A DNA stretch of 64,000 bases from Acetobacter aceti NBRC 14818 (lineage in GTDB: Bacteria > Pseudomonadota > Alphaproteobacteria > Acetobacterales > Acetobacteraceae), in NCBI RefSeq assembly GCF_000193495.2, contig NZ_AP023410.1:3185501-3249500 (forward strand). The letters run 5' to 3'. This document shows positions 1 through 64,000 of this stretch, one piece after another (position 1 is the first letter of the stretch; each line of letters starts with the position of its first letter). The notes beneath the pieces were generated by a model that ran no database searches, was not told where the DNA came from, and saw only the letters and a program-made list of their open reading frames with translations. The translations under genes were made by a program, and so were the position numbers.

Positions 1-557
1 GTGTAGTGCTATTGGTCATGACGGATGACAGGCGGCTGCGGTCCGAGGAGGAGCGTGTCCTCTGACACATTCGGGTTCACTGAAGGAAACGTCAGAATGC
101 GTTATCAGTCGCCTATACGCGGCAAGAAGAGGGAAGTTGCGGCTCTATCGTGCAAGTTTTTCACGAAATGGGACGGCTTATTTATGAGAAATATTCTTCT
201 CTCAATTTTCTGTTTTCGTATCAGGTGAGCATGGACAGAAAGTAATCACAGGATACGATTGGAAATGGCCTGTTCGGAGTGCAGGGAGACCGGGATTACG
301 GCCGTGCCGCGCTGAATATTCTGGAGGAAACCTTGGTGTGTCTAATGTCCCGGTGACACAGTGCATCTGAGGCGAAGAAGTGCCGGAAATCGTGTAACCG
401 TCCATCATCCAGCCCCATCGCCTCTGGACGGAAAGCTGTTCTGCTTTCTTTAAAATTTACAAACCGGGATCAAAGGAGCTGCATTCTTTGGTGTAGAGCA
501 AAACCCGGGACAGTTGCCGTCCATGTCTAAACATTTCGGGCTTTGCGCTGAATCCCG
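1..557. other. No supported gene
   Basis: I see no coding frame here with a convincing ribosome binding site, recognisable product or conserved motif. The open frames present (about 67 codons on each strand) overlap one another and look random. The left part may hold the tail of something that lies outside the window. Confidence 0.5.
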
Positions 558-713
558 TCAGTGGTGCAGAGGACAGGTGGTTTTCTCACCGGGCAGATGA
601 TCGAAATTGCAGGAAATGCTTCCGTCCACGGGGCTGTTATTCGGGTCAGGCTTGGGACAGCACGCAGTTAGAAGGATGCCGAATGCCGTGAGAATGAGGA
701 TGTTGCGTTTCAT
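558..713 (-). CDS. Small putative lipoprotein
   Basis: A 51-residue product starting at the ATG at 711-713 (MKRNILILTAF...). It has a short basic N-terminus, a hydrophobic core and an LTAC lipobox, followed by a proline/asparagine-rich stretch. This is the layout of very small outer-membrane lipoproteins such as entericidin-like peptides. A longer frame starts upstream, but the signal peptide fixes the start at residue 17 of it. Function is unknown. It is the only gene between the left edge and the PsiE gene and reads leftward like its neighbours. The ribosome binding site is weak, so expression is uncertain. Confidence 0.5.
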   Translation of the reverse strand: MKRNILILTAFGILLTACCPKPDPNNSPVDGSISCNFDHLPGEKTTCPLHH

Positions 714-782
714 AATGCTTGCTGATTCTTTCTCAATAGGTGCAGTTCTGTACACGAACAATGACGGCCCGGTAAGGCGAAA

Positions 783-1343
783 TTATTCCTGTGTGTGAGA
801 CGATTGGTCGTGCGGGGCTTTTTCGACGGCGGAGAAACGGGCCGCCTGAGCAGCGACGCGCGTGTCCTGTTCACGGATCAGCCAGTACACGACGCCGAGC
901 GCCAGCACCGCCGCAGAAAAGGCGATCATTTCCATGGGACGTACTTCGTTTAGGTCGAGGATAATGAATTTCCGGGAGACGGCGAGAAGCGCGATCAGCA
1001 CGATCGTGCGGACTCGCACGACGTCCTTGTTGTGTGACAGGCTGATTCGGAGCGAGCTTTTAAACTCCAGAGCGATGATGACTGTGAAGATATTGCCAAA
1101 CACGCTCTGGAAGGTCGGCGCATTGTCCGGGCTGATCTGACCGAACCATGCGAGCCGCCAGACTTCTTTCGTGAGGCTCCAGGTGGCGATTGCCGTGATG
1201 ATCATGATCAGTGCTGTCAGGATCAGCATGATCAGAAGTTCGAACCCTTCGTAGAGATTCATTTCCCGGAAGCTGCGTCCGAGACGCAGGGCTTCCCGCG
1301 AAAAGGGATCGTGAGGTTCTTTTCCGTCCCCTGAACCGTCCAT
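783..1343 (-). CDS. Phosphate-starvation-inducible PsiE family protein
   Basis: A 186-residue inner-membrane protein with four predicted transmembrane segments (about residues 34-57, 81-98, 108-127 and 138-157) and charged ends. The segment VRVRTIVLIALLAVSRKFI is typical of the PsiE family, whose members are induced by phosphate limitation in enterobacteria but have no assigned biochemical activity. The start at 1341-1343 is preceded by an AAGGAAAG ribosome binding site at good spacing. It stands alone between a small lipoprotein and an insertion sequence. Family membership is fairly secure; phosphate regulation in this organism is inference. Confidence 0.8.
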   Translation of the reverse strand: MDGSGDGKEPHDPFSREALRLGRSFREMNLYEGFELLIMLILTALIMIITAIATWSLTKEVWRLAWFGQISPDNAPTFQSVFGNIFTVIIALEFKSSLRISLSHNKDVVRVRTIVLIALLAVSRKFIILDLNEVRPMEMIAFSAAVLALGVVYWLIREQDTRVAAQAARFSAVEKAPHDQSSHTQE

Positions 1344-1523
1344 TTCTGACTTTCCTTATCGATGCGCGTCGGTTCTCTGATGCGGATAGTGTCGCAGGCA
1401 TCGCGTGACGGGTCCAGTCGGGAACAGGATGACCGGTATGTCCGTCCGCTTCCCCCGCGCTTTCATTGACCGTGGTATGTTGTGGCAACTGCCGAAAACG
1501 GTATGACTTATTGGGGCGTGTCA

Positions 1524-2277
1524 TCAGTTAATTCCGATGATGGCGGAAACGAGTTGCACTGCTGCGAAGAATGTTGACTTCAGCTTGTCGTAGCGTGTTG
1601 CAATGCCTCTGAACTGCTTCAGTCTGGCGAAGAACCGTTCAATGATGTTTCTGTTTTTGTAGAGCTGGAAGCTGATTTTCCGTGGATCGCGTCGATTTTT
1701 CCTTGAAGGGATAACCGGTACGATCTGCCGTTCTTCGATCTTTTTGATAAGCGGATCAGCATCATAAGCCTTATCGGCGATAAAAGCTGCAGGATCGACT
1801 TCATCCAGCAGGGGGTCTGCTTCTGTGATGTCCGCTCTCTGCCCGGGCGTCAGGGACAGGGCGACCGCCTTTCCCGCAGCATCGACAATGGCGTGGATTT
1901 TCGAAGTCAGTCCGCCACGGGACCGCCCGATGGCCTGATCCGCGCCCTTTTTTACGGGCGCCCGCACTGTGCTGGTGAGCCCGGACAATCGTGCTGTCGA
2001 TCATCATGTATTCGTTGTTGGGACCGGCGGCCAGATGCCGGAAAATCCATTCGATCACGCCGCCTTCGCACCAGCGACTCAACCGTCAGTGGACGTTTTT
2101 CCAGTCACCAAAACGGACAGGCGGGTCACGCCGGGGAATGCCGGCACGGTAACGATACAGAACCACTTCCACAAACAGACGGTTATCGGCAGCCATTCCG
2201 CCGACATGGCCTTCGCGCCCCGGGAGAAGATCCTTTATCCGTTCCCACTGGCTGTCACTCAGGCCATATCGACGCAT
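1524..2277 (-). mobile_element. IS5-family (IS1031-like) insertion sequence, decayed
   Basis: The span given is the transposase coding region; the true element extends somewhat further on both sides. I searched for matching terminal inverted repeats in the flanks (about 1440-1523 and 2278-2352) and found none that convinced me, so the ends are unresolved. It lies directly beside the recombinase remnant at 2350-2613, in the debris next to tRNA-Glu. Confidence 0.8.
1524..2277 (-). pseudogene. IS5-family transposase, two-frame, with an internal stop
   Basis: The first frame (from ATG 2275-2277, MRRYGLSDSQWERI...) carries the N-terminal DUF4096-like domain and runs to DWKNVH, where a TGA at 2086-2088 interrupts what should be an Arg codon (VHRRFSRWCEGG in relatives). 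The same frame continues to about 1801 with MMIDSTIVRAHQHSAG, the region of the first catalytic Asp. The second frame (1988-1524) carries GRSRGGLTSKIHAIVD, ADKAYDAD and a C-terminal RFFARLKQFRGIATRYDK (DDE domain with Y-R-E-like motif). The frames meet at a run of six A and a G near 1955, as in IS5 members that frameshift; here the second frame is +1 relative to the first. The nonsense codon probably makes this copy inactive. Confidence 0.8.
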
Positions 2278-2349
2278 TCACACTCTCCCTGAAAACAGAG
2301 AGAAAACTTCACAGATCTAATGGAAGTACAAGCCTCATAGCGCCAGATG

Positions 2350-2613
2350 CTAACTGACGGCACGACCTAACGTTCGAAGCACGATACCGTCCAGAGCCCG
2401 GACATCGATATTGCGCCCTTCACGGACCTTGACCGAGGTCTCTTCGAGCCGCGCGCGGGCGAGACGGGCTGTATCGAATGTTCTGACGATCCGCTGGCCA
2501 TTGACCAGTTTGCGTGCCCGATACTACTTTGGACCGCGGCAACTTACACCATCGGGCAGCGGACGTCTTGTCGCGGGATCGTTGGCATTTTCGGTGGATT
2601 TTGTACGGGCCAT
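2350..2613 (-). pseudogene. Tyrosine recombinase (integrase) N-terminal remnant
   Basis: Starting at the ATG at 2611-2613 the frame reads about 87 codons resembling the N-terminal arm-binding part of phage integrases (GVSxRGPK followed by YRARKLVNGQRIVRTFDTAR and a VKVREGRNIDVRALDG tail). A TAG at 2524-2526 interrupts it at codon 30, and the frame ends at 2350-2352 with no catalytic domain. The gene reads away from tRNA-Glu, about 125 bp downstream of the tRNA 3' end, as integrases of tRNA-inserted elements often do. I infer the relic of an island or prophage at this tRNA, truncated and later joined to the insertion sequence. Confidence 0.6.
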
Positions 2614-2737
2614 AAGACGAACTCCGAAGGAGGGACGGAATCGTCATTGGCCCAGAATTGGTCCAGAATCGCTACTTAATTTTTGGATGGGTAGGGCGCT
2701 TTTCCCGTAAGCCAATGATAACATTGCCAAATAAATT

Positions 2738-2813
2738 TGGCGTCCCGTACGGGATTCGAACCCGTGTTGCCGCCGTGAAAGGGCGGTGTCCTAGGCCTCT
2801 AGACGAACGGGAC
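2738..2813 (-). tRNA. tRNA-Glu (anticodon TTC)
   Basis: The reverse complement folds as a standard 76-nt tRNA. The acceptor stem GTCCCGT pairs with ACGGGAC, the anticodon arm is CCGCC-CTTTCAC-GGCGG with anticodon TTC, the T arm contains GGTTCGAATCC, and CCA is encoded at 2738-2740. Integrase debris lies just downstream of its 3' end. Confidence 0.97.
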
Positions 2814-2897
2814 AGAGGCGAGGGCGTAATTAGGCGAGGGAACGATGGGCGTCAAGCGCGATACGACAGAAAAAATAAAATTATTGTCTTTCAGCGA

Positions 2898-3944
2898 TTA
2901 ACCCTGCGTGCTGACGCGTGCGGCCGGGCCGAATGCGGAGCTGGTGATATGCAGGGCAGAGGCGGGCATCCCCTTCTTGATCAGCGCGTCTGCCAGCGTT
3001 CTGCCGCGCAGCAGACCAAGCTCAACTGCCTGCGTCTGATCGTCCGGAGACAGGGAGACCGTCTCGCCGCTGCAATGCAGGAATAGCGGGGCGCCGTGAC
3101 GGCTATTGATCAGCTTGGTCAGGGTGCCATCCTGTCCGGGCTTCATCTGATCCGAGCCCGGAAGGAAACCGATCAGCGTACCGTCCTTGGGTGAGACATC
3201 ATAATCCGGTTGAATCGGTTCCATAGCGAGTGCGTCGTGAGGAGGCGCAAAGCCCGGGATGGAAGGGATAGCAGGCGGTCCGGCGGGAATTTCCGGCAGA
3301 GGCCCCGTGACGGACGTGGCTGCGATCGCAGCATCACCGCGGAATTCAGGCATGGCGAGTTCTGCTTCAGGTGGCGCCTGTGTCGCGTCCGACTTCGCTT
3401 TGGGGGCCGGAGAAGGCGTTGTGGCTGGTGTTGTTCCCGTCGGAGGTGACGAAGAATCTGCCGCATCAAGGATGGCCCCCATCCCGCCGTTGGGCACTGG
3501 GGTGGTGGTCGCGGCAGTGGGAGCCTGCGTTGTGCTTCCCTTGGACGCATCCGCTGCAGAAACGGCGGGTTTGGCGGTAATGGCTGCTTTGGGCGGTGGA
3601 GGAATGACGGGTGTCAGGGTGCCGTTCTGCGCTGCCGTCCGCATGGTGAGGTTGCGGGAAGTGATCAGATTATTGGTGATGGACTGACGCAGCTCCGGAG
3701 ACGGAAGCGCTGGCGGTGTGGTGGGTGTCAGACCAACACGGGGATAGGGATCAAACTGTCCCGGCGCAGGAGGGCGCTGCTGGGCAATGATTCCGCCTTC
3801 ATGCTGATGGTACCAGTCAAGCGTGGTGTCGACCAGATCGCGATGCTGGCAGCCAGCCAGAAGCGCACAGGAAAACGGCAGGACGATCCTGAAGAAGCTT
3901 CGGCTCACAGCCGACTGGAACGGAAAAATTGTCATTGGGCTCAT
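2898..3944 (-). CDS. Proline-rich lipoprotein with OmpA-like C-terminus
   Basis: A 348-residue secreted protein. Residues 1-32 form a lipoprotein signal ending in a LLAGC lipobox. The middle (about 65-260) is a low-complexity Ala/Pro/Thr linker, and the last 90 residues (from DGTLIGFLPGSD) resemble the fold of OmpA-type peptidoglycan-associating domains (LGLLRGRTLADALIKKGMPASALHITSSA). An outer-membrane-anchored envelope protein is the likely role. The C-terminal assignment is weak because the peptidoglycan-binding residues are not clearly visible. It is divergent from the clpP paralogue to its right, with about 135 bp between them. Confidence 0.6.
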   Translation of the reverse strand: MSPMTIFPFQSAVSRSFFRIVLPFSCALLAGCQHRDLVDTTLDWYHQHEGGIIAQQRPPAPGQFDPYPRVGLTPTTPPALPSPELRQSITNNLITSRNLTMRTAAQNGTLTPVIPPPPKAAITAKPAVSAADASKGSTTQAPTAATTTPVPNGGMGAILDAADSSSPPTGTTPATTPSPAPKAKSDATQAPPEAELAMPEFRGDAAIAATSVTGPLPEIPAGPPAIPSIPGFAPPHDALAMEPIQPDYDVSPKDGTLIGFLPGSDQMKPGQDGTLTKLINSRHGAPLFLHCSGETVSLSPDDQTQAVELGLLRGRTLADALIKKGMPASALHITSSAFGPAARVSTQG

Positions 3945-4080
3945 CTTAATCGCTTCGGGTTTCTCTGGCGAGAGCCACTGTCGTGAAAGCGATGTTGTGC
4001 TGTGCCTCTTGGCATTGCCAGCAGGGCGGCGCAGAATAAGAAGAATGAGATCACATTACCCAACCAAGGAGGCCGACCTG

Positions 4081-4770
4081 ATGGGCGCCAATCGCATGCT
4101 GGACGATGTCACCAAAGGGCGGATCAGACTCGATGACGAGGATCCGAACGGCCCTGACATTCCTGCTCCCGAAGGCCCGGAGCCGTCCGAGCCGGATGAC
4201 AACAAGACGCTGTCCTCGCCGATCAATGAGCTGGAAACCAAGCTGTTCGATCAGCGCAAGGTTCTGATCTTCGGCGGGATCAACGACAAGATCGCCCGCG
4301 ATGTGACCGGTCGCCTGCTGGCTCTTGCTGGTGCGTCGGACAAGCCGATCGACGTTTACGTCAACTCCCCGGGCGGTCATGTGGAAAGCGGCGACACGAT
4401 TCACGACATGATCCGCTTTGTCGATTCCGTGGCTCCGGTCAACATGATCGGCACCGGCTGGGTTGCATCGGCTGGTGCGCTGATTTTCGCAGCCGGCCAC
4501 AAGGATCGTCGATTCTGTCTGCCCAACACGCGCTTCCTGCTGCATCAGCCGATGGGTGGCGTGCGTGGACCGGCGACCGATATCGACATCGAGGCCCGCG
4601 AGATCATCAAGATGCGTGAGCGTCTGAATCATCTGTTCGCCCGTGAGACAGGCCAGCCTTACGAGAAAATCTGCAAGGACACGGATCGTAATTACTGGAT
4701 GTCGGCTGAAGAGGCGATTTCTTACGGTCTTGTGACACGGATCATTTCCAAGCCGTCCGATATCCACTAA
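4081..4770 (+). CDS. clpP: ClpP-family protease subunit (paralogue with altered triad)
   Basis: A 229-residue ClpP. The start at 4081 is set by AAGGAGG at 4066-4072; the frame is open further upstream but without support. An acidic, proline-rich extension of about 45 residues precedes the ClpP fold. Visible landmarks are VNSPGGHVESG (oxyanion loop), the nucleophile Ser130 in VASAG, and His155 in LLHQPMGG. In the segment DTDRNYWMS the position that holds the catalytic Asp in E. coli ClpP is Asn204. The ASAG context also differs from the usual ASMG. ClpP degrades proteins fed to it by ClpA/ClpX-type unfoldases; this copy may be a low-activity partner of a canonical ClpP elsewhere. A terminator hairpin follows. 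Confidence 0.9.
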   Translation: MGANRMLDDVTKGRIRLDDEDPNGPDIPAPEGPEPSEPDDNKTLSSPINELETKLFDQRKVLIFGGINDKIARDVTGRLLALAGASDKPIDVYVNSPGGHVESGDTIHDMIRFVDSVAPVNMIGTGWVASAGALIFAAGHKDRRFCLPNTRFLLHQPMGGVRGPATDIDIEAREIIKMRERLNHLFARETGQPYEKICKDTDRNYWMSAEEAISYGLVTRIISKPSDIH

Positions 4771-4819
4771 CCGCGCTCTGTCCCGCGCTGCGTGCGTGGA
4801 AAGAGATCCATCATCAGAT

Positions 4820-4853
4820 ATGGCGCGTCTCCGTGATGGGGATGCGCCATTTT
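4820..4853 (+). terminator. Rho-independent terminator after clpP
   Basis: A long hairpin (ATGGCGC ... GCGCCAT, extended by TCTCC/GGGGA pairing after one mismatch) is followed by TTTT. It lies 50 bp after the clpP stop and just before the ferritin-like gene. Confidence 0.65.
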
Positions 4854-4872
4854 CCAACATGGGTACGTGGAA

Positions 4873-5886
4873 ATGACTGCACTTGCCGATATCTACACCA
4901 GACTCCCGGACAGTATTGATGACCTGCCTCCTCCGCCGAACGCAGAGGCTGTAGAGCAGGCCGATTACCGCGCCCGTCACTGGAGTTCCTCAATTCCCGG
5001 CCCGCTCAAGCCCGGTTCGCCGGAGCACAAACGGGCCATGGCGGATATGTTCCGGGAGACGTTCAATCCCTATCGTCCGTCCGTCATCAACTGGCCCAAG
5101 CTGGAGCCGGATGCCCTGAGACGTGTGACGTCCCTGCCGATCTGGGACATTGCCGTGCAGACGGAAGGTAAGGCGCGTCTGCGTATGGCGGCCTATGCCC
5201 GGATGATCGACGACCCAGATATCAAGGACGCGATTTCCCGGAATGCATGGGAAGAAAACCGGCACAAGGAAGTCCTGAGCAAGCTGGTCGAGGCCTACGG
5301 AATCGAGATGGCTCCCGAGCCGCCATACGTCGAGCCGAAGGACGTCGAATGGGCCTATCTCGTCACGGGTTTCTCTGAATGTGTGGACAGCTTCTTTGCG
5401 TTCGGCATGTTCCGCGTCGCCCAGACGTCAGGATTTTTCCCTGCGGAACTGATTGAGACATTCGAGCCGGTGATGCAGGAAGAGTGCCGTCATATCCTGC
5501 TCTTCGCCAACTGGCTGGCCTGGTATCGTGCGGTCATGCCTGCGTGGAAACGTCCCTGGTTTGAACTGAAGGTGCTCGCCGTGTGGGGCTTCCTGATTTA
5601 CGAGCGTCTGGGCCTTGTTCATTCTGTCGATGCCAATGGTGAAGAACATACGCAGGACAACAACTTCACGGTAACCGGCACGAAGGATATGACCAGTCAG
5701 GATATTACGCTGGCGGACTTCATGCAGCTTTGCCTTACCGAGAACGCTAGACGTTTTTCGGGTTATGACCCGCGCCTGCTTCGGCCCAAACTGGCTCCGA
5801 ATATCGCCAAGACGATTCTGTTCGTGCTGCGTCTGTTCGGACGCAAGCCGCATGATCTGGAAGCAGGCGCGCCGGTCGCCGCCTGA
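4873..5886 (+). CDS. Ferritin-like diiron-carboxylate protein
   Basis: A 337-residue protein with the ligand pattern of a diiron four-helix bundle: Glu98 (in TEGKARL), Glu128-x-x-His131 (EENRH), Glu169 (SECVDSF) and Glu204-x-x-His207 (EECRH). The set E, ExxH, E, ExxH is that of ferritin-like oxidases and oxygenases. The last third contains a hydrophobic stretch (VLAVWGFLIYERLGLV) that could sit at a membrane. I chose ATG 4873; a GTG at 4867 in the same frame would add two residues. The substrate is not known. It is transcribed alone, between the clpP terminator and a hairpin shared with the convergent gene. Confidence 0.7.
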   Translation: MTALADIYTRLPDSIDDLPPPPNAEAVEQADYRARHWSSSIPGPLKPGSPEHKRAMADMFRETFNPYRPSVINWPKLEPDALRRVTSLPIWDIAVQTEGKARLRMAAYARMIDDPDIKDAISRNAWEENRHKEVLSKLVEAYGIEMAPEPPYVEPKDVEWAYLVTGFSECVDSFFAFGMFRVAQTSGFFPAELIETFEPVMQEECRHILLFANWLAWYRAVMPAWKRPWFELKVLAVWGFLIYERLGLVHSVDANGEEHTQDNNFTVTGTKDMTSQDITLADFMQLCLTENARRFSGYDPRLLRPKLAPNIAKTILFVLRLFGRKPHDLEAGAPVAA

Positions 5887-5940
5887 AGTGATGTTTGAGG
5901 CCGGAACGTAGTTTTCTGCGTCCCGGCGTCATGTATTTTG

Positions 5941-5977
5941 AATGGGGATCACAAGCTCAGAAGCTGTGGTCCCCATT
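5941..5977. terminator. Bidirectional hairpin between convergent genes
   Basis: AATGGGGA pairs with TCCCCATT and the stem continues through CACA(A)GCT/AGCTGTG with one bulge, giving a stem of about 15 bp. It sits between two genes that end facing each other (stops at 5886 and 5996). A second imperfect hairpin lies at about 5901-5926. The T-run is weak on both sides. Confidence 0.6.
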
Positions 5978-5995
5978 TGTTTATGGACCCTTGTT

Positions 5996-7156
5996 CTACG
6001 CTCTGCCCCGTAACGCACGCGCTGCCACTGTCGCGACATCATGACGTAGCTTGACGATGGCCTTGCCGTTAGTGTCCAGCGGATGCACCCGGTTGGTTAG
6101 AATCAGTACAAACGCAGAGCTGCCAGCATCCATCCAGAGAGATGTGCCGGTATATCCGGTGTGTCCAAAGGAACCGACAGGAAAAATATCGCCCCGAGGT
6201 GTAGAGTAATGCGTTGCAATGTCCCAGCCGAGCCCACGCAGATCCGTGACGCCGGGTGACTGGGGCGATGTCATGAGCCGAAGCGTCGCGGTGCGAAGTG
6301 GGTAATTGCTGGGACGCCCCGCAAGCCGGTCAAGAAGACTGGAAGCGTAGAGCGCCATGTCGTGGGCGTCTGAGAACAGGCCCGCATGTCCGGCGACACC
6401 GCCCATGCGTCGGGCTGTGGGGTCATGCACGACACCACGCAGCGGAATATGGTTCTCGTCATATTGTGTCGGCGCGATGAGTGGCCGCACTGTTGCTGGC
6501 GGCAGAAAACCGGATTCCTGCATGCCGATCGGCTGTAGGATGTGGCGTGCCGCATAGACATTCAGTGGCAACTGACTGAACCGCTCCACCAGCAATCCGA
6601 GAACGATGAAATTGATGTCGCTATAGACAAAATGCTGTCCGGCTGGAGCCTGTGGGACTGCGGTCATGGCTCTGTGGACGGCTTCGTCCTTGCCGGTCCA
6701 CGGCGTGGACAAATCCAGATCCGGGGCCAGACCGGAATAGTGGGTCAGCAGATGCCGGATGGTGATCGCTGCTTTTCCGTTCTGTGCAAAATCCGGCAGA
6801 TAGCGTGAAACCGGATCATCAAGTTGGAACAGGCCCTGTTCCCAGAACTGCATGATCGACGGGGCCGTGATGGTCGCTTTTGTAAGCGAGGCCATATCGA
6901 ACCGCGTGTCCCATGACATGGGTTCGGGAGCAGGAGCTAGCGCTCTGTGCCCCATGACGGCGCGGTGAAGGATAAGGTCACCCTGACCGATAACGGCGAT
7001 AACGCCTGGAATCTCGCCACGTTGAACGGCACCCGACAGAAGACTATCGACTTCCGAAAAATCGTATGAGGGGCGGCTGGCAGCACAGCCCGCCAGGCTT
7101 GTGGCTCCGGGGAGAAGAGCTCCCGACAAACATTTGAGAAACAGGCGTCTGCTCAT
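5996..7156 (-). CDS. Tat-exported serine hydrolase, class C beta-lactamase family
   Basis: A 386-residue protein beginning with a perfect twin-arginine motif (SRRLFLK) and a lipobox LAGC with Cys24, so it is probably a Tat-exported lipoprotein. The penicillin-binding fold shows Ser90-x-x-Lys93 (SLTK), Tyr177-Ser-Asp at the YxN position, and a late GHTGYTG corresponding to the KTG/HTG box. Such proteins act as beta-lactamases, D,D-peptidases or esterases; the YSD and HTG variants lean towards the esterase or peptidase groups. It begins 11 bp after the end of the NAD kinase gene, so the two probably share a leftward transcript. The substrate is unknown. Confidence 0.8.
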   Translation of the reverse strand: MSRRLFLKCLSGALLPGATSLAGCAASRPSYDFSEVDSLLSGAVQRGEIPGVIAVIGQGDLILHRAVMGHRALAPAPEPMSWDTRFDMASLTKATITAPSIMQFWEQGLFQLDDPVSRYLPDFAQNGKAAITIRHLLTHYSGLAPDLDLSTPWTGKDEAVHRAMTAVPQAPAGQHFVYSDINFIVLGLLVERFSQLPLNVYAARHILQPIGMQESGFLPPATVRPLIAPTQYDENHIPLRGVVHDPTARRMGGVAGHAGLFSDAHDMALYASSLLDRLAGRPSNYPLRTATLRLMTSPQSPGVTDLRGLGWDIATHYSTPRGDIFPVGSFGHTGYTGTSLWMDAGSSAFVLILTNRVHPLDTNGKAIVKLRHDVATVAARALRGRA

Positions 7157-7167
7157 AACTGGATATC

Positions 7168-7974
7168 TCAGGCCGAAAACTGTTCAGCAATAATGCGCTC
7201 TGACAGGGACTGTCCGGGGTCAAACAGGACAGTGACCGAGCGGTTTCGGTTTTCCTGCACGGACACGGTTTTGACGTCACGTACTTCCGTAAAGTCCGCG
7301 ACCGCGGCGACAGGGCGCTTTTCCTGCTCAAGAATCGAAAACGTCACGACAGCGGTTGAGGGAAGCAAGGCGCCGCGCCAGCGTCGCGGACGGAAGGCGC
7401 TGATGGGGGTGAGCGGCAGAAGATTCCCGGAGAGCGGCACAATGGGACCGTGTGCGGACAGATTATAGGCGGTGGAGCCAGCCGGTGTGGCAACCAGCAC
7501 GCCATCACAGATCAGTTCAGGGAGACGCTCGCGTCCATCCACATCGATTCTGATTTTGGCCGCCTGACGGGTCTCCCTGAACAGAAAGACGTCATTGAGG
7601 GCTTCGGCTTCATGAACGGACCCATCCGTGCAGATCGCTTTCATGTGCAGGGGATGAAGTTGGGCGCTTTGAGTCACAGCAAGTCGCTCCAGCAGATCAT
7701 CTTCATCCAGCGGATTCATCAGAAACCCTACGGAACCACAATTCATTCCATAGACAGGCACGATTCCGTCCATGACCTGTCGGAGTGTTTCCAGCATGAA
7801 GCCATCACCGCCCAGACAGATGATGACTTCTGCTTCTTCCTGAGAACAGTTGCCGTAACGACGGGAGAGTCGAAGCAGTTCTTCCTGGGCAGTTGCCGTT
7901 TCAGCTGCGACAAAGGCAAGGCGTTCAGGACGCGTAGCAGGCGGCCAGAAGGTCTCTGGAGAGTCTTTTTCCAT
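7168..7974 (-). CDS. nadK: NAD kinase
   Basis: Makes NADP from NAD and ATP in the cytosol. The 268-residue product shows the NAD-kinase signatures: the GGDG motif (LGGDGFML), the NDVFLFRE segment matching the conserved NE/D loop, and [21 protein letters not shown], the conserved glycine-rich region of the active site. The length fits the bacterial family. I chose the ATG at 7972-7974; the frame is open 16 codons further upstream, but those codons are not family-like. The serine hydrolase gene follows 11 bp later. Confidence 0.9.
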
Positions 7975-8022
7975 ATATTCCGGTCCGCGTCTTTCTGGCT
8001 GCAGGCGTGGTTGTTGCCGCAA

Positions 8023-8322
8023 ACTTATACGTGACGTGCATGGAACGCCACGGGCAACGGCGGACTGAGTGCTCGAGTTCGGTGAAACAGACTTTATGGG
8101 ACAGGTCGCAGATTTCCGGCGTTTCGATCTCCGGTCTCCGTGAAGGGAGTTTTTTGTTCGTCAGCAACCCGGCAAATTTTGCCGATATTAACTCCAGAGT
8201 AATGGCACTTATGCACGATCAGTTCAGAGATACACCAGGAACCAAGTGATTCACGTGCAAGGTCCAACAAGACGCTCATCCGGAGTCCCATGCAGCTTAA
8301 CTCATTGTTCGGAAAATAAAAA
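8023..8322. promoter_or_regulatory. Divergent control region between nadK and the flagellar operon
   Basis: No gene is supported here. It must hold promoters for nadK (leftward) and fliF (rightward). Visible elements are a palindrome with 7-bp arms at 8170-8184 (CGGCAAA-T-TTTGCCG) and two spaced half-sites, TTAA-N7-GTAA at 8188-8202 and TTAA-N7-TTCG at 8297-8311, that resemble the alphaproteobacterial CtrA site TTAA-N7-TTAA with one and two mismatches. I found no sigma-54 site with correct spacing. All assignments are tentative. Confidence 0.35.
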
Positions 8323-9990
8323 TTGAAAGCGACACTTTCCGGCCTGAAGTCGCTCGGACTGCCTCGTCTGATCGCTTTGGGAGCCGTTGGTCTCGGCATT
8401 TTGGGTATGCTGGCGGTCTTTGCATTTCATGGCGGTGGGCAGGCTACGGCGCTGCTGTACAGGGACCTGGATCTGCATGAAGCCGCGCAGATGGCCGAGG
8501 ATCTTGAGAAGGCCCATATTGCCCACACTGTTTCGCCGTCTGGTGATGCGATTTATGTGGCTCCTGCTCAGGTCGCTGCCGCACGCCTGCTTCTGGCCCG
8601 TGATTCCCTGCCGTCAGGAGGGTCTGTTGGATATGAGATCTTTGATCATTCCAACACACTGACCACCACGGAATTCGAGCAGCATATTGACGAAACACGT
8701 GCTCTCGAGGGCGAATTGGAGCGATCCATTCGCCTGATTCATGGCGTAAGGAACGCGCGTGTTCATCTGGTGCTGCCTCACCGGGAAATGTTTTCGGCAG
8801 ATCAGCAGGCGGCACAGGCCAGTGTACTTCTGACGATGAGCGGAAGTCGACCGGATGCAGAAAGTGTTCAGGCGGTTCTCAATCTTGTCGCTGCCGCCAC
8901 ACCAGGGCTTTCGCCTCAGAACATTTCTATCATTGACAATCACGGCAACGTTCTGGCGCGACCGGGGGATCGAAATGGTCCCGCAGGTCTTGCTCAGAGT
9001 ATCGATGAGCAGAGACAGGCTATGGAAGCCCGGCTTTCCCAGACTGTCGAGGCTATGCTGGTACCCACGCTTGGCGCCGGGCATGTGCGGGCAGAAGCTT
9101 CTGTGCTGATGAATCTCGATCGGGTGCATGAAACGCAGGAGAGTTACGATCCAGACCAGCAGGTCTTGCGTTCTCAGCAGAGCACAACAGACAAGTCTGT
9201 AAATACAGAGGGGCAGCAGAATACTTCTGTAGCGAATAATCTGCCGAACGCAAATGCTGGACAGCCTCGAGCCGGAAGCCAGGATGACAGGCGGGAGGAA
9301 ACGAACAATTACGAAATTGGCAAACGTGTTCGTACTGTTGTTCAGGATCAGCCACGCGTGTCACGTATCAGTCTGGCGGTCATGGTTGATGGCAAAACCA
9401 ATAAAGGCGCGGATGGCAAATCCGAATGGGCTCCTCTGGATCAGGCCGAACTGGATAGAATCTCGACTCTTGCAAAGACAGCCATCGGTTTTGATGAAAA
9501 ACGTGGGGATACAGTCAATGTCGTCTCAATGCGTTTTGCTTCGGAGTCCGCTGATACTGCCAGTGCACATGCTTCATGGATGGGACTGCCGATCGAAAAA
9601 GCGGATGCCATTCAGATGTTGCGCAGTCTGGCCCCAGGTCTGCTTATCTTTCTCGCGCTTATATTCTTCGTCAAACCTCTCCTGAAAAAAGATAATACAG
9701 GTGAAAATACTGGGGATGCGTCCACTTTGCCGGCAACATTGAACGATGGTGAGGGGCGTCCTGTGACAGCGTTGATGGAAACAGATGACGATGAAGCAAT
9801 GCAGAGTGCTCCGACTCAGCTCGCGTTGGAGGGGCCTCGTGAAAGAAGGCCTGATTTTATGAATCTTTCTGGAATTGAGGGGCGTCTCAAGGCGTCCGCT
9901 ATTCGCCATGTGCGTGAGTTGGCATCTGAAAACCCAGAGGAAAGCCTCAATGTCATCCGAAGCTGGCTTACGCCGCAGCATGAGGGCTGA
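8323..9990 (+). CDS. fliF: Flagellar MS-ring protein FliF
   Basis: Forms the membrane ring at the base of the flagellum. The 555-residue protein has an N-terminal TM segment (about 13-35), then the YscJ/FliF ring-building domains (LLYRDLDLHEAAQMAEDLEK, DSLPSGGSVGYEIFD, RVHLVLPHREMF), a variable periplasmic loop rich in Gln/Asn (about 275-330), and a second TM near residues 437-457. The C-terminal tail contains the FliG-binding stretch (RHVRELASENPEESLNVIRSWL). The start is TTG at 8323; no ATG or GTG fits ahead of the first TM. It leads a rightward flagellar operon, with fliG 3 bp downstream. Confidence 0.93.
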   Translation: MKATLSGLKSLGLPRLIALGAVGLGILGMLAVFAFHGGGQATALLYRDLDLHEAAQMAEDLEKAHIAHTVSPSGDAIYVAPAQVAAARLLLARDSLPSGGSVGYEIFDHSNTLTTTEFEQHIDETRALEGELERSIRLIHGVRNARVHLVLPHREMFSADQQAAQASVLLTMSGSRPDAESVQAVLNLVAAATPGLSPQNISIIDNHGNVLARPGDRNGPAGLAQSIDEQRQAMEARLSQTVEAMLVPTLGAGHVRAEASVLMNLDRVHETQESYDPDQQVLRSQQSTTDKSVNTEGQQNTSVANNLPNANAGQPRAGSQDDRREETNNYEIGKRVRTVVQDQPRVSRISLAVMVDGKTNKGADGKSEWAPLDQAELDRISTLAKTAIGFDEKRGDTVNVVSMRFASESADTASAHASWMGLPIEKADAIQMLRSLAPGLLIFLALIFFVKPLLKKDNTGENTGDASTLPATLNDGEGRPVTALMETDDDEAMQSAPTQLALEGPRERRPDFMNLSGIEGRLKASAIRHVRELASENPEESLNVIRSWLTPQHEG

Positions 9991-9993
9991 AAT

Positions 9994-11001
9994 ATGTTGG
10001 TAAAAACAGCCTTAACAGGAGTTCAGAAGGCCGCGATACTTCTGCTCGCTTTGGGAGAAGAAAACGGCACGCAGCTGGTTTCTTCCATGCAGGAACATGA
10101 AATTCGTGAAATTTCTGCGGCAATGGCGACTATGGGGGCTGTATCTGCAGAAAGGGTTGAGGCTGTTTGCGCCGAATTCTCTGGAGCATTTTCTTCTGTT
10201 GATATGTTGGTAGGAACATACGACACAACAGAGAAAATTTTACGAAAGGCACTTCCTGGAGATCGGGTGAGTGCCATTATGGAAGAAATTCGTGGTCCGG
10301 CAGGCAGGACCATGTGGGATAAATTGGGGAATGTCCCGGAAAACATTCTGGCTAACTATCTTCGTAATGAATATCCCCAGACTGTGGCAGTTATTCTAAG
10401 CCGCCTTCAGGCGTCCCAGACAGCACGCGTACTGTCTCTTTTTCCTGAAGATTTTTCGGTAGATATCATGATGCGTATGCTGCACATGGAAAATGTTCAG
10501 AGGGATGTCATCGACAGTCTTGAGACAACCCTGAGATCCGAATTTATGGCCAGCCTTGCACGCTCGTCCAAACAAGACAGCCATGAACTTCTCGCCGAAG
10601 TATTCAATAATTTCGACCGACGCGTTGAAGGTCAGTTGATGAATGCTCTGGAAAAAAGAAATATTGAAGATGCTGAGCAGGTCAAGGCGCTTATGTTTAC
10701 GTTTGAAGATCTAAAGCGTCTGCCGCGCGATGCAATCATGAGAATCATGAGAGATATCGACCGGGAGAAGTTGCCTTTAGCACTCAAGGGGGCATCGGAA
10801 GATATAAGAAAACTGTTCCTGTCATCAATGACATCACGGGCAGGGAAAATACTGGAAGACGAAATTTCTGCAATGGGCCCTGTCCGTATAAAGGATGTTG
10901 ATGCGGCGCAATCGGAAATTGTTAATGTTGCTAAAAATCTTGCGAATCAAGGGGAGATAGATCTGAATCCCGGAAGTGACAACAATGAGATGTTGGCATG
11001 A
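9994..11001 (+). CDS. fliG: Flagellar motor switch protein FliG
   Basis: Part of the C-ring that interacts with the stator to turn the rotor. The 335-residue length matches the family. The C-terminal motor domain is clear (MRIMRDIDREKLPLALKG and SSMTSRAGKILEDE, with the charged residues that face the stator), as is the middle EYPQTVAVILSRL segment with a family-typical EHPQT-like motif. It starts 3 bp after fliF and overlaps the following FliH-like gene by 4 bp (ATGA), so translation is probably coupled. Codon use becomes more AT-rich towards its end. Confidence 0.95.
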   Translation: MLVKTALTGVQKAAILLLALGEENGTQLVSSMQEHEIREISAAMATMGAVSAERVEAVCAEFSGAFSSVDMLVGTYDTTEKILRKALPGDRVSAIMEEIRGPAGRTMWDKLGNVPENILANYLRNEYPQTVAVILSRLQASQTARVLSLFPEDFSVDIMMRMLHMENVQRDVIDSLETTLRSEFMASLARSSKQDSHELLAEVFNNFDRRVEGQLMNALEKRNIEDAEQVKALMFTFEDLKRLPRDAIMRIMRDIDREKLPLALKGASEDIRKLFLSSMTSRAGKILEDEISAMGPVRIKDVDAAQSEIVNVAKNLANQGEIDLNPGSDNNEMLA

Positions 11002-11708
11002 ATACGTGTATTGTTCTTTCTGGAGAGAATAAATCCGGCGTCCTGTTTGCTGAGGATTTCGATGATATTTCTAACAACATTCAGAAATCGTCAGACCATA
11101 ATGAAGATCCTGTTCCAGAAGAACCTGCTGCTCCACCAGTTCCGTCCTATTCACAAGAAGAAATGGATTCTGCTATTGCTGTCTCTGTCTTAAAGGCCAC
11201 TGAAAGGGTCAGAGATGAGATGGAAAAAACCCATCTGGAAGAAATTGAAAAAATAAAAGAAGAAAATAAAAATAAATTTCAAAATATATTTGACTCTATA
11301 AATAAAAATATAGATTTATCCTTGTATAATTATTCTGAAAATTTATCAAGATCAATATTGGTGGCCGTTGTGTCTTCATTTCCTGCGTGGAGTGATTCTC
11401 AAAAAAAATTATGGGCGGAAGGAATATTAGACAAAATATTATCATATTTTTCAGATGATTTTACTGTTTATGTAAAAACTCATCCAGATTGTTGTGAAGA
11501 AGTAAAAAAAACATTGTTTGAAAACAAGAATGTAAAAGATGATCGGATAAAATTTTTAGAAGATTCAAACCTTCATAAAACTGATTTTGAAATAGAATAC
11601 TCTGATGGAAAAATATCTCGGCATATAGAGTTAATCGTTTCAAATATCTTAACTGATTTATCCAATTCTATAAACTTAAATGTCAAAGGAGACGTTTCCA
11701 ATGGTTAA
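10998..11708 (+). CDS. Putative FliH-like export/stator-stalk protein
   Basis: A 236-residue protein I assign mainly by position, between fliG and fliN where fliH lies in related operons. Residues 1-50 are acidic and proline-rich, about 55-100 are strongly charged and likely coiled coil (TERVRDEMEKTHLEEIEKIKEENK), and the C-terminal half resembles the FliH/YscL globular region in outline only. FliH would tether and regulate the FliI ATPase of the flagellar export apparatus. The interval 11220-11690 is strikingly AT-rich compared with all its neighbours. It overlaps fliG by 4 bp and extends 8 bp into fliN. Confidence 0.55.
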   Translation: MNTCIVLSGENKSGVLFAEDFDDISNNIQKSSDHNEDPVPEEPAAPPVPSYSQEEMDSAIAVSVLKATERVRDEMEKTHLEEIEKIKEENKNKFQNIFDSINKNIDLSLYNYSENLSRSILVAVVSSFPAWSDSQKKLWAEGILDKILSYFSDDFTVYVKTHPDCCEEVKKTLFENKNVKDDRIKFLEDSNLHKTDFEIEYSDGKISRHIELIVSNILTDLSNSINLNVKGDVSNG

Positions 11709-12024
11709 TGCACCATTGCAGGAGGATTTAATGCAGCAAGATGGGATCGTTGCGCCGGTAGAAAGCGAACATGAACATTCTATTGAAGCAGTCTATGATA
11801 TCCCTGTTACCGTTAGTGCTGTGTTGGGACGGGCGACAATGCAGGTAAGTCAGCTGTTGAAGCTGGGTAGGGGAGCTGTTGTCGAGTTGGATAGAAAAGT
11901 TGGCGAGGCGATTGATATTTACGTCAATAATAGACTGATCGCTCGAGGAGAGATTGTGATGGTTGATGAAAGCCGTCTCGGTATAACCATGACAGAAATT
12001 ATCAAATCAGAAAAAAATAATTAA
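11701..12024 (+). CDS. fliN: Flagellar motor switch protein FliN
   Basis: C-ring component and export docking site. The 107-residue product carries the surface-presentation (SpoA) domain: IPVTVSAVLGRATM, LLKLGRGAVVELDRKVGE, IYVNNRLIARGEIV and the closing ITMTEI, all diagnostic of FliN. The start at 11701 is fixed by AAGGAG at 11686-11691; an upstream in-frame ATG at 11680 would lie inside the preceding gene and lacks a site. The ribosome binding site is embedded in the end of the FliH-like gene. Confidence 0.95.
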   Translation: MVNAPLQEDLMQQDGIVAPVESEHEHSIEAVYDIPVTVSAVLGRATMQVSQLLKLGRGAVVELDRKVGEAIDIYVNNRLIARGEIVMVDESRLGITMTEIIKSEKNN

Positions 12025-12035
12025 GGTTATTCTCC

Positions 12036-13361
12036 GTGCGTATACTGATTATTGGTTCTCTCTCCGATGAATTAGGAAAAGCCACAAAGATTGTATTGGC
12101 GCGGGGAGCCTGTGTGGATCATGCTGAGACCAATGGATATGCTATAAAGAAAATATGTTCATCTGGAGACTATAAATTTATTATATGCTCTGTAAGGGAA
12201 AATATTACAGATTTGATTAAGGCATTAAAGCAGGAGAGGATAGCTATTCCTGTCATCGCCTGTGGTCCGGAAGATCCTGCTATCGCAGCAGATGCAATTG
12301 CCAATGGTGCCGAGGATTATATTCCTCTTCCTCCGGATCCTGATATTATCGCAGCATTCCTGCAGGATGCGAGTAGTGAAAAAACAATTTTTCATACTGT
12401 CGATCCTGTTATGAAAAAGTTGCTGAAGCAGGTCGATAAGATAGCCGTATCAGGAGCATCTGTTCTTGTGACGGGAGAGTCTGGCACAGGAAAAGAAATT
12501 ATTGCTCGTTATATTTACCTCAATTCAAAGCGGGCAACTGGCCCATTTATTGCGCTGAATTGTGCTGCTCTACCTGAAACATTGGTTGAATCGGAGCTTT
12601 TCGGTCATGAACGAGGAGCGTTTAGTGGTGCAACGGCCAGACGAGTTGGTCGGTTTGAGGCTGCCAATCACGGGACGTTATTGCTTGATGAAATCAGCGA
12701 AATGGATGTCCGTCTTCAGGCAAAATTGTTGAGAGCAATTCAGGAACGAGAAATAGACCGATTGGGAGGAAATACTCCCGTCTCGGTTGATGTTCGTATT
12801 ATTGCAACATCCAACAGAGATCTTCCGGCAGAAATCAAGGCACAAAAATTTAGAGAAGACCTCTATTTCAGATTGAATGTGGTCTCAATCAGGATTCCCC
12901 CATTGCGTGATCGTGTAATGGATATTCCTTATCTGGCAAATCATTTTTGTCTTTATTACAGCAAGATAAATGCCATTCCACAAAAGACTATCTCTGAAAG
13001 TGCAATGGAGAAATTAAAGCAATATAAATGGCCTGGAAATGTCAGGGAGCTTGAGAATACAGTTCATCGTGCTGTTGTTGTCTCTTCCAATGACATTATA
13101 GATGTCGATTGTTTCGATCTTCCTGATGCACAGTCAGAGAAACATTCTCAGGAGCATTCGTTATCCTCTTGGGTCGGGTATCGGATGGATGAAGTTGAAC
13201 AGGCTCTTATTATAGAAACTCTTTCGCATACGGATGGAAACCGAACTCAGGCCGCCTCTATATTGGGGATTTCCATTAGGGCTCTGAGAAACAAGTTGCG
13301 TGAGTATGCTGGTCAGGGTGTTGCGGTTCCTCCTCCATATCAAAGCTTGACAGAGATATAA
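12036..13361 (+). CDS. flbD: FlbD-like sigma-54-dependent flagellar regulator
   Basis: A 441-residue enhancer-binding protein. The N-terminal domain (1-110) has the shape of a FlbD receiver (GAEDYIPLPPDPDIIAAFL), but the phospho-acceptor position aligns with Ser52 (FIICSV), so it probably cannot be phosphorylated. The AAA+ domain has Walker A GESGTGKE (147-154) and the sigma-54 contact loop as GAFSGA (194-199) instead of GAFTGA. The C-terminus is a Fis-type HTH (NRTQAASILGISIRALRNKL). It would activate sigma-54 promoters of flagellar genes; rpoN lies 4 kb away on the opposite strand. The start is GTG 12036, and the stop overlaps the flhA ATG (TAATG). Confidence 0.85.
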   Translation: MRILIIGSLSDELGKATKIVLARGACVDHAETNGYAIKKICSSGDYKFIICSVRENITDLIKALKQERIAIPVIACGPEDPAIAADAIANGAEDYIPLPPDPDIIAAFLQDASSEKTIFHTVDPVMKKLLKQVDKIAVSGASVLVTGESGTGKEIIARYIYLNSKRATGPFIALNCAALPETLVESELFGHERGAFSGATARRVGRFEAANHGTLLLDEISEMDVRLQAKLLRAIQEREIDRLGGNTPVSVDVRIIATSNRDLPAEIKAQKFREDLYFRLNVVSIRIPPLRDRVMDIPYLANHFCLYYSKINAIPQKTISESAMEKLKQYKWPGNVRELENTVHRAVVVSSNDIIDVDCFDLPDAQSEKHSQEHSLSSWVGYRMDEVEQALIIETLSHTDGNRTQAASILGISIRALRNKLREYAGQGVAVPPPYQSLTEI

Positions 13362-15511
13362 TGTCAGAATCGACAAAAACCTCTTTAAAAAATCTGTTTG
13401 ATTATCAGATTCTCCTGAGAAATATAAAATCTTTTAGTGTTAAAGACTTGAAGAATGGTGGTTGGCGCCATTTTGTTCCTGGCAGTGATGTGGGCTTGGC
13501 GCTAGGCGTTGCAGCCCTTCTTTCTGTATTAATTATTCCATTGCCCACCATGTTCCTGGATGTGGGGTTGGCAATTTCTATTACAGTTTCAGTGCTGATT
13601 TTGATGGTGGCCCTGTTTCTGCAAAGACCACTTGATTTTACTTCTTTCCCAACCCTCCTTCTCCTGACAACACTTCTCCGTCTTGCTCTGGAAGTTGCCA
13701 CCACTCGTCTGATCCTGGGGCATGGCAATGAGGGCGTCTATGCTGCTGGTCATGTTGTGGCGGCGTTTGGCGGCTTTCTTATGGGAGGAGATGTTGTCAT
13801 TGGCGGTATTCTGTTCTCGATCCTTCTCGTTGTGAACTTCATGGTTATTACAAAAGGTTCGGGCCGTATCGCTGAAGTGGCAGCGCGATTTTCTCTTGAT
13901 GCCATGCCAGGAAAACAGATGGCGATTGATGCTGAGCTCGCATCAGGCGCTATTTCCGACAAGGTTGCGAGAAAAAGAAGAAAGGAGCTTGAAGAAGAAA
14001 GTGGATTCTATGGGTCAATGGACGGTGCTGCCAAATTTGTAAGAGGCGATGCAATTGCGAGTCTGATCATTACAGCGATTAATATTATCGGGGGACTAAC
14101 CATCGGTGTTGTTCGACATGGAATGCCACTGAGTGAAGCGGCTGGGTCATTCACAACATTGACGATTGGTGATGGTCTTGTTGCACAGATTCCTGCTTTA
14201 CTGGTTTCCACAGCCGCAGGTATTGTCGTTACAAAAGGGGGGACTGAAGGCGCGGCTGACGCAACATTGCTGAAACAGCTGGCTGGTGGTTCCAAACCCT
14301 TGGCGCTTGCGGCAGGTATTTCTGGAATCATGGCCATTATGCCAGGTTTGCCGGCTCTTCCGTTTTTGGGAATTGCTGCGATTTGTGGTGGGGTTGCCTG
14401 GTCTCGTCATACTCATCCGATCGAAGACAAAGACGAAGAAGAGGCTGCAACACATGTTGTGCCTCATAATGCAGAGCCACCTATTACGGATTCCCTTCGC
14501 ATTGATATGATCAGACTTGAACTTGGTTTCAGCCTTCTCAGTCTTGCCAGTGGTGAAAACCCACAACTGACAGAACAGATAAAAATATTGCGGCGTACTA
14601 TAGCCAGTGAGATGGGTTTTATTCTTCCTCCTGTCCGTATTCAGGATAATTTACAGCTTCCTGGTGATCAATATGTCATTAAGATCAAGGAAATAGAAGT
14701 AGGTTCGGGTGAGGTCCGTCCCAACAGACTGCTAGTGATGAATCCTGCAGGCGGCTTGCCAGCACTTCAGGGCGAGGTGACCAAAGAGCCCGCATTTGGC
14801 TTGCAGGCAATGTGGGTTGATATTGGTCTCAGAGAAGAAGCCACATTTGCAAATTATACTGTTGTCGATCCAGCCAGTGTGATCGTGACGCATCTGAGCG
14901 AACTGGTGAGAGAAAATCTTTCTGATCTTCTGACCTATGCAGAGACACAAAAGCTTCTGGATGAGTTGCCGCGTGATCAGCAAAAGCTTGTTTCGGATAT
15001 GATCCCATCCCAGATTTCTTTGGGAGCAGTTCAGCGTGTCTTGCAGGCACTTTTGTCTGAGCGTGTTTCGATCAGAGATTTGCCGACAATTCTGGAAGGG
15101 ATTCAGGAAGCGTGCGGGCAGGGGCTTCGTGCTGTGCCGCAGATCGTTGCTCACGTGCGTATCAGACTGGCTCGTCAAATTAGTGCATCTGTAATGGGAC
15201 CCAATGGCTATATTCCCATCGTAACCTTAAGCCCGGTATGGGAAGGGGTGTTTCTGGATAGCATGGTGGGGCCGCCTGACGATCGTCAGTTGGCGATGGC
15301 GCCTAGCAAACTGAATGAATTCATTGGAAAATTACGCGCTGTATTCGACCATCTGGCTAGTGTAAATGAAACTCCGGTTGTCGTCGTAAATGGCGGGATC
15401 CGTGATGCTGTGCATGCTATAATGGAGCGCTTGAAACCATCTGTTCCCGTTATGGCACAGGCTGAAATTGCACCGCGGGCAAGAATCAGGACTGTTTCCA
15501 CAATACAATAA
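13361..15511 (+). CDS. flhA: Flagellar export gate protein FlhA
   Basis: Core membrane component of the flagellar type III export gate. The 716-residue length is typical. The N-terminal half has eight predicted TM helices, and the FHIPEP signature is present (RGDAIASLIITAINIIGG). The cytosolic half from about residue 370 contains the export-substrate docking domain (PRDQQKLVSDMIPSQISLG and RVSIRDLPTILEGI-like segments). It follows the regulator with a 1-bp overlap and precedes the FlhF-like gene by 18 bp. An N-terminal extension of about 35 residues precedes the first TM. Confidence 0.96.
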   Translation: MSESTKTSLKNLFDYQILLRNIKSFSVKDLKNGGWRHFVPGSDVGLALGVAALLSVLIIPLPTMFLDVGLAISITVSVLILMVALFLQRPLDFTSFPTLLLLTTLLRLALEVATTRLILGHGNEGVYAAGHVVAAFGGFLMGGDVVIGGILFSILLVVNFMVITKGSGRIAEVAARFSLDAMPGKQMAIDAELASGAISDKVARKRRKELEEESGFYGSMDGAAKFVRGDAIASLIITAINIIGGLTIGVVRHGMPLSEAAGSFTTLTIGDGLVAQIPALLVSTAAGIVVTKGGTEGAADATLLKQLAGGSKPLALAAGISGIMAIMPGLPALPFLGIAAICGGVAWSRHTHPIEDKDEEEAATHVVPHNAEPPITDSLRIDMIRLELGFSLLSLASGENPQLTEQIKILRRTIASEMGFILPPVRIQDNLQLPGDQYVIKIKEIEVGSGEVRPNRLLVMNPAGGLPALQGEVTKEPAFGLQAMWVDIGLREEATFANYTVVDPASVIVTHLSELVRENLSDLLTYAETQKLLDELPRDQQKLVSDMIPSQISLGAVQRVLQALLSERVSIRDLPTILEGIQEACGQGLRAVPQIVAHVRIRLARQISASVMGPNGYIPIVTLSPVWEGVFLDSMVGPPDDRQLAMAPSKLNEFIGKLRAVFDHLASVNETPVVVVNGGIRDAVHAIMERLKPSVPVMAQAEIAPRARIRTVSTIQ

Positions 15512-15529
15512 TATTTATTTGGTGTTTTT

Positions 15530-16489
15530 ATGGAAAATGAGATTTTTATCGGAATAAATATGAAAGATGCTGTCCGTAAAGCACGGGCGAACTTGGGTGA
15601 AACGGCTTTGATTGTTTCCGAGCGTATTGTGGATAATGGAGTAGAGGTCGTTGCAAGGAAGGATTCTTTGGAAAATGCTTCCATAGAGGATGGTGTCCAG
15701 GAAGTTTCTGAGGCTTCGAACGATTCTGAAAAATCTAATTATTCAGAAGATATTCAAAAAATATCCAGAATTTCAGATGTTTTGAGATGGCATAGAGTGC
15801 CTGATGCTTTGATTGATGTATTTTCGTCAGTCAATTTCGAGGCAATGATTGCCAGAAATATCCAGTTTGGTTCTTTTTCGTTTTCACAGGCCAAGAGACC
15901 CTTGGCGCTGGTTGGAACGGCTGGGGCAGGCAAAAGTCTTTCAGTCGCTAAACTGTCTTCGCGCCTTGTTCTGGCGGGAAATCCTCCACTCGTTATCACG
16001 ACGGACAGAGAAAGAGCTGGTGGAATTGATCAGTTGGCTACCCATACACGTCGATTGGGGCTGCCTCTTATTGTTGCCAATGACAAAAAGACGCTTCAGC
16101 AGGCTATGGCTCAGAGAAGAAACAATCAGCCTGTGTTGATTGATACGGCTCCTGTCGACCCTTATAATGAAAACGCTTTAGCCATATTGATGGAACTTGA
16201 ACTGGTCACGCGATCGGAGTTGTGTGTGGTTGTGCCCGCCGGGTATGATTCCGAGGAAACGGCAGATGTGGCTGAGTTGTTCTGGAATGCGGGTGCCCGG
16301 ATGATGATTGCGTCAAGGCTGGATCAGGTGCGCCGACTGGGCAACATCATTACAGCCGCTGCCTGTGGTCTGGTAATGACCGAATATGGTGTTTCCGATA
16401 ATTGCCATGCCGGTCTTGAGAAAATGACAGCAAGAAAGCTTGCTGCATTACTCATCGAAAAAGCGGAAGATTATGAGAAAAACAGATAG
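15530..16489 (+). CDS. flhF: FlhF-like SRP-family GTPase (degenerate)
   Basis: A 319-residue protein placed after flhA, where flhF usually lies. The opening segment (MKDAVRKARANLGETALIVSER) is typical of FlhF, a GTPase that sets the site and number of polar flagella. Walker A is intact (GTAGAGKS, 129-136) and ITTDRERAGGIDQLATHTRRLGL matches the SRP-type DxxRxxAxxQL region. The later GTPase motifs are altered: DTAG is DTAP, and the TKxD specificity motif reads SRLD. It is short for FlhF, and nucleotide hydrolysis may be reduced. It is the last gene of the operon. Confidence 0.7.
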   Translation: MENEIFIGINMKDAVRKARANLGETALIVSERIVDNGVEVVARKDSLENASIEDGVQEVSEASNDSEKSNYSEDIQKISRISDVLRWHRVPDALIDVFSSVNFEAMIARNIQFGSFSFSQAKRPLALVGTAGAGKSLSVAKLSSRLVLAGNPPLVITTDRERAGGIDQLATHTRRLGLPLIVANDKKTLQQAMAQRRNNQPVLIDTAPVDPYNENALAILMELELVTRSELCVVVPAGYDSEETADVAELFWNAGARMMIASRLDQVRRLGNIITAAACGLVMTEYGVSDNCHAGLEKMTARKLAALLIEKAEDYEKNR

Positions 16490-16518
16490 GGTCTGATCAG
16501 TTTTTGTCTATCTGACAT

Positions 16519-16550
16519 AAAAAACCTCACAGACAGATCGGTCTGTGAGG
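16519..16550 (-). terminator. Rho-independent terminator of the leftward lpt-rpoN-hpf operon
   Basis: Perfect 10-bp stem CCTCACAGAC/GTCTGTGAGG (16525-16534 and 16541-16550) with a 6-nt loop. Read on the minus strand it is followed by six T. It lies 26 bp beyond the hpf stop. Confidence 0.9.
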
Positions 16551-16575
16551 TGAGGCACTCTCTGGTTTGTCCGGC

Positions 16576-17175
16576 TTAATTTACCGGTCCGTTGGGTTCG
16601 ATCCAGCCGATATTTCCATCGTCACGCCGATAAATGATGTTGATTTGCCGACTGACGCTGTTACGGAAAACCAGAAGGTTACGGTCAGCCAGATCCAGTC
16701 GCATGACAGCTTCGCTGACACTCAGGAAAGCGATCTCTGTCGGTTGTTCAGCGATAATCGTTGCGTAAGGTCCTTCCGACGGCGTGTTTTCCAGAGTGTT
16801 CCTGGAAGGTTCCTGCGGGTCTGTGGGTTGGAGAATGTAACTCCGACCGATTTCTGGCCGTTGAATGCGTGCGGACGCTCTGGAATGGGTCTGCACTCTT
16901 CTTCGGTAACGTCTCAGGCGTCTTGCAATATGTTCCGCAGCATCATCGAACGCTCCGTGAGCGTCAGAAGCCTCACCTTCGCCTCTCAAGGTCAGTCCGC
17001 GGCCAGCATGGACATTGATGTCGCATGTGAAAAATGAGCGTGCTTTACTGAAGGTGACGTTGGCTTCGAGTGCCTGCTCGAAATATCGATCAGCGATATT
17101 GCCGAGATGCATGGTAACCCGATGTTTTAGTGCGTCTGAAAGGTCAATCTGTTTACCTGAAACGTGGATATGCAT
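16576..17175 (-). CDS. hpf: Ribosome hibernation promoting factor, long form
   Basis: Binds and dimerises idle 70S ribosomes in stationary phase. The 199-residue product has the N-terminal S30AE domain (MHIHVSGKQIDLSDALKHRV, NVTFSKARSFFTCDINVH) and the C-terminal dimerisation domain of the long form (FLSVSEAVMRLDLADRNLLV, followed by RQINIIYRRDDGNIGWIEP). The start at 17173-17175 has AAGGAG at 8-nt spacing; the frame is open for 22 more codons upstream without support. It is the last gene of its operon, 65 bp after rpoN, as commonly found in alphaproteobacteria. I do not see ptsN, which often follows. Confidence 0.93.
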   Translation of the reverse strand: MHIHVSGKQIDLSDALKHRVTMHLGNIADRYFEQALEANVTFSKARSFFTCDINVHAGRGLTLRGEGEASDAHGAFDDAAEHIARRLRRYRRRVQTHSRASARIQRPEIGRSYILQPTDPQEPSRNTLENTPSEGPYATIIAEQPTEIAFLSVSEAVMRLDLADRNLLVFRNSVSRQINIIYRRDDGNIGWIEPNGPVN

Positions 17176-17240
17176 TCTGCCAGGCTCCTTTTTATTGAGG
17201 AAACCGGTCGCCCCAGCATTGATGGTGCCGTACTGCGCCA

Positions 17241-18683
17241 TCAGGCGGAGGCGGCTTTCTCCCGTTTGCGCTGCACTGAATTTCCGATATGCAACGCGTC
17301 CCGATATTTGGCCACGGTTCGGCGAGCAATGTCTATGCCTTCCTTGCGAAGATTTTGCACAATCTCCTCATCCGAAAGAATATGTGTGCCCGTTTCCTGT
17401 GAAATCATTTTTTGAATTTTATATCGTACAGCTTCAGCACTATGTTCTTTTGAAATGTGAAGACTACTTATCTTCCGTGTGAAAAAATATTTGAGTTCGA
17501 AGAGCCCCTGAGGAGTCGCAATATATTTCCCTGTTGTAATGCGGCTGATGGTGCTTTCATGCAGGCCGGTTTCAGTTGCGACTGTTTTCATTGTGAGCGG
17601 CCGCATAAATGAAGCGCCGGAAGACAAAAAATCGCTCTGATGTTTAATTATTTCTAAAGAAACGCGCAGAAGCGTTTTTGTTCTCTGTTCAATAGAGCGC
17701 ACTAGCCAGGACGCATGATGGGCCTGATTCTGGATGAATGGTCTGTCTGAGGTAGGACTGGATTTTCTTGTCTTCTCAAGAAGCGCCTGATCCAGATACA
17801 GACGGGGAAGTGTGTCTTCATTGATCCGCACACTCCACTGTCCGTCAGGGGCCTGTTGCACGAAAACATCAGCGATCCGACTGCTGGTATTGGCTGCGAG
17901 CGCCTCAAAACCGGGCTTGGGGTCAAGATGGTGCAGTTCCGAAATCATCTCGGCAAAATCGGCTTCATCGACACCGCATAATTGCTGAAGACTCCGGTAG
18001 TCTTTGCAAGCAACCTTATCGAGGTGATCGAGCAGAATACTCATGGCTGGATCGAGCCGGTTTCTGGAACGCAGTTGTGCGGCCAGACATTCCCTCAGTG
18101 AACAGGCAAACAGGCCCACTGGTTCAAACAGCATCATGCTCTGGCGGACGTTTTCGACTGTAGCGGCCGATACCCCAATCTCTTCAGCAATCGTCCCAAG
18201 CGAGCAATCCAGTCGCCCGGCTGCATCAAGATGCTCAATGAGCGCACAACCGATAACGCGTTGCTGTTCGGTGAAAAGGGGGGTCAGGCGAAGCTGTTCA
18301 TCCAGTCGTTCAGAGAGGGTGGGCATGTGTGCGGCAATATCCTGATCGCCATCGCCGTATCGTTGACGCCAGTCCTGAGGAGAACCCTCTTCCGAGTAGG
18401 TATCGTCGAACCCGCCAGACGCCGCTTCCTCCGCGAAACTTATATCAAGAGAGGTTTCTTCCGGAGCTGCTGCTTCGTTGGAAGACAGGCTGACTGAATC
18501 TGTGGGCGTAACCGGCGTTTCTGTTTCCTCCCGAACGAGGAAAGGATTGCGTTCGAGTTCTTCCTCGACCAAGGCCTCCATTTCTGCACTGGTCATCTGG
18601 AGAAGCCGGATAGCCAGACGCAACTGCGGCGTCATGGCAAGATTGTGTGTCTGTCGGAGATGAAGCCCGGGTAGTGTCACCAT
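17241..18683 (-). CDS. rpoN: RNA polymerase sigma-54 factor
   Basis: Directs polymerase to -24/-12 promoters that need an AAA+ activator. The 480-residue protein has the Gln/Leu-rich activator-interacting N-terminus (LAMTPQLRLAIRLLQMTSAEM), an acidic linker (about 50-110), the core-binding domain, the HTH (MKTVATETGLHESTISRIT) and the RpoN box ARRTVAKYR near the end. It starts 10 bp after lptB and is followed by hpf. Likely clients here include flagellar genes, through the FlbD-like activator encoded 4 kb to the left. Confidence 0.96.
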   Translation of the reverse strand: MVTLPGLHLRQTHNLAMTPQLRLAIRLLQMTSAEMEALVEEELERNPFLVREETETPVTPTDSVSLSSNEAAAPEETSLDISFAEEAASGGFDDTYSEEGSPQDWRQRYGDGDQDIAAHMPTLSERLDEQLRLTPLFTEQQRVIGCALIEHLDAAGRLDCSLGTIAEEIGVSAATVENVRQSMMLFEPVGLFACSLRECLAAQLRSRNRLDPAMSILLDHLDKVACKDYRSLQQLCGVDEADFAEMISELHHLDPKPGFEALAANTSSRIADVFVQQAPDGQWSVRINEDTLPRLYLDQALLEKTRKSSPTSDRPFIQNQAHHASWLVRSIEQRTKTLLRVSLEIIKHQSDFLSSGASFMRPLTMKTVATETGLHESTISRITTGKYIATPQGLFELKYFFTRKISSLHISKEHSAEAVRYKIQKMISQETGTHILSDEEIVQNLRKEGIDIARRTVAKYRDALHIGNSVQRKREKAASA

Positions 18684-18692
18684 ACGGTGAGA

Positions 18693-19496
18693 CTAGAGGG
18701 AAAAGCTTTCTCCAAGGTACACGCGGCGGACGTCTTCGTGCGCCACGATCTCTTCCGGAACGCCCTGCATCAGCACCTGACCGCCATGCATGATGTAGGC
18801 GCGGTCGATGACTTCCAGCGTCTCGCGCACGTTATGGTCCGTAATCAGCACGCCGATGCCGCGATCCTTCAGATGCGACACCAGATCACGGATTTCCCCG
18901 ACGGCGATGGGATCAATACCGGCAAGCGGCTCATCCAGAAGGATATAGTGCGGCTGGCTGGCTAGCGCGCGGGCAATTTCCAGACGACGACGCTCACCGC
19001 CAGACAGAGCCAGAGAGGGGGAGCGGCGAAGATGGGAAATGCCGAACTCGCCGAGAAGACCGTCCAGCATGGCGTCACGTTTGTCAGGGTCGGGTTCGAC
19101 CACTTCAAGCGCCGCCATGATGTTCTGCTCGACGTTCAGGCCGCGGAAAATACTGGCTTCCTGCGGCAGGTAGCCGATTCCCAGACGGGCGCGCCGATAC
19201 ATGGGCAGACGCGTAATATCCGCGCCGTCGAGCGTGATGTTGCCCGTGTCAGGCTGCACCAGCCCGACGATCATGTAGAAGCTGGTCGTCTTGCCCGCGC
19301 CGTTCGGACCGAGGAGACCGACGGCCTCGCCGCGATGAACCTCGATCGAGACGTTACGCACGACTTCGCGTTTTTTATAGGACTTGCCGATTCCGTCCGC
19401 GAAAAGACCGTGCTTGCGGTCACGCAGGACAGGTCCGCCTGAGCCGATATCAACAGAGGCCGGCACGAAATCCAGCATGAAATCTTCAGAGTTCAT
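18693..19496 (-). CDS. lptB: LPS export ABC transporter ATP-binding protein LptB
   Basis: Cytosolic ATPase that powers LPS extraction from the inner membrane with LptF/G. The 267-residue product has Walker A GPNGAGKT (63-70), the ABC signature LSGGERRRLEIA and Walker B YILLDEPLAGIDP, followed by the LptB-type ITDHNVRETL. The start at 19494-19496 lies one base after the lptA stop, with GGTGG upstream; longer in-frame starts would run back into lptA. The first 30 residues form an extension relative to E. coli LptB. Confidence 0.95.
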   Translation of the reverse strand: MNSEDFMLDFVPASVDIGSGGPVLRDRKHGLFADGIGKSYKKREVVRNVSIEVHRGEAVGLLGPNGAGKTTSFYMIVGLVQPDTGNITLDGADITRLPMYRRARLGIGYLPQEASIFRGLNVEQNIMAALEVVEPDPDKRDAMLDGLLGEFGISHLRRSPSLALSGGERRRLEIARALASQPHYILLDEPLAGIDPIAVGEIRDLVSHLKDRGIGVLITDHNVRETLEVIDRAYIMHGGQVLMQGVPEEIVAHEDVRRVYLGESFSL

Positions 19497-19497
19497 C

Positions 19498-20652
19498 TCA
19501 GTGTCCACCGTTGCTGTTGCCGTCACCATTGGGAACGACGAGACCACTGACACGGGCTCCCGGCTGTTCGGTCATGGTTGCGACACCAGTGTGCATGTTG
19601 ATGACGGCGGCAGATCCCTGAAGCTGGTTCTGGCCACGGGTGATATGGACGTTGCCAACGATCCGGGCGATTCCGGTATCCGGCACATAGACGCCGCGGT
19701 CGCCTGTGATGGTTTCGGTCTGCGTGCGGACCCACACATGACCGAATGCGTTAACTTTCTCCAGCTTGCCAGATCCGTTGGCGAGCGGATCACCGCTTGC
19801 TTTCTTCGAATCAGCCGGTTGGGCCGGTGCGTCTGAAGGCGGTGCGCTGTAGCCAACCAGCACGTCCGCCTTGATCTGCTTGCCTTCATTGGTGGTGACC
19901 GTCGCATTTCCACGCCCGATGGAGATGCGTGTCTGCGAGTAATATTCCATCGTGTCGCGGGCTGTCAGGAGATCCTGCGGTGTGGTCAGTTTCAGCGCGT
20001 GACCCGTCATGACCAGTGTGGCCTGATCGATGTCGTAGATCGCCTTGTCACCCCATGCCTGATCGGTCTGGGTGAAAATATGTACGTTGCCGATCGCTTC
20101 CAGACGATAGATCTCGTTCGATCCTGAAGAGTCTGGTCCACCGGAAGGTGCGTCTGCCGGTTTGGCAGGAGCGGGACTGTCTTCAGCTCCGCCGGGATTG
20201 ACCGCTGTCGGGTGGTCGGCTTCAGGTGGCGTTGCAGGCGTTGCAGGCGTTGCAGGCGTTGCAGGCGTTGCAGGCGTTGCAGGCGTTGCAGGCGTTGCAG
20301 CAGGTGCTCCCGGTGTGGCGGCAGGCGCTGCGCCCGGTGCCTGCGCATCCGGTGAGGCTGCTTTCTTGCGGTAATAGGCGATCAGCTTGTCAGCCGTGAC
20401 AGTGACGTCGCCCCTGACCGCCTGCGCCTGATTATACGCCGTCACCTTCTGTGCATTCTGATCCCAGTCAAAACCACCTACAGCCGTCACTGTAATCTGT
20501 CCGCCATGAGACAGATCGATGGCCTGAGCAAAGGCCGGAGCTGTTCCGAGTATGGTGAGGCTCGTACCGGAGACGGCGAGAGCGCCAGTCAAGGCAAGGC
20601 TCCGCCACAACTGCTTGGTGAACAACAGGGAAGAGGTGCGAAGCGATACCAT
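19498..20652 (-). CDS. lptA: LPS periplasmic bridge protein LptA, with repeat-containing linker
   Basis: Periplasmic beta-jellyroll that carries LPS between LptC and LptD. The 384-residue protein is about twice the usual length. After a signal peptide (cleaved near AFA/QA, residue about 43) the OstA-like domain starts (GGQITVTAVGGFDWDQNAQKVTAYNQA, written here only as a landmark near residues 50-76), is interrupted at about 100-170 by an Ala/Thr/Pro linker, then resumes with NEIYRLEAIGNVHIFTQTD and VTTNEGKQIKADVLVGY. The linker is encoded by a 9-bp tandem repeat. It is directly adjacent to lptC on its 5' side and lptB on its 3' side. Confidence 0.9.
   Translation of the reverse strand: MVSLRTSSLLFTKQLWRSLALTGALAVSGTSLTILGTAPAFAQAIDLSHGGQITVTAVGGFDWDQNAQKVTAYNQAQAVRGDVTVTADKLIAYYRKKAASPDAQAPGAAPAATPGAPAATPATPATPATPATPATPATPATPPEADHPTAVNPGGAEDSPAPAKPADAPSGGPDSSGSNEIYRLEAIGNVHIFTQTDQAWGDKAIYDIDQATLVMTGHALKLTTPQDLLTARDTMEYYSQTRISIGRGNATVTTNEGKQIKADVLVGYSAPPSDAPAQPADSKKASGDPLANGSGKLEKVNAFGHVWVRTQTETITGDRGVYVPDTGIARIVGNVHITRGQNQLQGSAAVINMHTGVATMTEQPGARVSGLVVPNGDGNSNGGH
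20228..20299. repeat. Tandem repeat, 8 x 9 bp, inside lptA
   Basis: Eight perfect copies of GGCGTTGCA encode an (Ala-Thr-Pro) tract on the minus strand. The unit is a multiple of three, so copy-number change keeps the lptA frame. Confidence 0.97.
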
Positions 20653-21423
20653 TCAGCTGGCCTTGTCGTGCGGTCCGTTACGATCGTCATTCAGGATGAA
20701 TCGCCCGGGACCGCGGAACTGGGCAATACCTTCATGTTGCGACAGCCAATACCCTTTAGCGTCAAGGACTCCAAACGGACCCTCTGCATGAACCCAGGAA
20801 TCAGAGGCGATCACGCCGTCATGCATCGACACATCGGCAATTGGCCCGCGCATCATCAGGCCATCGTCCCTGTAGAGAGTGACTTCGTCCTTCAGGTCGA
20901 GCAACTGCTCATGCTGCATGTAAACGCCCTGTTCGGACTGAAGGTAGAGCCATTCTCCGCCCTGCGACAGCGTATCGGCAGCCGGATTGATCAGATCGAT
21001 CCGGTCTTCGTTGATCTGGTGCGCCGTTTTCGCCGTGATCATGTAGGGGCGTCCGTGCACGTCCACACTGCGGTAGACAGCCCCTTCCAGATTGCCGCTT
21101 TCGATCTTGAGGCGCGTAACTTCCGTCAGTGCCGCACGGTTGGCGTTCATCAGACGGTCGATTTCAGGCCAGATGGCGATGGAGCCCAGCAGAAGCAGCG
21201 CCAGTGACGGCAGCAGCCACTTCGCCCATTTGAGCGTGGCCTGCCGGCGGGCAAGTTCCTTCTGTCCGGGAGCCTTGCGGGCAGTGACGATCGCCGCTTC
21301 GATAACTTCACGCTGGCGTTTTACGGACGTCGCCGAGCGTTTGAAATCCTGCCTCTCTACCCGCGCACCGGTTCCGGTCTCCTTGGGCTGCGTCGGGTCA
21401 TGCGGCGTCTGATCGTCTGGCAT
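20653..21423 (-). CDS. lptC: LPS export protein LptC
   Basis: Bitopic inner-membrane protein that passes LPS from LptB2FG to LptA. The 256-residue product has a cytosolic N-terminus of about 65 residues, one TM (WAKWLLPSLALLLLGSIAIW) and a periplasmic beta-jellyroll with LptC-like segments (RPYMITAKTAHQI, INPAADTLS, GVYMQHEQLLDLKDEVTL). The long, charged cytosolic part is unusual compared with E. coli LptC. It overlaps the kdsD stop by one base and abuts lptA, so the three are co-transcribed. Confidence 0.9.
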   Translation of the reverse strand: MPDDQTPHDPTQPKETGTGARVERQDFKRSATSVKRQREVIEAAIVTARKAPGQKELARRQATLKWAKWLLPSLALLLLGSIAIWPEIDRLMNANRAALTEVTRLKIESGNLEGAVYRSVDVHGRPYMITAKTAHQINEDRIDLINPAADTLSQGGEWLYLQSEQGVYMQHEQLLDLKDEVTLYRDDGLMMRGPIADVSMHDGVIASDSWVHAEGPFGVLDAKGYWLSQHEGIAQFRGPGRFILNDDRNGPHDKAS

Positions 21424-22466
21424 CAGGCGACTCCGGCGCGCAGAAGGTCGTGAATATGCAGCACGCCAGTCGGATGCTGCTCATCATCAAGCACGAAGAG
21501 AGACGTGATCGGCTTGGGGCGGTCATTCATGATGCGGAGTGCTTCGACGCCGAGCATGTCAGCCGAGACGGTCAGTGGAGAGGGATTCATTACCTCCGAG
21601 GCCGGAGTGGTGGCGAGATCCCGGTCCAGAGCCCCACGCAGATCACCGTCCGTGATAATGCCGACGAGCTTGTTGTGCGCATCAATGATGCCGACGCAGC
21701 CCAACGCCTTGCGGGTCATCTCGACAATAACGTCCCGCAGGACGGTATCGGGCGATACAAGCGGCAGAGCCTCGCCTGTTCGCATCAGGTTGTTCACACT
21801 CCGCAGACGCGCACCGAGACTGCCGCCCGGATGGAAGACGCCGAAGTCACCGGCGGTAAAGCCACGCCTCTCCATCAGCGCGACGGCCAGAGCGTCACCA
21901 AGGGCAAGTTGAAGCAGGCTGCTCGTCGTCGGAGCCAGACCCATCGGGCAGGCTTCCGGAACGGAAGGCAGCAGCAGGACGAGATCGGCGGCGCGTGCAA
22001 GCGTCGAAGCCGGGCGCGCCGTCATGGCGATCAGCGGCAGACCGAAGCGACGACTGTGTTCGACAATATCCGCAAGCTCGGCAGTCTCGCCGGAGTTCGA
22101 GAGGGCCAGCACCGCATCACCAAGCGCCACCATGCCGAGATCACCGTGTGACGCCTCAACGGGATGCACGAAGATGGCTGGCGTGCCGGTCGAGCTGAGT
22201 GTGGCCTGTATCTTGCGACCGATATGGCCGGACTTGCCAATGCCGGTCACGACGACACGACCTTCGAGCTCTGCGATCTGGTCGACGGCCTGACAGAATG
22301 CCGCGCCCAGTCCATCTCCGACATCCATTGCACGGGCAAGTGCTGCCAGACCGTCCGTCTCGATGGCCAGCGTGCGTCGGGCCGCACCCAGCGGGTCACG
22401 GTCTGATGGAGAAGCGATCATACTGTCGAGGACGGCGGATGATCCGGAAGAGAGGGGATGGCTCAT
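21423..22466 (-). CDS. kdsD: Arabinose-5-phosphate isomerase KdsD
   Basis: Converts ribulose-5-phosphate to arabinose-5-phosphate, the first step to Kdo for LPS. The 347-residue product has an SIS domain (GIGKSGHIGRKIQATLSSTGT, shown here as a landmark around residues 75-95; SNSGETAEL; HPVEASHGDLGM) and two C-terminal CBS domains (LMRTGEALPLV and EVMNPSPLTVSADM regions). I chose the ATG at 22464-22466; another at 22503-22505 would add 13 residues and has a rather close AGGTGG. The link with lptCAB in one operon fits its role. Confidence 0.93.
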   Translation of the reverse strand: MSHPLSSGSSAVLDSMIASPSDRDPLGAARRTLAIETDGLAALARAMDVGDGLGAAFCQAVDQIAELEGRVVVTGIGKSGHIGRKIQATLSSTGTPAIFVHPVEASHGDLGMVALGDAVLALSNSGETAELADIVEHSRRFGLPLIAMTARPASTLARAADLVLLLPSVPEACPMGLAPTTSSLLQLALGDALAVALMERRGFTAGDFGVFHPGGSLGARLRSVNNLMRTGEALPLVSPDTVLRDVIVEMTRKALGCVGIIDAHNKLVGIITDGDLRGALDRDLATTPASEVMNPSPLTVSADMLGVEALRIMNDRPKPITSLFVLDDEQHPTGVLHIHDLLRAGVA

Positions 22467-22542
22467 GCCGTTTCTATCGTCCGTGATGGCGCGATGGTCA
22501 ATCATAACCACCTGATCCACACCTAAAATCCGGGCAATAAAG

Positions 22543-23199
22543 TCAGGCGCGATGGGAGAAAATGTCGGGTTCGTCGTAACCGAGAAGGTCAAGACGGGCG
22601 CGGGCAGGCAGAAAGTCGAAGCAGGCCTGAGCGAGATCACGACGATTTTCCCTGACCAGCAGGGCTTCCAGCTTTCCCCAGAGAGCATGCAGATGCAGCA
22701 CATCGGATGCGGCGTATGCCAGTTGCTCCGGTGTCAGGTCCGGTGCACCCCAGTCCGAGCTCTGCTGGTGCTTGCTCATCTCGACGCCGAGCATTTCCCG
22801 ACACAGTGCGGCCAGTCCATGCCGATCCGTGAAGGTGCGGACGAGACGGGCGGCGATCTTGGTGCAGATGACCGGTGCGACGGTGATTCCGAGCGTATGC
22901 TGGAGGATCGCCACGTCAAACCGTGCGAAATGCATCAGCTTGGTGACGGCAGGATCGGAGAGAAGACGCTTCAGATTGGGGCAATCCGCTGGTGGGCCTC
23001 CCGGTTCGGTCGGCACGATCTGCACCAGATGGGCAGAGCCGTCTCCAGCGGAAAGCTGCACCAGACATAGACGATCACGATAGGGGCGCAGCCCCATGGT
23101 CTCCGTATCGATGGCGACGCACTTCCCGAGGTCGAGATCATCGGGAAGGTCGTCCCGATGCAGCGTTATTGGGCCATCGTTACTGATCCTGTCGCGCAT
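22543..23199 (-). CDS. nrnC: NrnC-type (RNase D-like) 3'-5' exoribonuclease
   Basis: A 218-residue DEDDy exonuclease without the HRDC domains of full-length RNase D. The catalytic set is visible: Asp31 and Glu33 (IDTETMGL), Asp95 (HFARFDVAIL), Tyr162 and Asp166 (YAASDVLHLH). Overall it closely resembles Bartonella NrnC, which degrades short RNA oligonucleotides in alphaproteobacteria that lack oligoribonuclease. The start is the ATG at 23197-23199. It is the first gene of the leftward operon, 37-76 bp ahead of kdsD depending on that gene's start. Confidence 0.9.
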   Translation of the reverse strand: MRDRISNDGPITLHRDDLPDDLDLGKCVAIDTETMGLRPYRDRLCLVQLSAGDGSAHLVQIVPTEPGGPPADCPNLKRLLSDPAVTKLMHFARFDVAILQHTLGITVAPVICTKIAARLVRTFTDRHGLAALCREMLGVEMSKHQQSSDWGAPDLTPEQLAYAASDVLHLHALWGKLEALLVRENRRDLAQACFDFLPARARLDLLGYDEPDIFSHRA

Positions 23200-23424
23200 G
23201 GGGTGCCTTATCCTTCAGGGGTAATGAGTGCCAGTCGTGAGCAATAGTAACCCAAAGCCGCCTTCGCAAGCAGGGCAGCGCGATGCACGGCATGAAGATA
23301 TGGCGGAATATCGCATGTGGATTCTGACCGAATCGACGCCGGGAAGTCGTATCGTCCAGACCGGAATCTGGACAGCGTGTCGGATATGTTTCGCTAATTC
23401 CCCCGATCGGCCTAGACTCCGGAC

Positions 23425-23736
23425 ATGAACGCTAAATCCGACTTGTCTCTTTTTGACCAGCGACGGTCAGTGCTCCTGTCCAGATTGCCTGATCGTCTGG
23501 AAAAGGGCGCTCACTGGCTGCTTGAGCCGTCGCGGTGGTGGATCAGGGTGCCTTCGGGTCTCCTGTTCTGCGTCGGAGGAGTTCTGTCGTTTCTTCCTGT
23601 GCTGGGGCTGTGGATGCTGCCTCTCGGACTGCTGTTGCTGGCCGAGGATGTGTCATTCTGCCGGCGTATCTCGGCAAAAATTATGGGATGGTTCGCGAGG
23701 AGGAAACCTGCTCTGTTCGGGGAACAGGTGGTCTGA
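23425..23736 (+). CDS. Small two-helix membrane protein (PGPGW-like)
   Basis: A 103-residue protein with an aromatic-rich amphipathic region (HWLLEPSRWWIRVPSG) followed by two hydrophobic helices separated by a short turn (LLFCVGGVLSFLPVLGLWMLPLGLLLL) and a basic C-terminus. It resembles the uncharacterised PGPGW family of putative transmembrane proteins. The start is ATG 23425; no strong ribosome binding site is visible. It stands alone between nrnC (divergent) and tRNA-Leu. No function can be assigned. Confidence 0.65.
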   Translation: MNAKSDLSLFDQRRSVLLSRLPDRLEKGAHWLLEPSRWWIRVPSGLLFCVGGVLSFLPVLGLWMLPLGLLLLAEDVSFCRRISAKIMGWFARRKPALFGEQVV

Positions 23737-23918
23737 CGCAGCCTGCATGCAGACAAACATGATGAACGAATGCCATCCGGCCTGAGCGTATAACTCTCTC
23801 CGGAGTGGAGCATATTTTCGGGAAGAAGCTTGGCTTTATAAGCTTGAGTATGGCGATCATGCCCTGCATGATCGTTACGCTACTGCTTAACCACAAACTA
23901 TTGAGAGAGACTAATTTG

Positions 23919-24005
23919 TGGTGCCCAGAAGAAGACTCGAACTTCCACGACCTTGCGGCCACAGGTACCTGAAACCTGCGCGTCTACCAATTCCGCCATC
24001 TGGGC
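23919..24005 (-). tRNA. tRNA-Leu (anticodon CAG)
   Basis: The reverse complement is an 87-nt class II tRNA: acceptor GCCCAGA/TCTGGGC, anticodon arm CAGGT-TTCAGGT-ACCTG with anticodon CAG, a long variable arm (TGGCCGCAAGGTCGTGG region), a T arm with GTTCGAGTC, and encoded CCA at 23919-23921. Confidence 0.96.
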
Positions 24006-24259
24006 TGAGATGACAACCCGGTGCAACCGGGTGGTGGAGCTGGCGTTTAAAGGCCTCTTGCCAAAGGGTCAAGGGGGATTGTGAAGATTTTTGTGCGGAA
24101 TATGAAATCGCGGAAAGCGGGCGTTATCGTCGTACCCGTTCTGCCGGGTTTTTAGGCTTTATCCTTTCGGCTTTGTGGGGCCGGTGATGTAGCGCAAGGT
24201 GTGCCGGGAGGAACCTGTAGTATTTTCCTCGCAGAAACTGGACATGAAGGAATAACGCC

Positions 24260-25216
24260 ATGATCGGTCGCAAGACGGCAACTGTGTTCGGAGGAGCGGG
24301 TTTTCTTGGAAAATATGTGGTTCGGAAGCTGGCGGCTGACGGCTACGCAATCCGCGTTGCGTGCCGTCGCACGGATCTGGCGAACGATCTGAGGCAGTTG
24401 GGCGATGTGGGGCAGGTTGTCCCATTTTATGCGCCTGTCCAGAATGAGGATGCTGTGGCGGAGGTCGTGTCTGAGGCCTCGGTCGTGGTGAATCTTGCAG
24501 CCATCCTCGGCGCACCCTCAGGTGCAGCCCTGAATGCAGTGAATGTGGAGGGAGCCGCCCGCGTGGCGCGACTGGCTGCAGCCGCCGGGGTGCAGACGTT
24601 TGTGCATATGTCGGCTATCGGCGCATCATCCACTTCACCCTCAGCCTACGGACGTAGTCGGGCGGCAGGAGAGGAAGGGGTCACGCGGCATTTTCCTCCA
24701 GCCACCATTGTAAGAGCGTCCGTGCTGTTTGGACCGGAGGATCACTTTCTCAACATGCTCGGAGGCGTGGCCCGCTACACGCCCTTTGTCATGCCCGTGT
24801 ATGGCGCTTCCACGAAACTGCAGCCGGTTTATGTGGCGGATGTCGCTGAAGTGATCAGGGTCATTATCAGAGCCTTCGACGAGAATCCGTCCACCCGTTC
24901 GAATCTGTGCGAGCTGGGGGGTCCGGACATCCTGACCATGCGCGCCATCGCCGAGCGTGTTCTGGCAATGACGGGGCGGAACAAGCCGATTTTTGAGGTG
25001 CCTTCGGGGCTTGCTTCCTTGCAGGCGGCGGTACTGGAACATTTGCCGGGGCGTATGCTGACCCGTGATCAGCTGAAGATGCTGACGGTTGATAATGTGG
25101 TGGATAAGAATCTGCCTGGGTTCCGCGATCTGGGAATGGCTCCAGTCGCTATGGACATGATCGCGCCCGCCTATATGAAACGCTATGCTCCTGGTGGTGA
25201 AAAAATTAGTGTTTGA
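24260..25216 (+). CDS. NAD(P)-dependent epimerase, complex I NDUFA9-like
   Basis: A 318-residue atypical short-chain dehydrogenase. The N-terminal Rossmann motif is VFGGAGFLGKYVV (GxxGxxG), followed by LAAILG and a serine/tyrosine active region (HMSAIGASSTSPSAYGRSRAAGE, with Tyr-x3-Arg in place of the classical YxxxK). This combination is characteristic of the NDUFA9-like subfamily, which in mitochondria belongs to complex I; bacterial members are usually of unknown role. The start at 24260 has AAGGAA upstream. It is monocistronic as far as can be seen. Confidence 0.8.
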   Translation: MIGRKTATVFGGAGFLGKYVVRKLAADGYAIRVACRRTDLANDLRQLGDVGQVVPFYAPVQNEDAVAEVVSEASVVVNLAAILGAPSGAALNAVNVEGAARVARLAAAAGVQTFVHMSAIGASSTSPSAYGRSRAAGEEGVTRHFPPATIVRASVLFGPEDHFLNMLGGVARYTPFVMPVYGASTKLQPVYVADVAEVIRVIIRAFDENPSTRSNLCELGGPDILTMRAIAERVLAMTGRNKPIFEVPSGLASLQAAVLEHLPGRMLTRDQLKMLTVDNVVDKNLPGFRDLGMAPVAMDMIAPAYMKRYAPGGEKISV

Positions 25217-25472
25217 AATCAATCTATTAGTTATTTTTATATCTGTATTGCTGTCACATTTTTTGGTTGTCTTGAGTGTATTGGAGTGTGAGTGAGAAAT
25301 CGTTTCGGTTAATAGGACAGTTTTGCTGTCTTTTGTCGCCTGCGCGCCTGCGCTATCGCAATTCATGGCCTGCCGGGAATGCCGGTTGACCAGTCGTGTC
25401 TCGACGGGAAAGGTTCCCAGTTAGCCAGTATGCCCCGCCCAGAGTGACCGGCCGGGTTAAGGAAGCCAGTGC

Positions 25473-26906
25473 ATGACCGCAAAGATGCTCTCGTTCGTCT
25501 CTGTTCCGCAGGCCCAGCCGCCCAAACGTCTCGCGGACGAGAGGCGCAAGGATTTCGACGAGATCTATAAGGAATTCTCGCCGGAACAGGCTGCCACGCA
25601 GGCCAGTCGATGCTCCCAGTGCGGTGTGCCATTCTGCTCCATTCATTGTCCTCTGGGAAACAACATTCCTGACTGGCTGATGCTGGCGGCGGACGGGCGT
25701 CTGGAAGAGGCGTACAGCGTCTCTCAGGCGACCAACAGTTTTCCTGAGATCTGTGGCCGTATCTGCCCGCAGGACCGGCTGTGCGAAGGCAACTGCGTCA
25801 TCGAGAAAGACTTCGACAGCGTCACCATCGGTGCCGTCGAGCGCTACATCACCGATACAGCGTTCGAGAATGGGTGGGTGAAGCCCGTCATGCCGGTCGT
25901 TGAGCTGGAAAGCTCCGTCGGCATCATCGGCGCCGGGCCTGCCGGACTGGCTGCGGCCGAACGTCTGCGGGCGAGCGGCCATCAGGTGCATGTGTATGAT
26001 CGTCATGACCGCGTCGGTGGCCTGCTGATTTATGGAATTCCCGGCTTCAAGCTGGAAAAGGACATTGTGCTGCGTCGCCAGAAGGTTCTGGAGGAGCAGG
26101 GCGTGGTCTTCCATCTCGGCCAGGGTGTTGGCGCAGGTGAAGGTGAGATCGCGTTCGAGGAACTGCGCAAAAAGCACGACGCCGTGCTGGTTGCGACCGG
26201 CGTCTACAAATCGCGTGAGATCGGTGGTCCGGGTTCAGGGCTTGGCGGAATTGTGCGGGCGCTGGACTATCTGACAGCCTCCAACCGTCGCTCGCTGGGT
26301 GATGCGCTGCCGGAAGGCGAACTGGATGCCGCGGGCAAGGATGTGGTGGTCATCGGTGGTGGCGACACGGCCATGGACTGCGTGCGCACGGCCATTCGTC
26401 AGGGCGCGAAGTCCGTGAAGTGCCTCTACCGCCGCGACAAGGCGAACATGCCGGGCTCCGTGCGCGAAGTGAAGAACGCCGAGGAAGAGGGTGTCGAGTT
26501 TGTCTGGCTGGCGGCCCCCGAGAGCTTCTTTGGCGACACGACCGTCACCGGTGTGCGGGCGCAGAAGATGCGTCTCGGTCTGCCGGATGGCTCCGGACGT
26601 CAGTCGATCGAGGCGGAGCCTGACGGTCTGTTCACGGTCCACGCTGACATGGTCATCAAGGCGCTCGGCTTCGACCCCGAACCGCTTCCTGAACTGTGGA
26701 AGGCGGATGATCTCAAGACCTCACGCTGGGGTACGTTGCAGGTTGACCGCGTCAGCTTCGAAACCTCAGTGCCGGGTGTGTTTGCCGCTGGCGACATCGT
26801 GCGTGGCGCGAGCCTTGTTGTGTGGGCCATCCGTGATGGCCGTGATGCGGCGGCGCAGATCGATCAGTGGATTGCTGCCCGTTCTTCTTCTCTGGCTGCG
26901 GAGTAA
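25473..26906 (+). CDS. gltD: Glutamate synthase (NADPH) small subunit GltD
   Basis: Feeds electrons from NADPH to GltB through FAD and Fe-S clusters. The 477-residue product has the N-terminal cysteine-rich part (CSQCGVPFCSIHCPLGNNIP, CGRICPQDRLCEGNC) that binds two 4Fe-4S clusters, an FAD-binding GIIGAGPAGLAAAERL, an NADPH-binding VVIGGGDTAMDCVRTA, and a closing GVFAAGDIVRG FAD contact. AAGGAAG precedes the ATG at 25473. The order gltD-gltB is the reverse of E. coli. gltB starts 5 bp after its stop. Confidence 0.96.
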   Translation: MTAKMLSFVSVPQAQPPKRLADERRKDFDEIYKEFSPEQAATQASRCSQCGVPFCSIHCPLGNNIPDWLMLAADGRLEEAYSVSQATNSFPEICGRICPQDRLCEGNCVIEKDFDSVTIGAVERYITDTAFENGWVKPVMPVVELESSVGIIGAGPAGLAAAERLRASGHQVHVYDRHDRVGGLLIYGIPGFKLEKDIVLRRQKVLEEQGVVFHLGQGVGAGEGEIAFEELRKKHDAVLVATGVYKSREIGGPGSGLGGIVRALDYLTASNRRSLGDALPEGELDAAGKDVVVIGGGDTAMDCVRTAIRQGAKSVKCLYRRDKANMPGSVREVKNAEEEGVEFVWLAAPESFFGDTTVTGVRAQKMRLGLPDGSGRQSIEAEPDGLFTVHADMVIKALGFDPEPLPELWKADDLKTSRWGTLQVDRVSFETSVPGVFAAGDIVRGASLVVWAIRDGRDAAAQIDQWIAARSSSLAAE

Positions 26907-26911
26907 TGACA

Positions 26912-29900
26912 ATGGACTCATTTGAAGATTTCTCCCCCGCCAGCGAAAGCGGCGAGGCTTTTGTCACCAACTGGGAGCGCAACAGCGAGGCGCTGCAGAA
27001 CGGCCTGTATGACCCGGCGGACGAGCATGATTCCTGCGGTGTCGGCCTTGTCGCTGCACTGGATGGCCGCAAGCGTCGTGACGTTGTCGAGGCCGGTATC
27101 GAGGCACTGAAGGCGATCTGGCATCGCGGCGCTGTCGATGCCGATGGCAAGACGGGCGACGGCGCGGGTATCCATGTCGAGATTCCGCAGGATTTCTTCG
27201 CCGACGCCATCGGCGTGCCGCAGGCGGAGCGTGACGCGGGCGTGCCTCTGGCCGTGGGGCAGGTGTTCCTTCCCAAGACCGACCTTGCCGCGCAGGAACG
27301 CTGCCGTCAGATCATCGAGACGGAAATCCTTAAATTTGGCTACAGCATCTATGGCTGGCGTCAGGTGCCGATCGATACGTCGTGCATTGGTGAAAAAGCC
27401 AATGCGACACGGCCTGAAATCGAACAGATCATCATCCGGGGCAAAACGGACCGCTCTGAAGCGGATTTCGAGCGTGACCTGTATGTAATCCGTCGTCGGA
27501 TCGAAAAGTCCGCCATTGCCGATCAGGTCGATCTTTATATCTGCTCGCTGTCATGCCGTTCACTGATCTACAAGGGCATGTTCCTTGCAGAAAACCTGAC
27601 GGATTTTTACCCGGATCTGCTGGATGAGCGTTTCACCAGCCGGTTTGCAATCTATCATCAGCGTTATTCGACCAATACGTTCCCGACATGGAAGCTGGCG
27701 CAGCCTTTCCGTCGCGTCGCCCATAATGGTGAGATCAATACGATCTCGGGCAACGTGAACTGGATGCGCAGTCATGAAACGCGGCTGGCCGATCCCGAGC
27801 TTGACCCGTTCATGAACGACATCAAACCGGTGGTGCAGGTTGGTGGCTCCGACACGGCGACGCTCGACAACGTCTTCGAGCTGCTGACCCATGCCGGGCG
27901 TGATGCGCCTGCGGTCAAGGCACTGATGATCCCGGCCAGTGTTGGCGCGCATTCCCACATGAAGGCGTCGCACCGCGACATGTTTGCCTACTGTAACGCC
28001 GTCATGGAGCCGTGGGACGGACCTGCCGCCCTGTGCGCGACAGACGGGCGCTGGATCATCGCTGGTCTTGATCGTTCCGGCCTGCGTCCGCTGCGTTACA
28101 CCCAGACAAAAAGTGATCTTCTGATCATCGGTTCCGAAGCCGGCATGGTGAAGGTGCCGGAAGCTGACGTCGTCAGCCGTGGCCGTCTTGGCCCGGGCGA
28201 GATGCTCGGCGTCGATCTCGACAACGCCAGGCTCTATCATAATGAAGAACTGCTCGACCTTCTGGCGGGCCGTCAGGATTTCGGGCAGTGGGTCAAGAAG
28301 ATCCAGAAGATCGGCTCGCTGGTGCGCGACGACGTGGTCGAGCCCGTCATGTACCAGCCGGAAGAGCTGCGTCGGCGTCAGCTGTCTGTCGGCAACACGC
28401 TTGAAGAACTCGAGCACGTTCTCCAGCCGATGGTCGAGACGGCGAGCGAGGCTGTTGGCTCCATGGGTGATGACACGCCGCTGGCGGTTCTCTCCGAACG
28501 GTATCGCGGACTGGCGCATTATTTCCGTCAAGGATTCAGTCAGGTTACGAACCCGCCGATCGACTCACTGCGTGAAACACGGGTGATGAGCCTGCTCACA
28601 CGACTGGGCAACCTCGGGAACATTCTGGAGGAGACGGAAGATCAGTGCGATCTGCTCCAGCTTCCCAGTCCGATCCTGACCAGCGGTGAGTTCGAGGCGC
28701 TTCGCAAATTCTGTGGCGACCGTGGTGGAAGCATTGATACGACCTTCGTGGCGGCGGAAGGCGAGACCGGTCTGCGTGAGGCCATCGCCCGTATCCGTCG
28801 CGAGGCTGAAGAACGTGTCCGGGAAGGCTGCTCGCATGTCTTCCTGACCGACGAGAACCAGTCCACCGAGCGCGCCGGTATTCCGACCATCCTCGCCGTT
28901 GCCGCCGTGCATACGCATCTGGTGCGCAACTCGCTGCGGACATTCACCTCGCTGAACGTTCGGACTTCGGACGTGCTGGACGTGCACGCCGTGGCGGTGA
29001 CGCTCGGTGTCGGCGCGACCACGGTAAACCCGTATCTCGCGCAGGAAAGCATCGCGGATCGTATCCGCCGTGGTCTCTGTGGCGACATGTCCCTGCGTAC
29101 GGCGGTCGAGCGGTATCGCAAAGCAATCGACAAGGGCCTGCTCAAGATCATGTCCAAGATGGGCATCTCGATCATGGCGTCCTATCGCGGCGGCTGCAAT
29201 TTCGAGGCCGTCGGCCTGTCCCGCGCGCTGGTCGCCGAGTTCTTCCCTGGTATGGCTTCACGTATCTCGGGCATCGGTCTCGGCGGTATCGCCAAGAACA
29301 TCCTGAGCTTCCACGAGCAGGCCTGGGACACTTCGGCTGCTGTCCTGCCGGTCGGTGGTCTCTACAAGCTGCGCCGGAGTGGTGAGACGCATGCCTTCGA
29401 CGGTACGCTGATTCACATGCTCCAGACGGCTGTTGGAACAGACAGCTTCTCGATCTACCAGCGTTATGCCGATGCCGTGCGTCGTCAGCCGCCGGTGGCA
29501 TTGCGTGATCTGCTCGACTTCAAGAGTGACCGTGAAGCCATTCCGGTGGAGTCGGTCGAGAGCATCACCCAGTTGCGCAAGCGCCTGATCGCACCGGCTA
29601 TTTCACTCGGTGCGCTCAGCCCGGAAGCGCATGAGACGCTTTCCATCGCCATGAACCGTATCGGCGCGAAGTCCGATTCCGGCGAGGGTGGTGAGGATCC
29701 AGCTCGCGCCAAGCCGCGCCCGAATGGTGACAATGCGTCTTCCGCCATCAAGCAGGTCGCGTCCGGTCGCTTCGGCGTCACGGCGCAGTATCTGAACGAT
29801 TGTCGCGAGCTTGAAATCAAGGTTGCGCAGGGTGCGAAGCCGGGTGAGGGCGGACAGCTTCCGGGCTTCAAGGTCACGGAACTGATCGCCAAGCTGCGTC

Positions 29901-31465
29901 ATGCGACGCCGGGTGTGACGCTGATCTCACCGCCGCCGCATCACGACATCTATTCGATCGAGGATCTTGCTCAGCTCATCTATGATCTGAAGCAGATTAA
30001 CCCGGATGCGCGTGTTACCGTGAAGCTGGTGGCCCGATCAGGCATTGGCACCATCGCGGCAGGTGTGGCGAAGGCGAAAGCCGATGCGATCCTGATCTCT
30101 GGCCACTCTGGCGGCACAGGTGCCAGCCCGCTGTCGTCCGTGAAATATGCCGGTCTGCCGTGGGAGCTTGGTCTGGCGGAGGCGCATCAGGTGCTGATGC
30201 TCAACCGTCTGCGTCATCGTGTCACGCTGCGCACCGATGGCGGCATCAAGACCGGCCGGGACGTGGTGATTGCCGCCATGCTCGGTGCAGAAGAGTTCGG
30301 TATCGGCACGGCAAGTCTCGTGGCGATGGGCTGCATCATGGTGCGTCAGTGCCACTCGAACACCTGTCCGGTGGGTGTCTGCTCGCAGGACCCGGCCATG
30401 CGCGCCAAGTTCGAAGGCACGCCAGAGAAGGTCATCAGCCTGTTCTCGTTCATTGCTGAAGATGTGAGAAATATTCTCGCATCCCTCGGCTTCAGGACGC
30501 TGAACGAGGTGATCGGTCGCACGGATCTGCTGCATCAGGTGTCGCGTGGTTCCGAGTATCTGGATGATCTCGATCTGAACCCACTTCTGGTTCAGGCCGA
30601 CCCCGGCCCGCATGCGCGCTACTGCACGCTTGAAGGCCGGAACGAAGTGCCGGACACGCTCGACGCGCAGATGATCGCGGATGCCCGTCCGCTGTTCGAT
30701 CACGGCGAGAAGATGCAGCTTCAGTACAACGTGCAGAACACCATGCGCGCCATCGGCACACGCATCTCCTCCATGATCGTGCGGCAGTATGGCATGGCCA
30801 CGCTGGCGCCCGGTCATCTGACGGTGCGTCTGCGTGGTTCTGCCGGTCAGTCGCTCGGCGCGTTCGCCGTGCAGGGTCTGAAGCTGGAAGTACATGGCGA
30901 CGCCAACGACTATGTCGGCAAGGGGCTGTCCGGTGCGACCATCGTCGTGCGTCCTTCTGCATCCAGCGTGCTGGCATCGAACGAAAACGCGATTGTCGGC
31001 AACACGGTCCTGTATGGCGCAACGGCGGGTACACTGTATGCCGCAGGTCTCGCCGGCGAGCGTTTCGCCGTGCGTAACTCCGGTGCGACCGCTGTGGTTG
31101 AAGGCTGTGGTTCCAACGCCTGTGAATACATGACGGGTGGAACGGTTGTGATCCTTGGTGACTCCGGCGACAACTTTGGCGCTGGCTTCACGGGCGGCAT
31201 GGCTTTCGTCTACGACGAGGACGGATCGTTCGAGCAGAAGGTCAACCCGGACAACGTGTTCTGGGTGCGTGTTGATCAGAAGGAGTGGGAAGAAAAACTT
31301 CGCGCTCTTGTCGAGGCGCATGCGACCGAAACCCAGTCTTCGTATGCTGCGATGCTGCTGCATAAATGGGAAGAAGTCCTGCCGCGATTCTGGCAGGTGG
31401 TTCCGAAAGATTATGCAAAGATCATCGGATTTGCGGCACCGGAACAGGTAGCGATTTCCGCCTGA
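26912..31465 (+). CDS. gltB: Glutamate synthase (NADPH) large subunit GltB
   Basis: Makes two glutamates from glutamine and 2-oxoglutarate. The 1517-residue protein begins with a propeptide of about 41 residues before the nucleophilic Cys42 (HDSCGVGLVA). The class II glutamine amidotransferase domain (about 42-430; RYSTNTFPTWKLAQPFR, HNGEINT) is followed by the central domain, the FMN synthase domain (VRSDGGIKTGRDV-like TDGGIKTGRDVVIAA, and CHSNTCPVGVCSQDP binding the 3Fe-4S cluster) and the C-terminal GXGXG beta-helix (about 1270-1450). GGAG lies 8 bp before ATG 26912; an ATG at 26906 overlapping the gltD stop is possible but too close to the site. Confidence 0.97.
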   Translation: MDSFEDFSPASESGEAFVTNWERNSEALQNGLYDPADEHDSCGVGLVAALDGRKRRDVVEAGIEALKAIWHRGAVDADGKTGDGAGIHVEIPQDFFADAIGVPQAERDAGVPLAVGQVFLPKTDLAAQERCRQIIETEILKFGYSIYGWRQVPIDTSCIGEKANATRPEIEQIIIRGKTDRSEADFERDLYVIRRRIEKSAIADQVDLYICSLSCRSLIYKGMFLAENLTDFYPDLLDERFTSRFAIYHQRYSTNTFPTWKLAQPFRRVAHNGEINTISGNVNWMRSHETRLADPELDPFMNDIKPVVQVGGSDTATLDNVFELLTHAGRDAPAVKALMIPASVGAHSHMKASHRDMFAYCNAVMEPWDGPAALCATDGRWIIAGLDRSGLRPLRYTQTKSDLLIIGSEAGMVKVPEADVVSRGRLGPGEMLGVDLDNARLYHNEELLDLLAGRQDFGQWVKKIQKIGSLVRDDVVEPVMYQPEELRRRQLSVGNTLEELEHVLQPMVETASEAVGSMGDDTPLAVLSERYRGLAHYFRQGFSQVTNPPIDSLRETRVMSLLTRLGNLGNILEETEDQCDLLQLPSPILTSGEFEALRKFCGDRGGSIDTTFVAAEGETGLREAIARIRREAEERVREGCSHVFLTDENQSTERAGIPTILAVAAVHTHLVRNSLRTFTSLNVRTSDVLDVHAVAVTLGVGATTVNPYLAQESIADRIRRGLCGDMSLRTAVERYRKAIDKGLLKIMSKMGISIMASYRGGCNFEAVGLSRALVAEFFPGMASRISGIGLGGIAKNILSFHEQAWDTSAAVLPVGGLYKLRRSGETHAFDGTLIHMLQTAVGTDSFSIYQRYADAVRRQPPVALRDLLDFKSDREAIPVESVESITQLRKRLIAPAISLGALSPEAHETLSIAMNRIGAKSDSGEGGEDPARAKPRPNGDNASSAIKQVASGRFGVTAQYLNDCRELEIKVAQGAKPGEGGQLPGFKVTELIAKLRHATPGVTLISPPPHHDIYSIEDLAQLIYDLKQINPDARVTVKLVARSGIGTIAAGVAKAKADAILISGHSGGTGASPLSSVKYAGLPWELGLAEAHQVLMLNRLRHRVTLRTDGGIKTGRDVVIAAMLGAEEFGIGTASLVAMGCIMVRQCHSNTCPVGVCSQDPAMRAKFEGTPEKVISLFSFIAEDVRNILASLGFRTLNEVIGRTDLLHQVSRGSEYLDDLDLNPLLVQADPGPHARYCTLEGRNEVPDTLDAQMIADARPLFDHGEKMQLQYNVQNTMRAIGTRISSMIVRQYGMATLAPGHLTVRLRGSAGQSLGAFAVQGLKLEVHGDANDYVGKGLSGATIVVRPSASSVLASNENAIVGNTVLYGATAGTLYAAGLAGERFAVRNSGATAVVEGCGSNACEYMTGGTVVILGDSGDNFGAGFTGGMAFVYDEDGSFEQKVNPDNVFWVRVDQKEWEEKLRALVEAHATETQSSYAAMLLHKWEEVLPRFWQVVPKDYAKIIGFAAPEQVAISA

Positions 31466-31489
31466 TCAGACGGGCAGGATCGTTTCCAG

Positions 31490-31516
31490 CGGGCAGTCTC
31501 AGGACTGCCCGTTTTT
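31490..31516 (+). terminator. Rho-independent terminator of gltDB
   Basis: A 9-bp stem CGGGCAGTC/GACTGCCCG with a TCAG loop is followed by five T, 25 bp after the gltB stop. Confidence 0.93.
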
Positions 31517-31566
31517 ATTTGCAGCCTGAAAAGACGTTCGTTCAGACAAGAGAAAGATCGCCCGCT

Positions 31567-32577
31567 ATGAAATTACGACGACTTGGCAGGAATGGTCCTG
31601 AAGTTTCCGAGATCGGGCTTGGTTGCATGAGCATGTCCGGCATGTATGGCCCTGCCGATCGGACTGAGAGTATCGCCACCATCCATGCCACACTGGACGC
31701 GGGTGTTACGCTGCTCGATACCGGTGACTTCTATGGCATGGGCCATAATGAGATGCTGATCGGGGAAGCACTCAAAGACGTCGCGCGCGACAGGTTCCTC
31801 GTCAGTGTCAAGTTTGGCGCTATGCGTGATCCGGCTGGAAACTGGGGCGCTTACGATGCCCGGCCCGCCGCCATGAAGAATTTTCTGGCCTATACGCTGC
31901 AACGGCTCGGTCTTGATCATATCGATATTTACCGTCCCGCCCGGCTTGATCCCGCAGTTCCTGTTGAAGAGACAATCGGTGCGATTGCGGACATGGTGCA
32001 GGCTGGTTATGTGCGGCACATCGGGCTTTCCGAAGTCGGATCGGAAACCATCCGGCGCGCGGCATCGGTCCATCCGATCTGTGATCTTCAGATAGAATAT
32101 TCCCTGATTTCGCGTGGTATCGAGGACAGCATTCTTCCGACCTGCCGTGAACTCGGGATCGGTATTACAGCGTATGGCGTGCTTGCGCGTGGTCTGATCA
32201 GTGGGCACTGGCAGACGGCCAGAACGCCTGGTGATTTTCGCGTGCATAGCCCGCGCTTTCAGGAAGGTAATGTCGAGCAGAATCTGGCACTCGTTGAAAC
32301 ATTGCGCGAAATTGCAAAAGCCAGAAACACGACCGTCGCTCAGTTGGCCATCGCATGGGTCGCGGCACAGGGTGATGACATTGTGCCATTGATCGGCGCG
32401 CGCAGGCGAGACCGGCTTTCAGAAGCTCTTGGTGCTCTTGATCTCACACTGACACCAGCCGACCTTGCTGCCATTGAGCAGGCAGTTCCCAAAGGAGCCG
32501 CAGCGGGGGAGCGGTATGATCCAAAGCAGATGGCAGTGCTGGACAGCGAGAAGACGGTGTCAAGAAAAACCTCCTGA
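31567..32577 (+). CDS. Aldo/keto reductase
   Basis: A 336-residue TIM-barrel NADPH-dependent reductase. Asp and Tyr of the catalytic set lie in LLDTGDFYGMGHNE and Lys in SVKFGAM. Where many AKRs have a catalytic His (QHRVD), this protein reads PARLD, a variant seen in a subgroup of AKRs. The C-terminal IGARRRDRLSEALGAL is the NADPH-binding region. The start is ATG 31567, after the gltB terminator. The sequence could act on small aldehydes or ketones, as is common in acetic acid bacteria; the substrate cannot be told. The hexosaminidase gene follows 69 bp later. Confidence 0.85.
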   Translation: MKLRRLGRNGPEVSEIGLGCMSMSGMYGPADRTESIATIHATLDAGVTLLDTGDFYGMGHNEMLIGEALKDVARDRFLVSVKFGAMRDPAGNWGAYDARPAAMKNFLAYTLQRLGLDHIDIYRPARLDPAVPVEETIGAIADMVQAGYVRHIGLSEVGSETIRRAASVHPICDLQIEYSLISRGIEDSILPTCRELGIGITAYGVLARGLISGHWQTARTPGDFRVHSPRFQEGNVEQNLALVETLREIAKARNTTVAQLAIAWVAAQGDDIVPLIGARRRDRLSEALGALDLTLTPADLAAIEQAVPKGAAAGERYDPKQMAVLDSEKTVSRKTS

Positions 32578-32646
32578 GATAACTTCATCAAACTTGAAGA
32601 GAGCTGTTTCGTAGGACAGGTCGACAGAAGGGTAGAAGAGCACATT

Positions 32647-34824
32647 ATGACAAAAAGAAACCGGCTACGCGTAATCCTCTTTTTGGCAGGTGCTTCTTCT
32701 CTCTGCGTGCTGCCACACTCTTACGCGCAGGCAGCCAGTTCTTCTGACTTGATGCCGATCCCGTCCACCATTTCGTGGCAAGGAGACGAAGCGGAAACCT
32801 GTGATCAGATAAAGATCAGCTGGCACGGTGCACATAGTCCTATGCTGGAGCGGGCCAGCGAACGCCTGTTGCACTCCCTGCGCTTATCGTCACGCTCTGA
32901 TAAAAAACAGACGACCTGCTCTCTGGAAATCCGTAGCAAGGATGATCCCGCTTATCTTGCAATCGGTGAGCGGGAAAATTATCAACTCACGATCCATCAG
33001 GGAAAAATCGCACTGAATGCAGAAGGTCCTTCGGGAGTGCTGCATGGGTTTGCAACGCTGGTCCAATTGGCGGGATCGACGCCAGATAGCGTGTCATTCC
33101 GTGATGTGACGATCAGCGACGCACCGCGCTTCCGTTGGCGGGGACTGATGATCGACGTAGCGCGGCATTTCATGTCTGTGCTCGCGCTCAAGCGTCAGAT
33201 CGATGCAATGGAACTGACCAAGCTGAATGTGCTCCACCTTCATTTGAGTGATGGATCTGCTTTCCGTGTGGAAAGCCAGCTTTTCCCCCGGCTACAGACT
33301 GTCTCTTCACATGGACAGTATTATACGCAGGACGAGATCCGTGATCTTGTCGCATATGCCGCTGAACGGGGTACTCGCGTTGTGCCGGAGTTTGACGTGC
33401 CGGGTCACGCGCTGGCCGTGCTGGAAGCTTATCCGCTACTCGCAGCGCAACCGCTGCCTGCCGCCAATGCTGCTTGCACAGGTGGTTCGGCCTGTATCGC
33501 CGGTAGTAACGCCAACAATCCGGCTCTTGATCCAACCAAACCGGAAACGCTCGATTTTGTAGAAAAGCTTTTTGTGGAAATGATGCATCTCTTTCCGGAT
33601 GCCTATTTCCATGCGGGTGGGGATGAAGTGGTCGCCTCTCAGTGGACCGGCAATCCGCAGATCGCCAGCTACATGAAAGCCCACAATTATCCTGATGCCG
33701 CAGCGCTTCAGGGAGAATTTACAGCGAAAATACAGGCTTTTCTGGCGGGGCAGGGAAAGACGATGATCGGATGGGATGAGGTGCTGTCTGCACCCGTTCC
33801 ACAATCCGTTGTTGCCGATGTCTGGCGCTCTTCGAAATGGATCAGCGCAGCAACAGCCAAGATGCATCCGACTCTTGTCTCTTCCGGATATTATCTCGAT
33901 CTTCTGAGACCTACGCGTGAGTATTATCAAATTGATCCCTATAATCTAATGGCGAGTGGCCTGTCAGGGGCGGAACTGGAACATGCCCGACAGATTCATT
34001 TCAGACTAGCGGATGCGTTTGCGCTTGACCCCAGCCTGCCGCCTCTGAGCGCCCGGCAAAAGCAGTATGTTCTGGGTGGTGAGGCAGTTCTGTGGACGGA
34101 AGCGGTTTCAGAACAGATGCTGAATCAGAGAGTCTGGCCCCGTGCTGCCGTGATTGCAGAGCGTCTGTGGTCGCCTGAAACTGTGACGGATGTTGCCGAT
34201 ATGGAACGCCGTTTGCCGCATATCGCCGCGCAGTTGAACAGGCTGGCTCTGACAACGACACAACAGGATCACGAACAGATGCTGTCACGGTATCCTACTG
34301 CCAGCAGGCATGCGCTGAATACGGTGTTGCAGGTGACCAGTCCAGTCAGAAACTACACGATCAACAGAATGATCAAGAAGGCGGGAGAAGGGCTTCTCAC
34401 ATGGCCGGTCGCTATGGCGGAGCCAGATTCTTTTCCGGCAATGCGGTTTAATCAACTTGCGGAAGCCTATGCGCACGGTGATCATTCGACCGCACCAGAA
34501 TTGCGCCGCGATCTTGAACAATGGTCTGCCAACGATGGTCAGTTTGAAAAGACGATCGGAGGCGTTGCTGCGCTGGAAATGATACGTCCTGTCTCGCAAC
34601 AACTGTCCGCATTGGCGCAAGCGGGTCTCGAAGCGCTTGATGGAACGATTGATACAGCCAGAAGAACGCAGATTGAAAAACTTCTGGCCCAGCAACAGGA
34701 GACATTCGCAGCGTCTTCGTGGCAATTGCTGTCTCCGCCTCTGCCTCAACCAGCGGGCGGTCTGCTGATTGATATCGTGCCGGGGATAAGAGCGCTGATC
34801 GACAGTGTATCGACTGTTCACTGA
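32647..34824 (+). CDS. Secreted beta-N-acetylhexosaminidase (GH20)
   Basis: Cleaves terminal N-acetylhexosamine from chitin-, peptidoglycan- or glycan-derived oligosaccharides. The 725-residue protein has a signal peptide (1-29, cleaved near AQA), a GH20b-like domain (about 35-160) and the GH20 barrel from RFRWRGLMIDVARHFM. The substrate-assisted catalytic pair is Asp326-Glu327 (HAGGDEV). The C-terminal 190 residues form an extra helical region. Export to the periplasm or medium is expected. It reads in the same direction as the aldo/keto reductase and converges on the next gene. Confidence 0.92.
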   Translation: MTKRNRLRVILFLAGASSLCVLPHSYAQAASSSDLMPIPSTISWQGDEAETCDQIKISWHGAHSPMLERASERLLHSLRLSSRSDKKQTTCSLEIRSKDDPAYLAIGERENYQLTIHQGKIALNAEGPSGVLHGFATLVQLAGSTPDSVSFRDVTISDAPRFRWRGLMIDVARHFMSVLALKRQIDAMELTKLNVLHLHLSDGSAFRVESQLFPRLQTVSSHGQYYTQDEIRDLVAYAAERGTRVVPEFDVPGHALAVLEAYPLLAAQPLPAANAACTGGSACIAGSNANNPALDPTKPETLDFVEKLFVEMMHLFPDAYFHAGGDEVVASQWTGNPQIASYMKAHNYPDAAALQGEFTAKIQAFLAGQGKTMIGWDEVLSAPVPQSVVADVWRSSKWISAATAKMHPTLVSSGYYLDLLRPTREYYQIDPYNLMASGLSGAELEHARQIHFRLADAFALDPSLPPLSARQKQYVLGGEAVLWTEAVSEQMLNQRVWPRAAVIAERLWSPETVTDVADMERRLPHIAAQLNRLALTTTQQDHEQMLSRYPTASRHALNTVLQVTSPVRNYTINRMIKKAGEGLLTWPVAMAEPDSFPAMRFNQLAEAYAHGDHSTAPELRRDLEQWSANDGQFEKTIGGVAALEMIRPVSQQLSALAQAGLEALDGTIDTARRTQIEKLLAQQQETFAASSWQLLSPPLPQPAGGLLIDIVPGIRALIDSVSTVH

Positions 34825-34878
34825 CCCTGTTGTTGGATGTGTCTGAACACACTGTGTGGGGCCATGTGCAAAAGGATC

Positions 34879-34903
34879 AGGACCGCCGCGACCGGGCGGT
34901 CCT
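34879..34903. terminator. Hairpin between convergent genes
   Basis: AGGACCGCC pairs with GGCGGTCCT (9 bp). It lies between the stops at 34824 and 34913. Only a short T4 follows on the minus strand and none on the plus strand, so termination strength is doubtful. Confidence 0.45.
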
Positions 34904-34912
34904 GCGGTGGCT

Positions 34913-36808
34913 TCAGTGCTGATTTCTTGCGGAATACTCTGTGTTCATACGTATAAATGTCAACGCCATGACCAGTGCTGTAATCCATCCCAGACCAGTC
35001 CAGCCGAAGAATAGATTAACGACAAAGACAGCGGGTTTCCGCACTGTGTCACGAATACAGGCAATCACGAACGGCACGAAATACAGCGCAATTCCGGCCG
35101 CTATAGCTAGCAGGGCTGTGATGCCTGACAGTCCAAACAGTTGGAACGTGCCTTTTGCAGACTGAACAGGCGCGGACGGAGCGACTTCCGGAGAAGGCGG
35201 AGCTGTCTTTTGCGATACTGCTTCAGCAGGTCTGGTGGTTTCCGCGACAGTAGCCGGTGTTCCCAGAAGCACGGCTGCGTCGGCGTCAGACAGGAAAGAC
35301 GAAACGTCTGGACGACCGGTGTCGCGTTGCCATGCTGCAATGGCAGTCCGGGTGGATTCACCATACACACCGTCAGCGGTTGAGCCTGCCGGCAAGTATC
35401 CAAGCTTTATCAGGCGGCGTTGAAGAGCGATATGCTGGTCAATCGGTCGTTTTGACTCTTCCAGAGCGGGGCCGGACAGTTTTTTGCGATATTGCTCCGA
35501 CAGGGCGTCCATGCCTGTTGCATAACAGCTGATGGCATTGGACGGCAGTGTCTGATCTGCCTCGCCCGGAACCGGAAGACCGCATTGCTGGTCAACAGTA
35601 TTTTCAGCCAGAATGATTTCCTGCTTCAACGCACGCCAGCCAGCAGGACCGACGAGTTGTCGCAGGGCGTAATAGACCTGATCGAACTGAAGCTCGTGTT
35701 CAGCAGCCTGACTGTTTTCACACAACATGATGGCTACGCCGTTTTTCTGGGGCGGGGTACGACAGGAGAAGTCAGGACTGTAATGGTCTGCTGCCCTGAT
35801 CGCGGCTTCTGCTTCCGGTGCTGTAGCCAGAGCCTGTTCCGATGTGATGTAATTGCCAGCGACCAGAAAACCGGCCAGCGCCTGCGGGAAAGGAAGGGGA
35901 GCCTGCTCATCGGCGGTGCATTCTGCTTCCAGCCGTCCTCCGAGAGCGCAGCGGGAAAGAGAAAACGCCGCGTCAATTTCATGATCGTAGCGCGGCAGCA
36001 TGTAGGACCATCCCGCCTGGAACTGGCCCATATTGGCTTTGGTGGCGACATAATAGGCAAGAAAACCGTTGGGTTCGCTGCGATTTTGCTGAACCCAGAA
36101 TCCTTCGTTTTCTTTGAGACTCTGTTCCAGATAGGGTCGGGACACGCTGTCCGTCGTGATGTCCGCAAGGCGGCCGTCGGTGTAGCGATAAATGATCGCC
36201 GGTGTGTAAGACCCCGCGTGGGACGCAAAGGTATAGAGAAAACTGCTGTCGCCGATGACAATTTCCTGAGCGCCATCCTTGTCAATATCGGCAAAAAACG
36301 GCCGATCTTCTCCGGAGAGTTCAGAGGTCCGTGTCGCACTCCACGTACCGTTTTTCGTCATCCCGACAACGGATGTCAGGGCGCAGCAGTGAGCGCCTCC
36401 AGTGTAGACCGAAACAACGGCCTGAGGGAGCGGGGAGGCGGCATCCAGATGGCGCAGATCAAGCTGAAGGTCACGGACATCGCTGCCGTCCCGACTGTAG
36501 GGGGTCAGCAATGTGGTGAAGGCCGGTCGATCCGGATGGGTGCTGTCTTTCAGGGTGAGCACAGCCATGCGACAGGCCCCTGAAACCAGTGCATCATTAC
36601 CACTCAGAAGGGTGGGAGCGCTGCAATCAGGTTTCTCCACCAGATCGACGGAGGCATCCAGTCCGCCGTTAGACAGAGCGATATGTTCGTGCTCGTCAAT
36701 CGCCGCGTGAGCAAGCGGAGGTGCGCTTTCCCGAGCCTGTGCGGTAACGGCTCCCGCCGACAGACCGCACACCATAGCCAAAAGACTTTTCTTAATCAGG
36801 CGTTTCAT
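34913..36808 (-). CDS. Chimeric exported/membrane protein with PG-binding-like and superinfection-immunity-like parts
   Basis: A 631-residue protein I do not recognise as a whole. A signal peptide (1-25) leads into a beta-rich region with an FG-GAP-like calcium motif (FFADIDKDGAQEIVIGD, about 165-185). A cysteine-containing helical region follows (about 330-450) that recalls the LprI-type lysozyme inhibitor fold. Residues 455-500 look like a peptidoglycan-binding_1 repeat (ALQRRLIKLGYLPAG, DGVYGESTRTAIAAWQ). A Pro/Ala linker leads to two TM helices (553-620) similar to the superinfection-immunity family (ALYFVPFVIACIRD, NLFFGWTGLGWITALVMAL). An envelope-located role is likely; the function is unknown. 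Confidence 0.6.
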   Translation of the reverse strand: MKRLIKKSLLAMVCGLSAGAVTAQARESAPPLAHAAIDEHEHIALSNGGLDASVDLVEKPDCSAPTLLSGNDALVSGACRMAVLTLKDSTHPDRPAFTTLLTPYSRDGSDVRDLQLDLRHLDAASPLPQAVVSVYTGGAHCCALTSVVGMTKNGTWSATRTSELSGEDRPFFADIDKDGAQEIVIGDSSFLYTFASHAGSYTPAIIYRYTDGRLADITTDSVSRPYLEQSLKENEGFWVQQNRSEPNGFLAYYVATKANMGQFQAGWSYMLPRYDHEIDAAFSLSRCALGGRLEAECTADEQAPLPFPQALAGFLVAGNYITSEQALATAPEAEAAIRAADHYSPDFSCRTPPQKNGVAIMLCENSQAAEHELQFDQVYYALRQLVGPAGWRALKQEIILAENTVDQQCGLPVPGEADQTLPSNAISCYATGMDALSEQYRKKLSGPALEESKRPIDQHIALQRRLIKLGYLPAGSTADGVYGESTRTAIAAWQRDTGRPDVSSFLSDADAAVLLGTPATVAETTRPAEAVSQKTAPPSPEVAPSAPVQSAKGTFQLFGLSGITALLAIAAGIALYFVPFVIACIRDTVRKPAVFVVNLFFGWTGLGWITALVMALTFIRMNTEYSARNQH

Positions 36809-37175
36809 TGAAGCCTGTTCCCTTCAGTTTGCAGAGAGCTTAGGCGCAGGCTTCAGTGATTTGAAGCTATCAATCCACTAATCTGTGGGGAAGAGCGACG
36901 GCGTGACGAATACTGTCGGGAAATACGAGGATGAGCGTTCACCCATTGAGCTGACAGATAACACATCACTGTTTGAGCGCTGACGGGTGCGATGAGGCGT
37001 GATCGAGAAAGTGCTGTTTTCGGGCAGGCGCTGCGCACTTTCCGGCATGGTTTCTGTCATTGCCGTAGTGGGACATGGTAACGGCCTCTTCATCAAAATG
37101 ACATACCAAGCAGGATTGTCTCTTTCGTAAGGCACATGCCATGCTTCATTTTGCACAATTGTAGTTCCACACATC
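36809..37175. other. Intergenic region, no supported gene
   Basis: It separates two divergent genes and must hold their promoters. A leftward open frame of 102 codons (36878-37186) crosses it and overlaps the next gene's start; it has no convincing ribosome binding site, so I do not call it. A small gene from its internal ATG near 37093 cannot be excluded. Confidence 0.4.
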
Positions 37176-38432
37176 ATGAAAAACATCCTGCTTTATGTGG
37201 AGCCAGCGTGCTTCAGAAATGATCCACAGATGCTCAGCGTGTGGGTCAGCTGGGTCGCGCAATTTGTCAGAATGGAAAACGCTGCGGGTGGTGGTCGGTT
37301 TAACTTCGCCATAGCGACCAGCCCGTGGCTCTGTGATTTCTTTCGCGGAACCGGACCCGAAACAGCAACGCTGCAGATCGAAGTCAGTCCCCGGCGTGTG
37401 CTTGAGGCTTTCGAAGGTGACCGATACCGCTATGTAAGAGATCTGTATGCTCCGGCATCCACTCCGCCTGTTAATCAGGCCCTTGTGGATGTTTTTGAAG
37501 AAATTCGTGAGAGCTTCAATCCGGATCTGATCCTGAGCTATGCACAGAACCGTTATATCGAGACTGTATTTCACGACAAACGCCATGTGTTCAGTGAAAT
37601 GGCTCCTCTGCCGCGCATAACCGGTCAATCAGCCTTTTTCTTTGATCCGAGTGGGCATCAGACCGCCAATCTTCTGCGTAAAGAGGCTTCGCGTCTGCAA
37701 AATATCATTCTGCCGAAAGCAGACGCTGATGAGGTTCTCGCGCTCTGGCAGCATAATGTTCGTGATCGCTGCGTTGAGGCAGCCAAAACGCGCGGGCTGG
37801 ATCAGTGGTTGGCCGGTATCAGGGAAGAGGGACGTCCTGTCGCACTTCTGGCCTTCCAGCCTCCCGACTGGCTGACTTATGAAGGCGCCTATGAAACCAT
37901 CCCGCTTGATGCGCTTCTCATGCGGTGGCTCTCCGATCTTCCCTCTGAGTGGCTGGCAGTAGCAACCTATCATCCGCTTTGGCGGCTACCTCCGGAAATG
38001 GAAGCCGCGATTGCCCGTGAATTTCCGAATTTTCGACCTATCCCGGAAGATTTAAGTGTGGGCGTATCAGAGCCTCTTCTGCCTTTTGTAGAAGCGGTTC
38101 TCACAATCTCATCTTCTGTCGGGATGATGGGCCTGCTTGATGGCAAGTGCGTCCTGACTTATGGACGTTCGATGCTGGATGGTCTGTCGGCCCGCTCTCC
38201 GGACGAACTTTCCACCACTCCGTCCTTGACGTCCATGCAGAGGGCCGCAGTGATGGCTTTTCTTTCCAATGGATACTGTCACGACGTCCACGACTGTCTC
38301 GACCGTCATGGTTACATGGGAGATTTGTGGAGCCGGATCATAAACAGCAAAGATCCTGGTAGCGATTATTTCGATTTCAGTCGATGGTCTCCAAAGATAT
38401 TCGGAAAACTGCTTGGTGCTGTCGCTACTTAG
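37176..38432 (+). CDS. Unknown protein, faintly like capsule/Kdo-type glycosyltransferases
   Basis: A 418-residue soluble protein with no signal peptide. Its C-terminal third (VGVSEPLLPFVEAVLTISSSVG, here about residues 288-310, followed by MMGLLDGKCVLTYGRSMLDG) has the arrangement of the donor-binding lobe in KpsS-like and other GT-B capsule glycosyltransferases, where a Ser-Ser/Thr-Ser stretch precedes a Gly-rich loop. This resemblance is weak and by eye only. The middle contains many aromatic residues (AVATYHPLWRLPPEM). It stands alone, divergent from the chimeric membrane protein, with a weak hairpin after it. No neighbour clarifies its job. Confidence 0.45.
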   Translation: MKNILLYVEPACFRNDPQMLSVWVSWVAQFVRMENAAGGGRFNFAIATSPWLCDFFRGTGPETATLQIEVSPRRVLEAFEGDRYRYVRDLYAPASTPPVNQALVDVFEEIRESFNPDLILSYAQNRYIETVFHDKRHVFSEMAPLPRITGQSAFFFDPSGHQTANLLRKEASRLQNIILPKADADEVLALWQHNVRDRCVEAAKTRGLDQWLAGIREEGRPVALLAFQPPDWLTYEGAYETIPLDALLMRWLSDLPSEWLAVATYHPLWRLPPEMEAAIAREFPNFRPIPEDLSVGVSEPLLPFVEAVLTISSSVGMMGLLDGKCVLTYGRSMLDGLSARSPDELSTTPSLTSMQRAAVMAFLSNGYCHDVHDCLDRHGYMGDLWSRIINSKDPGSDYFDFSRWSPKIFGKLLGAVAT

Positions 38433-38449
38433 TGTCCGGTTCTGTAGGT

Positions 38450-38470
38450 GTGTAACTGCGTTACGCTTTT
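38450..38470 (+). terminator. Weak terminator hairpin
   Basis: GTGTAAC pairs with GTTACGC (7 bp with one G-T wobble) around a TGC loop and is followed by four T, 18 bp after the preceding stop. Confidence 0.4.
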
Positions 38471-38957
38471 CTATTTGTCATTCAGGGCGGCGGATAAGCA
38501 CCTTTCTTCGAGTCATGATATCCATGGTTTGGAAGAATGGTTGAAGAGGGCTGTCTAATTGTCGATGCGATTTATCTCGCTATCGCAGAGGTATGATTTT
38601 TATGAGTGTTTGTACACCGCGCTCATGACAATGAATGCATGGTCATAACAAGCTTTCTCATCCGTTCTTCACCAGCGCAGGATGCGTCCTTTCAAACAGG
38701 TGCGTTAACAGGTTCACTGAACGCTCCCTTAGCGGCTTAACCACGAAGAATCATACCATTCTTTGCTGTCAGCGATGAGGCTATGGCCTTCTGACTGATG
38801 TTAGGCCGTGAAAAGCGGGCTTTCTATTGAGTGCAACTGGCAACAGCCCCGTAATATGAAGCCAAGACATAGCCTGATGCGTCATATCATTGGCGTGTTG
38901 CGCTAAACATGTTCTGGTTTGATGTTCCGGAAAGTTGTTTTCACTCAGGAGGAGCTT
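38471..38957. other. Gene-poor stretch before the integrated element
   Basis: No open frame here has a good start, motif or composition. It lies outside the attL repeat of the element and may be degraded older sequence. Confidence 0.4.
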
Positions 38958-39170
38958 GTGAAACAGCACAAAGTGATGATCGGAGAGAAGGTTCTCTATC
39001 AAGCCGCGCAGTTATCACATGCAGAGAATTTTGCTGCAGCAAGACGGGCAGAGGGAATCGACTGTCATGTGGCGCCAGATACGACGAAGAAAGTCAGGAA
39101 AGTCAGGATCAATCCACTGACAGGTAAGCCTCGGCGGAATGGAAAAAATCATCCTGCTCAAGACACGTAG
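38958..39170 (+). CDS. Small basic protein, hypothetical
   Basis: A 70-residue product from a GTG start with an excellent ribosome binding site (AGGAGGAG at 38947-38954). The frame is open upstream to 38919, but only the GTG has this support. The protein is Lys/Arg-rich with a charged tail (KKVRKVRINPLTGKPRRNGK) and no known domain. It lies 135 bp left of attL, thus just outside the element. I cannot name a function; the strong ribosome binding site is the main reason to call it. Confidence 0.45.
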   Translation: MKQHKVMIGEKVLYQAAQLSHAENFAAARRAEGIDCHVAPDTTKKVRKVRINPLTGKPRRNGKNHPAQDT

Positions 39171-39305
39171 GAAAAATTGAGGGATTGAAAATATCACTTC
39201 AGGCGGGGAAGCGGCATTCTGCATGTTTGTCCGTAGCGAAACGACACACAGAACAAGCAGCCAAGAGAACGGTGCAGTCACCTGATTTTATGGAGAAGTA
39301 ACAAA

Positions 39306-39322
39306 TGGTTCCCGAAGTAGGA
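39306..39322. repeat. attL direct repeat
   Basis: TGGTTCCCGAAGTAGGA, identical to the tRNA-Asn 3' end at 53940-53956. The next about 20 bases still resemble the tRNA imperfectly (GAAACCCACG against CGAACCTACG). Confidence 0.9.
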
Positions 39323-39470
39323 AGGAAACCCACGTCTCAGGCGGTATCCAGAAGCGTCAAGAATCGTTATAAAATACAGTAAGTTGTCATATTTCTTATC
39401 TCTGTACTTCTCACGGCGACTCTGCTAAACGCATGTTTTAAGAGGGGCATTATGAGGGGCGAAGAAGGTT

Positions 39471-40679
39471 ATGAGTCGGCTCGCACCGAATCGTTTAACG
39501 GCCAGACAAGTAGCAACTCACAAAGATGGCGATTTGTGCGATGGTGGCAATCTCTGGCTGGTCGTTCGTGGAGCATCACGGATATGGACCTTCCGCTATA
39601 AAAGCCCTGTCACCGACAAACGCAGGGAGATGAGCCTCGGGTCTGGCTATGACATATCTCTGGCCGAGGCCCGTATGCTCGCGTCCGACGCCCGACGCCA
39701 GCTTAACCAGAAGGTTGATCCTTTGGAGCAACGTCGGAGCGAAGATGCTGTCAGAAGGCGGGAAGCAGGAATTCCGTTCCGTGATGTGGCAGAGCGATAC
39801 ATCTCCGACCAAGCGGCCGGCTGGCGCGATCCACTGCGCCCGAAGAACTGGCGCCGATCGTTGGAACTGCATGCCTATGATCTGATTGGCGACAAGCCTG
39901 TCGCCCAGATCGAGACCGACGATATCCTTTCCATTCTGCGCCCGATCTGGGTGGAGAAGACGGAAACGGCAGACAAGCTGCGTGGCCGGATGGAGCGCAT
40001 CCTCGACTACGCCCGGACCCATGGCTGGCGGGTAGGCGAGAACCCGGCGCGCTGGAAAGGCCACATTTCCGCGATTCTCCCCAAACCCTCAAATGTTTCC
40101 AAGGTGGAGCACCACAAGGCCATCGATCGCAAAGATATTGGGCGTGTGATGGCCGCTCTGGCCGAATCTCAGGGGATGGCCGCCAAGGCCGTACGCTTCA
40201 CCTGTCTAACCGCCGCCCGGTCTGGAGAAGTCCGCAACGCAACATGGTCAGAGATCGACCTAAAGACTCGCGTGTGGACGATCCCGGCGCATCGGATGAA
40301 GATGGGGAGGGAGCACCGTGTTCCGCTGTCTGACGGCGCTGTGGCCGTCCTGCAGGAAGTCATGCTTCTGCGGGATGAGCGCGCCGGTGATCTGGTGTTT
40401 CCCGGTCAGAAACGGGGCAAGCCGCTGTCAGATGTGGCTCTGTCCAAGGCGCTTCACATTGCAGCAGGCACGAAAGACGTCACCGTGCATGGCCTGCGGT
40501 CCACGTTCCGCGACTGGGCGGCTGAAGACACCGATTATCCCAGCGAAGTGGCTGAGATGGCGCTGGCGCACGCCATCAGCAACAAGGTCGAGGCCGCTTA
40601 TCGACGAGGGGATCTGTTCGATAAGCGGCGGGAGATGATGGTTAATTGGTATGTAGCTACTAATGAATCTGCTGCCTAA
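39471..40679 (+). CDS. int: P4-type tyrosine integrase
   Basis: Site-specific recombinase that would insert the element at tRNA-Asn. The 402-residue protein has the DUF4102 arm-binding N-terminus (LTARQVATHKDGDLCDGGNLWL, about 9-30), a SAM-like core-binding domain (about 100-190) and the catalytic domain with Arg250 (TAARSGEVR), His340-x-x-Arg343 (VHGLRSTF), His367 (LAHAI) and nucleophile Tyr377 (AAYRRGDLF). All five catalytic residues are present, so it should be active. The start is ATG 39471, 149 bp inside attL, reading into the element. Confidence 0.95.
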   Translation: MSRLAPNRLTARQVATHKDGDLCDGGNLWLVVRGASRIWTFRYKSPVTDKRREMSLGSGYDISLAEARMLASDARRQLNQKVDPLEQRRSEDAVRRREAGIPFRDVAERYISDQAAGWRDPLRPKNWRRSLELHAYDLIGDKPVAQIETDDILSILRPIWVEKTETADKLRGRMERILDYARTHGWRVGENPARWKGHISAILPKPSNVSKVEHHKAIDRKDIGRVMAALAESQGMAAKAVRFTCLTAARSGEVRNATWSEIDLKTRVWTIPAHRMKMGREHRVPLSDGAVAVLQEVMLLRDERAGDLVFPGQKRGKPLSDVALSKALHIAAGTKDVTVHGLRSTFRDWAAEDTDYPSEVAEMALAHAISNKVEAAYRRGDLFDKRREMMVNWYVATNESAA

Positions 40680-40791
40680 AGATCACTTCAAGCCTGATTG
40701 GATTGGCATGCGGTAGTATCGGATGAGCCAAATTACACAACAGATCTGCGAAAGCGGCTTATCTTAGCCGCTCTCTACTAGACCAGATGAT

Positions 40792-41841
40792 TTAGGGATC
40801 TATCTTTTCCACGAGCTTATCAACTGCTGTGAGACCCGCATTGATCTGAGATCGATTTACCTTTACGTCCGGATCATTGTGAACGGAGTAATAATCCTGC
40901 CGCATCTTAGATAGTGGTGTCCCATGATGGGCGGCTACGACTCCAGCTGTATTGAAATCTCGCAACTCTCCTACATAGTCGGCAAGAAAACTCTCTCTAT
41001 CGGACGGTCGTGGTGTTCTTGCGGAAAATCGTCCCGGATGCGCTTGGAATTCTGTCCAAATTTGTTCTGCTGTGGCGTCAGAGAAGGCAGAAAAAGCAGC
41101 TGCGGCACCTTTGTATTGAGTGAAGCGATTTCCTATCGCTAGATGAAATTTAGGGATAGGCAACGAGCGGCTGCTTGCCTTTGCAGCGAATGTATAATTA
41201 CCAAAAAAAGGATGCGGGGGAGTGGTGCCATACAACAGTGCGAACAAAGCCTTTACTGCAACGCGAGATGAATCATCCGCATTTACTGGGACCAACAGCC
41301 GTGTCGCACCGCATATTGCCAGTTCAGTATAGATTGCGAAAGATGGGTTTGTATCAATAAAAATTGTCCAATTGTCTTTCGATAGGCTCCTTAGAAGCCT
41401 AGAAAATATTTCATGTACCCACATCCAAGGATCCGCTAACCCAGGGAAGGGGGTTCTATTCGCCTCGTCGCCAATTGCTGATGCCATTATTTCTAGGTTT
41501 CCATCCCCAGACATCAAATATAAATTTTCCGGCATTTTGTCGTTTATCGAATCTACTTTCACATAGAAGTCGGACGCATCGGGAGTATGTCTCTTCAGAA
41601 TAGCCTCACTGATGTAACCCACCACACTGTGGGGAGTAGTCTGTGAGCACAATCTTAGTAGTTGATTTTCTCCAGTTTGGCCCCCACCGAGAAGCATCAT
41701 CGATGAATTCGCTTGAGGACAAAGATCAATCACCAAGACATTGCGGTCTGGGTGTTTTTCCGCGAAACGCGATGCCACATGGAAGGTGACTGTGCTTTTC
41801 CCAGTCCCCCCCTTATTGTTCCAAATTGCATAAGCTTCCAC
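40792..41841 (-). CDS. ParA-like ATPase
   Basis: A 349-residue MinD/ParA-family protein with the deviant Walker A motif (NNKGGTGKSTV, residues 8-18), a switch I region (VIDLCPQANSS) and a Walker B-like IFIDTNPSF. It starts at GTG 41839-41841 with AGGAGAAGG upstream. ParA proteins usually partition DNA or position complexes together with a ParB/CopG partner; no such partner gene is evident beside it, so a segregation role is not established. It is the last gene of the leftward accessory block. A role as cargo or in anti-phage defence is possible but unproven. Confidence 0.8.
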   Translation of the reverse strand: MEAYAIWNNKGGTGKSTVTFHVASRFAEKHPDRNVLVIDLCPQANSSMMLLGGGQTGENQLLRLCSQTTPHSVVGYISEAILKRHTPDASDFYVKVDSINDKMPENLYLMSGDGNLEIMASAIGDEANRTPFPGLADPWMWVHEIFSRLLRSLSKDNWTIFIDTNPSFAIYTELAICGATRLLVPVNADDSSRVAVKALFALLYGTTPPHPFFGNYTFAAKASSRSLPIPKFHLAIGNRFTQYKGAAAAFSAFSDATAEQIWTEFQAHPGRFSARTPRPSDRESFLADYVGELRDFNTAGVVAAHHGTPLSKMRQDYYSVHNDPDVKVNRSQINAGLTAVDKLVEKIDP

Positions 41842-42152
41842 GAGCCTTCTCCTTTTCTTGTAAGCGTTTTGTAAGTTTTATTGATATTACATCGATTTAC
41901 TCAACGTAACCCCAGAATGTGCACCGTGCTCCGAGACAAACCTCGCACTAGCGGCATATGCATCCGGTTATATGCCCCGGATATGATCTTCGCCTGCACC
42001 TCCCAAGCCAGCCACATGGATGCAGGTAATTCCGCCCCCCTCCCGTTCCTGCAAAGAAGCCTACCAGCACCAACGGTGCAATGGTGTATGAAGAGCTGTC
42101 TTTTGTGGGGTAGCGATCACGCCAGATGCTTCGAAGAGTGTTAGCTTCCATC
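41842..42152. other. Intergenic region in the accessory block
   Basis: No gene is supported. It would contain the promoter and leader of the ParA-like gene. Near 41859-41880 a short motif recurs (GTAAG-CGTTTT-GTAAG), possibly a binding site. Confidence 0.35.
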
Positions 42153-43115
42153 TCAGCCGGGAATAAAGACGTTCGCAAAGTGGTAAGCGAGGTATTCTTG
42201 CTGACGTTCCGTGAAGGGGGCGCCCCTTACTGGCATTTCGTCGACGCAGCCAAGAAACATCAGTTGTGTGCAATCAACGACCGGAGAGACTTTGACACGG
42301 CCGTTGTTCGTAAAGGTGATGTAGCCGTGATCAAAAAGATGATCGATGTTAGGACTGAGAAGAAAGCCGTTGTGCCCGTCTAGGCGTTCATTTCCTGTTT
42401 CGCAGGCCCGCCATGGCTTGATATGGCTCGCTTTAAGATGACGTTTGTCTGTGACCTGGCTCACTCGACAGCCTGTCTCGATCTCTTCAACGTTCAATCG
42501 AAAACGCCCTTGCCCACGTCGCGACTGTACCTGTGCCAAACGCTCTGTGTCATTGAGATTAACATCGTTGTTAATACTTTGAGCAATTGCATCGTCTAGC
42601 GTGCGTAAGGCGCCGTCATCGTCATCCATCCCTTGGGAGAGGGCTAGCACGTCTCGCGACCAGGCAGGCATCTGATAAGACAAAAGGCGCTGTCCGAGCT
42701 CCTCGGAGATACCAGCAAGATATGCACCTTGGTTACCGTTGCCGCTTTCCGGAGATATGGGTGAATATTTTTCCGGTAGCAGAGGCGCTAAGTCTCTAAT
42801 GTGACTTTTGGGGGAGAATGCATGCGGAAGAGCATGCCATTTGACCGGGATCATCCATCCGTCGTGATGCCATTGGGCGCCTGCCACACCAAATTCGCCA
42901 GGTTTGGGTGCTGTGACCGCTGGGTGTGTAGCGATGCCGATTTGTTGAATGAGACCTTTGGCGTAGGAAAACACAATATCGCCGGGAAGTACCTGTCGCA
43001 TGTTATCGTAAAAATGGTTGCGGTGGCCGTCTGCTCGCCGCTTGGGCGACCAAATATAGCCGCCTCCTATTTCCTGATCGTATGTCTGCTTATGATTGAC
43101 CCACCAGTATCTCAT
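42153..43115 (-). CDS. EVE-like/HNH endonuclease, putative modification-dependent nuclease
   Basis: A 320-residue two-domain protein. The N-terminus (MRYWWVNHKQTYDQEIGGG, then RNHFYDNMRQVLPGDIVFSY, residues 1-70) resembles EVE/PUA-like domains that read modified bases. The C-terminus (about 220-300) is an HNH_2-type nuclease: C-x-V, KASHIKPWRACETGNERLDG, NGFLLSPNIDHLFDHGYI, with the expected His and Asn residues. Such fusions are known as restriction enzymes that cut modified DNA. The ATG at 43113-43115 has an AAAGG site; the upstream open frame is not family-like. Inside a satellite element it is a plausible anti-phage cargo gene. Confidence 0.8.
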   Translation of the reverse strand: MRYWWVNHKQTYDQEIGGGYIWSPKRRADGHRNHFYDNMRQVLPGDIVFSYAKGLIQQIGIATHPAVTAPKPGEFGVAGAQWHHDGWMIPVKWHALPHAFSPKSHIRDLAPLLPEKYSPISPESGNGNQGAYLAGISEELGQRLLSYQMPAWSRDVLALSQGMDDDDGALRTLDDAIAQSINNDVNLNDTERLAQVQSRRGQGRFRLNVEEIETGCRVSQVTDKRHLKASHIKPWRACETGNERLDGHNGFLLSPNIDHLFDHGYITFTNNGRVKVSPVVDCTQLMFLGCVDEMPVRGAPFTERQQEYLAYHFANVFIPG

Positions 43116-43245
43116 AGAGCAGCCTTTTTGTTTTTCCTCAGCCTCAGCCGATGATGGTGGTGACAATGTGACATAAAGGGCAACCCAATCCCCGCTATGC
43201 AGAGATTCTTGACCTAGAGACTGAAAGCTAATGCGACGCAGATTT

Positions 43246-43815
43246 TCACAAATGCACGTTTATATAGTAATGCACCTCCGAGGAATGGTTTTTAATCTTT
43301 CCCTCTAAAGACGAGTGTGCTGTCGGAAAAGAATGAAGCGCAAGATGAAATGCTGCGGCAAAAAATGGTGCGAATACTAAAAATAGTAAGCTAGCGGTAA
43401 TCCAACTGTCTATCTGATTTAATGTATTTTTATTTATAAAAATCTGGTTTTTATAAGTTTCTATAACATTGGCTAAAAAATTTTCTTTCGGTAGTTCCTT
43501 AAGTTTTTCTAAATCTAGAGATTCTTTATCTTCTCTCATCCATTTGCGCGGGCTAATTGAATATAGTGCGCATAAGACTGAAAGCATTTCCGCAGTTACC
43601 AACACCCAACCAGCGGTTTCATATCCCGTATAGTGAGCAACAGCCACCGACGTGGCCATTATCGGAATAATCCATCCTATGATTGAGCAAGCACGATTTT
43701 GACTGCTTATCCACTCCTGATGCTGAGAATCCAATTGGATTTCAGCTAGTCGAATGATCTCTTGCATCTTCCAATGACTAAAATCGTTCGAATATTCGTC
43801 AGGCTGCCTTTTCAT
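43246..43815 (-). CDS. Three-TM membrane protein, unknown (effector-like topology)
   Basis: A 189-residue protein with a soluble N-terminal helix (1-40), a TM pair (about 43-62 and 68-88), a cytosolic helical segment (90-135) and a third TM (about 139-162). This 2+1 layout recalls SLATT and Pycsar-effector-like (DUF5706) membrane proteins, but no cyclase or second-messenger synthase lies next to it, and the match is topological only. Its AT content is higher than most of the window. It is transcribed leftward between the XRE regulator and the EVE-HNH gene, about 130 bp from the latter. Confidence 0.55.
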   Translation of the reverse strand: MKRQPDEYSNDFSHWKMQEIIRLAEIQLDSQHQEWISSQNRACSIIGWIIPIMATSVAVAHYTGYETAGWVLVTAEMLSVLCALYSISPRKWMREDKESLDLEKLKELPKENFLANVIETYKNQIFINKNTLNQIDSWITASLLFLVFAPFFAAAFHLALHSFPTAHSSLEGKIKNHSSEVHYYINVHL

Positions 43816-43879
43816 CGGATTCGCAGTAATTTTTGTTGAAAAATTCTATGCCACAACGGCAAGGAAGTGACTAAATTTC

Positions 43880-44308
43880 TCATGTTCCTTTTCCCTTTTT
43901 AGGCTGCGGCGCAGGAGCGGTTGGTGCTTTTAGACTGGCGCCGTCCCGGGCACTAAATCTCGCCTCCAGAATGCCAGATTCCTCGATTTTTTTCTGTTTT
44001 TCTAATTCACGCTGTCTCGTTGCTTGAGCGGTGGCCCCCAACAGGCGGACGCCAGGCGCATCACCATTTGTGAACTCCACCCCAGCGGCTTCTAGGGCAG
44101 CGCGGATAGCTGCGAGGTTATTGGGATGGGGAGTGCGGGCTCCCCGTTCAAAATCCTTGATCGTAGGTCGTGATACTCCGGCTGCTTCCGCCAGCCTGTC
44201 CTGATTCCATTCGAGCATTGCCCTTGCTCCTCGGCACTGAGCAGGACTCAAATCAGGTTCTGCCACAGGTTTTCCTTTTTGGTTGACTTCTGCGAAAATA
44301 TAATTCAT
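43880..44308 (-). CDS. XRE-family transcriptional regulator
   Basis: A 142-residue protein with a Cro/CI-type HTH (ARAMLEWNQDRLAEAAGVSR, then PTIKDFERGARTPHPNNL, about 27-75) and a basic, low-complexity C-terminal tail (APAPQPKKGKGT). I place the start at the ATG 44306-44308; the frame is open 26 codons further, but that stretch includes the putative operator. It is divergent from the rightward small genes. In a satellite this is the position of the master repressor that keeps the element silent. The C-terminal part has no protease or peptidase signature, so induction would have to differ from the LexA/CI type. Confidence 0.8.
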   Translation of the reverse strand: MNYIFAEVNQKGKPVAEPDLSPAQCRGARAMLEWNQDRLAEAAGVSRPTIKDFERGARTPHPNNLAAIRAALEAAGVEFTNGDAPGVRLLGATAQATRQRELEKQKKIEESGILEARFSARDGASLKAPTAPAPQPKKGKGT

Positions 44309-44318
44309 TTTGGCAAAG

Positions 44319-44336
44319 GTTGCTCTGAAAAGCAAC
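44319..44336. promoter_or_regulatory. Palindromic operator candidate at the XRE gene
   Basis: GTTGCT and AGCAAC are separated by 6 bp, 11 bp upstream of the XRE start codon and about 72 bp before the first rightward gene. Position and symmetry suit autoregulation and divergent control. Confidence 0.5.
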
Positions 44337-44407
44337 TGTTTTCGGCTGAAGTAGGGAGGTGAGAGTCCCGCCTTCAGCCTAACCACAACCGAAGCGGAGT
44401 TTCGGAC

Positions 44408-44578
44408 ATGGCTGAAAACGGCCTTAGCACACCCGTGTCAAAGCGGGCAGAGGAAACATGCGCCAACATTCTGGCGGCTGTCCTCGTTTCATTCCTCATC
44501 GCGCTGTCTGTTGTAGGGCTTGCGTCCTGCGATCCCGTCACGACGGGCCACGCCTATGCCGTGGAGGCTGTGCGATGA
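44408..44578 (+). CDS. Small single-TM protein
   Basis: A 56-residue product (MAENGLSTPVSKRAEETC...) with a single hydrophobic helix (ILAAVLVSFLIALSVVGLAS, about residues 21-40), a Cys at the end of the helix, and a short polar tail. It is the first rightward gene after the regulator. It overlaps the next gene by 4 bp (ATGA), which supports a real reading frame. The function is unknown; the ASC sequence at the end of the helix resembles a lipobox, but the preceding basic region is long. Confidence 0.5.
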   Translation: MAENGLSTPVSKRAEETCANILAAVLVSFLIALSVVGLASCDPVTTGHAYAVEAVR

Positions 44579-44820
44579 ACCCGCAGGAAATCGCCAAAGA
44601 TAACATCACGCCTCTGGCCAAAGAAAAACGCGACGAGATCCACACGGCATCCATCGCCATCGCACACCTTGCTTCGCTGGCTCGCTGGGCTGGTCGTGGC
44701 CTGATCCACGCGCCGGAGTGTGACCTCAGCAATTCGACCCGATGTGAAGCTGGGGAGGCCCTTCTCTTTCTCGGTGAGGAAATCGAGCGCCGTTGCGCCG
44801 TGATCGATGAGGCTCTGTGA
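44575..44820 (+). CDS. Hypothetical element protein, 81 aa
   Basis: Starts at ATG 44575 with GGAGG at 7-nt spacing inside the preceding gene. The 81-residue product is mostly helical (IHTASIAIAHLASLARWAGR, then EAGEALLFLGEEIERRC) with no recognisable domain. Overlapping starts and stops with both neighbours mark a tightly packed operon. Confidence 0.6.
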   Translation: MNPQEIAKDNITPLAKEKRDEIHTASIAIAHLASLARWAGRGLIHAPECDLSNSTRCEAGEALLFLGEEIERRCAVIDEAL

Positions 44821-45077
44821 TGAAAAAGGCAGAACCCCAAACCACCGCAGACCTGACGCCGGACGAGCGCGAGATCGTCATGCAGATGCGGTGTCCGACC
44901 TGTCTCCTAGATGACTTTCAGCAAATGGCGGATCTGTTTGTTCAGATCACCAGAGCTGATCCCGGAGACAATCCGCCTGAGATTACGGAACGGCACGCCA
45001 TGAACTGGCTGGCGAACAGGATGGCCGAGCGCGCCACGTGGATGAGTGAAGCAATGGGCAAGGAGAAAGCAGCATGA
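44820..45077 (+). CDS. Hypothetical element protein, 85 aa
   Basis: The ATG at 44820 overlaps the previous stop (TGATG). The 85-residue product is acidic, with a CPTC motif near residue 26 that may bind metal or form a disulfide, and a helical C-terminus (NWLANRMAERATWMSEAMGK). It overlaps the next gene by 4 bp. No family was recognised. Confidence 0.6.
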   Translation: MKKAEPQTTADLTPDEREIVMQMRCPTCLLDDFQQMADLFVQITRADPGDNPPEITERHAMNWLANRMAERATWMSEAMGKEKAA

Positions 45078-45388
45078 CCCCTGCAGAACGCACCGCTCGC
45101 AGGCTGCTCGCGCTCGATAAGGCGCGCGACCGCCAAGCGAACAAAGCCAACGCCGACATATCGCAACCGGTCCGCGCTCTTATCTGGAACCAGATCGACC
45201 GGATCACCCGTGTCATGCGGAGAGAACGCAGAAAGCTGGCGGCAACCTCGGCGCGCGGGGCGAAAGACATGCAGCACAAGGCGCGGATCGCGTTGGACTG
45301 GCTGGACCCGTCCGACGATGACGACGCCCTGATGGTCAGCCTGTGCCGGGATGTGTTGGCGATGAAAGGAGATCAAAATGAAACCTAA
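45074..45388 (+). CDS. Hypothetical basic element protein, 104 aa
   Basis: Has an AGGAG site 8 bp before ATG 45074. The 104-residue product is strongly basic and helical in its first 70 residues (AERTARRLLALDKARDRQAN, then RVMRRERRKLAATSARG) and acidic near the end (DPSDDDDALM), compatible with nucleic-acid binding. No known domain. Its end overlaps the next start by 11 bp. Confidence 0.6.
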   Translation: MTPAERTARRLLALDKARDRQANKANADISQPVRALIWNQIDRITRVMRRERRKLAATSARGAKDMQHKARIALDWLDPSDDDDALMVSLCRDVLAMKGDQNET

Positions 45389-45713
45389 TCCAATAGTAAT
45401 TATGTCTTGCGACGCACTGAGACAGCACGAGACAAAATTGATGCCAACGCGGGTAATTTTTGGAAAAAGCTTTTGCATGCCGGTGCTTCTATCTGTATTT
45501 AGACACATCAGAGCATTTAGTATGAAATGCTTATCGGTATTCCAGCCTGCCCTTGGGCTGATGCTTGCAAGGCGAGTGGCGCTAACGCTTGGAATACTGG
45601 ATTGGCTGCCTGACAGATCCTTATGGATCTGGTCTGATGACCAAGGCGATGCCCGCGCAGATGCGTGGAGGCCGAGAAGAGAAATAAAACTCTTTTGGGG
45701 GCATCGGAAATGA
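45378..45713 (+). CDS. Hypothetical protein, 111 aa, atypical composition
   Basis: The ATG at 45378 has a strong AGGAGATCAAA ribosome binding site, but the protein looks unusual: many Cys, Met and Trp residues and no regular pattern. The first half is more AT-rich than the genes before it. It overlaps the AlpA-like gene by 4 bp (ATGA). It could be a real fast-evolving gene or a chance frame that keeps translation coupled to the next gene. Confidence 0.4.
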   Translation: MKPNPIVIMSCDALRQHETKLMPTRVIFGKSFCMPVLLSVFRHIRAFSMKCLSVFQPALGLMLARRVALTLGILDWLPDRSLWIWSDDQGDARADAWRPRREIKLFWGHRK

Positions 45714-45907
45714 ATCAAAACACACCAGTTAGTTTTGCCTTGCGTCTCAACGATGCGTGTAAATTTGCGGCAGTGAGTCGGGCGACAATGTATCGACTAA
45801 TCAAGAGTCAGAAAATCGAAGCTGTAAAAGTAGGTTCATCAACTTTGATTCTTCGTGAATCATTGGTGAACTGGCTGCAAAATCTTCCAAGACTCAATGC
45901 TTCTTAA
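45710..45907 (+). CDS. AlpA/excisionase-type HTH protein
   Basis: A 65-residue winged-helix DNA-binding protein: ACKFAAVSRATMYRLIKSQK, then IEAVKVGSSTLILRESLVNW, the pattern of AlpA/Xis HTH_17 proteins. In satellites and P4-like elements such proteins activate the integrase or act as recombination directionality factors. The ATG at 45710 overlaps the preceding stop. It sits directly before the replication genes, the usual place in PICI-like elements. Confidence 0.75.
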   Translation: MNQNTPVSFALRLNDACKFAAVSRATMYRLIKSQKIEAVKVGSSTLILRESLVNWLQNLPRLNAS

Positions 45908-46045
45908 AACCAGAAACGCCGCCTGCGGGGACAGGACGACGATCTGAAAAACCAGCATCAAGAGGCAACCAATACCCTCCTGATAGCGAATTTCAGGTCA
46001 GTCTGTCCATAGAAAACTCGTAGCGCGTGCCATGGAGTACGCAAA

Positions 46046-46945
46046 ATGAACCCTGAAAAACGGGAACGGTCGAACTTTGCCGAAAGGCCGGGTAATTCGA
46101 ACCTCTCCGTGAAACTTCCTGTGCCATCAGTGAAGTCTGGCAAGGATGCACCCGAGGGGGTTGTCGATGATGGTGTGATCGACTGGAGCCTTGTGCTTCG
46201 TTTCTGGGTGCAGCCTATGGTCGATGAGCACGAGCAGCGCGTCTATGCGCCCTGTGCGGTCTTTCTCGACAATACATGGGTGCGCGTCGGCTCGGTGGGG
46301 AGCTTGAGATGTGTCCGGATTGTTTGCCAGAGAATGGCGGCAATCCACGATAAGGGTGTCAGTGATGAAACGCTGCCCGCCATACCGGGGGCGCTCAATC
46401 CGAATGACATGATTGTGGATGTATTCCCGTCCGATCTCGCAGATTGCCTGCCGGGTGATCCGTGGTGGTGGGATGAGCGGCATAAGACCTTCAAGCTCAA
46501 TCTGGCGGCGCTTGGCTCTGATCTCGCTCTTGGTCTGCTTGAAAGAGACCTGACCGAAGCGGGCAAGATCGAACTGCTCGACGTGGCATTGGAATATATC
46601 GAAACGCTTTTTCGGAGCTGCGACACGATCCAGCCGCATCTGGCCAGAAGCTATCTCGAAAAGACCCGACAGGCTGCACTGATCTGGATCCGTGAGACGT
46701 CGTTTCCGACGGATGGGCTGGAGACACCCGAGGACGATGGCCGGATGCTGGTCGATGAGATCAGGCGTGATGGCGTCACTGCCGACGAAGCCTTGATCCT
46801 TCTGCAGAAGCAGATCGAGGCGCTCTATCAAGACCCGTGCTGGCCGTATGGACGTTTGGTCAAAGGCCAAGAGGACAGGGCTCTCAGGGCTTACAACGCT
46901 GGCGCTGACCGCATCATCTATTTCACGCAGAAGGAGCTCGGTTGA
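46046..46945 (+). CDS. Hypothetical element protein upstream of the primase, 299 aa
   Basis: ATG 46046 has GGAG at 8-nt spacing. The 299-residue protein has no signal peptide or TM. Residues 1-45 are polar and disordered-like; the remainder is mixed with a conspicuous GDPWWWDERHKTFKLNL segment and helical C-terminus. It reads into the primase gene without a gap (stop at 46943-46945, GTG at 46946), so it probably acts with it in replication. I do not recognise the family. Confidence 0.6.
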   Translation: MNPEKRERSNFAERPGNSNLSVKLPVPSVKSGKDAPEGVVDDGVIDWSLVLRFWVQPMVDEHEQRVYAPCAVFLDNTWVRVGSVGSLRCVRIVCQRMAAIHDKGVSDETLPAIPGALNPNDMIVDVFPSDLADCLPGDPWWWDERHKTFKLNLAALGSDLALGLLERDLTEAGKIELLDVALEYIETLFRSCDTIQPHLARSYLEKTRQAALIWIRETSFPTDGLETPEDDGRMLVDEIRRDGVTADEALILLQKQIEALYQDPCWPYGRLVKGQEDRALRAYNAGADRIIYFTQKELG

Positions 46946-49135
46946 GTGAGTTTATCTTCTGTAACGCCGTTTAAAGCCTGTGCAGCTGCTATCGCGCGCG
47001 CGGTGCTTGGTGAGCCGAACCGGCAGTATTCCACACGGTCACAAATGCGCTTTGGATCTCGCGGGAGCTTATCCGTAGAGATCGCTGGCGAGAAGGCAGG
47101 CACCTGGTTTGATCATGAGGCCAATATCGGTGGCGGGATGCTGGATCTGGTTCAGCGTGAACGCCATCTCGATAAAGCAGAGGCTCTTCAGTTCTGTCAG
47201 AACGTAGGTGTGAGTCTTAATAAGTCAGAGGCCCGTGCATCCATCTCGCGTCGTATCGTCGCTACTTACGACTACAGAGATGAGAAGGGCGCACTTCTCT
47301 ATCAGGTGCTCCGTTACGAGCCGAAGGATTTTCGTCAACGTCGCGCAGATGGTGCATGGAGTCTGGGAGATGTGCGGCGGGTTCTATACCGCTTGCCCGA
47401 GATTATTACGAAAAAGGATGAGCTTGTCTTCGTTGTCGAGGGCGAGAAAGATGTGGATGCTCTGTTTAACATCGGCCTGCTCGCGACCTGCAACGCCGGA
47501 GGAGCAGCCAAGTCTGGGCAAAAGAGTAAGTGGCGTAATGATTATACACACTCCTTGAAAGGCCGTGATGTTGTCGTTCTGCCTGACAATGACGAGGCAG
47601 GAGAAGCGCATGCTACTTCCATCGCCAAAGCTCTTTCGGAAGTATCTTCATCTGTAAAAATCGTGCGATTGCCGGGGCTGCCTGCAAAAGGGGACGTGTC
47701 AGACTGGTTGCGGGCCGGAGGCACCAAAGATGGGTTGCTTGATCTGGTCAGTAATACCCAGAAAGTTGCAATGGTAGCCGCTCACGAAGGTGAAGTTATC
47801 GAGGTGGGATCGGAAGGGTTGCTCACCGAAGATGCTGTTGCGACCGAATTCGCCAATCGTTATGCCGGACGTCTAAAGTTCTGTCATTCCGTTGGTAAAT
47901 GGTATGGTTGGGGCGGCACTCACTGGAAACAGGACAAGAAACATCGCGCCTATACCTTTGCACGTCGCATAGCTGGAGAGATCAGCGCAACAGCGGACCT
48001 CAAGGCCCGTGTCGCAGCAGGTAAGGCATCATTTTCCGGTGGGGTCGAGAAATTTGCACAGCGTGACGAGGTTTTTGCCGTCACGTCTGAAGAGTGGGAT
48101 CGCGACCCATTCCTGTTGGCAACACCCGGGGGAACGATCGAACTGCGGACTGGGAAGATGCGCCCTGCCACTCCCGCCGACATGATCACCAAACGCACTG
48201 CCATCGCACCCGCATGTGATGATTGCCCATTGTGGAAGAGGTTTCTGAGTGAAGCGACCAATGGCGATGCGGATCTGATCGAATTCCTTCAGCGTTGGTG
48301 CGGATATTGCCTGGCCGGCGATACCCGGGAGCATGCGCTCATTTTCTGTTACGGCCCCGGCGGGAACGGCAAATCCGTGTTTCTGAATACCGTGGCGAAA
48401 ATCATGGGTGATTACGCTGCCAATGCCGCGATGGATACATTCACCGCAGGTCATGGTGACAAGCATCCAACTGATCTGGCGATGTTGCGTGGAGCGCGAT
48501 TAGTGACAGCTTCAGAGACGGAAGAAGGGCGTGCCTGGGCAGAAGCGAGGATCAAGCAGATGACGGGCGGCGATCCGATCACGGCCCGCTTCATGCGGCA
48601 GGACTTTTTTACTTTTCTGCCCGAGTTCAAGCTGACCATTGTAGGCAATCACAAGCCTGTCCTGAAGAATGTGGATGAAGCCGCACGGCGCAGGTTCAAT
48701 ATCGTACCGTTCATTCACAAGCCAAAGAACCCTGATCGGGAGCTTGAGCAGAAGCTGATCACTGAGTGGCCTGCTATCCTCCAGTGGATGATCGACGGAT
48801 GCCTGAAATGGCAGGAAAATGGATTGCCCCGCCCGAAGGTCGTGCGTGAGGCAACAGACGAATATTTTGAGGCTCAGGACAGTTTCGGTCAGTGGCTCGC
48901 TGAACGGTGTGTTCTGGATCCTTGCCGCTCAAGCAAGCCTTCTGATCTTTTAAAGGATTTTCAGGAATGGTGCCACCAGAACGGTGAGCCTGAAGCCGAC
49001 AATAAGCGGCTTCGTGGGATGCTGGAGCGTACAGAGGGTTTGAAATACGTTCGTAAACGGATCGGCAACGGAAATCCGGTGCAGCTTGTGCAGGGTATTA
49101 CGTTGCTTCCCAAACGGCATGGGGATCAGGGGTGA
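46946..49135 (+). CDS. TOPRIM/D5 primase-helicase (P4 family)
   Basis: A 729-residue replication protein. The N-terminal zinc-finger-like part and TOPRIM domain come first (FVVEGEKDVDAL with Glu165, and VLPDNDEAG about 211-219), then a D5-N region (about 380-460), then an SF3-type helicase with Walker A GPGGNGKS (470-477) and the downstream VTASETEEGRAW and TIVGNHKPV motifs. It would synthesise primers and unwind DNA to replicate the element independently. The start is GTG 46946, with AAGGAG upstream. It is the main evidence that the element can replicate by itself. Confidence 0.92.
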   Translation: MSLSSVTPFKACAAAIARAVLGEPNRQYSTRSQMRFGSRGSLSVEIAGEKAGTWFDHEANIGGGMLDLVQRERHLDKAEALQFCQNVGVSLNKSEARASISRRIVATYDYRDEKGALLYQVLRYEPKDFRQRRADGAWSLGDVRRVLYRLPEIITKKDELVFVVEGEKDVDALFNIGLLATCNAGGAAKSGQKSKWRNDYTHSLKGRDVVVLPDNDEAGEAHATSIAKALSEVSSSVKIVRLPGLPAKGDVSDWLRAGGTKDGLLDLVSNTQKVAMVAAHEGEVIEVGSEGLLTEDAVATEFANRYAGRLKFCHSVGKWYGWGGTHWKQDKKHRAYTFARRIAGEISATADLKARVAAGKASFSGGVEKFAQRDEVFAVTSEEWDRDPFLLATPGGTIELRTGKMRPATPADMITKRTAIAPACDDCPLWKRFLSEATNGDADLIEFLQRWCGYCLAGDTREHALIFCYGPGGNGKSVFLNTVAKIMGDYAANAAMDTFTAGHGDKHPTDLAMLRGARLVTASETEEGRAWAEARIKQMTGGDPITARFMRQDFFTFLPEFKLTIVGNHKPVLKNVDEAARRRFNIVPFIHKPKNPDRELEQKLITEWPAILQWMIDGCLKWQENGLPRPKVVREATDEYFEAQDSFGQWLAERCVLDPCRSSKPSDLLKDFQEWCHQNGEPEADNKRLRGMLERTEGLKYVRKRIGNGNPVQLVQGITLLPKRHGDQG

Positions 49136-49147
49136 TGAAGGCCCTCT

Positions 49148-49468
49148 GTGTCAGGGTGTGATGGGGTCAATCTGTTAATCGGCCACGCGCGTGCGCGCGC
49201 ATACATGCATGTAAGGGATAACCTTTCTACCCCCACACACCCTGACACATATGCTGAGGCGACTGTTCGTGCCATTTTGATGGAGCTTGATTGGTACGGT
49301 CTGAAGATCGAATTGCGGGCAGGGAATCTGGTGTTGATTGGCCAGTTGCCTGATGCTTATGAAGAGCTTCTGGTTCTTCTTCGTGCCTATCGTGAGGCAA
49401 TTATCGAGGTGTTGAAAAGGTGGGAAAGGCATGAAAGCCAAACCCTTAACCCCTCAGAAATCGACTGA
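49148..49468 (+). CDS. Small protein with TubC docking-like fold
   Basis: A 106-residue product from GTG 49148; an in-frame ATG at 49205 would shorten it to 87 residues. The C-terminal half (AILMELDWYGLKIELRAGNL, then VLIGQLPDAYEELLVLLRAY) shows the helix-strand-strand-helix pattern of TubC N-terminal docking-like domains, which mediate protein-protein contacts. The 5' end of the frame contains a 30-bp alternating purine-pyrimidine tract. It directly follows the primase-helicase. A partner function with replication is inference. Confidence 0.55.
   Translation: MSGCDGVNLLIGHARARAYMHVRDNLSTPTHPDTYAEATVRAILMELDWYGLKIELRAGNLVLIGQLPDAYEELLVLLRAYREAIIEVLKRWERHESQTLNPSEID
49184..49213. other. 30-bp alternating purine-pyrimidine tract
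   Basis: A perfect alternation beginning CACGCGCGTGCGCGCGCA and ending CATGCATGTA. Such sequence can adopt Z-DNA under supercoiling. A second, shorter CG tract lies near 49483-49495. Confidence 0.7.
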
Positions 49469-50005
49469 ACACGCGGATACGCGCGCGCGCCGAAAACCCC
49501 CCGAGATGGTCAGCCGTCCGAAATTCGGACGCTTGGCCGGGAATCCGCTGTCACGAGGCGCTTCTCACATCTGAGCAACGGGCCTGATAGCGATACCGGA
49601 AAGTCGGTAGCGAGGTGGCTTCCCCATCGTGGGGCAAACCAATGGCCAGCCGAATACTTGCCGGACATTCCAGCCAGATCAGGGGAAAACAGAGGTTCGG
49701 TTTCTATGTGATGCTCCGAACTAAGGTCTAAAATCAGCAGAAAACAGGGAAAGTGTAAGGCGGAAAACAGTCTAACCCCTCTTTGTGTCCCTCTTTCTGT
49801 CACGCCAAACCACCAATCGAACCTTTGAAGCCCTTTTGCGATCAAATCGCACCTGAAATACAGTTTCGTGTATTATTGCAATAATTTGTGATATTTATCC
49901 GAATCGTCTCGACGTATCTCTACGTATCAGCACGTGTCTGTGTAGTAATTTGGTCATTGTTGAAGAATATATCTTTTCGTATTCTTTCATTGTATTCTGT
50001 TTTTC
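49469..50005. promoter_or_regulatory. Non-coding region in the element with palindrome and phased repeats
   Basis: No convincing gene. The right half is AT-rich and contains a perfect 14-bp palindrome ATTATTGCAATAAT (49872-49885) and three 10-bp imperfect direct repeats sharing ACGT(A/G)TC (49911-49940). Both lie between the replication genes and the packaging block. This could be a replication origin, a repressor site or the late promoter; the sequence alone does not decide. Confidence 0.45.
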
Positions 50006-50212
50006 ATGAATGCGCCCCCAGACACTTCTGCCATGCTGAATACGGAGACTGCAGCGCGCCGGATTGGCGTCAGTGCGATGACCCTTCGTCGAATGCTGAA
50101 GGAGGGCAAGGCTCCGCCGTCAATCGTACCGGGAAGGCGTAAGCGCCTCTGGCCTGAAGCGGCGCTGATCGAGTGGGTGCGTTCCCGAACAACAGAGGAG
50201 CGTAGCCAGTGA
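50006..50212 (+). CDS. Small HTH DNA-binding protein
   Basis: A 68-residue protein with a MerR/AlpA-like HTH (ETAARRIGVSAMTLRRMLKE, then GKAPPSIVPGRRKRLWPEAA). No ribosome binding site is visible before ATG 50006; the upstream sequence is very AT-rich. It opens the late operon and overlaps the next gene by 4 bp, so it may be a late-gene activator or a second directionality factor. Confidence 0.7.
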   Translation: MNAPPDTSAMLNTETAARRIGVSAMTLRRMLKEGKAPPSIVPGRRKRLWPEAALIEWVRSRTTEERSQ

Positions 50213-50427
50213 GCACGCTTGAACAACTGGCCACACAGGCCGGACTGAAAGACACAGCCCTCCTGAAATGCGCCCGCACGGACCTGCCGCCGGTGGGACA
50301 GATTGCGGATCTGAAACAGCGTTATCCCGCCGCATTTCTGGCCCCTTTCGATGCTCGGACCGCCACCAAGGCCGAATACGAAGCCCGCCTGAGAGAGATG
50401 GGATATCGGCGTCGGAGTCCGATGTAA
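50209..50427 (+). CDS. Hypothetical element protein, 72 aa
   Basis: Starts at GTG 50209 overlapping the previous stop (GTGA), with AGAGGAG at good spacing. The 72-residue product is helical with a basic C-terminus (EARLREMGYRRRSPM) and no known domain. It ends in TAATG, overlapping the next gene by one base. Confidence 0.55.
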   Translation: MSTLEQLATQAGLKDTALLKCARTDLPPVGQIADLKQRYPAAFLAPFDARTATKAEYEARLREMGYRRRSPM

Positions 50428-50942
50428 TGCAGGCTGCAACTGAGGAAAAGCCAATCAGCATTCTGGTCAGGGAGATGCTCGAGGCCCATTCCGCTGCCCG
50501 TAGTCGTAGCGGCGTGCCGTGGCAGAAGCTGGACGGGATGGTCATGCAGGCCCGTCAAGCGGCCAGACGATCCAACGACACCGGAGCCAATCTGAACAGT
50601 CCTGAAGATCGTCGTCAGAAGGAGCGCATCCGCCGCGAGGTGGAGCGTGTGACGCGGGAGTGCATCCGCTGGCGGGACATGCCGCATCAGGACATTGGCC
50701 GGGAAGCCGCGGCGGCTCTTGCACCCGCTTCGCAGCCTGCCGCCACACCGCAACAGACAGCCCAGCGTCTGCTCAACGACTTCTCCCAGCGCGGTATCCG
50801 CCTTGAGGTGGCGTCCAAAAGCCGCCTGAGTGTGCGCCCGGCCCATCTGCTGACCGACAACGACAAGGCCAACCTGAAGGCCCATCAGGAGGCTTTGGCA
50901 GCGGCATGGCTGGAGCAGAATCAGGTGTGGATCGTCGAGTGA
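50427..50942 (+). CDS. Hypothetical protein with C-terminal TubC docking-like domain
   Basis: A 171-residue protein from ATG 50427. The N-terminal half is helical and basic (RRQKERIRREVERVTRECIR). The C-terminal 55 residues (AQRLLNDFSQRGIRLEVASK, then SRLSVRPAHLLTDNDKANLK) show the TubC docking-like pattern also seen in the 49148 protein. It precedes the putative small terminase and overlaps it by 4 bp (GTGA). A role in recruiting partners to the packaging or replication machinery is possible. Confidence 0.6.
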   Translation: MQAATEEKPISILVREMLEAHSAARSRSGVPWQKLDGMVMQARQAARRSNDTGANLNSPEDRRQKERIRREVERVTRECIRWRDMPHQDIGREAAAALAPASQPAATPQQTAQRLLNDFSQRGIRLEVASKSRLSVRPAHLLTDNDKANLKAHQEALAAAWLEQNQVWIVE

Positions 50943-51535
50943 AATCACCCGTCGAAAACGCCTCCGGAGCGTCGGACGAAATTACCGGCGAAATTGCCGT
51001 TTCAGCGACCGGCGCGACGAAAAGATCAGCCGCCAAAAGAGGGCGGCCGTGCAGCATCTGCACCCACCCTCTGGCAAGGGAGATCGACCGGGCGCTTATC
51101 AATCCGGATACTTCCTGTGCCTCGGTTGCGGAGGCGTTCCCCGGCGTCACGGCCCGCGCCCTTCAGAGACACTACACCGACCATCTGCTGCCCCGTCTCG
51201 AAAAGGCGACCGGACTGGCCTCTGAGGAGATCGAGCCGACCCTTGGCATTGTCGCCCAGCTTGAAGAACTGCGTGGTCGAGCCATGGCGCTCCTCGACCG
51301 GGCAGAGAAGGCGGGCAAGCTGAAGGATGCCATTGCCGCCATCCGTGAAGCCCGTGGCGTGCTGGACAGTCAGGCCCGCGTGACCGGCGAAGGCTCCCGT
51401 GCTGGTGTACAGATCAACATCGTCAATGCGCCCGGCTGGACGGTCGTGCAGGGGAGTATCCTCACGGCACTGATGCCTTTCCCCGATGCCCGTGCCGCCG
51501 TGGTGCAGGCGCTCGGACAGGTGATCGATGACTGA
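50939..51535 (+). CDS. Putative terminase small subunit
   Basis: A 198-residue protein I place at GTG 50939; an in-frame ATG at 50906 lies inside the preceding gene. It has a CSICTHPLAREIDRALI segment with a Cys pair, an HTH-like region (CASVAEAFPGVTARALQRHY) and a helical oligomerisation region (about 100-150). Position directly before the terminase ATPase (8-bp overlap) and the DNA-binding features suggest the small terminase that chooses the packaging site. In satellites this gene redirects packaging to the satellite genome. The assignment rests on context more than on sequence. Confidence 0.55.
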   Translation: MKSPVENASGASDEITGEIAVSATGATKRSAAKRGRPCSICTHPLAREIDRALINPDTSCASVAEAFPGVTARALQRHYTDHLLPRLEKATGLASEEIEPTLGIVAQLEELRGRAMALLDRAEKAGKLKDAIAAIREARGVLDSQARVTGEGSRAGVQINIVNAPGWTVVQGSILTALMPFPDARAAVVQALGQVIDD

Positions 51536-52301
51536 TCTGGTGCAGGACATGGCCCGCGATATCCGGCACGGTCTCGACCCTGTGCTGTTCGCCCGTGAAC
51601 GTCTGGGGTTTGATCCTGACCCATGGCAGGGCAGCGTTCTGAACTCGACCAGCAACCGGATCCTGCTCAACTGCACCCGGCAGTCGGGCAAAACCAGCAC
51701 AACTGCCGTGCTGGGTCTTCATACGGGCATGTACCAGCCTAATTCCCTGATCCTGCTTTTCTCCAAGGCCCAGCGTCAGAGTTCAGAGCTGCTTGCCAAG
51801 ATTTACGGCCACATCAACACGATGGAAGGACCGCCCCGGCTGGTGAAGGAAGCGGCGACTGAACTGAAGCTCGCCAATGGCTCCCGCATCGTCAGTCTGC
51901 CGGGTGACGGCGACAGCATCCGTGGTTATTCCGCCCCGAACCTGATCGTGGAAGATGAGGCCGCGTTCGTTCATGACAGCCTGTACGAAGCCTTCCTGCC
52001 GATGCTGGCGACCAGTAACGGGCGGCTGGTGCTGATGAGCACGCCCAACGGCAAGCGCGGCCATTTCTATCATACCTGGGCCGGTGGAGATCCGAAGTGG
52101 CAGCGGGAAAGCGTCACCGCCCTTCAGGTGCCACGAATCAGCGCTGACTACCTCGAAGACATGAAATCCGAATACGGGCCGCACAAGTTTGCTCAGGAGT
52201 TCATGTGCCGGTTTGTCGAGGCTGACGACCAGTTCTTTTCCGATGAGGCCATTGAGCGGGCGTTCTCCCGCGATGTGCCTCTGCTCGAACTCAATTTCTG
52301 A
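51528..52301 (+). CDS. Terminase large subunit ATPase domain (stand-alone)
   Basis: A 257-residue packaging motor ATPase. Walker A is CTRQSGKT (49-56) and Walker B LIVEDEA (139-145, with Asp143-Glu144); STPNGKRGHFYHTW is the coupling motif. It ends in FFSDEAIERAF, exactly where full-length large terminases continue into the nuclease domain. Here the frame stops and the nuclease-like domain is encoded separately 330 bp further on. The frame end is supported by a new ribosome binding site and gene immediately after. Confidence 0.85.
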   Translation: MTDLVQDMARDIRHGLDPVLFARERLGFDPDPWQGSVLNSTSNRILLNCTRQSGKTSTTAVLGLHTGMYQPNSLILLFSKAQRQSSELLAKIYGHINTMEGPPRLVKEAATELKLANGSRIVSLPGDGDSIRGYSAPNLIVEDEAAFVHDSLYEAFLPMLATSNGRLVLMSTPNGKRGHFYHTWAGGDPKWQRESVTALQVPRISADYLEDMKSEYGPHKFAQEFMCRFVEADDQFFSDEAIERAFSRDVPLLELNF

Positions 52302-52308
52302 GGTCTCA

Positions 52309-52629
52309 ATGACAGATATTTCCGACCAGATCGCGTCTGTTTCCGATGATCCCCCATTTCTGACCACGGCGGGCAATCTCATCAAACGCACAACATGGGC
52401 GCTGGTCAGGGATAGGGTGACAGTGAAGATGGTCAGGGCCAACGCCAGTAGCAGACCTCCTTTTCTGAGCATCACTGGCCTTGACGCGGTTCTTGTGGAG
52501 CCGGGCGAAAAGGTGCCTGAGACCGGATATGCAGTCGTCAATGTGACCGGGCATGAAGCGTTCACCCGTCCGGGTGTGCCGTGCGACCAGTGGGGCAACA
52601 TGCACCCCAGCCATGGCACACATTTCTGA
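52309..52629 (+). CDS. Hypothetical protein between the terminase parts
   Basis: A 106-residue protein from ATG 52309 with GAGG at close spacing. It is rich in beta-forming residues (WALVRDRVTVKMVRANASSR, then GLDAVLVEPGEKVPETGYAV) and has no recognised family. It overlaps the following nuclease gene by one base (TGATG). Its location splits what is normally a single large-terminase gene. Confidence 0.6.
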   Translation: MTDISDQIASVSDDPPFLTTAGNLIKRTTWALVRDRVTVKMVRANASSRPPFLSITGLDAVLVEPGEKVPETGYAVVNVTGHEAFTRPGVPCDQWGNMHPSHGTHF

Positions 52630-53351
52630 TGGGTGTGATCTCGCCAGCTCACACAGTCGTCGAAGATCGACGCATCATCACCGAGGGTCATCTGGATGGG
52701 TATTCCATCGGACTCGATCTCGGAAAGTCACAGGATTTTACAGCAATTTGCGTGGCGGAAGTCTTTCTCTGTGAGCGTCAGCGCTGGCAGAAGCTGCAAT
52801 TCGAACCGATGGCCCAGATCGTGCAGCGTCGGGTGACGTGGCGCTATCGCATCCGCAATGTGCATCGCTATCCACGCGGCACGTCCTATCCTGATATCGC
52901 CAGATCCGTACGCAGTGTCATGGGCCAGCTTCCGGCGGCTCCTGTTCCTCCCGCGCTTTTCGTGGATCGTACGGGTGTTGGCGCTCCGGTGGTCGATACC
53001 ATGCGCGAAATGGGGCTGGCGCTTGTCGGTGTGTCGATCACTGGTGGCGCGAAGGTGAACAAACCCAACTGCTGGGAGGCGAATGTGCCGAAGTCGGTGC
53101 TGGCGTCCGCGCTGGACATTGCCTTTGCCGAGGACCGGCTCGAACTCACATCTCAGGCCACCGCGTCCGAAGCTCTGAAATCAGAGTTGCAGGGGTTCAG
53201 GGTGAAGAAGACCACGCACGGGAATGAGACGATGGAAGCGTGGCGTGAAGGTATTCACGATGATCTGGTGCTGGCCACGGCGCTGGCGGTCTGGGGCGGC
53301 GAGCAGCGCATTCGTCCCCGTCCGCCCGTTCAGTGGGATTTGGGCCGATGA
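52629..53351 (+). CDS. Terminase-type RNase H-fold nuclease (stand-alone)
   Basis: A 240-residue protein with the acidic residues of a terminase nuclease domain: Asp30 and Asp36 (GLDLGKSQDFT), Asp113 (FVDRTGVG) and Asp211-Asp212 (GIHDDLVLATAL). The segments match the C-terminal half of large terminases, which cut concatemeric DNA during packaging. It would work with the ATPase encoded at 51528. It starts at ATG 52629, overlapping the previous stop. Confidence 0.75.
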   Translation: MGVISPAHTVVEDRRIITEGHLDGYSIGLDLGKSQDFTAICVAEVFLCERQRWQKLQFEPMAQIVQRRVTWRYRIRNVHRYPRGTSYPDIARSVRSVMGQLPAAPVPPALFVDRTGVGAPVVDTMREMGLALVGVSITGGAKVNKPNCWEANVPKSVLASALDIAFAEDRLELTSQATASEALKSELQGFRVKKTTHGNETMEAWREGIHDDLVLATALAVWGGEQRIRPRPPVQWDLGR

Positions 53352-53821
53352 CCATTGCCACGATCGACCCCGGCAACAGCGGCGCAATCGCCATTCTGTC
53401 CGATGCGGGCGACCTGATTGAAATCTTCGACATGCCGACCGTGGCCGTCACAGTGGCGAAGAAGCAGCGCAACATCGTGTCTGCTCCGCTACTGGCGACA
53501 ATGCTGAGGGCGCATGACCCGGCTGAGATATGGCTCGAGAAGGTATCGACCAGACCGGGCGAGGGTGCCGTCGGAGCGTTCGCGTTCGGTCGTGGTGTGG
53601 GTGTCATCGAGGGCGTGGCCGCTGCCCTTGGCAAGCCGCTTTCGACCGTGACGCCAGCCGTCTGGAAAAAGGCCACCGGATGTCCTGCCGACAAGGGCGG
53701 AGCGAGAGCCAGGGCAATGCAGCTTTTCCCGACAGCAGCCGACCAGTTCAAGCGCGTGAAAGACGATGGGCGAGCGGAGGCGGCGCTGATCGGAGCTTAC
53801 GCATGTCGGGCTCGGAAATAG
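53348..53821 (+). CDS. RuvC-like Holliday junction resolvase-fold protein
   Basis: A 157-residue protein with the RuvC/RNase H-type pattern: Asp7 in TIDPGNSGA, an acidic residue in IWLEKVST and a late Asp/Glu pair in DDGRAEAALIGAY. Phage-encoded members resolve branched DNA before packaging. It overlaps the preceding nuclease gene by 4 bp (ATGA) and is the last gene of the element, about 120 bp before attR. The function is assigned from the fold pattern. Confidence 0.75.
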   Translation: MTIATIDPGNSGAIAILSDAGDLIEIFDMPTVAVTVAKKQRNIVSAPLLATMLRAHDPAEIWLEKVSTRPGEGAVGAFAFGRGVGVIEGVAAALGKPLSTVTPAVWKKATGCPADKGGARARAMQLFPTAADQFKRVKDDGRAEAALIGAYACRARK

Positions 53822-53939
53822 TCTCACAACGCCTCATAACAGCGCTGTGAATGTCAGTCCGCAAGAGGGACAACATGCAGGGCGACCATTCAAGATAATG
53901 GCGTAACTGTTTGATTTTATATGGAAAAATAAGAACAAG

Positions 53940-53956
53940 TGGTTCCCGAAGTAGGA
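53940..53956. repeat. attR direct repeat
   Basis: TGGTTCCCGAAGTAGGA, the CCA and 3' acceptor/T-stem side of tRNA-Asn, identical to 39306-39322. Confidence 0.9.
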
Positions 53957-54015
53957 CTCGAACCTACGACCCAGCGATTAACAGTCGCTTGCTCTACCAA
54001 CTGAGCTATTCGGGA
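53940..54015 (-). tRNA. tRNA-Asn (anticodon GTT)
   Basis: The reverse complement is a 76-nt tRNA: acceptor TCCCGAA/TTCGGGA, anticodon arm AGCGA-CTGTTAA-TCGCT with anticodon GTT, T arm GGTTCGAGTCC, encoded CCA at 53940-53942. It is intact; the element is integrated at its 3' end. Confidence 0.97.
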
Positions 54016-54161
54016 CCAGTTGTTGGCGATCGTATAGCCAACCCTGAAACCGTCGTAAACCCCTCTTGTGAGGATTTTTTTCATGCGGCTTTGACATTGT
54101 CACAGCCTCCGGGCAGCTAGGTTCCGGCAGTGAACGAGCCGCAGGGAAGAAGGCCTGGTAG

Positions 54162-55205
54162 ATGGATAGAAAACCCGGGAAGAAGAGCGGTATGAGCAGC
54201 CGGCGGAATATACTGGTGGCGGCCGGTGCGGTTGTCGGAACCGGCGTGCTGGGTGGACTGGGATGGCGCTTTACTCATCCCAGGAAGGTTCTTCAGGAAC
54301 CTGACGGACAGTCCAGAAGCCTTGTTCTGGCCTGGCCATCGCCGGAAGATGATCCCGTGTTTATCGTGGCGCAGGAACGTGGCTTTTTCAGCCATTACAA
54401 TCTTGAAATTACAGCGCGCCCCTGCATCACGGGTCATCAGGCGATTGATGCTCTCTCCCGTGGAGAAGTAGTCGGCGCGGCCGCCGCAGCTCTCTCATGG
54501 CTTCCCCGGTTGCATGCTGGTGTGCCGGCAAAACTGGTCGTGGGTCTCAGTGCGGGCACATTCAGACTGCTGGTCCGAAAAAATATTGGAATCACAAAAA
54601 TCGACAGTGTGGTCGGCAAAAAGATTGCTGTTTTAAATGAGGACGCAGCGGATCAGCGCTTCTTCTCTGTCCTGCTGAGGCGAAAGGGCATCAATCCTTC
54701 CGAGGTGCTCTGGCAACCGGTTTCGGAGGACAGAATCGATCAGGCTCTCGATGGCCGGGAAGTAGACGGTGTTGTGCTGCACGATCCTGATGGCTGGCAG
54801 CTTTTGTCAGAGAATCAGTCTTTTCTGGTCGAACTCGCCGGATCGACAACAGGGAACTACGCCCAGCGGGTAAATAAGGTTTTTGGGCTTTCCAACCATT
54901 TTCTTTCAGAAGACCCCAAGGGTGCGCTGGCTGTTGTTCTGGCCTTGCGGGATGCCTGTCGCTGGATTGAAAAACATCGTGATGAAACAGCTGTGCTTCT
55001 CTCAGCGCACATGCCTGACATGAACGATGATGACGCCAAACATATGCTGGCGCATGAACCCGCTCCGGTTCATCTGCTGGGACACTGGCTGCGAGACCAG
55101 ATGGCGCAATATGCCGATGAACTGAAACTGATTGATCTGTTGCCGAATGAACTCGATTCAGGCGCTTTTTCCCGCTCCATTTGTCAGAACGTCCTGCACG
55201 TCTGA
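54162..55205 (+). CDS. ABC transporter substrate-binding protein, NrtA/SsuA-like, Tat-exported
   Basis: A 347-residue periplasmic protein with a twin-arginine signal (SSRRNILVAAGAVVG) and the fold of nitrate/sulfonate/taurine-type binding proteins (VAQERGFFSHYNLEI, LSRGEVVGAAAAALSWLP, GKKIAVLNEDAADQRFF). No permease or ATPase gene lies nearby, so it would have to serve a transporter encoded elsewhere or act as a sensor. ATG 54162 is used; ATG 54192 immediately before the RR motif is an alternative. The ligand cannot be predicted. Confidence 0.75.
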   Translation: MDRKPGKKSGMSSRRNILVAAGAVVGTGVLGGLGWRFTHPRKVLQEPDGQSRSLVLAWPSPEDDPVFIVAQERGFFSHYNLEITARPCITGHQAIDALSRGEVVGAAAAALSWLPRLHAGVPAKLVVGLSAGTFRLLVRKNIGITKIDSVVGKKIAVLNEDAADQRFFSVLLRRKGINPSEVLWQPVSEDRIDQALDGREVDGVVLHDPDGWQLLSENQSFLVELAGSTTGNYAQRVNKVFGLSNHFLSEDPKGALAVVLALRDACRWIEKHRDETAVLLSAHMPDMNDDDAKHMLAHEPAPVHLLGHWLRDQMAQYADELKLIDLLPNELDSGAFSRSICQNVLHV

Positions 55206-55219
55206 AAAGGAACCCGCCC

Positions 55220-56458
55220 TCAGGTCCGATTGCCCCAGAGAGTATGCAGTCGGGCTCTCAGAGCCTCATCGTGCGCGTAGATAAGCAGGCCTTTGCGGGC
55301 GCGCGTGAAAATGACGAACAGGGCGTTGGCCATGACATGGCGTTTAGCTGTGTCTGTGTCACCAAAACTCCCGCGTCCGATGAAGGCCGCGCTGTCTTCG
55401 TAAAACGTGGGATCAAGAATGATTCGATCCGTCGTTTTGTCGTAGGAAACAGACGGACCAAGGATAACGCCTGCATAATTCAGATCGAACCCCTGCACGG
55501 TGTAAACTGAGCCGACTTCATCAATCGAGTCCGGCCGCTCCGCCCATGGCAGCGGGTGAGATGGCTGGTTTCTGTCCCACCGGAGATGGAAAGAGCCTGT
55601 CTGCACGAAGTGATCATTCCCATTCAGCGTATAGGGAAAGTCATAAGTGGCGAGAATGCGCGACAGGCCGCAGCGATGATCGTATTCACGGATGTCTTGA
55701 TACATCCTTTCTGCATCATCGTAGATGCGGAAATCGAAAGCCTGCTTTTCAGGCAGGGGCAACAGTTTTCCGTCACAGAAAGCCCTGATCCAACGCATGA
55801 CATCCGGGTGGGCCTGCACACGGAACTGGTCTGTCAGATGGATCGTCTCGGTGGGGATGCCCTGCAAAAGCGTCCGAAGATGAGCATCATCCCAGTATCC
55901 CTTGAATTTCAGGGTCTGACGAGGATCGAACACCATGACAACCACGCGCGCCAGCTTGAGAATTTCTTCAAGCTGGTTCGATTGGCGAAAGTGGTTGTAG
56001 GGATCGCTGCGGGTCAGCAGAAGATGGGCTTCATCAATGAAAACAATGTCGGCCTGTCCCGCGGTCTTGTGCAGGGTGTTGATGAAGCTGGTCGGGCGTT
56101 CATAATCCTTCTTGCGAAGAGTAGGGATATCAGCTGCTATATTTCGATACAGCTTGATCATTTCAGGATGATTGACGAGAAGGGTGTTGCTGGTTCCATG
56201 CAGCGGAAGTGTGCTGTTACGGCTTCTCGCCTCTTCCTGAATCCGTGAAAAGGCTGTGTTCAGGACAAGGCTTTTTCCTGTTCCTGCGTCACCTTCCAGA
56301 ATCAGAACAGCCTGTCTGTCATGAATATGCTTCCGGCAGAATCCGATAATGTCATCGACAAGATGCTTCTGCGTTTCTGTCAGACTGAACGTCGGAGAAA
56401 GACGCGCGACCGACGCCGTGCTGTCATCGGATACGGTTGTTTTGGAAGCTGGTGTCAT
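55220..56458 (-). CDS. DUF2075 (Schlafen-type) DNA/RNA helicase domain protein
   Basis: A 412-residue SF1-like ATPase. Walker A is GDAGTGKS (residues 59-66), the Walker B-like motif is VFIDEAHLLLTR, and VYTVQGFDLNYAGV is the helicase VQG motif that precedes a final VIFTRARKGLLIY segment. DUF2075 proteins often accompany restriction-like or defence modules, but there is none adjacent here. It is convergent with the substrate-binding protein and overlaps the following YdcF gene by one base. The biochemical role is unknown. Confidence 0.8.
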   Translation of the reverse strand: MTPASKTTVSDDSTASVARLSPTFSLTETQKHLVDDIIGFCRKHIHDRQAVLILEGDAGTGKSLVLNTAFSRIQEEARSRNSTLPLHGTSNTLLVNHPEMIKLYRNIAADIPTLRKKDYERPTSFINTLHKTAGQADIVFIDEAHLLLTRSDPYNHFRQSNQLEEILKLARVVVMVFDPRQTLKFKGYWDDAHLRTLLQGIPTETIHLTDQFRVQAHPDVMRWIRAFCDGKLLPLPEKQAFDFRIYDDAERMYQDIREYDHRCGLSRILATYDFPYTLNGNDHFVQTGSFHLRWDRNQPSHPLPWAERPDSIDEVGSVYTVQGFDLNYAGVILGPSVSYDKTTDRIILDPTFYEDSAAFIGRGSFGDTDTAKRHVMANALFVIFTRARKGLLIYAHDEALRARLHTLWGNRT

Positions 56459-57246
56459 CAGTCCGTCTTTTCAGGCTTTGGGAAAAACGCATCTGTCCAG
56501 CCGCGCAGTCGGTAAGCCGCCATGCCAATCCATTCATGTGCAGCCCAGTCCAGGATCGCGAAACAGTTTCCCAATGAGAGGGAGTAATTATGGATATGGT
56601 CGCGGGACACATACCCGACCGGCCAGGGGAGCACCCGCCATCCGGCTTTGCGAAAGACGCCGACGGAACGGGGCATGTGGCTGGCGGAGGTGACCAGAAT
56701 CCATGTCTCATCAGGTTTCGGATGCACCAGTGCGAAACTGTCAGTGGCGTTTTCCCGTGTTGTGCGTGAACGATTTTCATAGATCACGCGATCATCAGAC
56801 AGACCGAGACTTTCAAAGATGAGACGCACCCATTTCGCTTCGTTGGTGATGCCCTGCTCAATGTCCCCGGAACCACCTGTGAAGACGAGTTTGGCGTCTG
56901 GATAACGCCGGGCGAGCGCCACGAACGTGGTCAGGCGGTCACCGGCCGCGCCTGTAACGGGGGTCTGACGATCCTGACTGGTCAGGCAGTCTATCGAGCC
57001 ACCCAGAACAATGATCCCGTCGACATGCTCAGGCGGTGTTCTGACCTGCGGAAAGCGGTCTTCAATCGGCCTGATCGTCCACTGGTCCACCGGAAAGAAC
57101 AGGCAGATGGCGAAAGCTGCTGCGGCAAACGTGACCAGAGCGCGACCAAACAGAAAACGACGGAGGAGAAGCCCGATGAGGAGGATTTCGACAAGCAGGG
57201 CTGTCGGCATCATGATCATGGTCAGAATTTTGCCGATGATGAACAT
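56458..57246 (-). CDS. YdcF/ElyC-family (DUF218) membrane protein
   Basis: A 262-residue protein with two N-terminal TM helices (about 1-30 and 38-53) and a DUF218 domain: DGIIVLGGSID, LVFTGGSGD, ENRSRTTRENATDSF and VTSASHMPRSVGVFRKAGW. E. coli ElyC of this family affects envelope and undecaprenyl-phosphate metabolism. Its start is the ATG 57244-57246, divergent from nicotinamidase by 100 bp. Its stop overlaps the DUF2075 start, so the two form a leftward pair. Confidence 0.85.
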   Translation of the reverse strand: MFIIGKILTMIMMPTALLVEILLIGLLLRRFLFGRALVTFAAAAFAICLFFPVDQWTIRPIEDRFPQVRTPPEHVDGIIVLGGSIDCLTSQDRQTPVTGAAGDRLTTFVALARRYPDAKLVFTGGSGDIEQGITNEAKWVRLIFESLGLSDDRVIYENRSRTTRENATDSFALVHPKPDETWILVTSASHMPRSVGVFRKAGWRVLPWPVGYVSRDHIHNYSLSLGNCFAILDWAAHEWIGMAAYRLRGWTDAFFPKPEKTD

Positions 57247-57346
57247 CGCGGGCTCCGGATCTGTGCAGACGATCAGTATTCCGTGAAGCCATAGTCCTCA
57301 ACGCAGAAGCGGGCAACGAACAGTCACTCAACAGAAGAAGAAAGAC

Positions 57347-57952
57347 ATGCAGAACGAAGTACGTTATCATTTCGGAATGATAAAGATTTCTTCTACTGAC
57401 GCCCTGCTGGTTGTCGATGTTCAGAATGATTTTCTTCCGGGTGGCGCGCTTGCCGTTGAGAACGGCGACGCCGTGATTCCGGTGATCAATCAGCTGATGA
57501 CGCTCCCATTCGGTGCGATCGTTACGACGCAGGACTGGCATCCCTCTGGGCATTGTTCCTTTGAGGAACGGAGCGGAGAATGGCCTCGCCATTGTGTTGC
57601 CGATACACCCGGCGCGGCACTGGCGGAGGAGCTCGATCGCAGGGCGGTCAGTCTGGAGCTCCGCAAGGGGCAGTCGCTGTCTGTGGACAGCTATTCCGCA
57701 TTTCTGGAAAATGACGGGATAACGCGCACGGGCCTGCAGGACTGGCTGATGAACAGGAAGATCAGACGTGTCTTTGTAACGGGTCTGGCGCTGGATTACT
57801 GCGTGACATACACGGCCATCGACGCGCAGGCTGCCGGATTTGAAAGTGTGATTGTTCTTGATGCCTGCCGCAGCATCGCGCCGTTGGATGAGGCTGTAAG
57901 CAACATTGAAAAGGCCAGGATTTTATTGATCGAATCATCTGATCTGTCTTGA
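57347..57952 (+). CDS. pncA: Nicotinamidase
   Basis: Hydrolyses nicotinamide to nicotinate for NAD salvage. The 201-residue product has the isochorismatase-like fold: Asp in VVDVQNDF, the metal ligands in DWHPSGHCSF, and the nucleophilic Cys in GLALDYCVTYTA. I give the longest supported start (ATG 57347 with AGAAGAAAG upstream); ATG 57377 would give 191 residues and is also family-like. It lies 98 bp ahead of the BMP-type transporter operon, which suggests a functional link with nucleoside or nicotinamide riboside uptake. Confidence 0.9.
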   Translation: MQNEVRYHFGMIKISSTDALLVVDVQNDFLPGGALAVENGDAVIPVINQLMTLPFGAIVTTQDWHPSGHCSFEERSGEWPRHCVADTPGAALAEELDRRAVSLELRKGQSLSVDSYSAFLENDGITRTGLQDWLMNRKIRRVFVTGLALDYCVTYTAIDAQAAGFESVIVLDACRSIAPLDEAVSNIEKARILLIESSDLS

Positions 57953-58050
57953 CCGGCGCAACGACCTCAATAAATCTGATAAAACGGTTTCGAAACGAGG
58001 TGAGGGGACTTTGTGACGTCACAGGGTGTCCAGAAGAGGAATGGCTCAGA

Positions 58051-59193
58051 GTGTCGCGCTCCTTCCCGGTTCTTCATAAAAACGCGCTGCTTTTGCCCGG
58101 ACGCCGCAGATTCCTGAAAGGGGCTGGCGCTCTTGCGGCCGGGACACTGCTTGATCCTTTTGCCGCAAATGCCGCAGCGCCAGTTGCGGCCCTGCCACCC
58201 GTCAGGGAGGAGGATGCTCTGGTGGCATTCGGGCATACAGGCCCGATCACGGATGGCGGGTGGAGTACTGCTCACGACAGGGGCGTGCAGGCTGTCCGGA
58301 AGGCGTTTCCAAAACTGCGCACGGTCTATGTGGAGAGCGTGCCCTATTCCGCTGACGCCACCCGTATTTTTCGTCAGTTTGTGGCGGAAGGTGCGAATAT
58401 GGTGTTCGGTACCTCGAATTATGGCGATTTCATCAAGGATGTGGCCGACCGCGCGCCTAATGTGGCGTTTCTGGAATGTGACGGCACGTCCGTTACTGGT
58501 AATCTCGGCTGGTATTACATCACGCACTGGTATCCGAGCTACATCATCGGCATCGCAGCCGGTCTCCTGACAAAAACAAATAAGCTTGGCTATGTCGGGA
58601 CGTTTCCGATCCCGTCGGTTTTCGCCAGCGCAAACGCCACGCTTCTTGGCGCACAGTCGGTCAATCCGGCCTGTACGATGCAGGCGGTGTCCACCAACTC
58701 ATGGTTCGATCCACAGGCCGCCACACAGGCCGCCAGTGCTCTCGCAGACAGTGGGTGTGACTTTCTGTGCGGGATCACGGATGAGCCGGCCTATCTGCGT
58801 GTCGCGGAAAGCCGTGGGCTGAAAGCGGCCATGTGGAATCTCGATATGCGTCGTTTCGGTCCCAATGCCTATGTCAGTGGCGTGGTGCTGGATTTCTCCT
58901 CTTTCTATGTTGAGCAGATCCGGGCTCGGCTGAACGGCACATGGAAAGCCGCCGGGAATTTTCTCACTCTGGCGCATGGCGTTGACCGTGATGCATGGGG
59001 GCAGACGGTTCCCGAAAACATCAGAACACAGGCGGATGCGATGCGTGATCGGATACTCGCCGGATACTCGCCTTTTCAGGGGCCGATCCGCGATAATAAC
59101 GGCACCATCCGCATTCCGGCGGGCACGACCATGGACGACATGGCGATCTACCAGTGGGACTGGGGCGTGCAGGGGATGACGGGCCTTGGCTGA
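58051..59193 (+). CDS. BMP-family ABC transporter substrate-binding protein, Tat-exported
   Basis: A 380-residue periplasmic protein. The N-terminus carries a twin-arginine signal (GRRRFLKGAGALAAG). The mature part has BMP/Med features: FGHTGPITDGGWSTAHDRGV, shown as a landmark near residues 60-80, GANMVFGTSNYGDFI, and a late AIYQWDWGVQGM. Related proteins bind purine nucleosides. I chose GTG 58051 because of GAGGAA at 58036-58041; the frame is open back to 57949, but that part is not signal-like. It leads a four-gene importer operon. Confidence 0.85.
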   Translation: MSRSFPVLHKNALLLPGRRRFLKGAGALAAGTLLDPFAANAAAPVAALPPVREEDALVAFGHTGPITDGGWSTAHDRGVQAVRKAFPKLRTVYVESVPYSADATRIFRQFVAEGANMVFGTSNYGDFIKDVADRAPNVAFLECDGTSVTGNLGWYYITHWYPSYIIGIAAGLLTKTNKLGYVGTFPIPSVFASANATLLGAQSVNPACTMQAVSTNSWFDPQAATQAASALADSGCDFLCGITDEPAYLRVAESRGLKAAMWNLDMRRFGPNAYVSGVVLDFSSFYVEQIRARLNGTWKAAGNFLTLAHGVDRDAWGQTVPENIRTQADAMRDRILAGYSPFQGPIRDNNGTIRIPAGTTMDDMAIYQWDWGVQGMTGLG

Positions 59194-60763
59194 TCCTGTG
59201 CAAAATCGGAGCGGCACACCACCGGTTCTGCAACTGCTCGGTGTGTCCAAATACTTTCCGGGCGTGATCGCCAACGAGGATGTCAATCTGGACGTGCGTC
59301 CGGGAGAAATCCTTGGGCTTCTGGGTGAAAACGGCGCAGGGAAGTCCACCCTGATGAATGTCGTGACGGGCATCTATCAGGCCGATGCGGGCGAGATCAT
59401 TCTTGACGGTTATGGCGCGGAATTTGCGACACCGCAGGACGCCATCAGGGCTGGGATCGGCATGGTGCATCAGCACTTCAAGCTGGTCCCGGCCTTCACT
59501 GTGGCGGAAAACATCCATCTAGGCTGGAGCGAGACACCCAAACGCACCTCCCGCGCCGTGTTGGAAGCGCGGACACGCGAACTGTCGGAACGCTTCGGCT
59601 TTCCGGTTGACCCTGCCGCTCGGGTGGAAACCCTGTCCGCCGGAGAGCAGCAGCGTGTGGAAATCCTGCGCGTTCTGTCCCGTGAGGCACGGCTGCTCAT
59701 TCTCGATGAACCGACCGCCGTTCTGACGCCACAAGAAACGCGGGAACTGTTCACGGCGCTGCGGGCCTTCCGGGCAAAAGGTAACGCGGTGATCATCATC
59801 AGTCACAAACTCGATGAGGTGATGGAGATCACGGACCGGGTGACGGTCCTGCGGGCCGGACGGAATGTGGGAACGTGGGAGACGGCTGACTGCTCACCGG
59901 GCATGTTGGCGGCGACCATGGTGGGACATGACATCCAGCGGCAGGATCTGCATACGCGGTCACCAGAGGCCGCTCCGATCAGTGCGACGCCGGTTGTCAG
60001 TCTGCGCGATGTGACGGTCCGCAATGAGCAGAATGTCGCCACGCTTTCCGATGTGACGGTTGATATTTTCGGTGGCGAGATTTTCGGGGTGGCGGGTGTT
60101 GCCGGAAATGGCCAGCGCGAGCTGACGGAGATTCTGACAGGGCTGATTACACCGTCGACGGGAGTGGTTCTGCTGGACGGACAAGCCGCGCCGTCCGGGG
60201 CAGCGGCTTTCGCAAAAGCTGGTGTGGGACATATTCCGCAGGATCGTCTGAACAGTGCATTGGCGCCATCTCTCGGAATCACGGACAATATGGCGGTGCG
60301 GGAATATGACCGGCCACCGGTTGGAAGCGGTGTTCTCTATCGAGCCGCGGCCGCTCGCACGCTTGCCGAGACGATCGCCGAAGTGGCGGATGTGCGTATT
60401 CCGGATTTCGCCATGCCAGTGCGCAATCTTTCCGGAGGCAATCAGCAGCGCCTTGTTGCGCGCCGGGAAATACGGATCGCCCGTCGACTGCTGGTGGCGG
60501 CCTATCCCAGCCGTGGTCTCGATATTGGCGCGATTGCTTCCATGCATCGTTATTTCGCTGATTTGCGGGATGAAGGTGTGGCGGTGGTGATTGTCTCGGA
60601 AGATCTCGGGGAACTGCTCAGCCTGTCCGACAGGGTCGGCGTTCTCTGTGGAGGGCGTTTGATGGCGGTTGTGGACTCCGCGACCGCCGACATCGAACAG
60701 ATCGGTCTGCTGATGGGGGGGCGAACCAGTCCCGATTTGGCTCCTGTGGAGGCGTTATCATGA
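59186..60763 (+). CDS. ABC transporter ATP-binding protein, two domains (nucleoside/sugar type)
   Basis: A 525-residue fused double-ABC protein. The first domain has Walker A GENGAGKST (47-55), a divergent signature LSAGEQQR and LLILDEPTAVLTP. The second domain lacks a regular Walker A (GVAGVAGNGQRELTEIL) but has the signature LSGGNQQRLVARRE, as in RbsA- and NupA-type ATPases. TTG 59186 with AGGGGA upstream overlaps the BMP gene by 8 bp. Its stop overlaps the next ATG by 4 bp. It energises the two permeases that follow. Confidence 0.92.
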   Translation: MADPVQNRSGTPPVLQLLGVSKYFPGVIANEDVNLDVRPGEILGLLGENGAGKSTLMNVVTGIYQADAGEIILDGYGAEFATPQDAIRAGIGMVHQHFKLVPAFTVAENIHLGWSETPKRTSRAVLEARTRELSERFGFPVDPAARVETLSAGEQQRVEILRVLSREARLLILDEPTAVLTPQETRELFTALRAFRAKGNAVIIISHKLDEVMEITDRVTVLRAGRNVGTWETADCSPGMLAATMVGHDIQRQDLHTRSPEAAPISATPVVSLRDVTVRNEQNVATLSDVTVDIFGGEIFGVAGVAGNGQRELTEILTGLITPSTGVVLLDGQAAPSGAAAFAKAGVGHIPQDRLNSALAPSLGITDNMAVREYDRPPVGSGVLYRAAAARTLAETIAEVADVRIPDFAMPVRNLSGGNQQRLVARREIRIARRLLVAAYPSRGLDIGAIASMHRYFADLRDEGVAVVIVSEDLGELLSLSDRVGVLCGGRLMAVVDSATADIEQIGLLMGGRTSPDLAPVEALS

Positions 60764-61827
60764 GCCGGTTTCAGCGTTTCCCGACCGCCTCGGCCCAGAG
60801 GATACTTCTCTGCCGATGTGCAGCGCTGCTGATCGCGGTCGTCACGGTCAGCCTGTTGCTGGCGATGTCCGGGCGGAATGTCGGCGAACTGGCGCGTCTG
60901 GTGTTGATGTCCACCATTGGCTCACGGTTCGGACTGGAAGACCTCGCACTTTTCATGTCGCCGCTGCTGCTGACCGGCAGTGCGGTGACGGTGACACGGC
61001 GCATGGGGTTGTGGAATATCGGCGGAGAAGGGCAGTTCTATCTCGGTGCGGCAGGCGCGGCGGGAGTGGGGCTGTTTATTCACGGCCCGGCGATTCTGAT
61101 TCTGCCACTGATGGCGCTTGTGGCGATGCTGTGCGGGATGCTCTGGATTCTCCTGCCTGCACTGGCCCGCGCCTTCGCCAATGTGAATGAAATCATCACC
61201 ACACTGCTTCTTAATTTTGTGGCGAGTCTGCTGGTCTACTGGCTGGCGACCGGTCCGTGGCGTGACCGTGTGACCGGGGCACTGGCCTCAACGGAACGTC
61301 TGCCTGTGAGCATCCCGGATCTATGGGGCGTCGTGCATTGGGGGTTCCCCGTGGCGCTTCTGATCGTGGGTGGTCTCGCCCTGATCATGTCCTCCACGCG
61401 GTGGGGCTATGAAGTGCGGATCAGCGGGGCCAGCGCGGGCATGGCCCGTTATGCCGGTATGCCGGTCAAAGTGAGGATCATTTCGGCCATGCTTCTGTCC
61501 GGCGCACTGGCAGCGCTGGCGGGTATGTTTGAAGTGGCCGGGACGGTCCATCGCCTGCAGGGCGGTATGGCGGACAATTTCGGTTACCTCGGAATCGTGG
61601 TGGCCGTGCTGGCGCGTGGGTCATGCCTCGCTGTGATCCCCGCCGCCTTTCTTATGGCGTTGATTCTCGATGTGGGAATCGTGCTCCAGACCCAGCAGAT
61701 CGCGGCGACAGTGGTGCTGGCCATCACGGGGCTGGTGCTGCTGCTCGTGGCCATTGCCGACGAATGTGCGCACTACCGGGTCGTCGCACCGGCGACTACC
61801 GGACGGACGGCAAGGAGCGCCTCATGA
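60760..61827 (+). CDS. ABC transporter permease, BMP/nucleoside type, first subunit
   Basis: A 355-residue membrane protein with about eight to ten TM helices and the EAA-like loop in NVNEIITTLLLNFVASLL, typical of YufP/NupB-type nucleoside permeases. GLWNIGGEGQFYLGAAGAAG is the family landmark. It overlaps the ATPase gene (ATGA) and the second permease (ATGA), so all are translated as a unit. Confidence 0.9.
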   Translation: MSRFQRFPTASAQRILLCRCAALLIAVVTVSLLLAMSGRNVGELARLVLMSTIGSRFGLEDLALFMSPLLLTGSAVTVTRRMGLWNIGGEGQFYLGAAGAAGVGLFIHGPAILILPLMALVAMLCGMLWILLPALARAFANVNEIITTLLLNFVASLLVYWLATGPWRDRVTGALASTERLPVSIPDLWGVVHWGFPVALLIVGGLALIMSSTRWGYEVRISGASAGMARYAGMPVKVRIISAMLLSGALAALAGMFEVAGTVHRLQGGMADNFGYLGIVVAVLARGSCLAVIPAAFLMALILDVGIVLQTQQIAATVVLAITGLVLLLVAIADECAHYRVVAPATTGRTARSAS

Positions 61828-62762
61828 TCGAGATGCTGACCGCTCTTCTGACGACCGCCGTTTTGTCTGGCGGCGTTCTGGCCATCGCATCCGTGGGCGA
61901 AGTCATGGCCGAGCGTGTGGGGGTGACCAACCTCGGTGTGGAAGGGCTGATTTCGGTCGGCGCCGCCACGGCTGTCCTGACGGCGGTTTCAACCGGCAAT
62001 CCCTGGCTTGCCCTGCTGGCGGCGACGGCTGCCGGAGCGTTGGGGGGGATGGCGTTCGCCTGTGCGGCGGTCCTTGTGCAGGCGAGTCAGGTTCTGTGCG
62101 GGCTGGCGGTGACTTTCCTTGGGGTCGGTCTGTCCGCCGTAATCGGTCACTCGGTGGCGGGGATGCCTGCTCCCGTGACATTTGCGCCCGTGTCGATTCC
62201 CGTCCTGTCGGCGTTGCCGATCATTGGTCCCGCCTTTTTCGCGCAGAATCTGCTGATCGTTCCTGCCTACATTCTGGTGCCAGCGGCCTGTCACTATGTG
62301 CTGTTTCACACACGTCACGGCCTGAACATGCGCGCCGTGGGTGAAAACCCTGCCGCAGCCGACGCAGCGGGGATTCCGGTTCGCGCGATCCGATTCTGGT
62401 ATGTCACGCTCGGCGCGGCTCTGGCTGGCGCGGCAGGGGCCTATCTCAGTCTGGCGGTCATTCCGAGCTGGTCGGAAGGTATGGTGGCCGGACGCGGCTG
62501 GATTGCGCTCGCTCTGGTCATTTTTGCCGGTTTCAGACCGTTCAATGCGGCGGCAGGAGGCCTGCTGTTTGGTCTCATCAGCGCTATCGGGTTTCTGGGG
62601 CAGGCAAGGGGATGGCCCATTGCCGCACCGGTCCTGAACATGCTGCCCTATCTGGGAACGCTGGCCTTTATCATGCTGCCCGCCGTGTTCAGACGGAAGC
62701 GTCGTCGCGGCGGAGAGGCCCCCGCAGCTCTGGGGCTGCCTTATTTCCGAAGCGTAAGATGA
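61824..62762 (+). CDS. ABC transporter permease, BMP/nucleoside type, second subunit
   Basis: A 312-residue permease of the YufQ/NupC-like type. VGVTNLGVEGLISVGAATAV is the characteristic segment, and the cytosolic loop has GENPAAADAAGIPV. It pairs with the preceding permease to form the channel. ATG 61824 overlaps the previous stop. The C-terminus is basic (RRKRRRGGE). Two hairpins begin at its stop codon. Confidence 0.92.
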   Translation: MIEMLTALLTTAVLSGGVLAIASVGEVMAERVGVTNLGVEGLISVGAATAVLTAVSTGNPWLALLAATAAGALGGMAFACAAVLVQASQVLCGLAVTFLGVGLSAVIGHSVAGMPAPVTFAPVSIPVLSALPIIGPAFFAQNLLIVPAYILVPAACHYVLFHTRHGLNMRAVGENPAAADAAGIPVRAIRFWYVTLGAALAGAAGAYLSLAVIPSWSEGMVAGRGWIALALVIFAGFRPFNAAAGGLLFGLISAIGFLGQARGWPIAAPVLNMLPYLGTLAFIMLPAVFRRKRRRGGEAPAALGLPYFRSVR

Positions 62763-62808
62763 AGCTTTTCCAAAAAGCTTCAGAGAACGTCACCTTTTTG
62801 GAAAAAGG
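62761..62808. repeat. Paired palindromic hairpins after the transporter operon
   Basis: GAAGCTTTT/AAAAGCTTC with a 3-nt loop (62761-62781) is followed by CCTTTTT-GG-AAAAAGG (62793-62808). The first begins inside the permease stop codon. The pair may act as a terminator or be a dispersed palindromic repeat. Confidence 0.6.
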
Positions 62809-62973
62809 CGACACCCAAAAACTTTTATCTGTTGCGGTCCGTTAAGTGGGGGCGATCCTTTTCCAAAGAAGCGCCCCTGCTGAATGGTCATGCCGGTATG
62901 AGAGGGTGAGGTGTTCCCCTCAGCGGTTTCCCGTGCTTGCTTGCCACCCAGCAACAGGTTCAGGGGTGAAACC

Positions 62974-63975
62974 ATGGTTCAGGGCGACTCTTCCTCCACG
63001 CTACGGGTAGGGCTTGTAGGATGCGGACATTTCGGACGGTTTCACGCCCTGAAATCAGCCGCAGCGCCTAGAGAGACGCTGGTGGGGCTGTTCGATCCGG
63101 ATCAAACGAAGGCCGAAGCGCTGGCAAAGGAAGCAGGCACGAAGGCGTTCGGCGATCTCGATGAACTGCTGTCTCAGGTCGAGGCCGTGATCATCGCAGT
63201 GCCGGCTGAGTTGCATTTCACGCTGGCCGTGCAGGCGCTCCGGGCGGGGAAGCATGTGCTGGTCGAGAAGCCGATGGCGGCGACTCTGGAGGAAGCCGAC
63301 GAACTGGTCACACTGGCTCGTAATGCCGGAAAGGTGCTTCAGGTCGGACATCTGCTCCGCTACTCGGCGGAATACGAGGCCATCACGGCGCGAATCAAGC
63401 GTCCACTTTATATAGAGGCGACCCGCATCGCGCCGTTCAAGCCGCGTGGCACGGATGTGTCGGTGATCCTCGATCTTATGATTCACGATCTCGACCTGAT
63501 TCTGGCCATTGTCGACAGCCCCATCGCGCAGGTTGATGCGATCGGTGCGGCGGTCAGTTCCGAGCACGAAGACATCGCCAACGCCCGGGTGCGATTCGAG
63601 AATGGCTGCGTGGCGACCATCACGGCCAGCAGGATTTCCCTCAAGACCGAGCGCAAGATGCGGCTGTTTTCTGCGGAGGGCTATCTCTCTGCCGACTTCG
63701 GAAAGCGTGAACTGGTGTTGATCGGGCGCGAGAAGGGGATGCTGTTGCCGGGGACCGGAGGCTTCCGACGGGAAGCTGCGTCGTGGAAAGAACACGATTC
63801 TCTGGAAGCCGAGCATCGGGCCTTCGCAGCCTCCTGTCTGGATGGCGCTCCTGTGAAGGTGGATGCGCAGGCCGGGCGTCGCGCACTGGAAGCGGCTCTA
63901 GCGGTAGGAGACGGCATCGCGGAATCGCGGCAGAGAATGGAACTCTCGGGCCTGATCGGTGATCTTTCTTCCTGA
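62974..63975 (+). CDS. Gfo/Idh/MocA-family oxidoreductase
   Basis: A 333-residue NAD(P)-dependent sugar-type dehydrogenase. The Rossmann motif is VGLVGCGHFGRFH, and the EKP motif in VLVEKPMA is the cofactor and active-site marker. DVSVILDLMIHDLDLIL holds the second catalytic region (Asp and His). The start at 62974 has AGGGG upstream; 21 further codons are open but unsupported. In some alphaproteobacteria a similar gene stands next to lpxI/lpxB; whether that holds here is beyond the window edge. The substrate is unknown. Confidence 0.88.
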   Translation: MVQGDSSSTLRVGLVGCGHFGRFHALKSAAAPRETLVGLFDPDQTKAEALAKEAGTKAFGDLDELLSQVEAVIIAVPAELHFTLAVQALRAGKHVLVEKPMAATLEEADELVTLARNAGKVLQVGHLLRYSAEYEAITARIKRPLYIEATRIAPFKPRGTDVSVILDLMIHDLDLILAIVDSPIAQVDAIGAAVSSEHEDIANARVRFENGCVATITASRISLKTERKMRLFSAEGYLSADFGKRELVLIGREKGMLLPGTGGFRREAASWKEHDSLEAEHRAFAASCLDGAPVKVDAQAGRRALEAALAVGDGIAESRQRMELSGLIGDLSS

Positions 63976-64000
63976 GAATGGAGGAAAGAAAAGGGACCAC

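What the first reader, a model, noticed from the sequence alone, without database searches (positions are those of the whole stretch)
51528..53351. Large terminase split into separate ATPase and nuclease genes
The ATPase frame stops just where the nuclease domain should start; a 106-residue unknown protein and then a stand-alone RNase H-fold nuclease follow, each with its own start overlapping the previous stop. The arrangement looks stable, not a recent frameshift, and might let the satellite ATPase or nuclease work with helper-phage parts.
Basis: partly seen in the sequence, partly recalled or inferred. Interest (0 to 1): 0.6.

Follow-up and report, generated by a model that had tools for sequence, protein, structure and literature searches.

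The report
Two-gene DNA packaging motor in satellite
A 14.7-kb virus-parasite-like element in an acetic-acid bacterium makes the motor and the DNA-cutting blade of its packaging machine as two separate proteins, an old and stable arrangement seen in dozens of related elements and phages, with an exchangeable gene wedged between them that resembles a structural-region gene of a resident phage type.

Summary
TerS (50906-51535), a 257-aa ATPase (51528-52301), a 106-aa protein (52309-52629) and a 240-aa nuclease (52629-53351) are separate genes with intact catalytic motifs and purifying selection. They lie in a 14.65-kb tRNA-Asn-integrated island without recognisable capsid or portal genes. It is no recent break: no fused homologue exists among 12 Acetobacteraceae loci, and 56 fetched loci (35 viral contigs, Salinibacter and Streptomyces plasmids) carry this ATPase and nuclease as separate genes; at least five of those contigs also carry a portal gene. 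The split is therefore not a satellite invention. Splitting is already known: Arthrobacter cluster AY phages such as BillyTP have it, in another terminase family. The closest phage relatives (Meiothermus, Thermus) are fused. New here: the unrelated lineage, its presence in capsid-less islands, and the middle slot. That slot holds one of two unrelated genes or none. The window's version is homologous to a gene in the head/tail cluster of Acetobacteraceae contractile-tailed phages; all seven congeneric genomes with the island carry such a prophage (Fisher p 0.0004; a control portal family: one of seven). Best reading: a two-chain TerL packaging satellite DNA into helper heads. New variant of a known kind.

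The parts
39306..39322 (.). attL-like 17-bp repeat TGGTTCCCGAAGTAGGA
   Evidence: exact match to the 3' end of tRNA-Asn at 53940-53956; read
39471..40679 (+). tyrosine integrase, 402 aa
   Evidence: Pfam Phage_integrase 1.3e-19, Arm-DNA-bind_3
45665..45907 (+). AlpA/excisionase-like HTH_17 protein
   Evidence: Pfam HTH_17 1.1e-10
46946..49135 (+). D5/P4-type primase-helicase, 729 aa
   Evidence: Pfam D5_N 3.9e-29, PHROG_6088 4e-149
50906..51535 (+). TerS-like protein, 209 aa
   Evidence: no family hit, but homologous by tblastn to the gene upstream of TerL in MMP17 (6e-16) and Riverbug (1.8e-13); the role is inferred from position
51528..52301 (+). stand-alone TerL ATPase, 257 aa (Walker A RQSGKT, Walker B LIVEDE, STPNG motif)
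52309..52629 (+). middle gene, type A, 106 aa; homologous to a head/tail-cluster gene of Acetobacteraceae contractile-tailed phages (PHROG_32842 family)
52629..53351 (+). stand-alone TerL RNase H-fold nuclease, 240 aa; DLGK, FVDRTG and HDD motifs intact
53342..53821 (+). RuvC-like Holliday junction resolvase
   Evidence: PHROG_1770 1.6e-32
53940..53956 (.). attR-like 17-bp repeat, inside the tRNA-Asn 3' end
53940..54015 (-). tRNA-Asn (gtt), integration target

Best explanation
The island is a capsid-less, phage-satellite-like element that carries its own complete terminase, with the large subunit made as two polypeptides. Shown: ATPase and nuclease are separate conserved genes under purifying selection; the split is old and shared by a wide lineage that includes portal-bearing contigs; the gap between them is a slot with exchangeable content. 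Inferred: TerS recognises island DNA made by the island's primase; the ATPase ring docks on the portal of a helper procapsid and pumps DNA; the separate nuclease binds the ATPase ring non-covalently and makes the initiating and terminating cuts; the RuvC-like protein removes branches. The helper is probably a contractile-tailed Acetobacteraceae phage. The middle protein is a phage-derived accessory that most likely fits the satellite motor or procapsid to that helper; it is not a required part of the split motor, since several homologous loci lack it.
For: Separate ATPase and nuclease in all Acetobacteraceae homologues, open ATPase frames of 258-304 codons. Both catalytic sets intact. dN/dS well below 1. 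Stop codon built into the next ribosome-binding site. 56 split loci, 35 of them in viral contigs, five with portal genes. Independent split in the isolated phage BillyTP shows that a two-gene TerL is compatible with plaque formation. Island anatomy: att repeats at tRNA ends here and in four relatives at different tRNAs. Middle gene homologous to a gene after MCP and connector in phiKX1 and prophages. Co-occurrence with that phage type 7/7 versus 1/7 for a control portal family with the same base rate of 18/49.
Against: No experiment shows packaging of any of these islands. In T4, separated ATPase and nuclease domains keep their activities but lose translocation, because the hinge is needed (PMC9958956), so work in trans needs an interface not shown here. 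Two portal Pfam families gave no match in the own genome; the putative helper portal was found only by its own relatives, and that resident prophage's TerL is frameshifted. Co-occurrence may reflect shared ancestry or general prophage load. The own-genome prophage lacks a middle-gene homologue.
Confidence: 0.7

Rival explanations
1. The split is a satellite-specific adaptation: the free ATPase pairs with the helper's nuclease, or the free nuclease with the helper's TerL, so that the satellite hijacks or poisons the helper motor.
For: The element has no recognisable portal or capsid of its own, so some part must meet helper proteins; the middle gene is phage-derived.
Against: The same split is present in contigs with their own portal and in isolated AY phages; both halves are kept together in every split locus listed.
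Confidence: 0.1
2. The genes no longer package DNA: the free nuclease and ATPase serve to damage or block competing phages (interference or defence).
For: The island carries cargo with HNH/restriction-like and control-protein-like hits; tandem extra nucleases occur in several relatives.
Against: No defence-system model matches the ATPase, middle protein or nuclease; TerS is retained and conserved beside them; relatives sit in the usual terminase-then-portal order.
Confidence: 0.13
3. A full TerL is still made from the split genes by frameshifting, intron or intein splicing.
For: Most overlapping relatives have the nuclease in the -1 frame relative to the ATPase.
Against: In the window a whole gene in another frame lies between them; no intron family and no intein family; slippery heptamers in 3 of 23 overlaps only; the -1 offset follows from ordinary ATGA overlaps.
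Confidence: 0.03
4. Sequencing error or recent pseudogenisation of a normal TerL.
For: One relative (L037/L047) does show a frameshift inside the nuclease, and a degraded copy exists in G032.
Against: Identical arrangement in a second copy in the same genome and in other species; purifying selection on both halves.
Confidence: 0.01

Closest known systems
Arthrobacter cluster AY phages, e.g. BillyTP PP978841 (PMC11920828; BlueShadow, PMC12820723)
   Same: ATPase and nuclease of TerL in two consecutive overlapping genes after TerS
   Different: Different TerL family (PHROG_19179/21277, PF20441 versus PHROG_7579/27743, Terminase_6); complete phage with portal and capsid; no middle gene
TerL of Meiothermus phages MMP7/MMP17 and Thermus phage Riverbug
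   Same: Closest isolated-phage relatives of the ATPase (41%), with a homologous TerS upstream and a homologous nuclease domain
   Different: One continuous protein of 415-417 aa in MMP17 and Riverbug; complete phages
Salinibacter ruber plasmids pSR11/pSR14/pSR31 and Streptomyces virginiae 16-kb plasmids
   Same: Split ATPase and nuclease in small elements, most with annotated primase genes
   Different: Circular plasmids, with ParA in the Salinibacter cases; no middle gene between the halves; their mobility was not studied here
Phage-inducible chromosomal islands and P4-like satellites (PMC6092414, listed; described in PMC10690885)
   Same: Chromosomal integration, integrase, AlpA-like regulator, primase, TerS, no capsid genes
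   Different: Carries its own TerL, in two genes; the PICIs and P4 described in the source read use or redirect the helper's terminase
Capsid-forming PICIs (PMC10690885)
   Same: Own TerS and TerL
   Different: No capsid, portal or connector genes found here
Komagataeibacter phages phiKX1/phiKX2
   Same: Encode the homologue of the middle gene
   Different: In phiKX1 it sits between coat-protein and tail-sheath genes; its terminase is one gene

Membership tests
Terminase large subunit (TerL), T4/G20c type | ATPase with Walker A, Walker B and coupling motif | tested here: met
Terminase large subunit (TerL), T4/G20c type | RNase H-fold nuclease with acidic triad | tested here: met
   sequence motifs conserved and matched to the G20c nuclease; fold not modelled
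Terminase large subunit (TerL), T4/G20c type | both domains in one polypeptide | tested here: not met
   separate genes
Split TerL as described in Arthrobacter AY phages | separate neighbouring genes for ATPase and nuclease | tested here: met
   met as an arrangement, here with one gene between
Split TerL as described in Arthrobacter AY phages | same protein family as AY TerL | tested here: not met
   no meaningful BLASTP match; different PHROG and Pfam families
Phage satellite (capsid-less chromosomal island) | integrase plus att repeats at a host gene | tested here: met
Phage satellite (capsid-less chromosomal island) | no structural genes of its own | tested here: met
   no portal, capsid or tail family hit among the island proteins scanned; very divergent ones cannot be excluded
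Phage satellite (capsid-less chromosomal island) | mobilisation by a helper phage | not testable with these tools
   only genomic co-occurrence with a contractile-tailed prophage type
Capsid-forming PICI | capsid, portal and connector genes | tested here: not met

The most novel reading that the evidence does not exclude
A class of capsid-less satellites across several phyla carries a complete but two-chain packaging terminase and, in acetic-acid bacteria, uses an interchangeable gene between the two chains, taken from phage structural-region genes, to fit its motor to different helper procapsids; the slot content would then set helper range.
Probability: 0.2. Interest if true: 0.8.

Novelty: new variant of a known kind. 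Interest (0 to 1): 0.5.

Why it matters
One review calls the C-terminal nuclease of TerL a universal feature across Caudovirales (PMC7824862), and T4 work says the hinge between the domains is essential for translocation (PMC9958956). A broad natural lineage in which the two are separate proteins makes it directly testable whether the motor needs the covalent link, and how a free nuclease is kept from cutting at the wrong time. The exchangeable middle gene gives a concrete handle on how a satellite with its own motor could be matched to a foreign procapsid.

Tried and rejected
Programmed frameshift, intron, intein: no consistent slippery site, no Rfam intron, no intein family. Single origin of the split: the ATPase tree is poorly resolved; one clade of split rows is not rejected (p-AU 0.10) but not shown, and long branches mislead it. 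Structure of the middle protein: type A best model pLDDT 76 but the other four 32-44, no PDB match; type B a beta-rich model of pLDDT 68 with only common-fold matches, Z under 7; no function drawn from either. Type B homologues: none in phages or viral contigs. Stand-alone nuclease of this lineage in isolated phages: only fused relatives found with three queries. Literature: no paper held contains 'split terminase'; AY phages were found through other wording. A guessed accession (MN813693) was an unrelated phage. AY phages BlueShadow and JellyBread are not in the collection.

Full report
WHAT IS THERE. The window is G000:C1:3185501-3249500 of a 3.69-Mb genome whose closest named relatives in the searched set are Acetobacter. 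The genes stand at the stated coordinates. The ATPase (51528-52301) matches Terminase_6N, PHROG_7579 and T4 gp17 only over the ATPase domain. The nuclease (52629-53351) matches Terminase_6C, PHROG_27743 and the G20c TerL nuclease. A 106-aa gene lies between (52309-52629). The ATPase start overlaps the TerS-like stop by 8 nt, the nuclease start overlaps the middle gene's stop by 1 nt, and the middle gene begins 7 nt after the ATPase stop. In 10 of 11 islands the ATPase ends TGA-GG, so that its stop supplies the GAGG of the next gene.

THE ELEMENT. A 17-bp repeat at 39306-39322 equals the 3' end of tRNA-Asn (53940-53956), which bounds a 14.65-kb island with integrase, ParA-like protein, HNH protein, regulator, HTH_17/AlpA-like proteins, D5 primase, TerS, split TerL and RuvC-like protein. 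No portal, capsid or tail family was hit among its proteins. Related islands sit at tRNA-Asn, -Tyr, -Ala and -Phe with 16-24-bp repeats. A second island in the same genome, beside tRNA-Ala, shares the packaging module at 99.2% over 4.3 kb while other parts are 86-90% alike.

THE SPLIT IS OLD AND STABLE. In all Acetobacteraceae homologues (51-98% identity; A. estunensis, A. sicerae, A. musti, A. sacchari, Novacetimonas, Gluconobacter, Tanticharoenia) the ATPase frame is 258-304 codons and the nuclease is separate. dN/dS is 0.03-0.14 for the ATPase and 0.05-0.14 for the nuclease. A profile scan of the fetched loci gives 56 loci with the two domains in different frames and 9 with both in one frame (the set is not an unbiased sample, because it was gathered with these two proteins, and a few rows are near duplicates). 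In most of the contigs without a middle gene, stop and start overlap as ATGA. Several contigs carry tandem nucleases, and four have 1.6-2.2 kb of other genes between the halves. At least five split contigs also carry a portal: L064 (SPP1-type) and the records of L068, L087, L095 and L097 (those of L087 and L095 are below the family cut-off), so the split belongs to phages as well as to islands. Small plasmids of Salinibacter ruber and Streptomyces virginiae have it too. The nearest isolated-phage relatives, MMP7/MMP17 and Riverbug, are fused, with a homologous TerS upstream. The tree cannot say whether the split arose once.

PRIOR KNOWLEDGE. [quoted passage not shown] Yet genome notes on Arthrobacter cluster AY phages report ATPase and nuclease domains in two consecutive genes (PMC11920828; PMC12820723), and the BillyTP record shows TerS, ATPase, nuclease, portal. 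Those proteins are of another TerL family, so the split arose independently there. A two-gene TerL is thus known and compatible with plaque formation. T4 data say the opposite for an artificial split: separated domains keep their activities but lose translocation (PMC9958956).

THE MIDDLE SLOT. Between the same two genes lie: type A (106 aa; window, second copy, G032, A. sicerae, A. sacchari contig 39), type B (138-139 aa, beta-rich; A. estunensis x2, A. musti, A. sacchari contig 22; shorter in Novacetimonas) or nothing (Tanticharoenia, Gluconobacter, a Rhodospirillales MAG). The window and A. estunensis LMG 1626 differ in type although their ATPases are 98% identical; DNA similarity stops at window position 52318 and resumes at 52657, that is, just inside the middle gene and just inside the nuclease gene. 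Type A is homologous (hhalign 97.7%, E 1.4e-12, 38% over 86 aa; PHROG_32842 family) to a gene in Acetobacteraceae prophages that follows portal, scaffold, major head protein and a conserved 134-aa protein and precedes the tail sheath, with the same place in the isolated Komagataeibacter phage phiKX1. Whether it is a virion protein is not shown; this is inferred from its place. Type B has no relative found outside the islands.

A CANDIDATE HELPER. A portal of that phage type is present in all 7 island-bearing genomes of the genus against 18 of 49 overall (one-sided Fisher 0.00037); the HK97-type portal PF04860, also in 18 of 49, is in 1 of the 7. The own genome has such a prophage near 1.54 Mb (major head protein 69% identical). 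This is association only: genomes are related, and that prophage's TerL is interrupted at a T10 run, so it may be defective.

HOW IT MOST LIKELY WORKS. Shown: two conserved chains, intact active sites, satellite-like island, phage-derived middle gene. Inferred: the two chains assemble without a covalent hinge at a helper portal; TerS chooses island DNA; the middle protein adapts motor or procapsid to the helper.

VERDICT. Observation real; arrangement stable; known as a kind from AY phages, new as a lineage, in capsid-less islands and with the exchangeable middle slot. Interest 0.5.

Noticed in passing
L138 (G000:C1:1530001-1550000) and L141 (G032:C1:3031001-3050000): The TerL of the resident contractile-tailed prophage is interrupted at a T10 run at the same place in two species, while relatives (L139, L140) have one open frame; slippage or decay is undecided.
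   Followed up: partly
L106, L107, L108 (Salinibacter ruber pSR11, pSR14, pSR31): 11-32-kb circular plasmids with ParA and split terminase, pSR11 and pSR14 with annotated primase; pSR11 and pSR14 also have a ~610-630-aa protein with partial tape-measure matches: possible plasmid-form satellites.
   Followed up: partly
L109 (Streptomyces virginiae 16.3-kb plasmid): Circular element with integrase, primase/polymerase, TerS-like protein, split ATPase and nuclease.
   Followed up: partly
L084, L093, L096, L102, L108: Two nuclease genes in tandem after one ATPase.
   Followed up: no
window 49592-53885 and L034 13786-18086: Two different islands in one genome share a 99.2% identical packaging module, suggesting recent recombination between islands.
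   Followed up: partly
window 42153-43166 and 43880-44386: HNH protein with restriction-enzyme-like matches and a control-protein-like HTH in the island's cargo region.
   Followed up: no
L091, L094, L095, L099: ATPase and nuclease genes separated by 1.6-2.2 kb holding several small proteins, some lipoprotein-like.
   Followed up: no
L055: Split terminase in a contig binned as a Methanoregulaceae archaeon (MAG), possibly an archaeal virus or a mis-binned contig.
   Followed up: no
L044 (G032:C1:3057001-3077000): Degraded copy of the ATPase with internal stops, about 1 kb from a tRNA-Pro.
   Followed up: no
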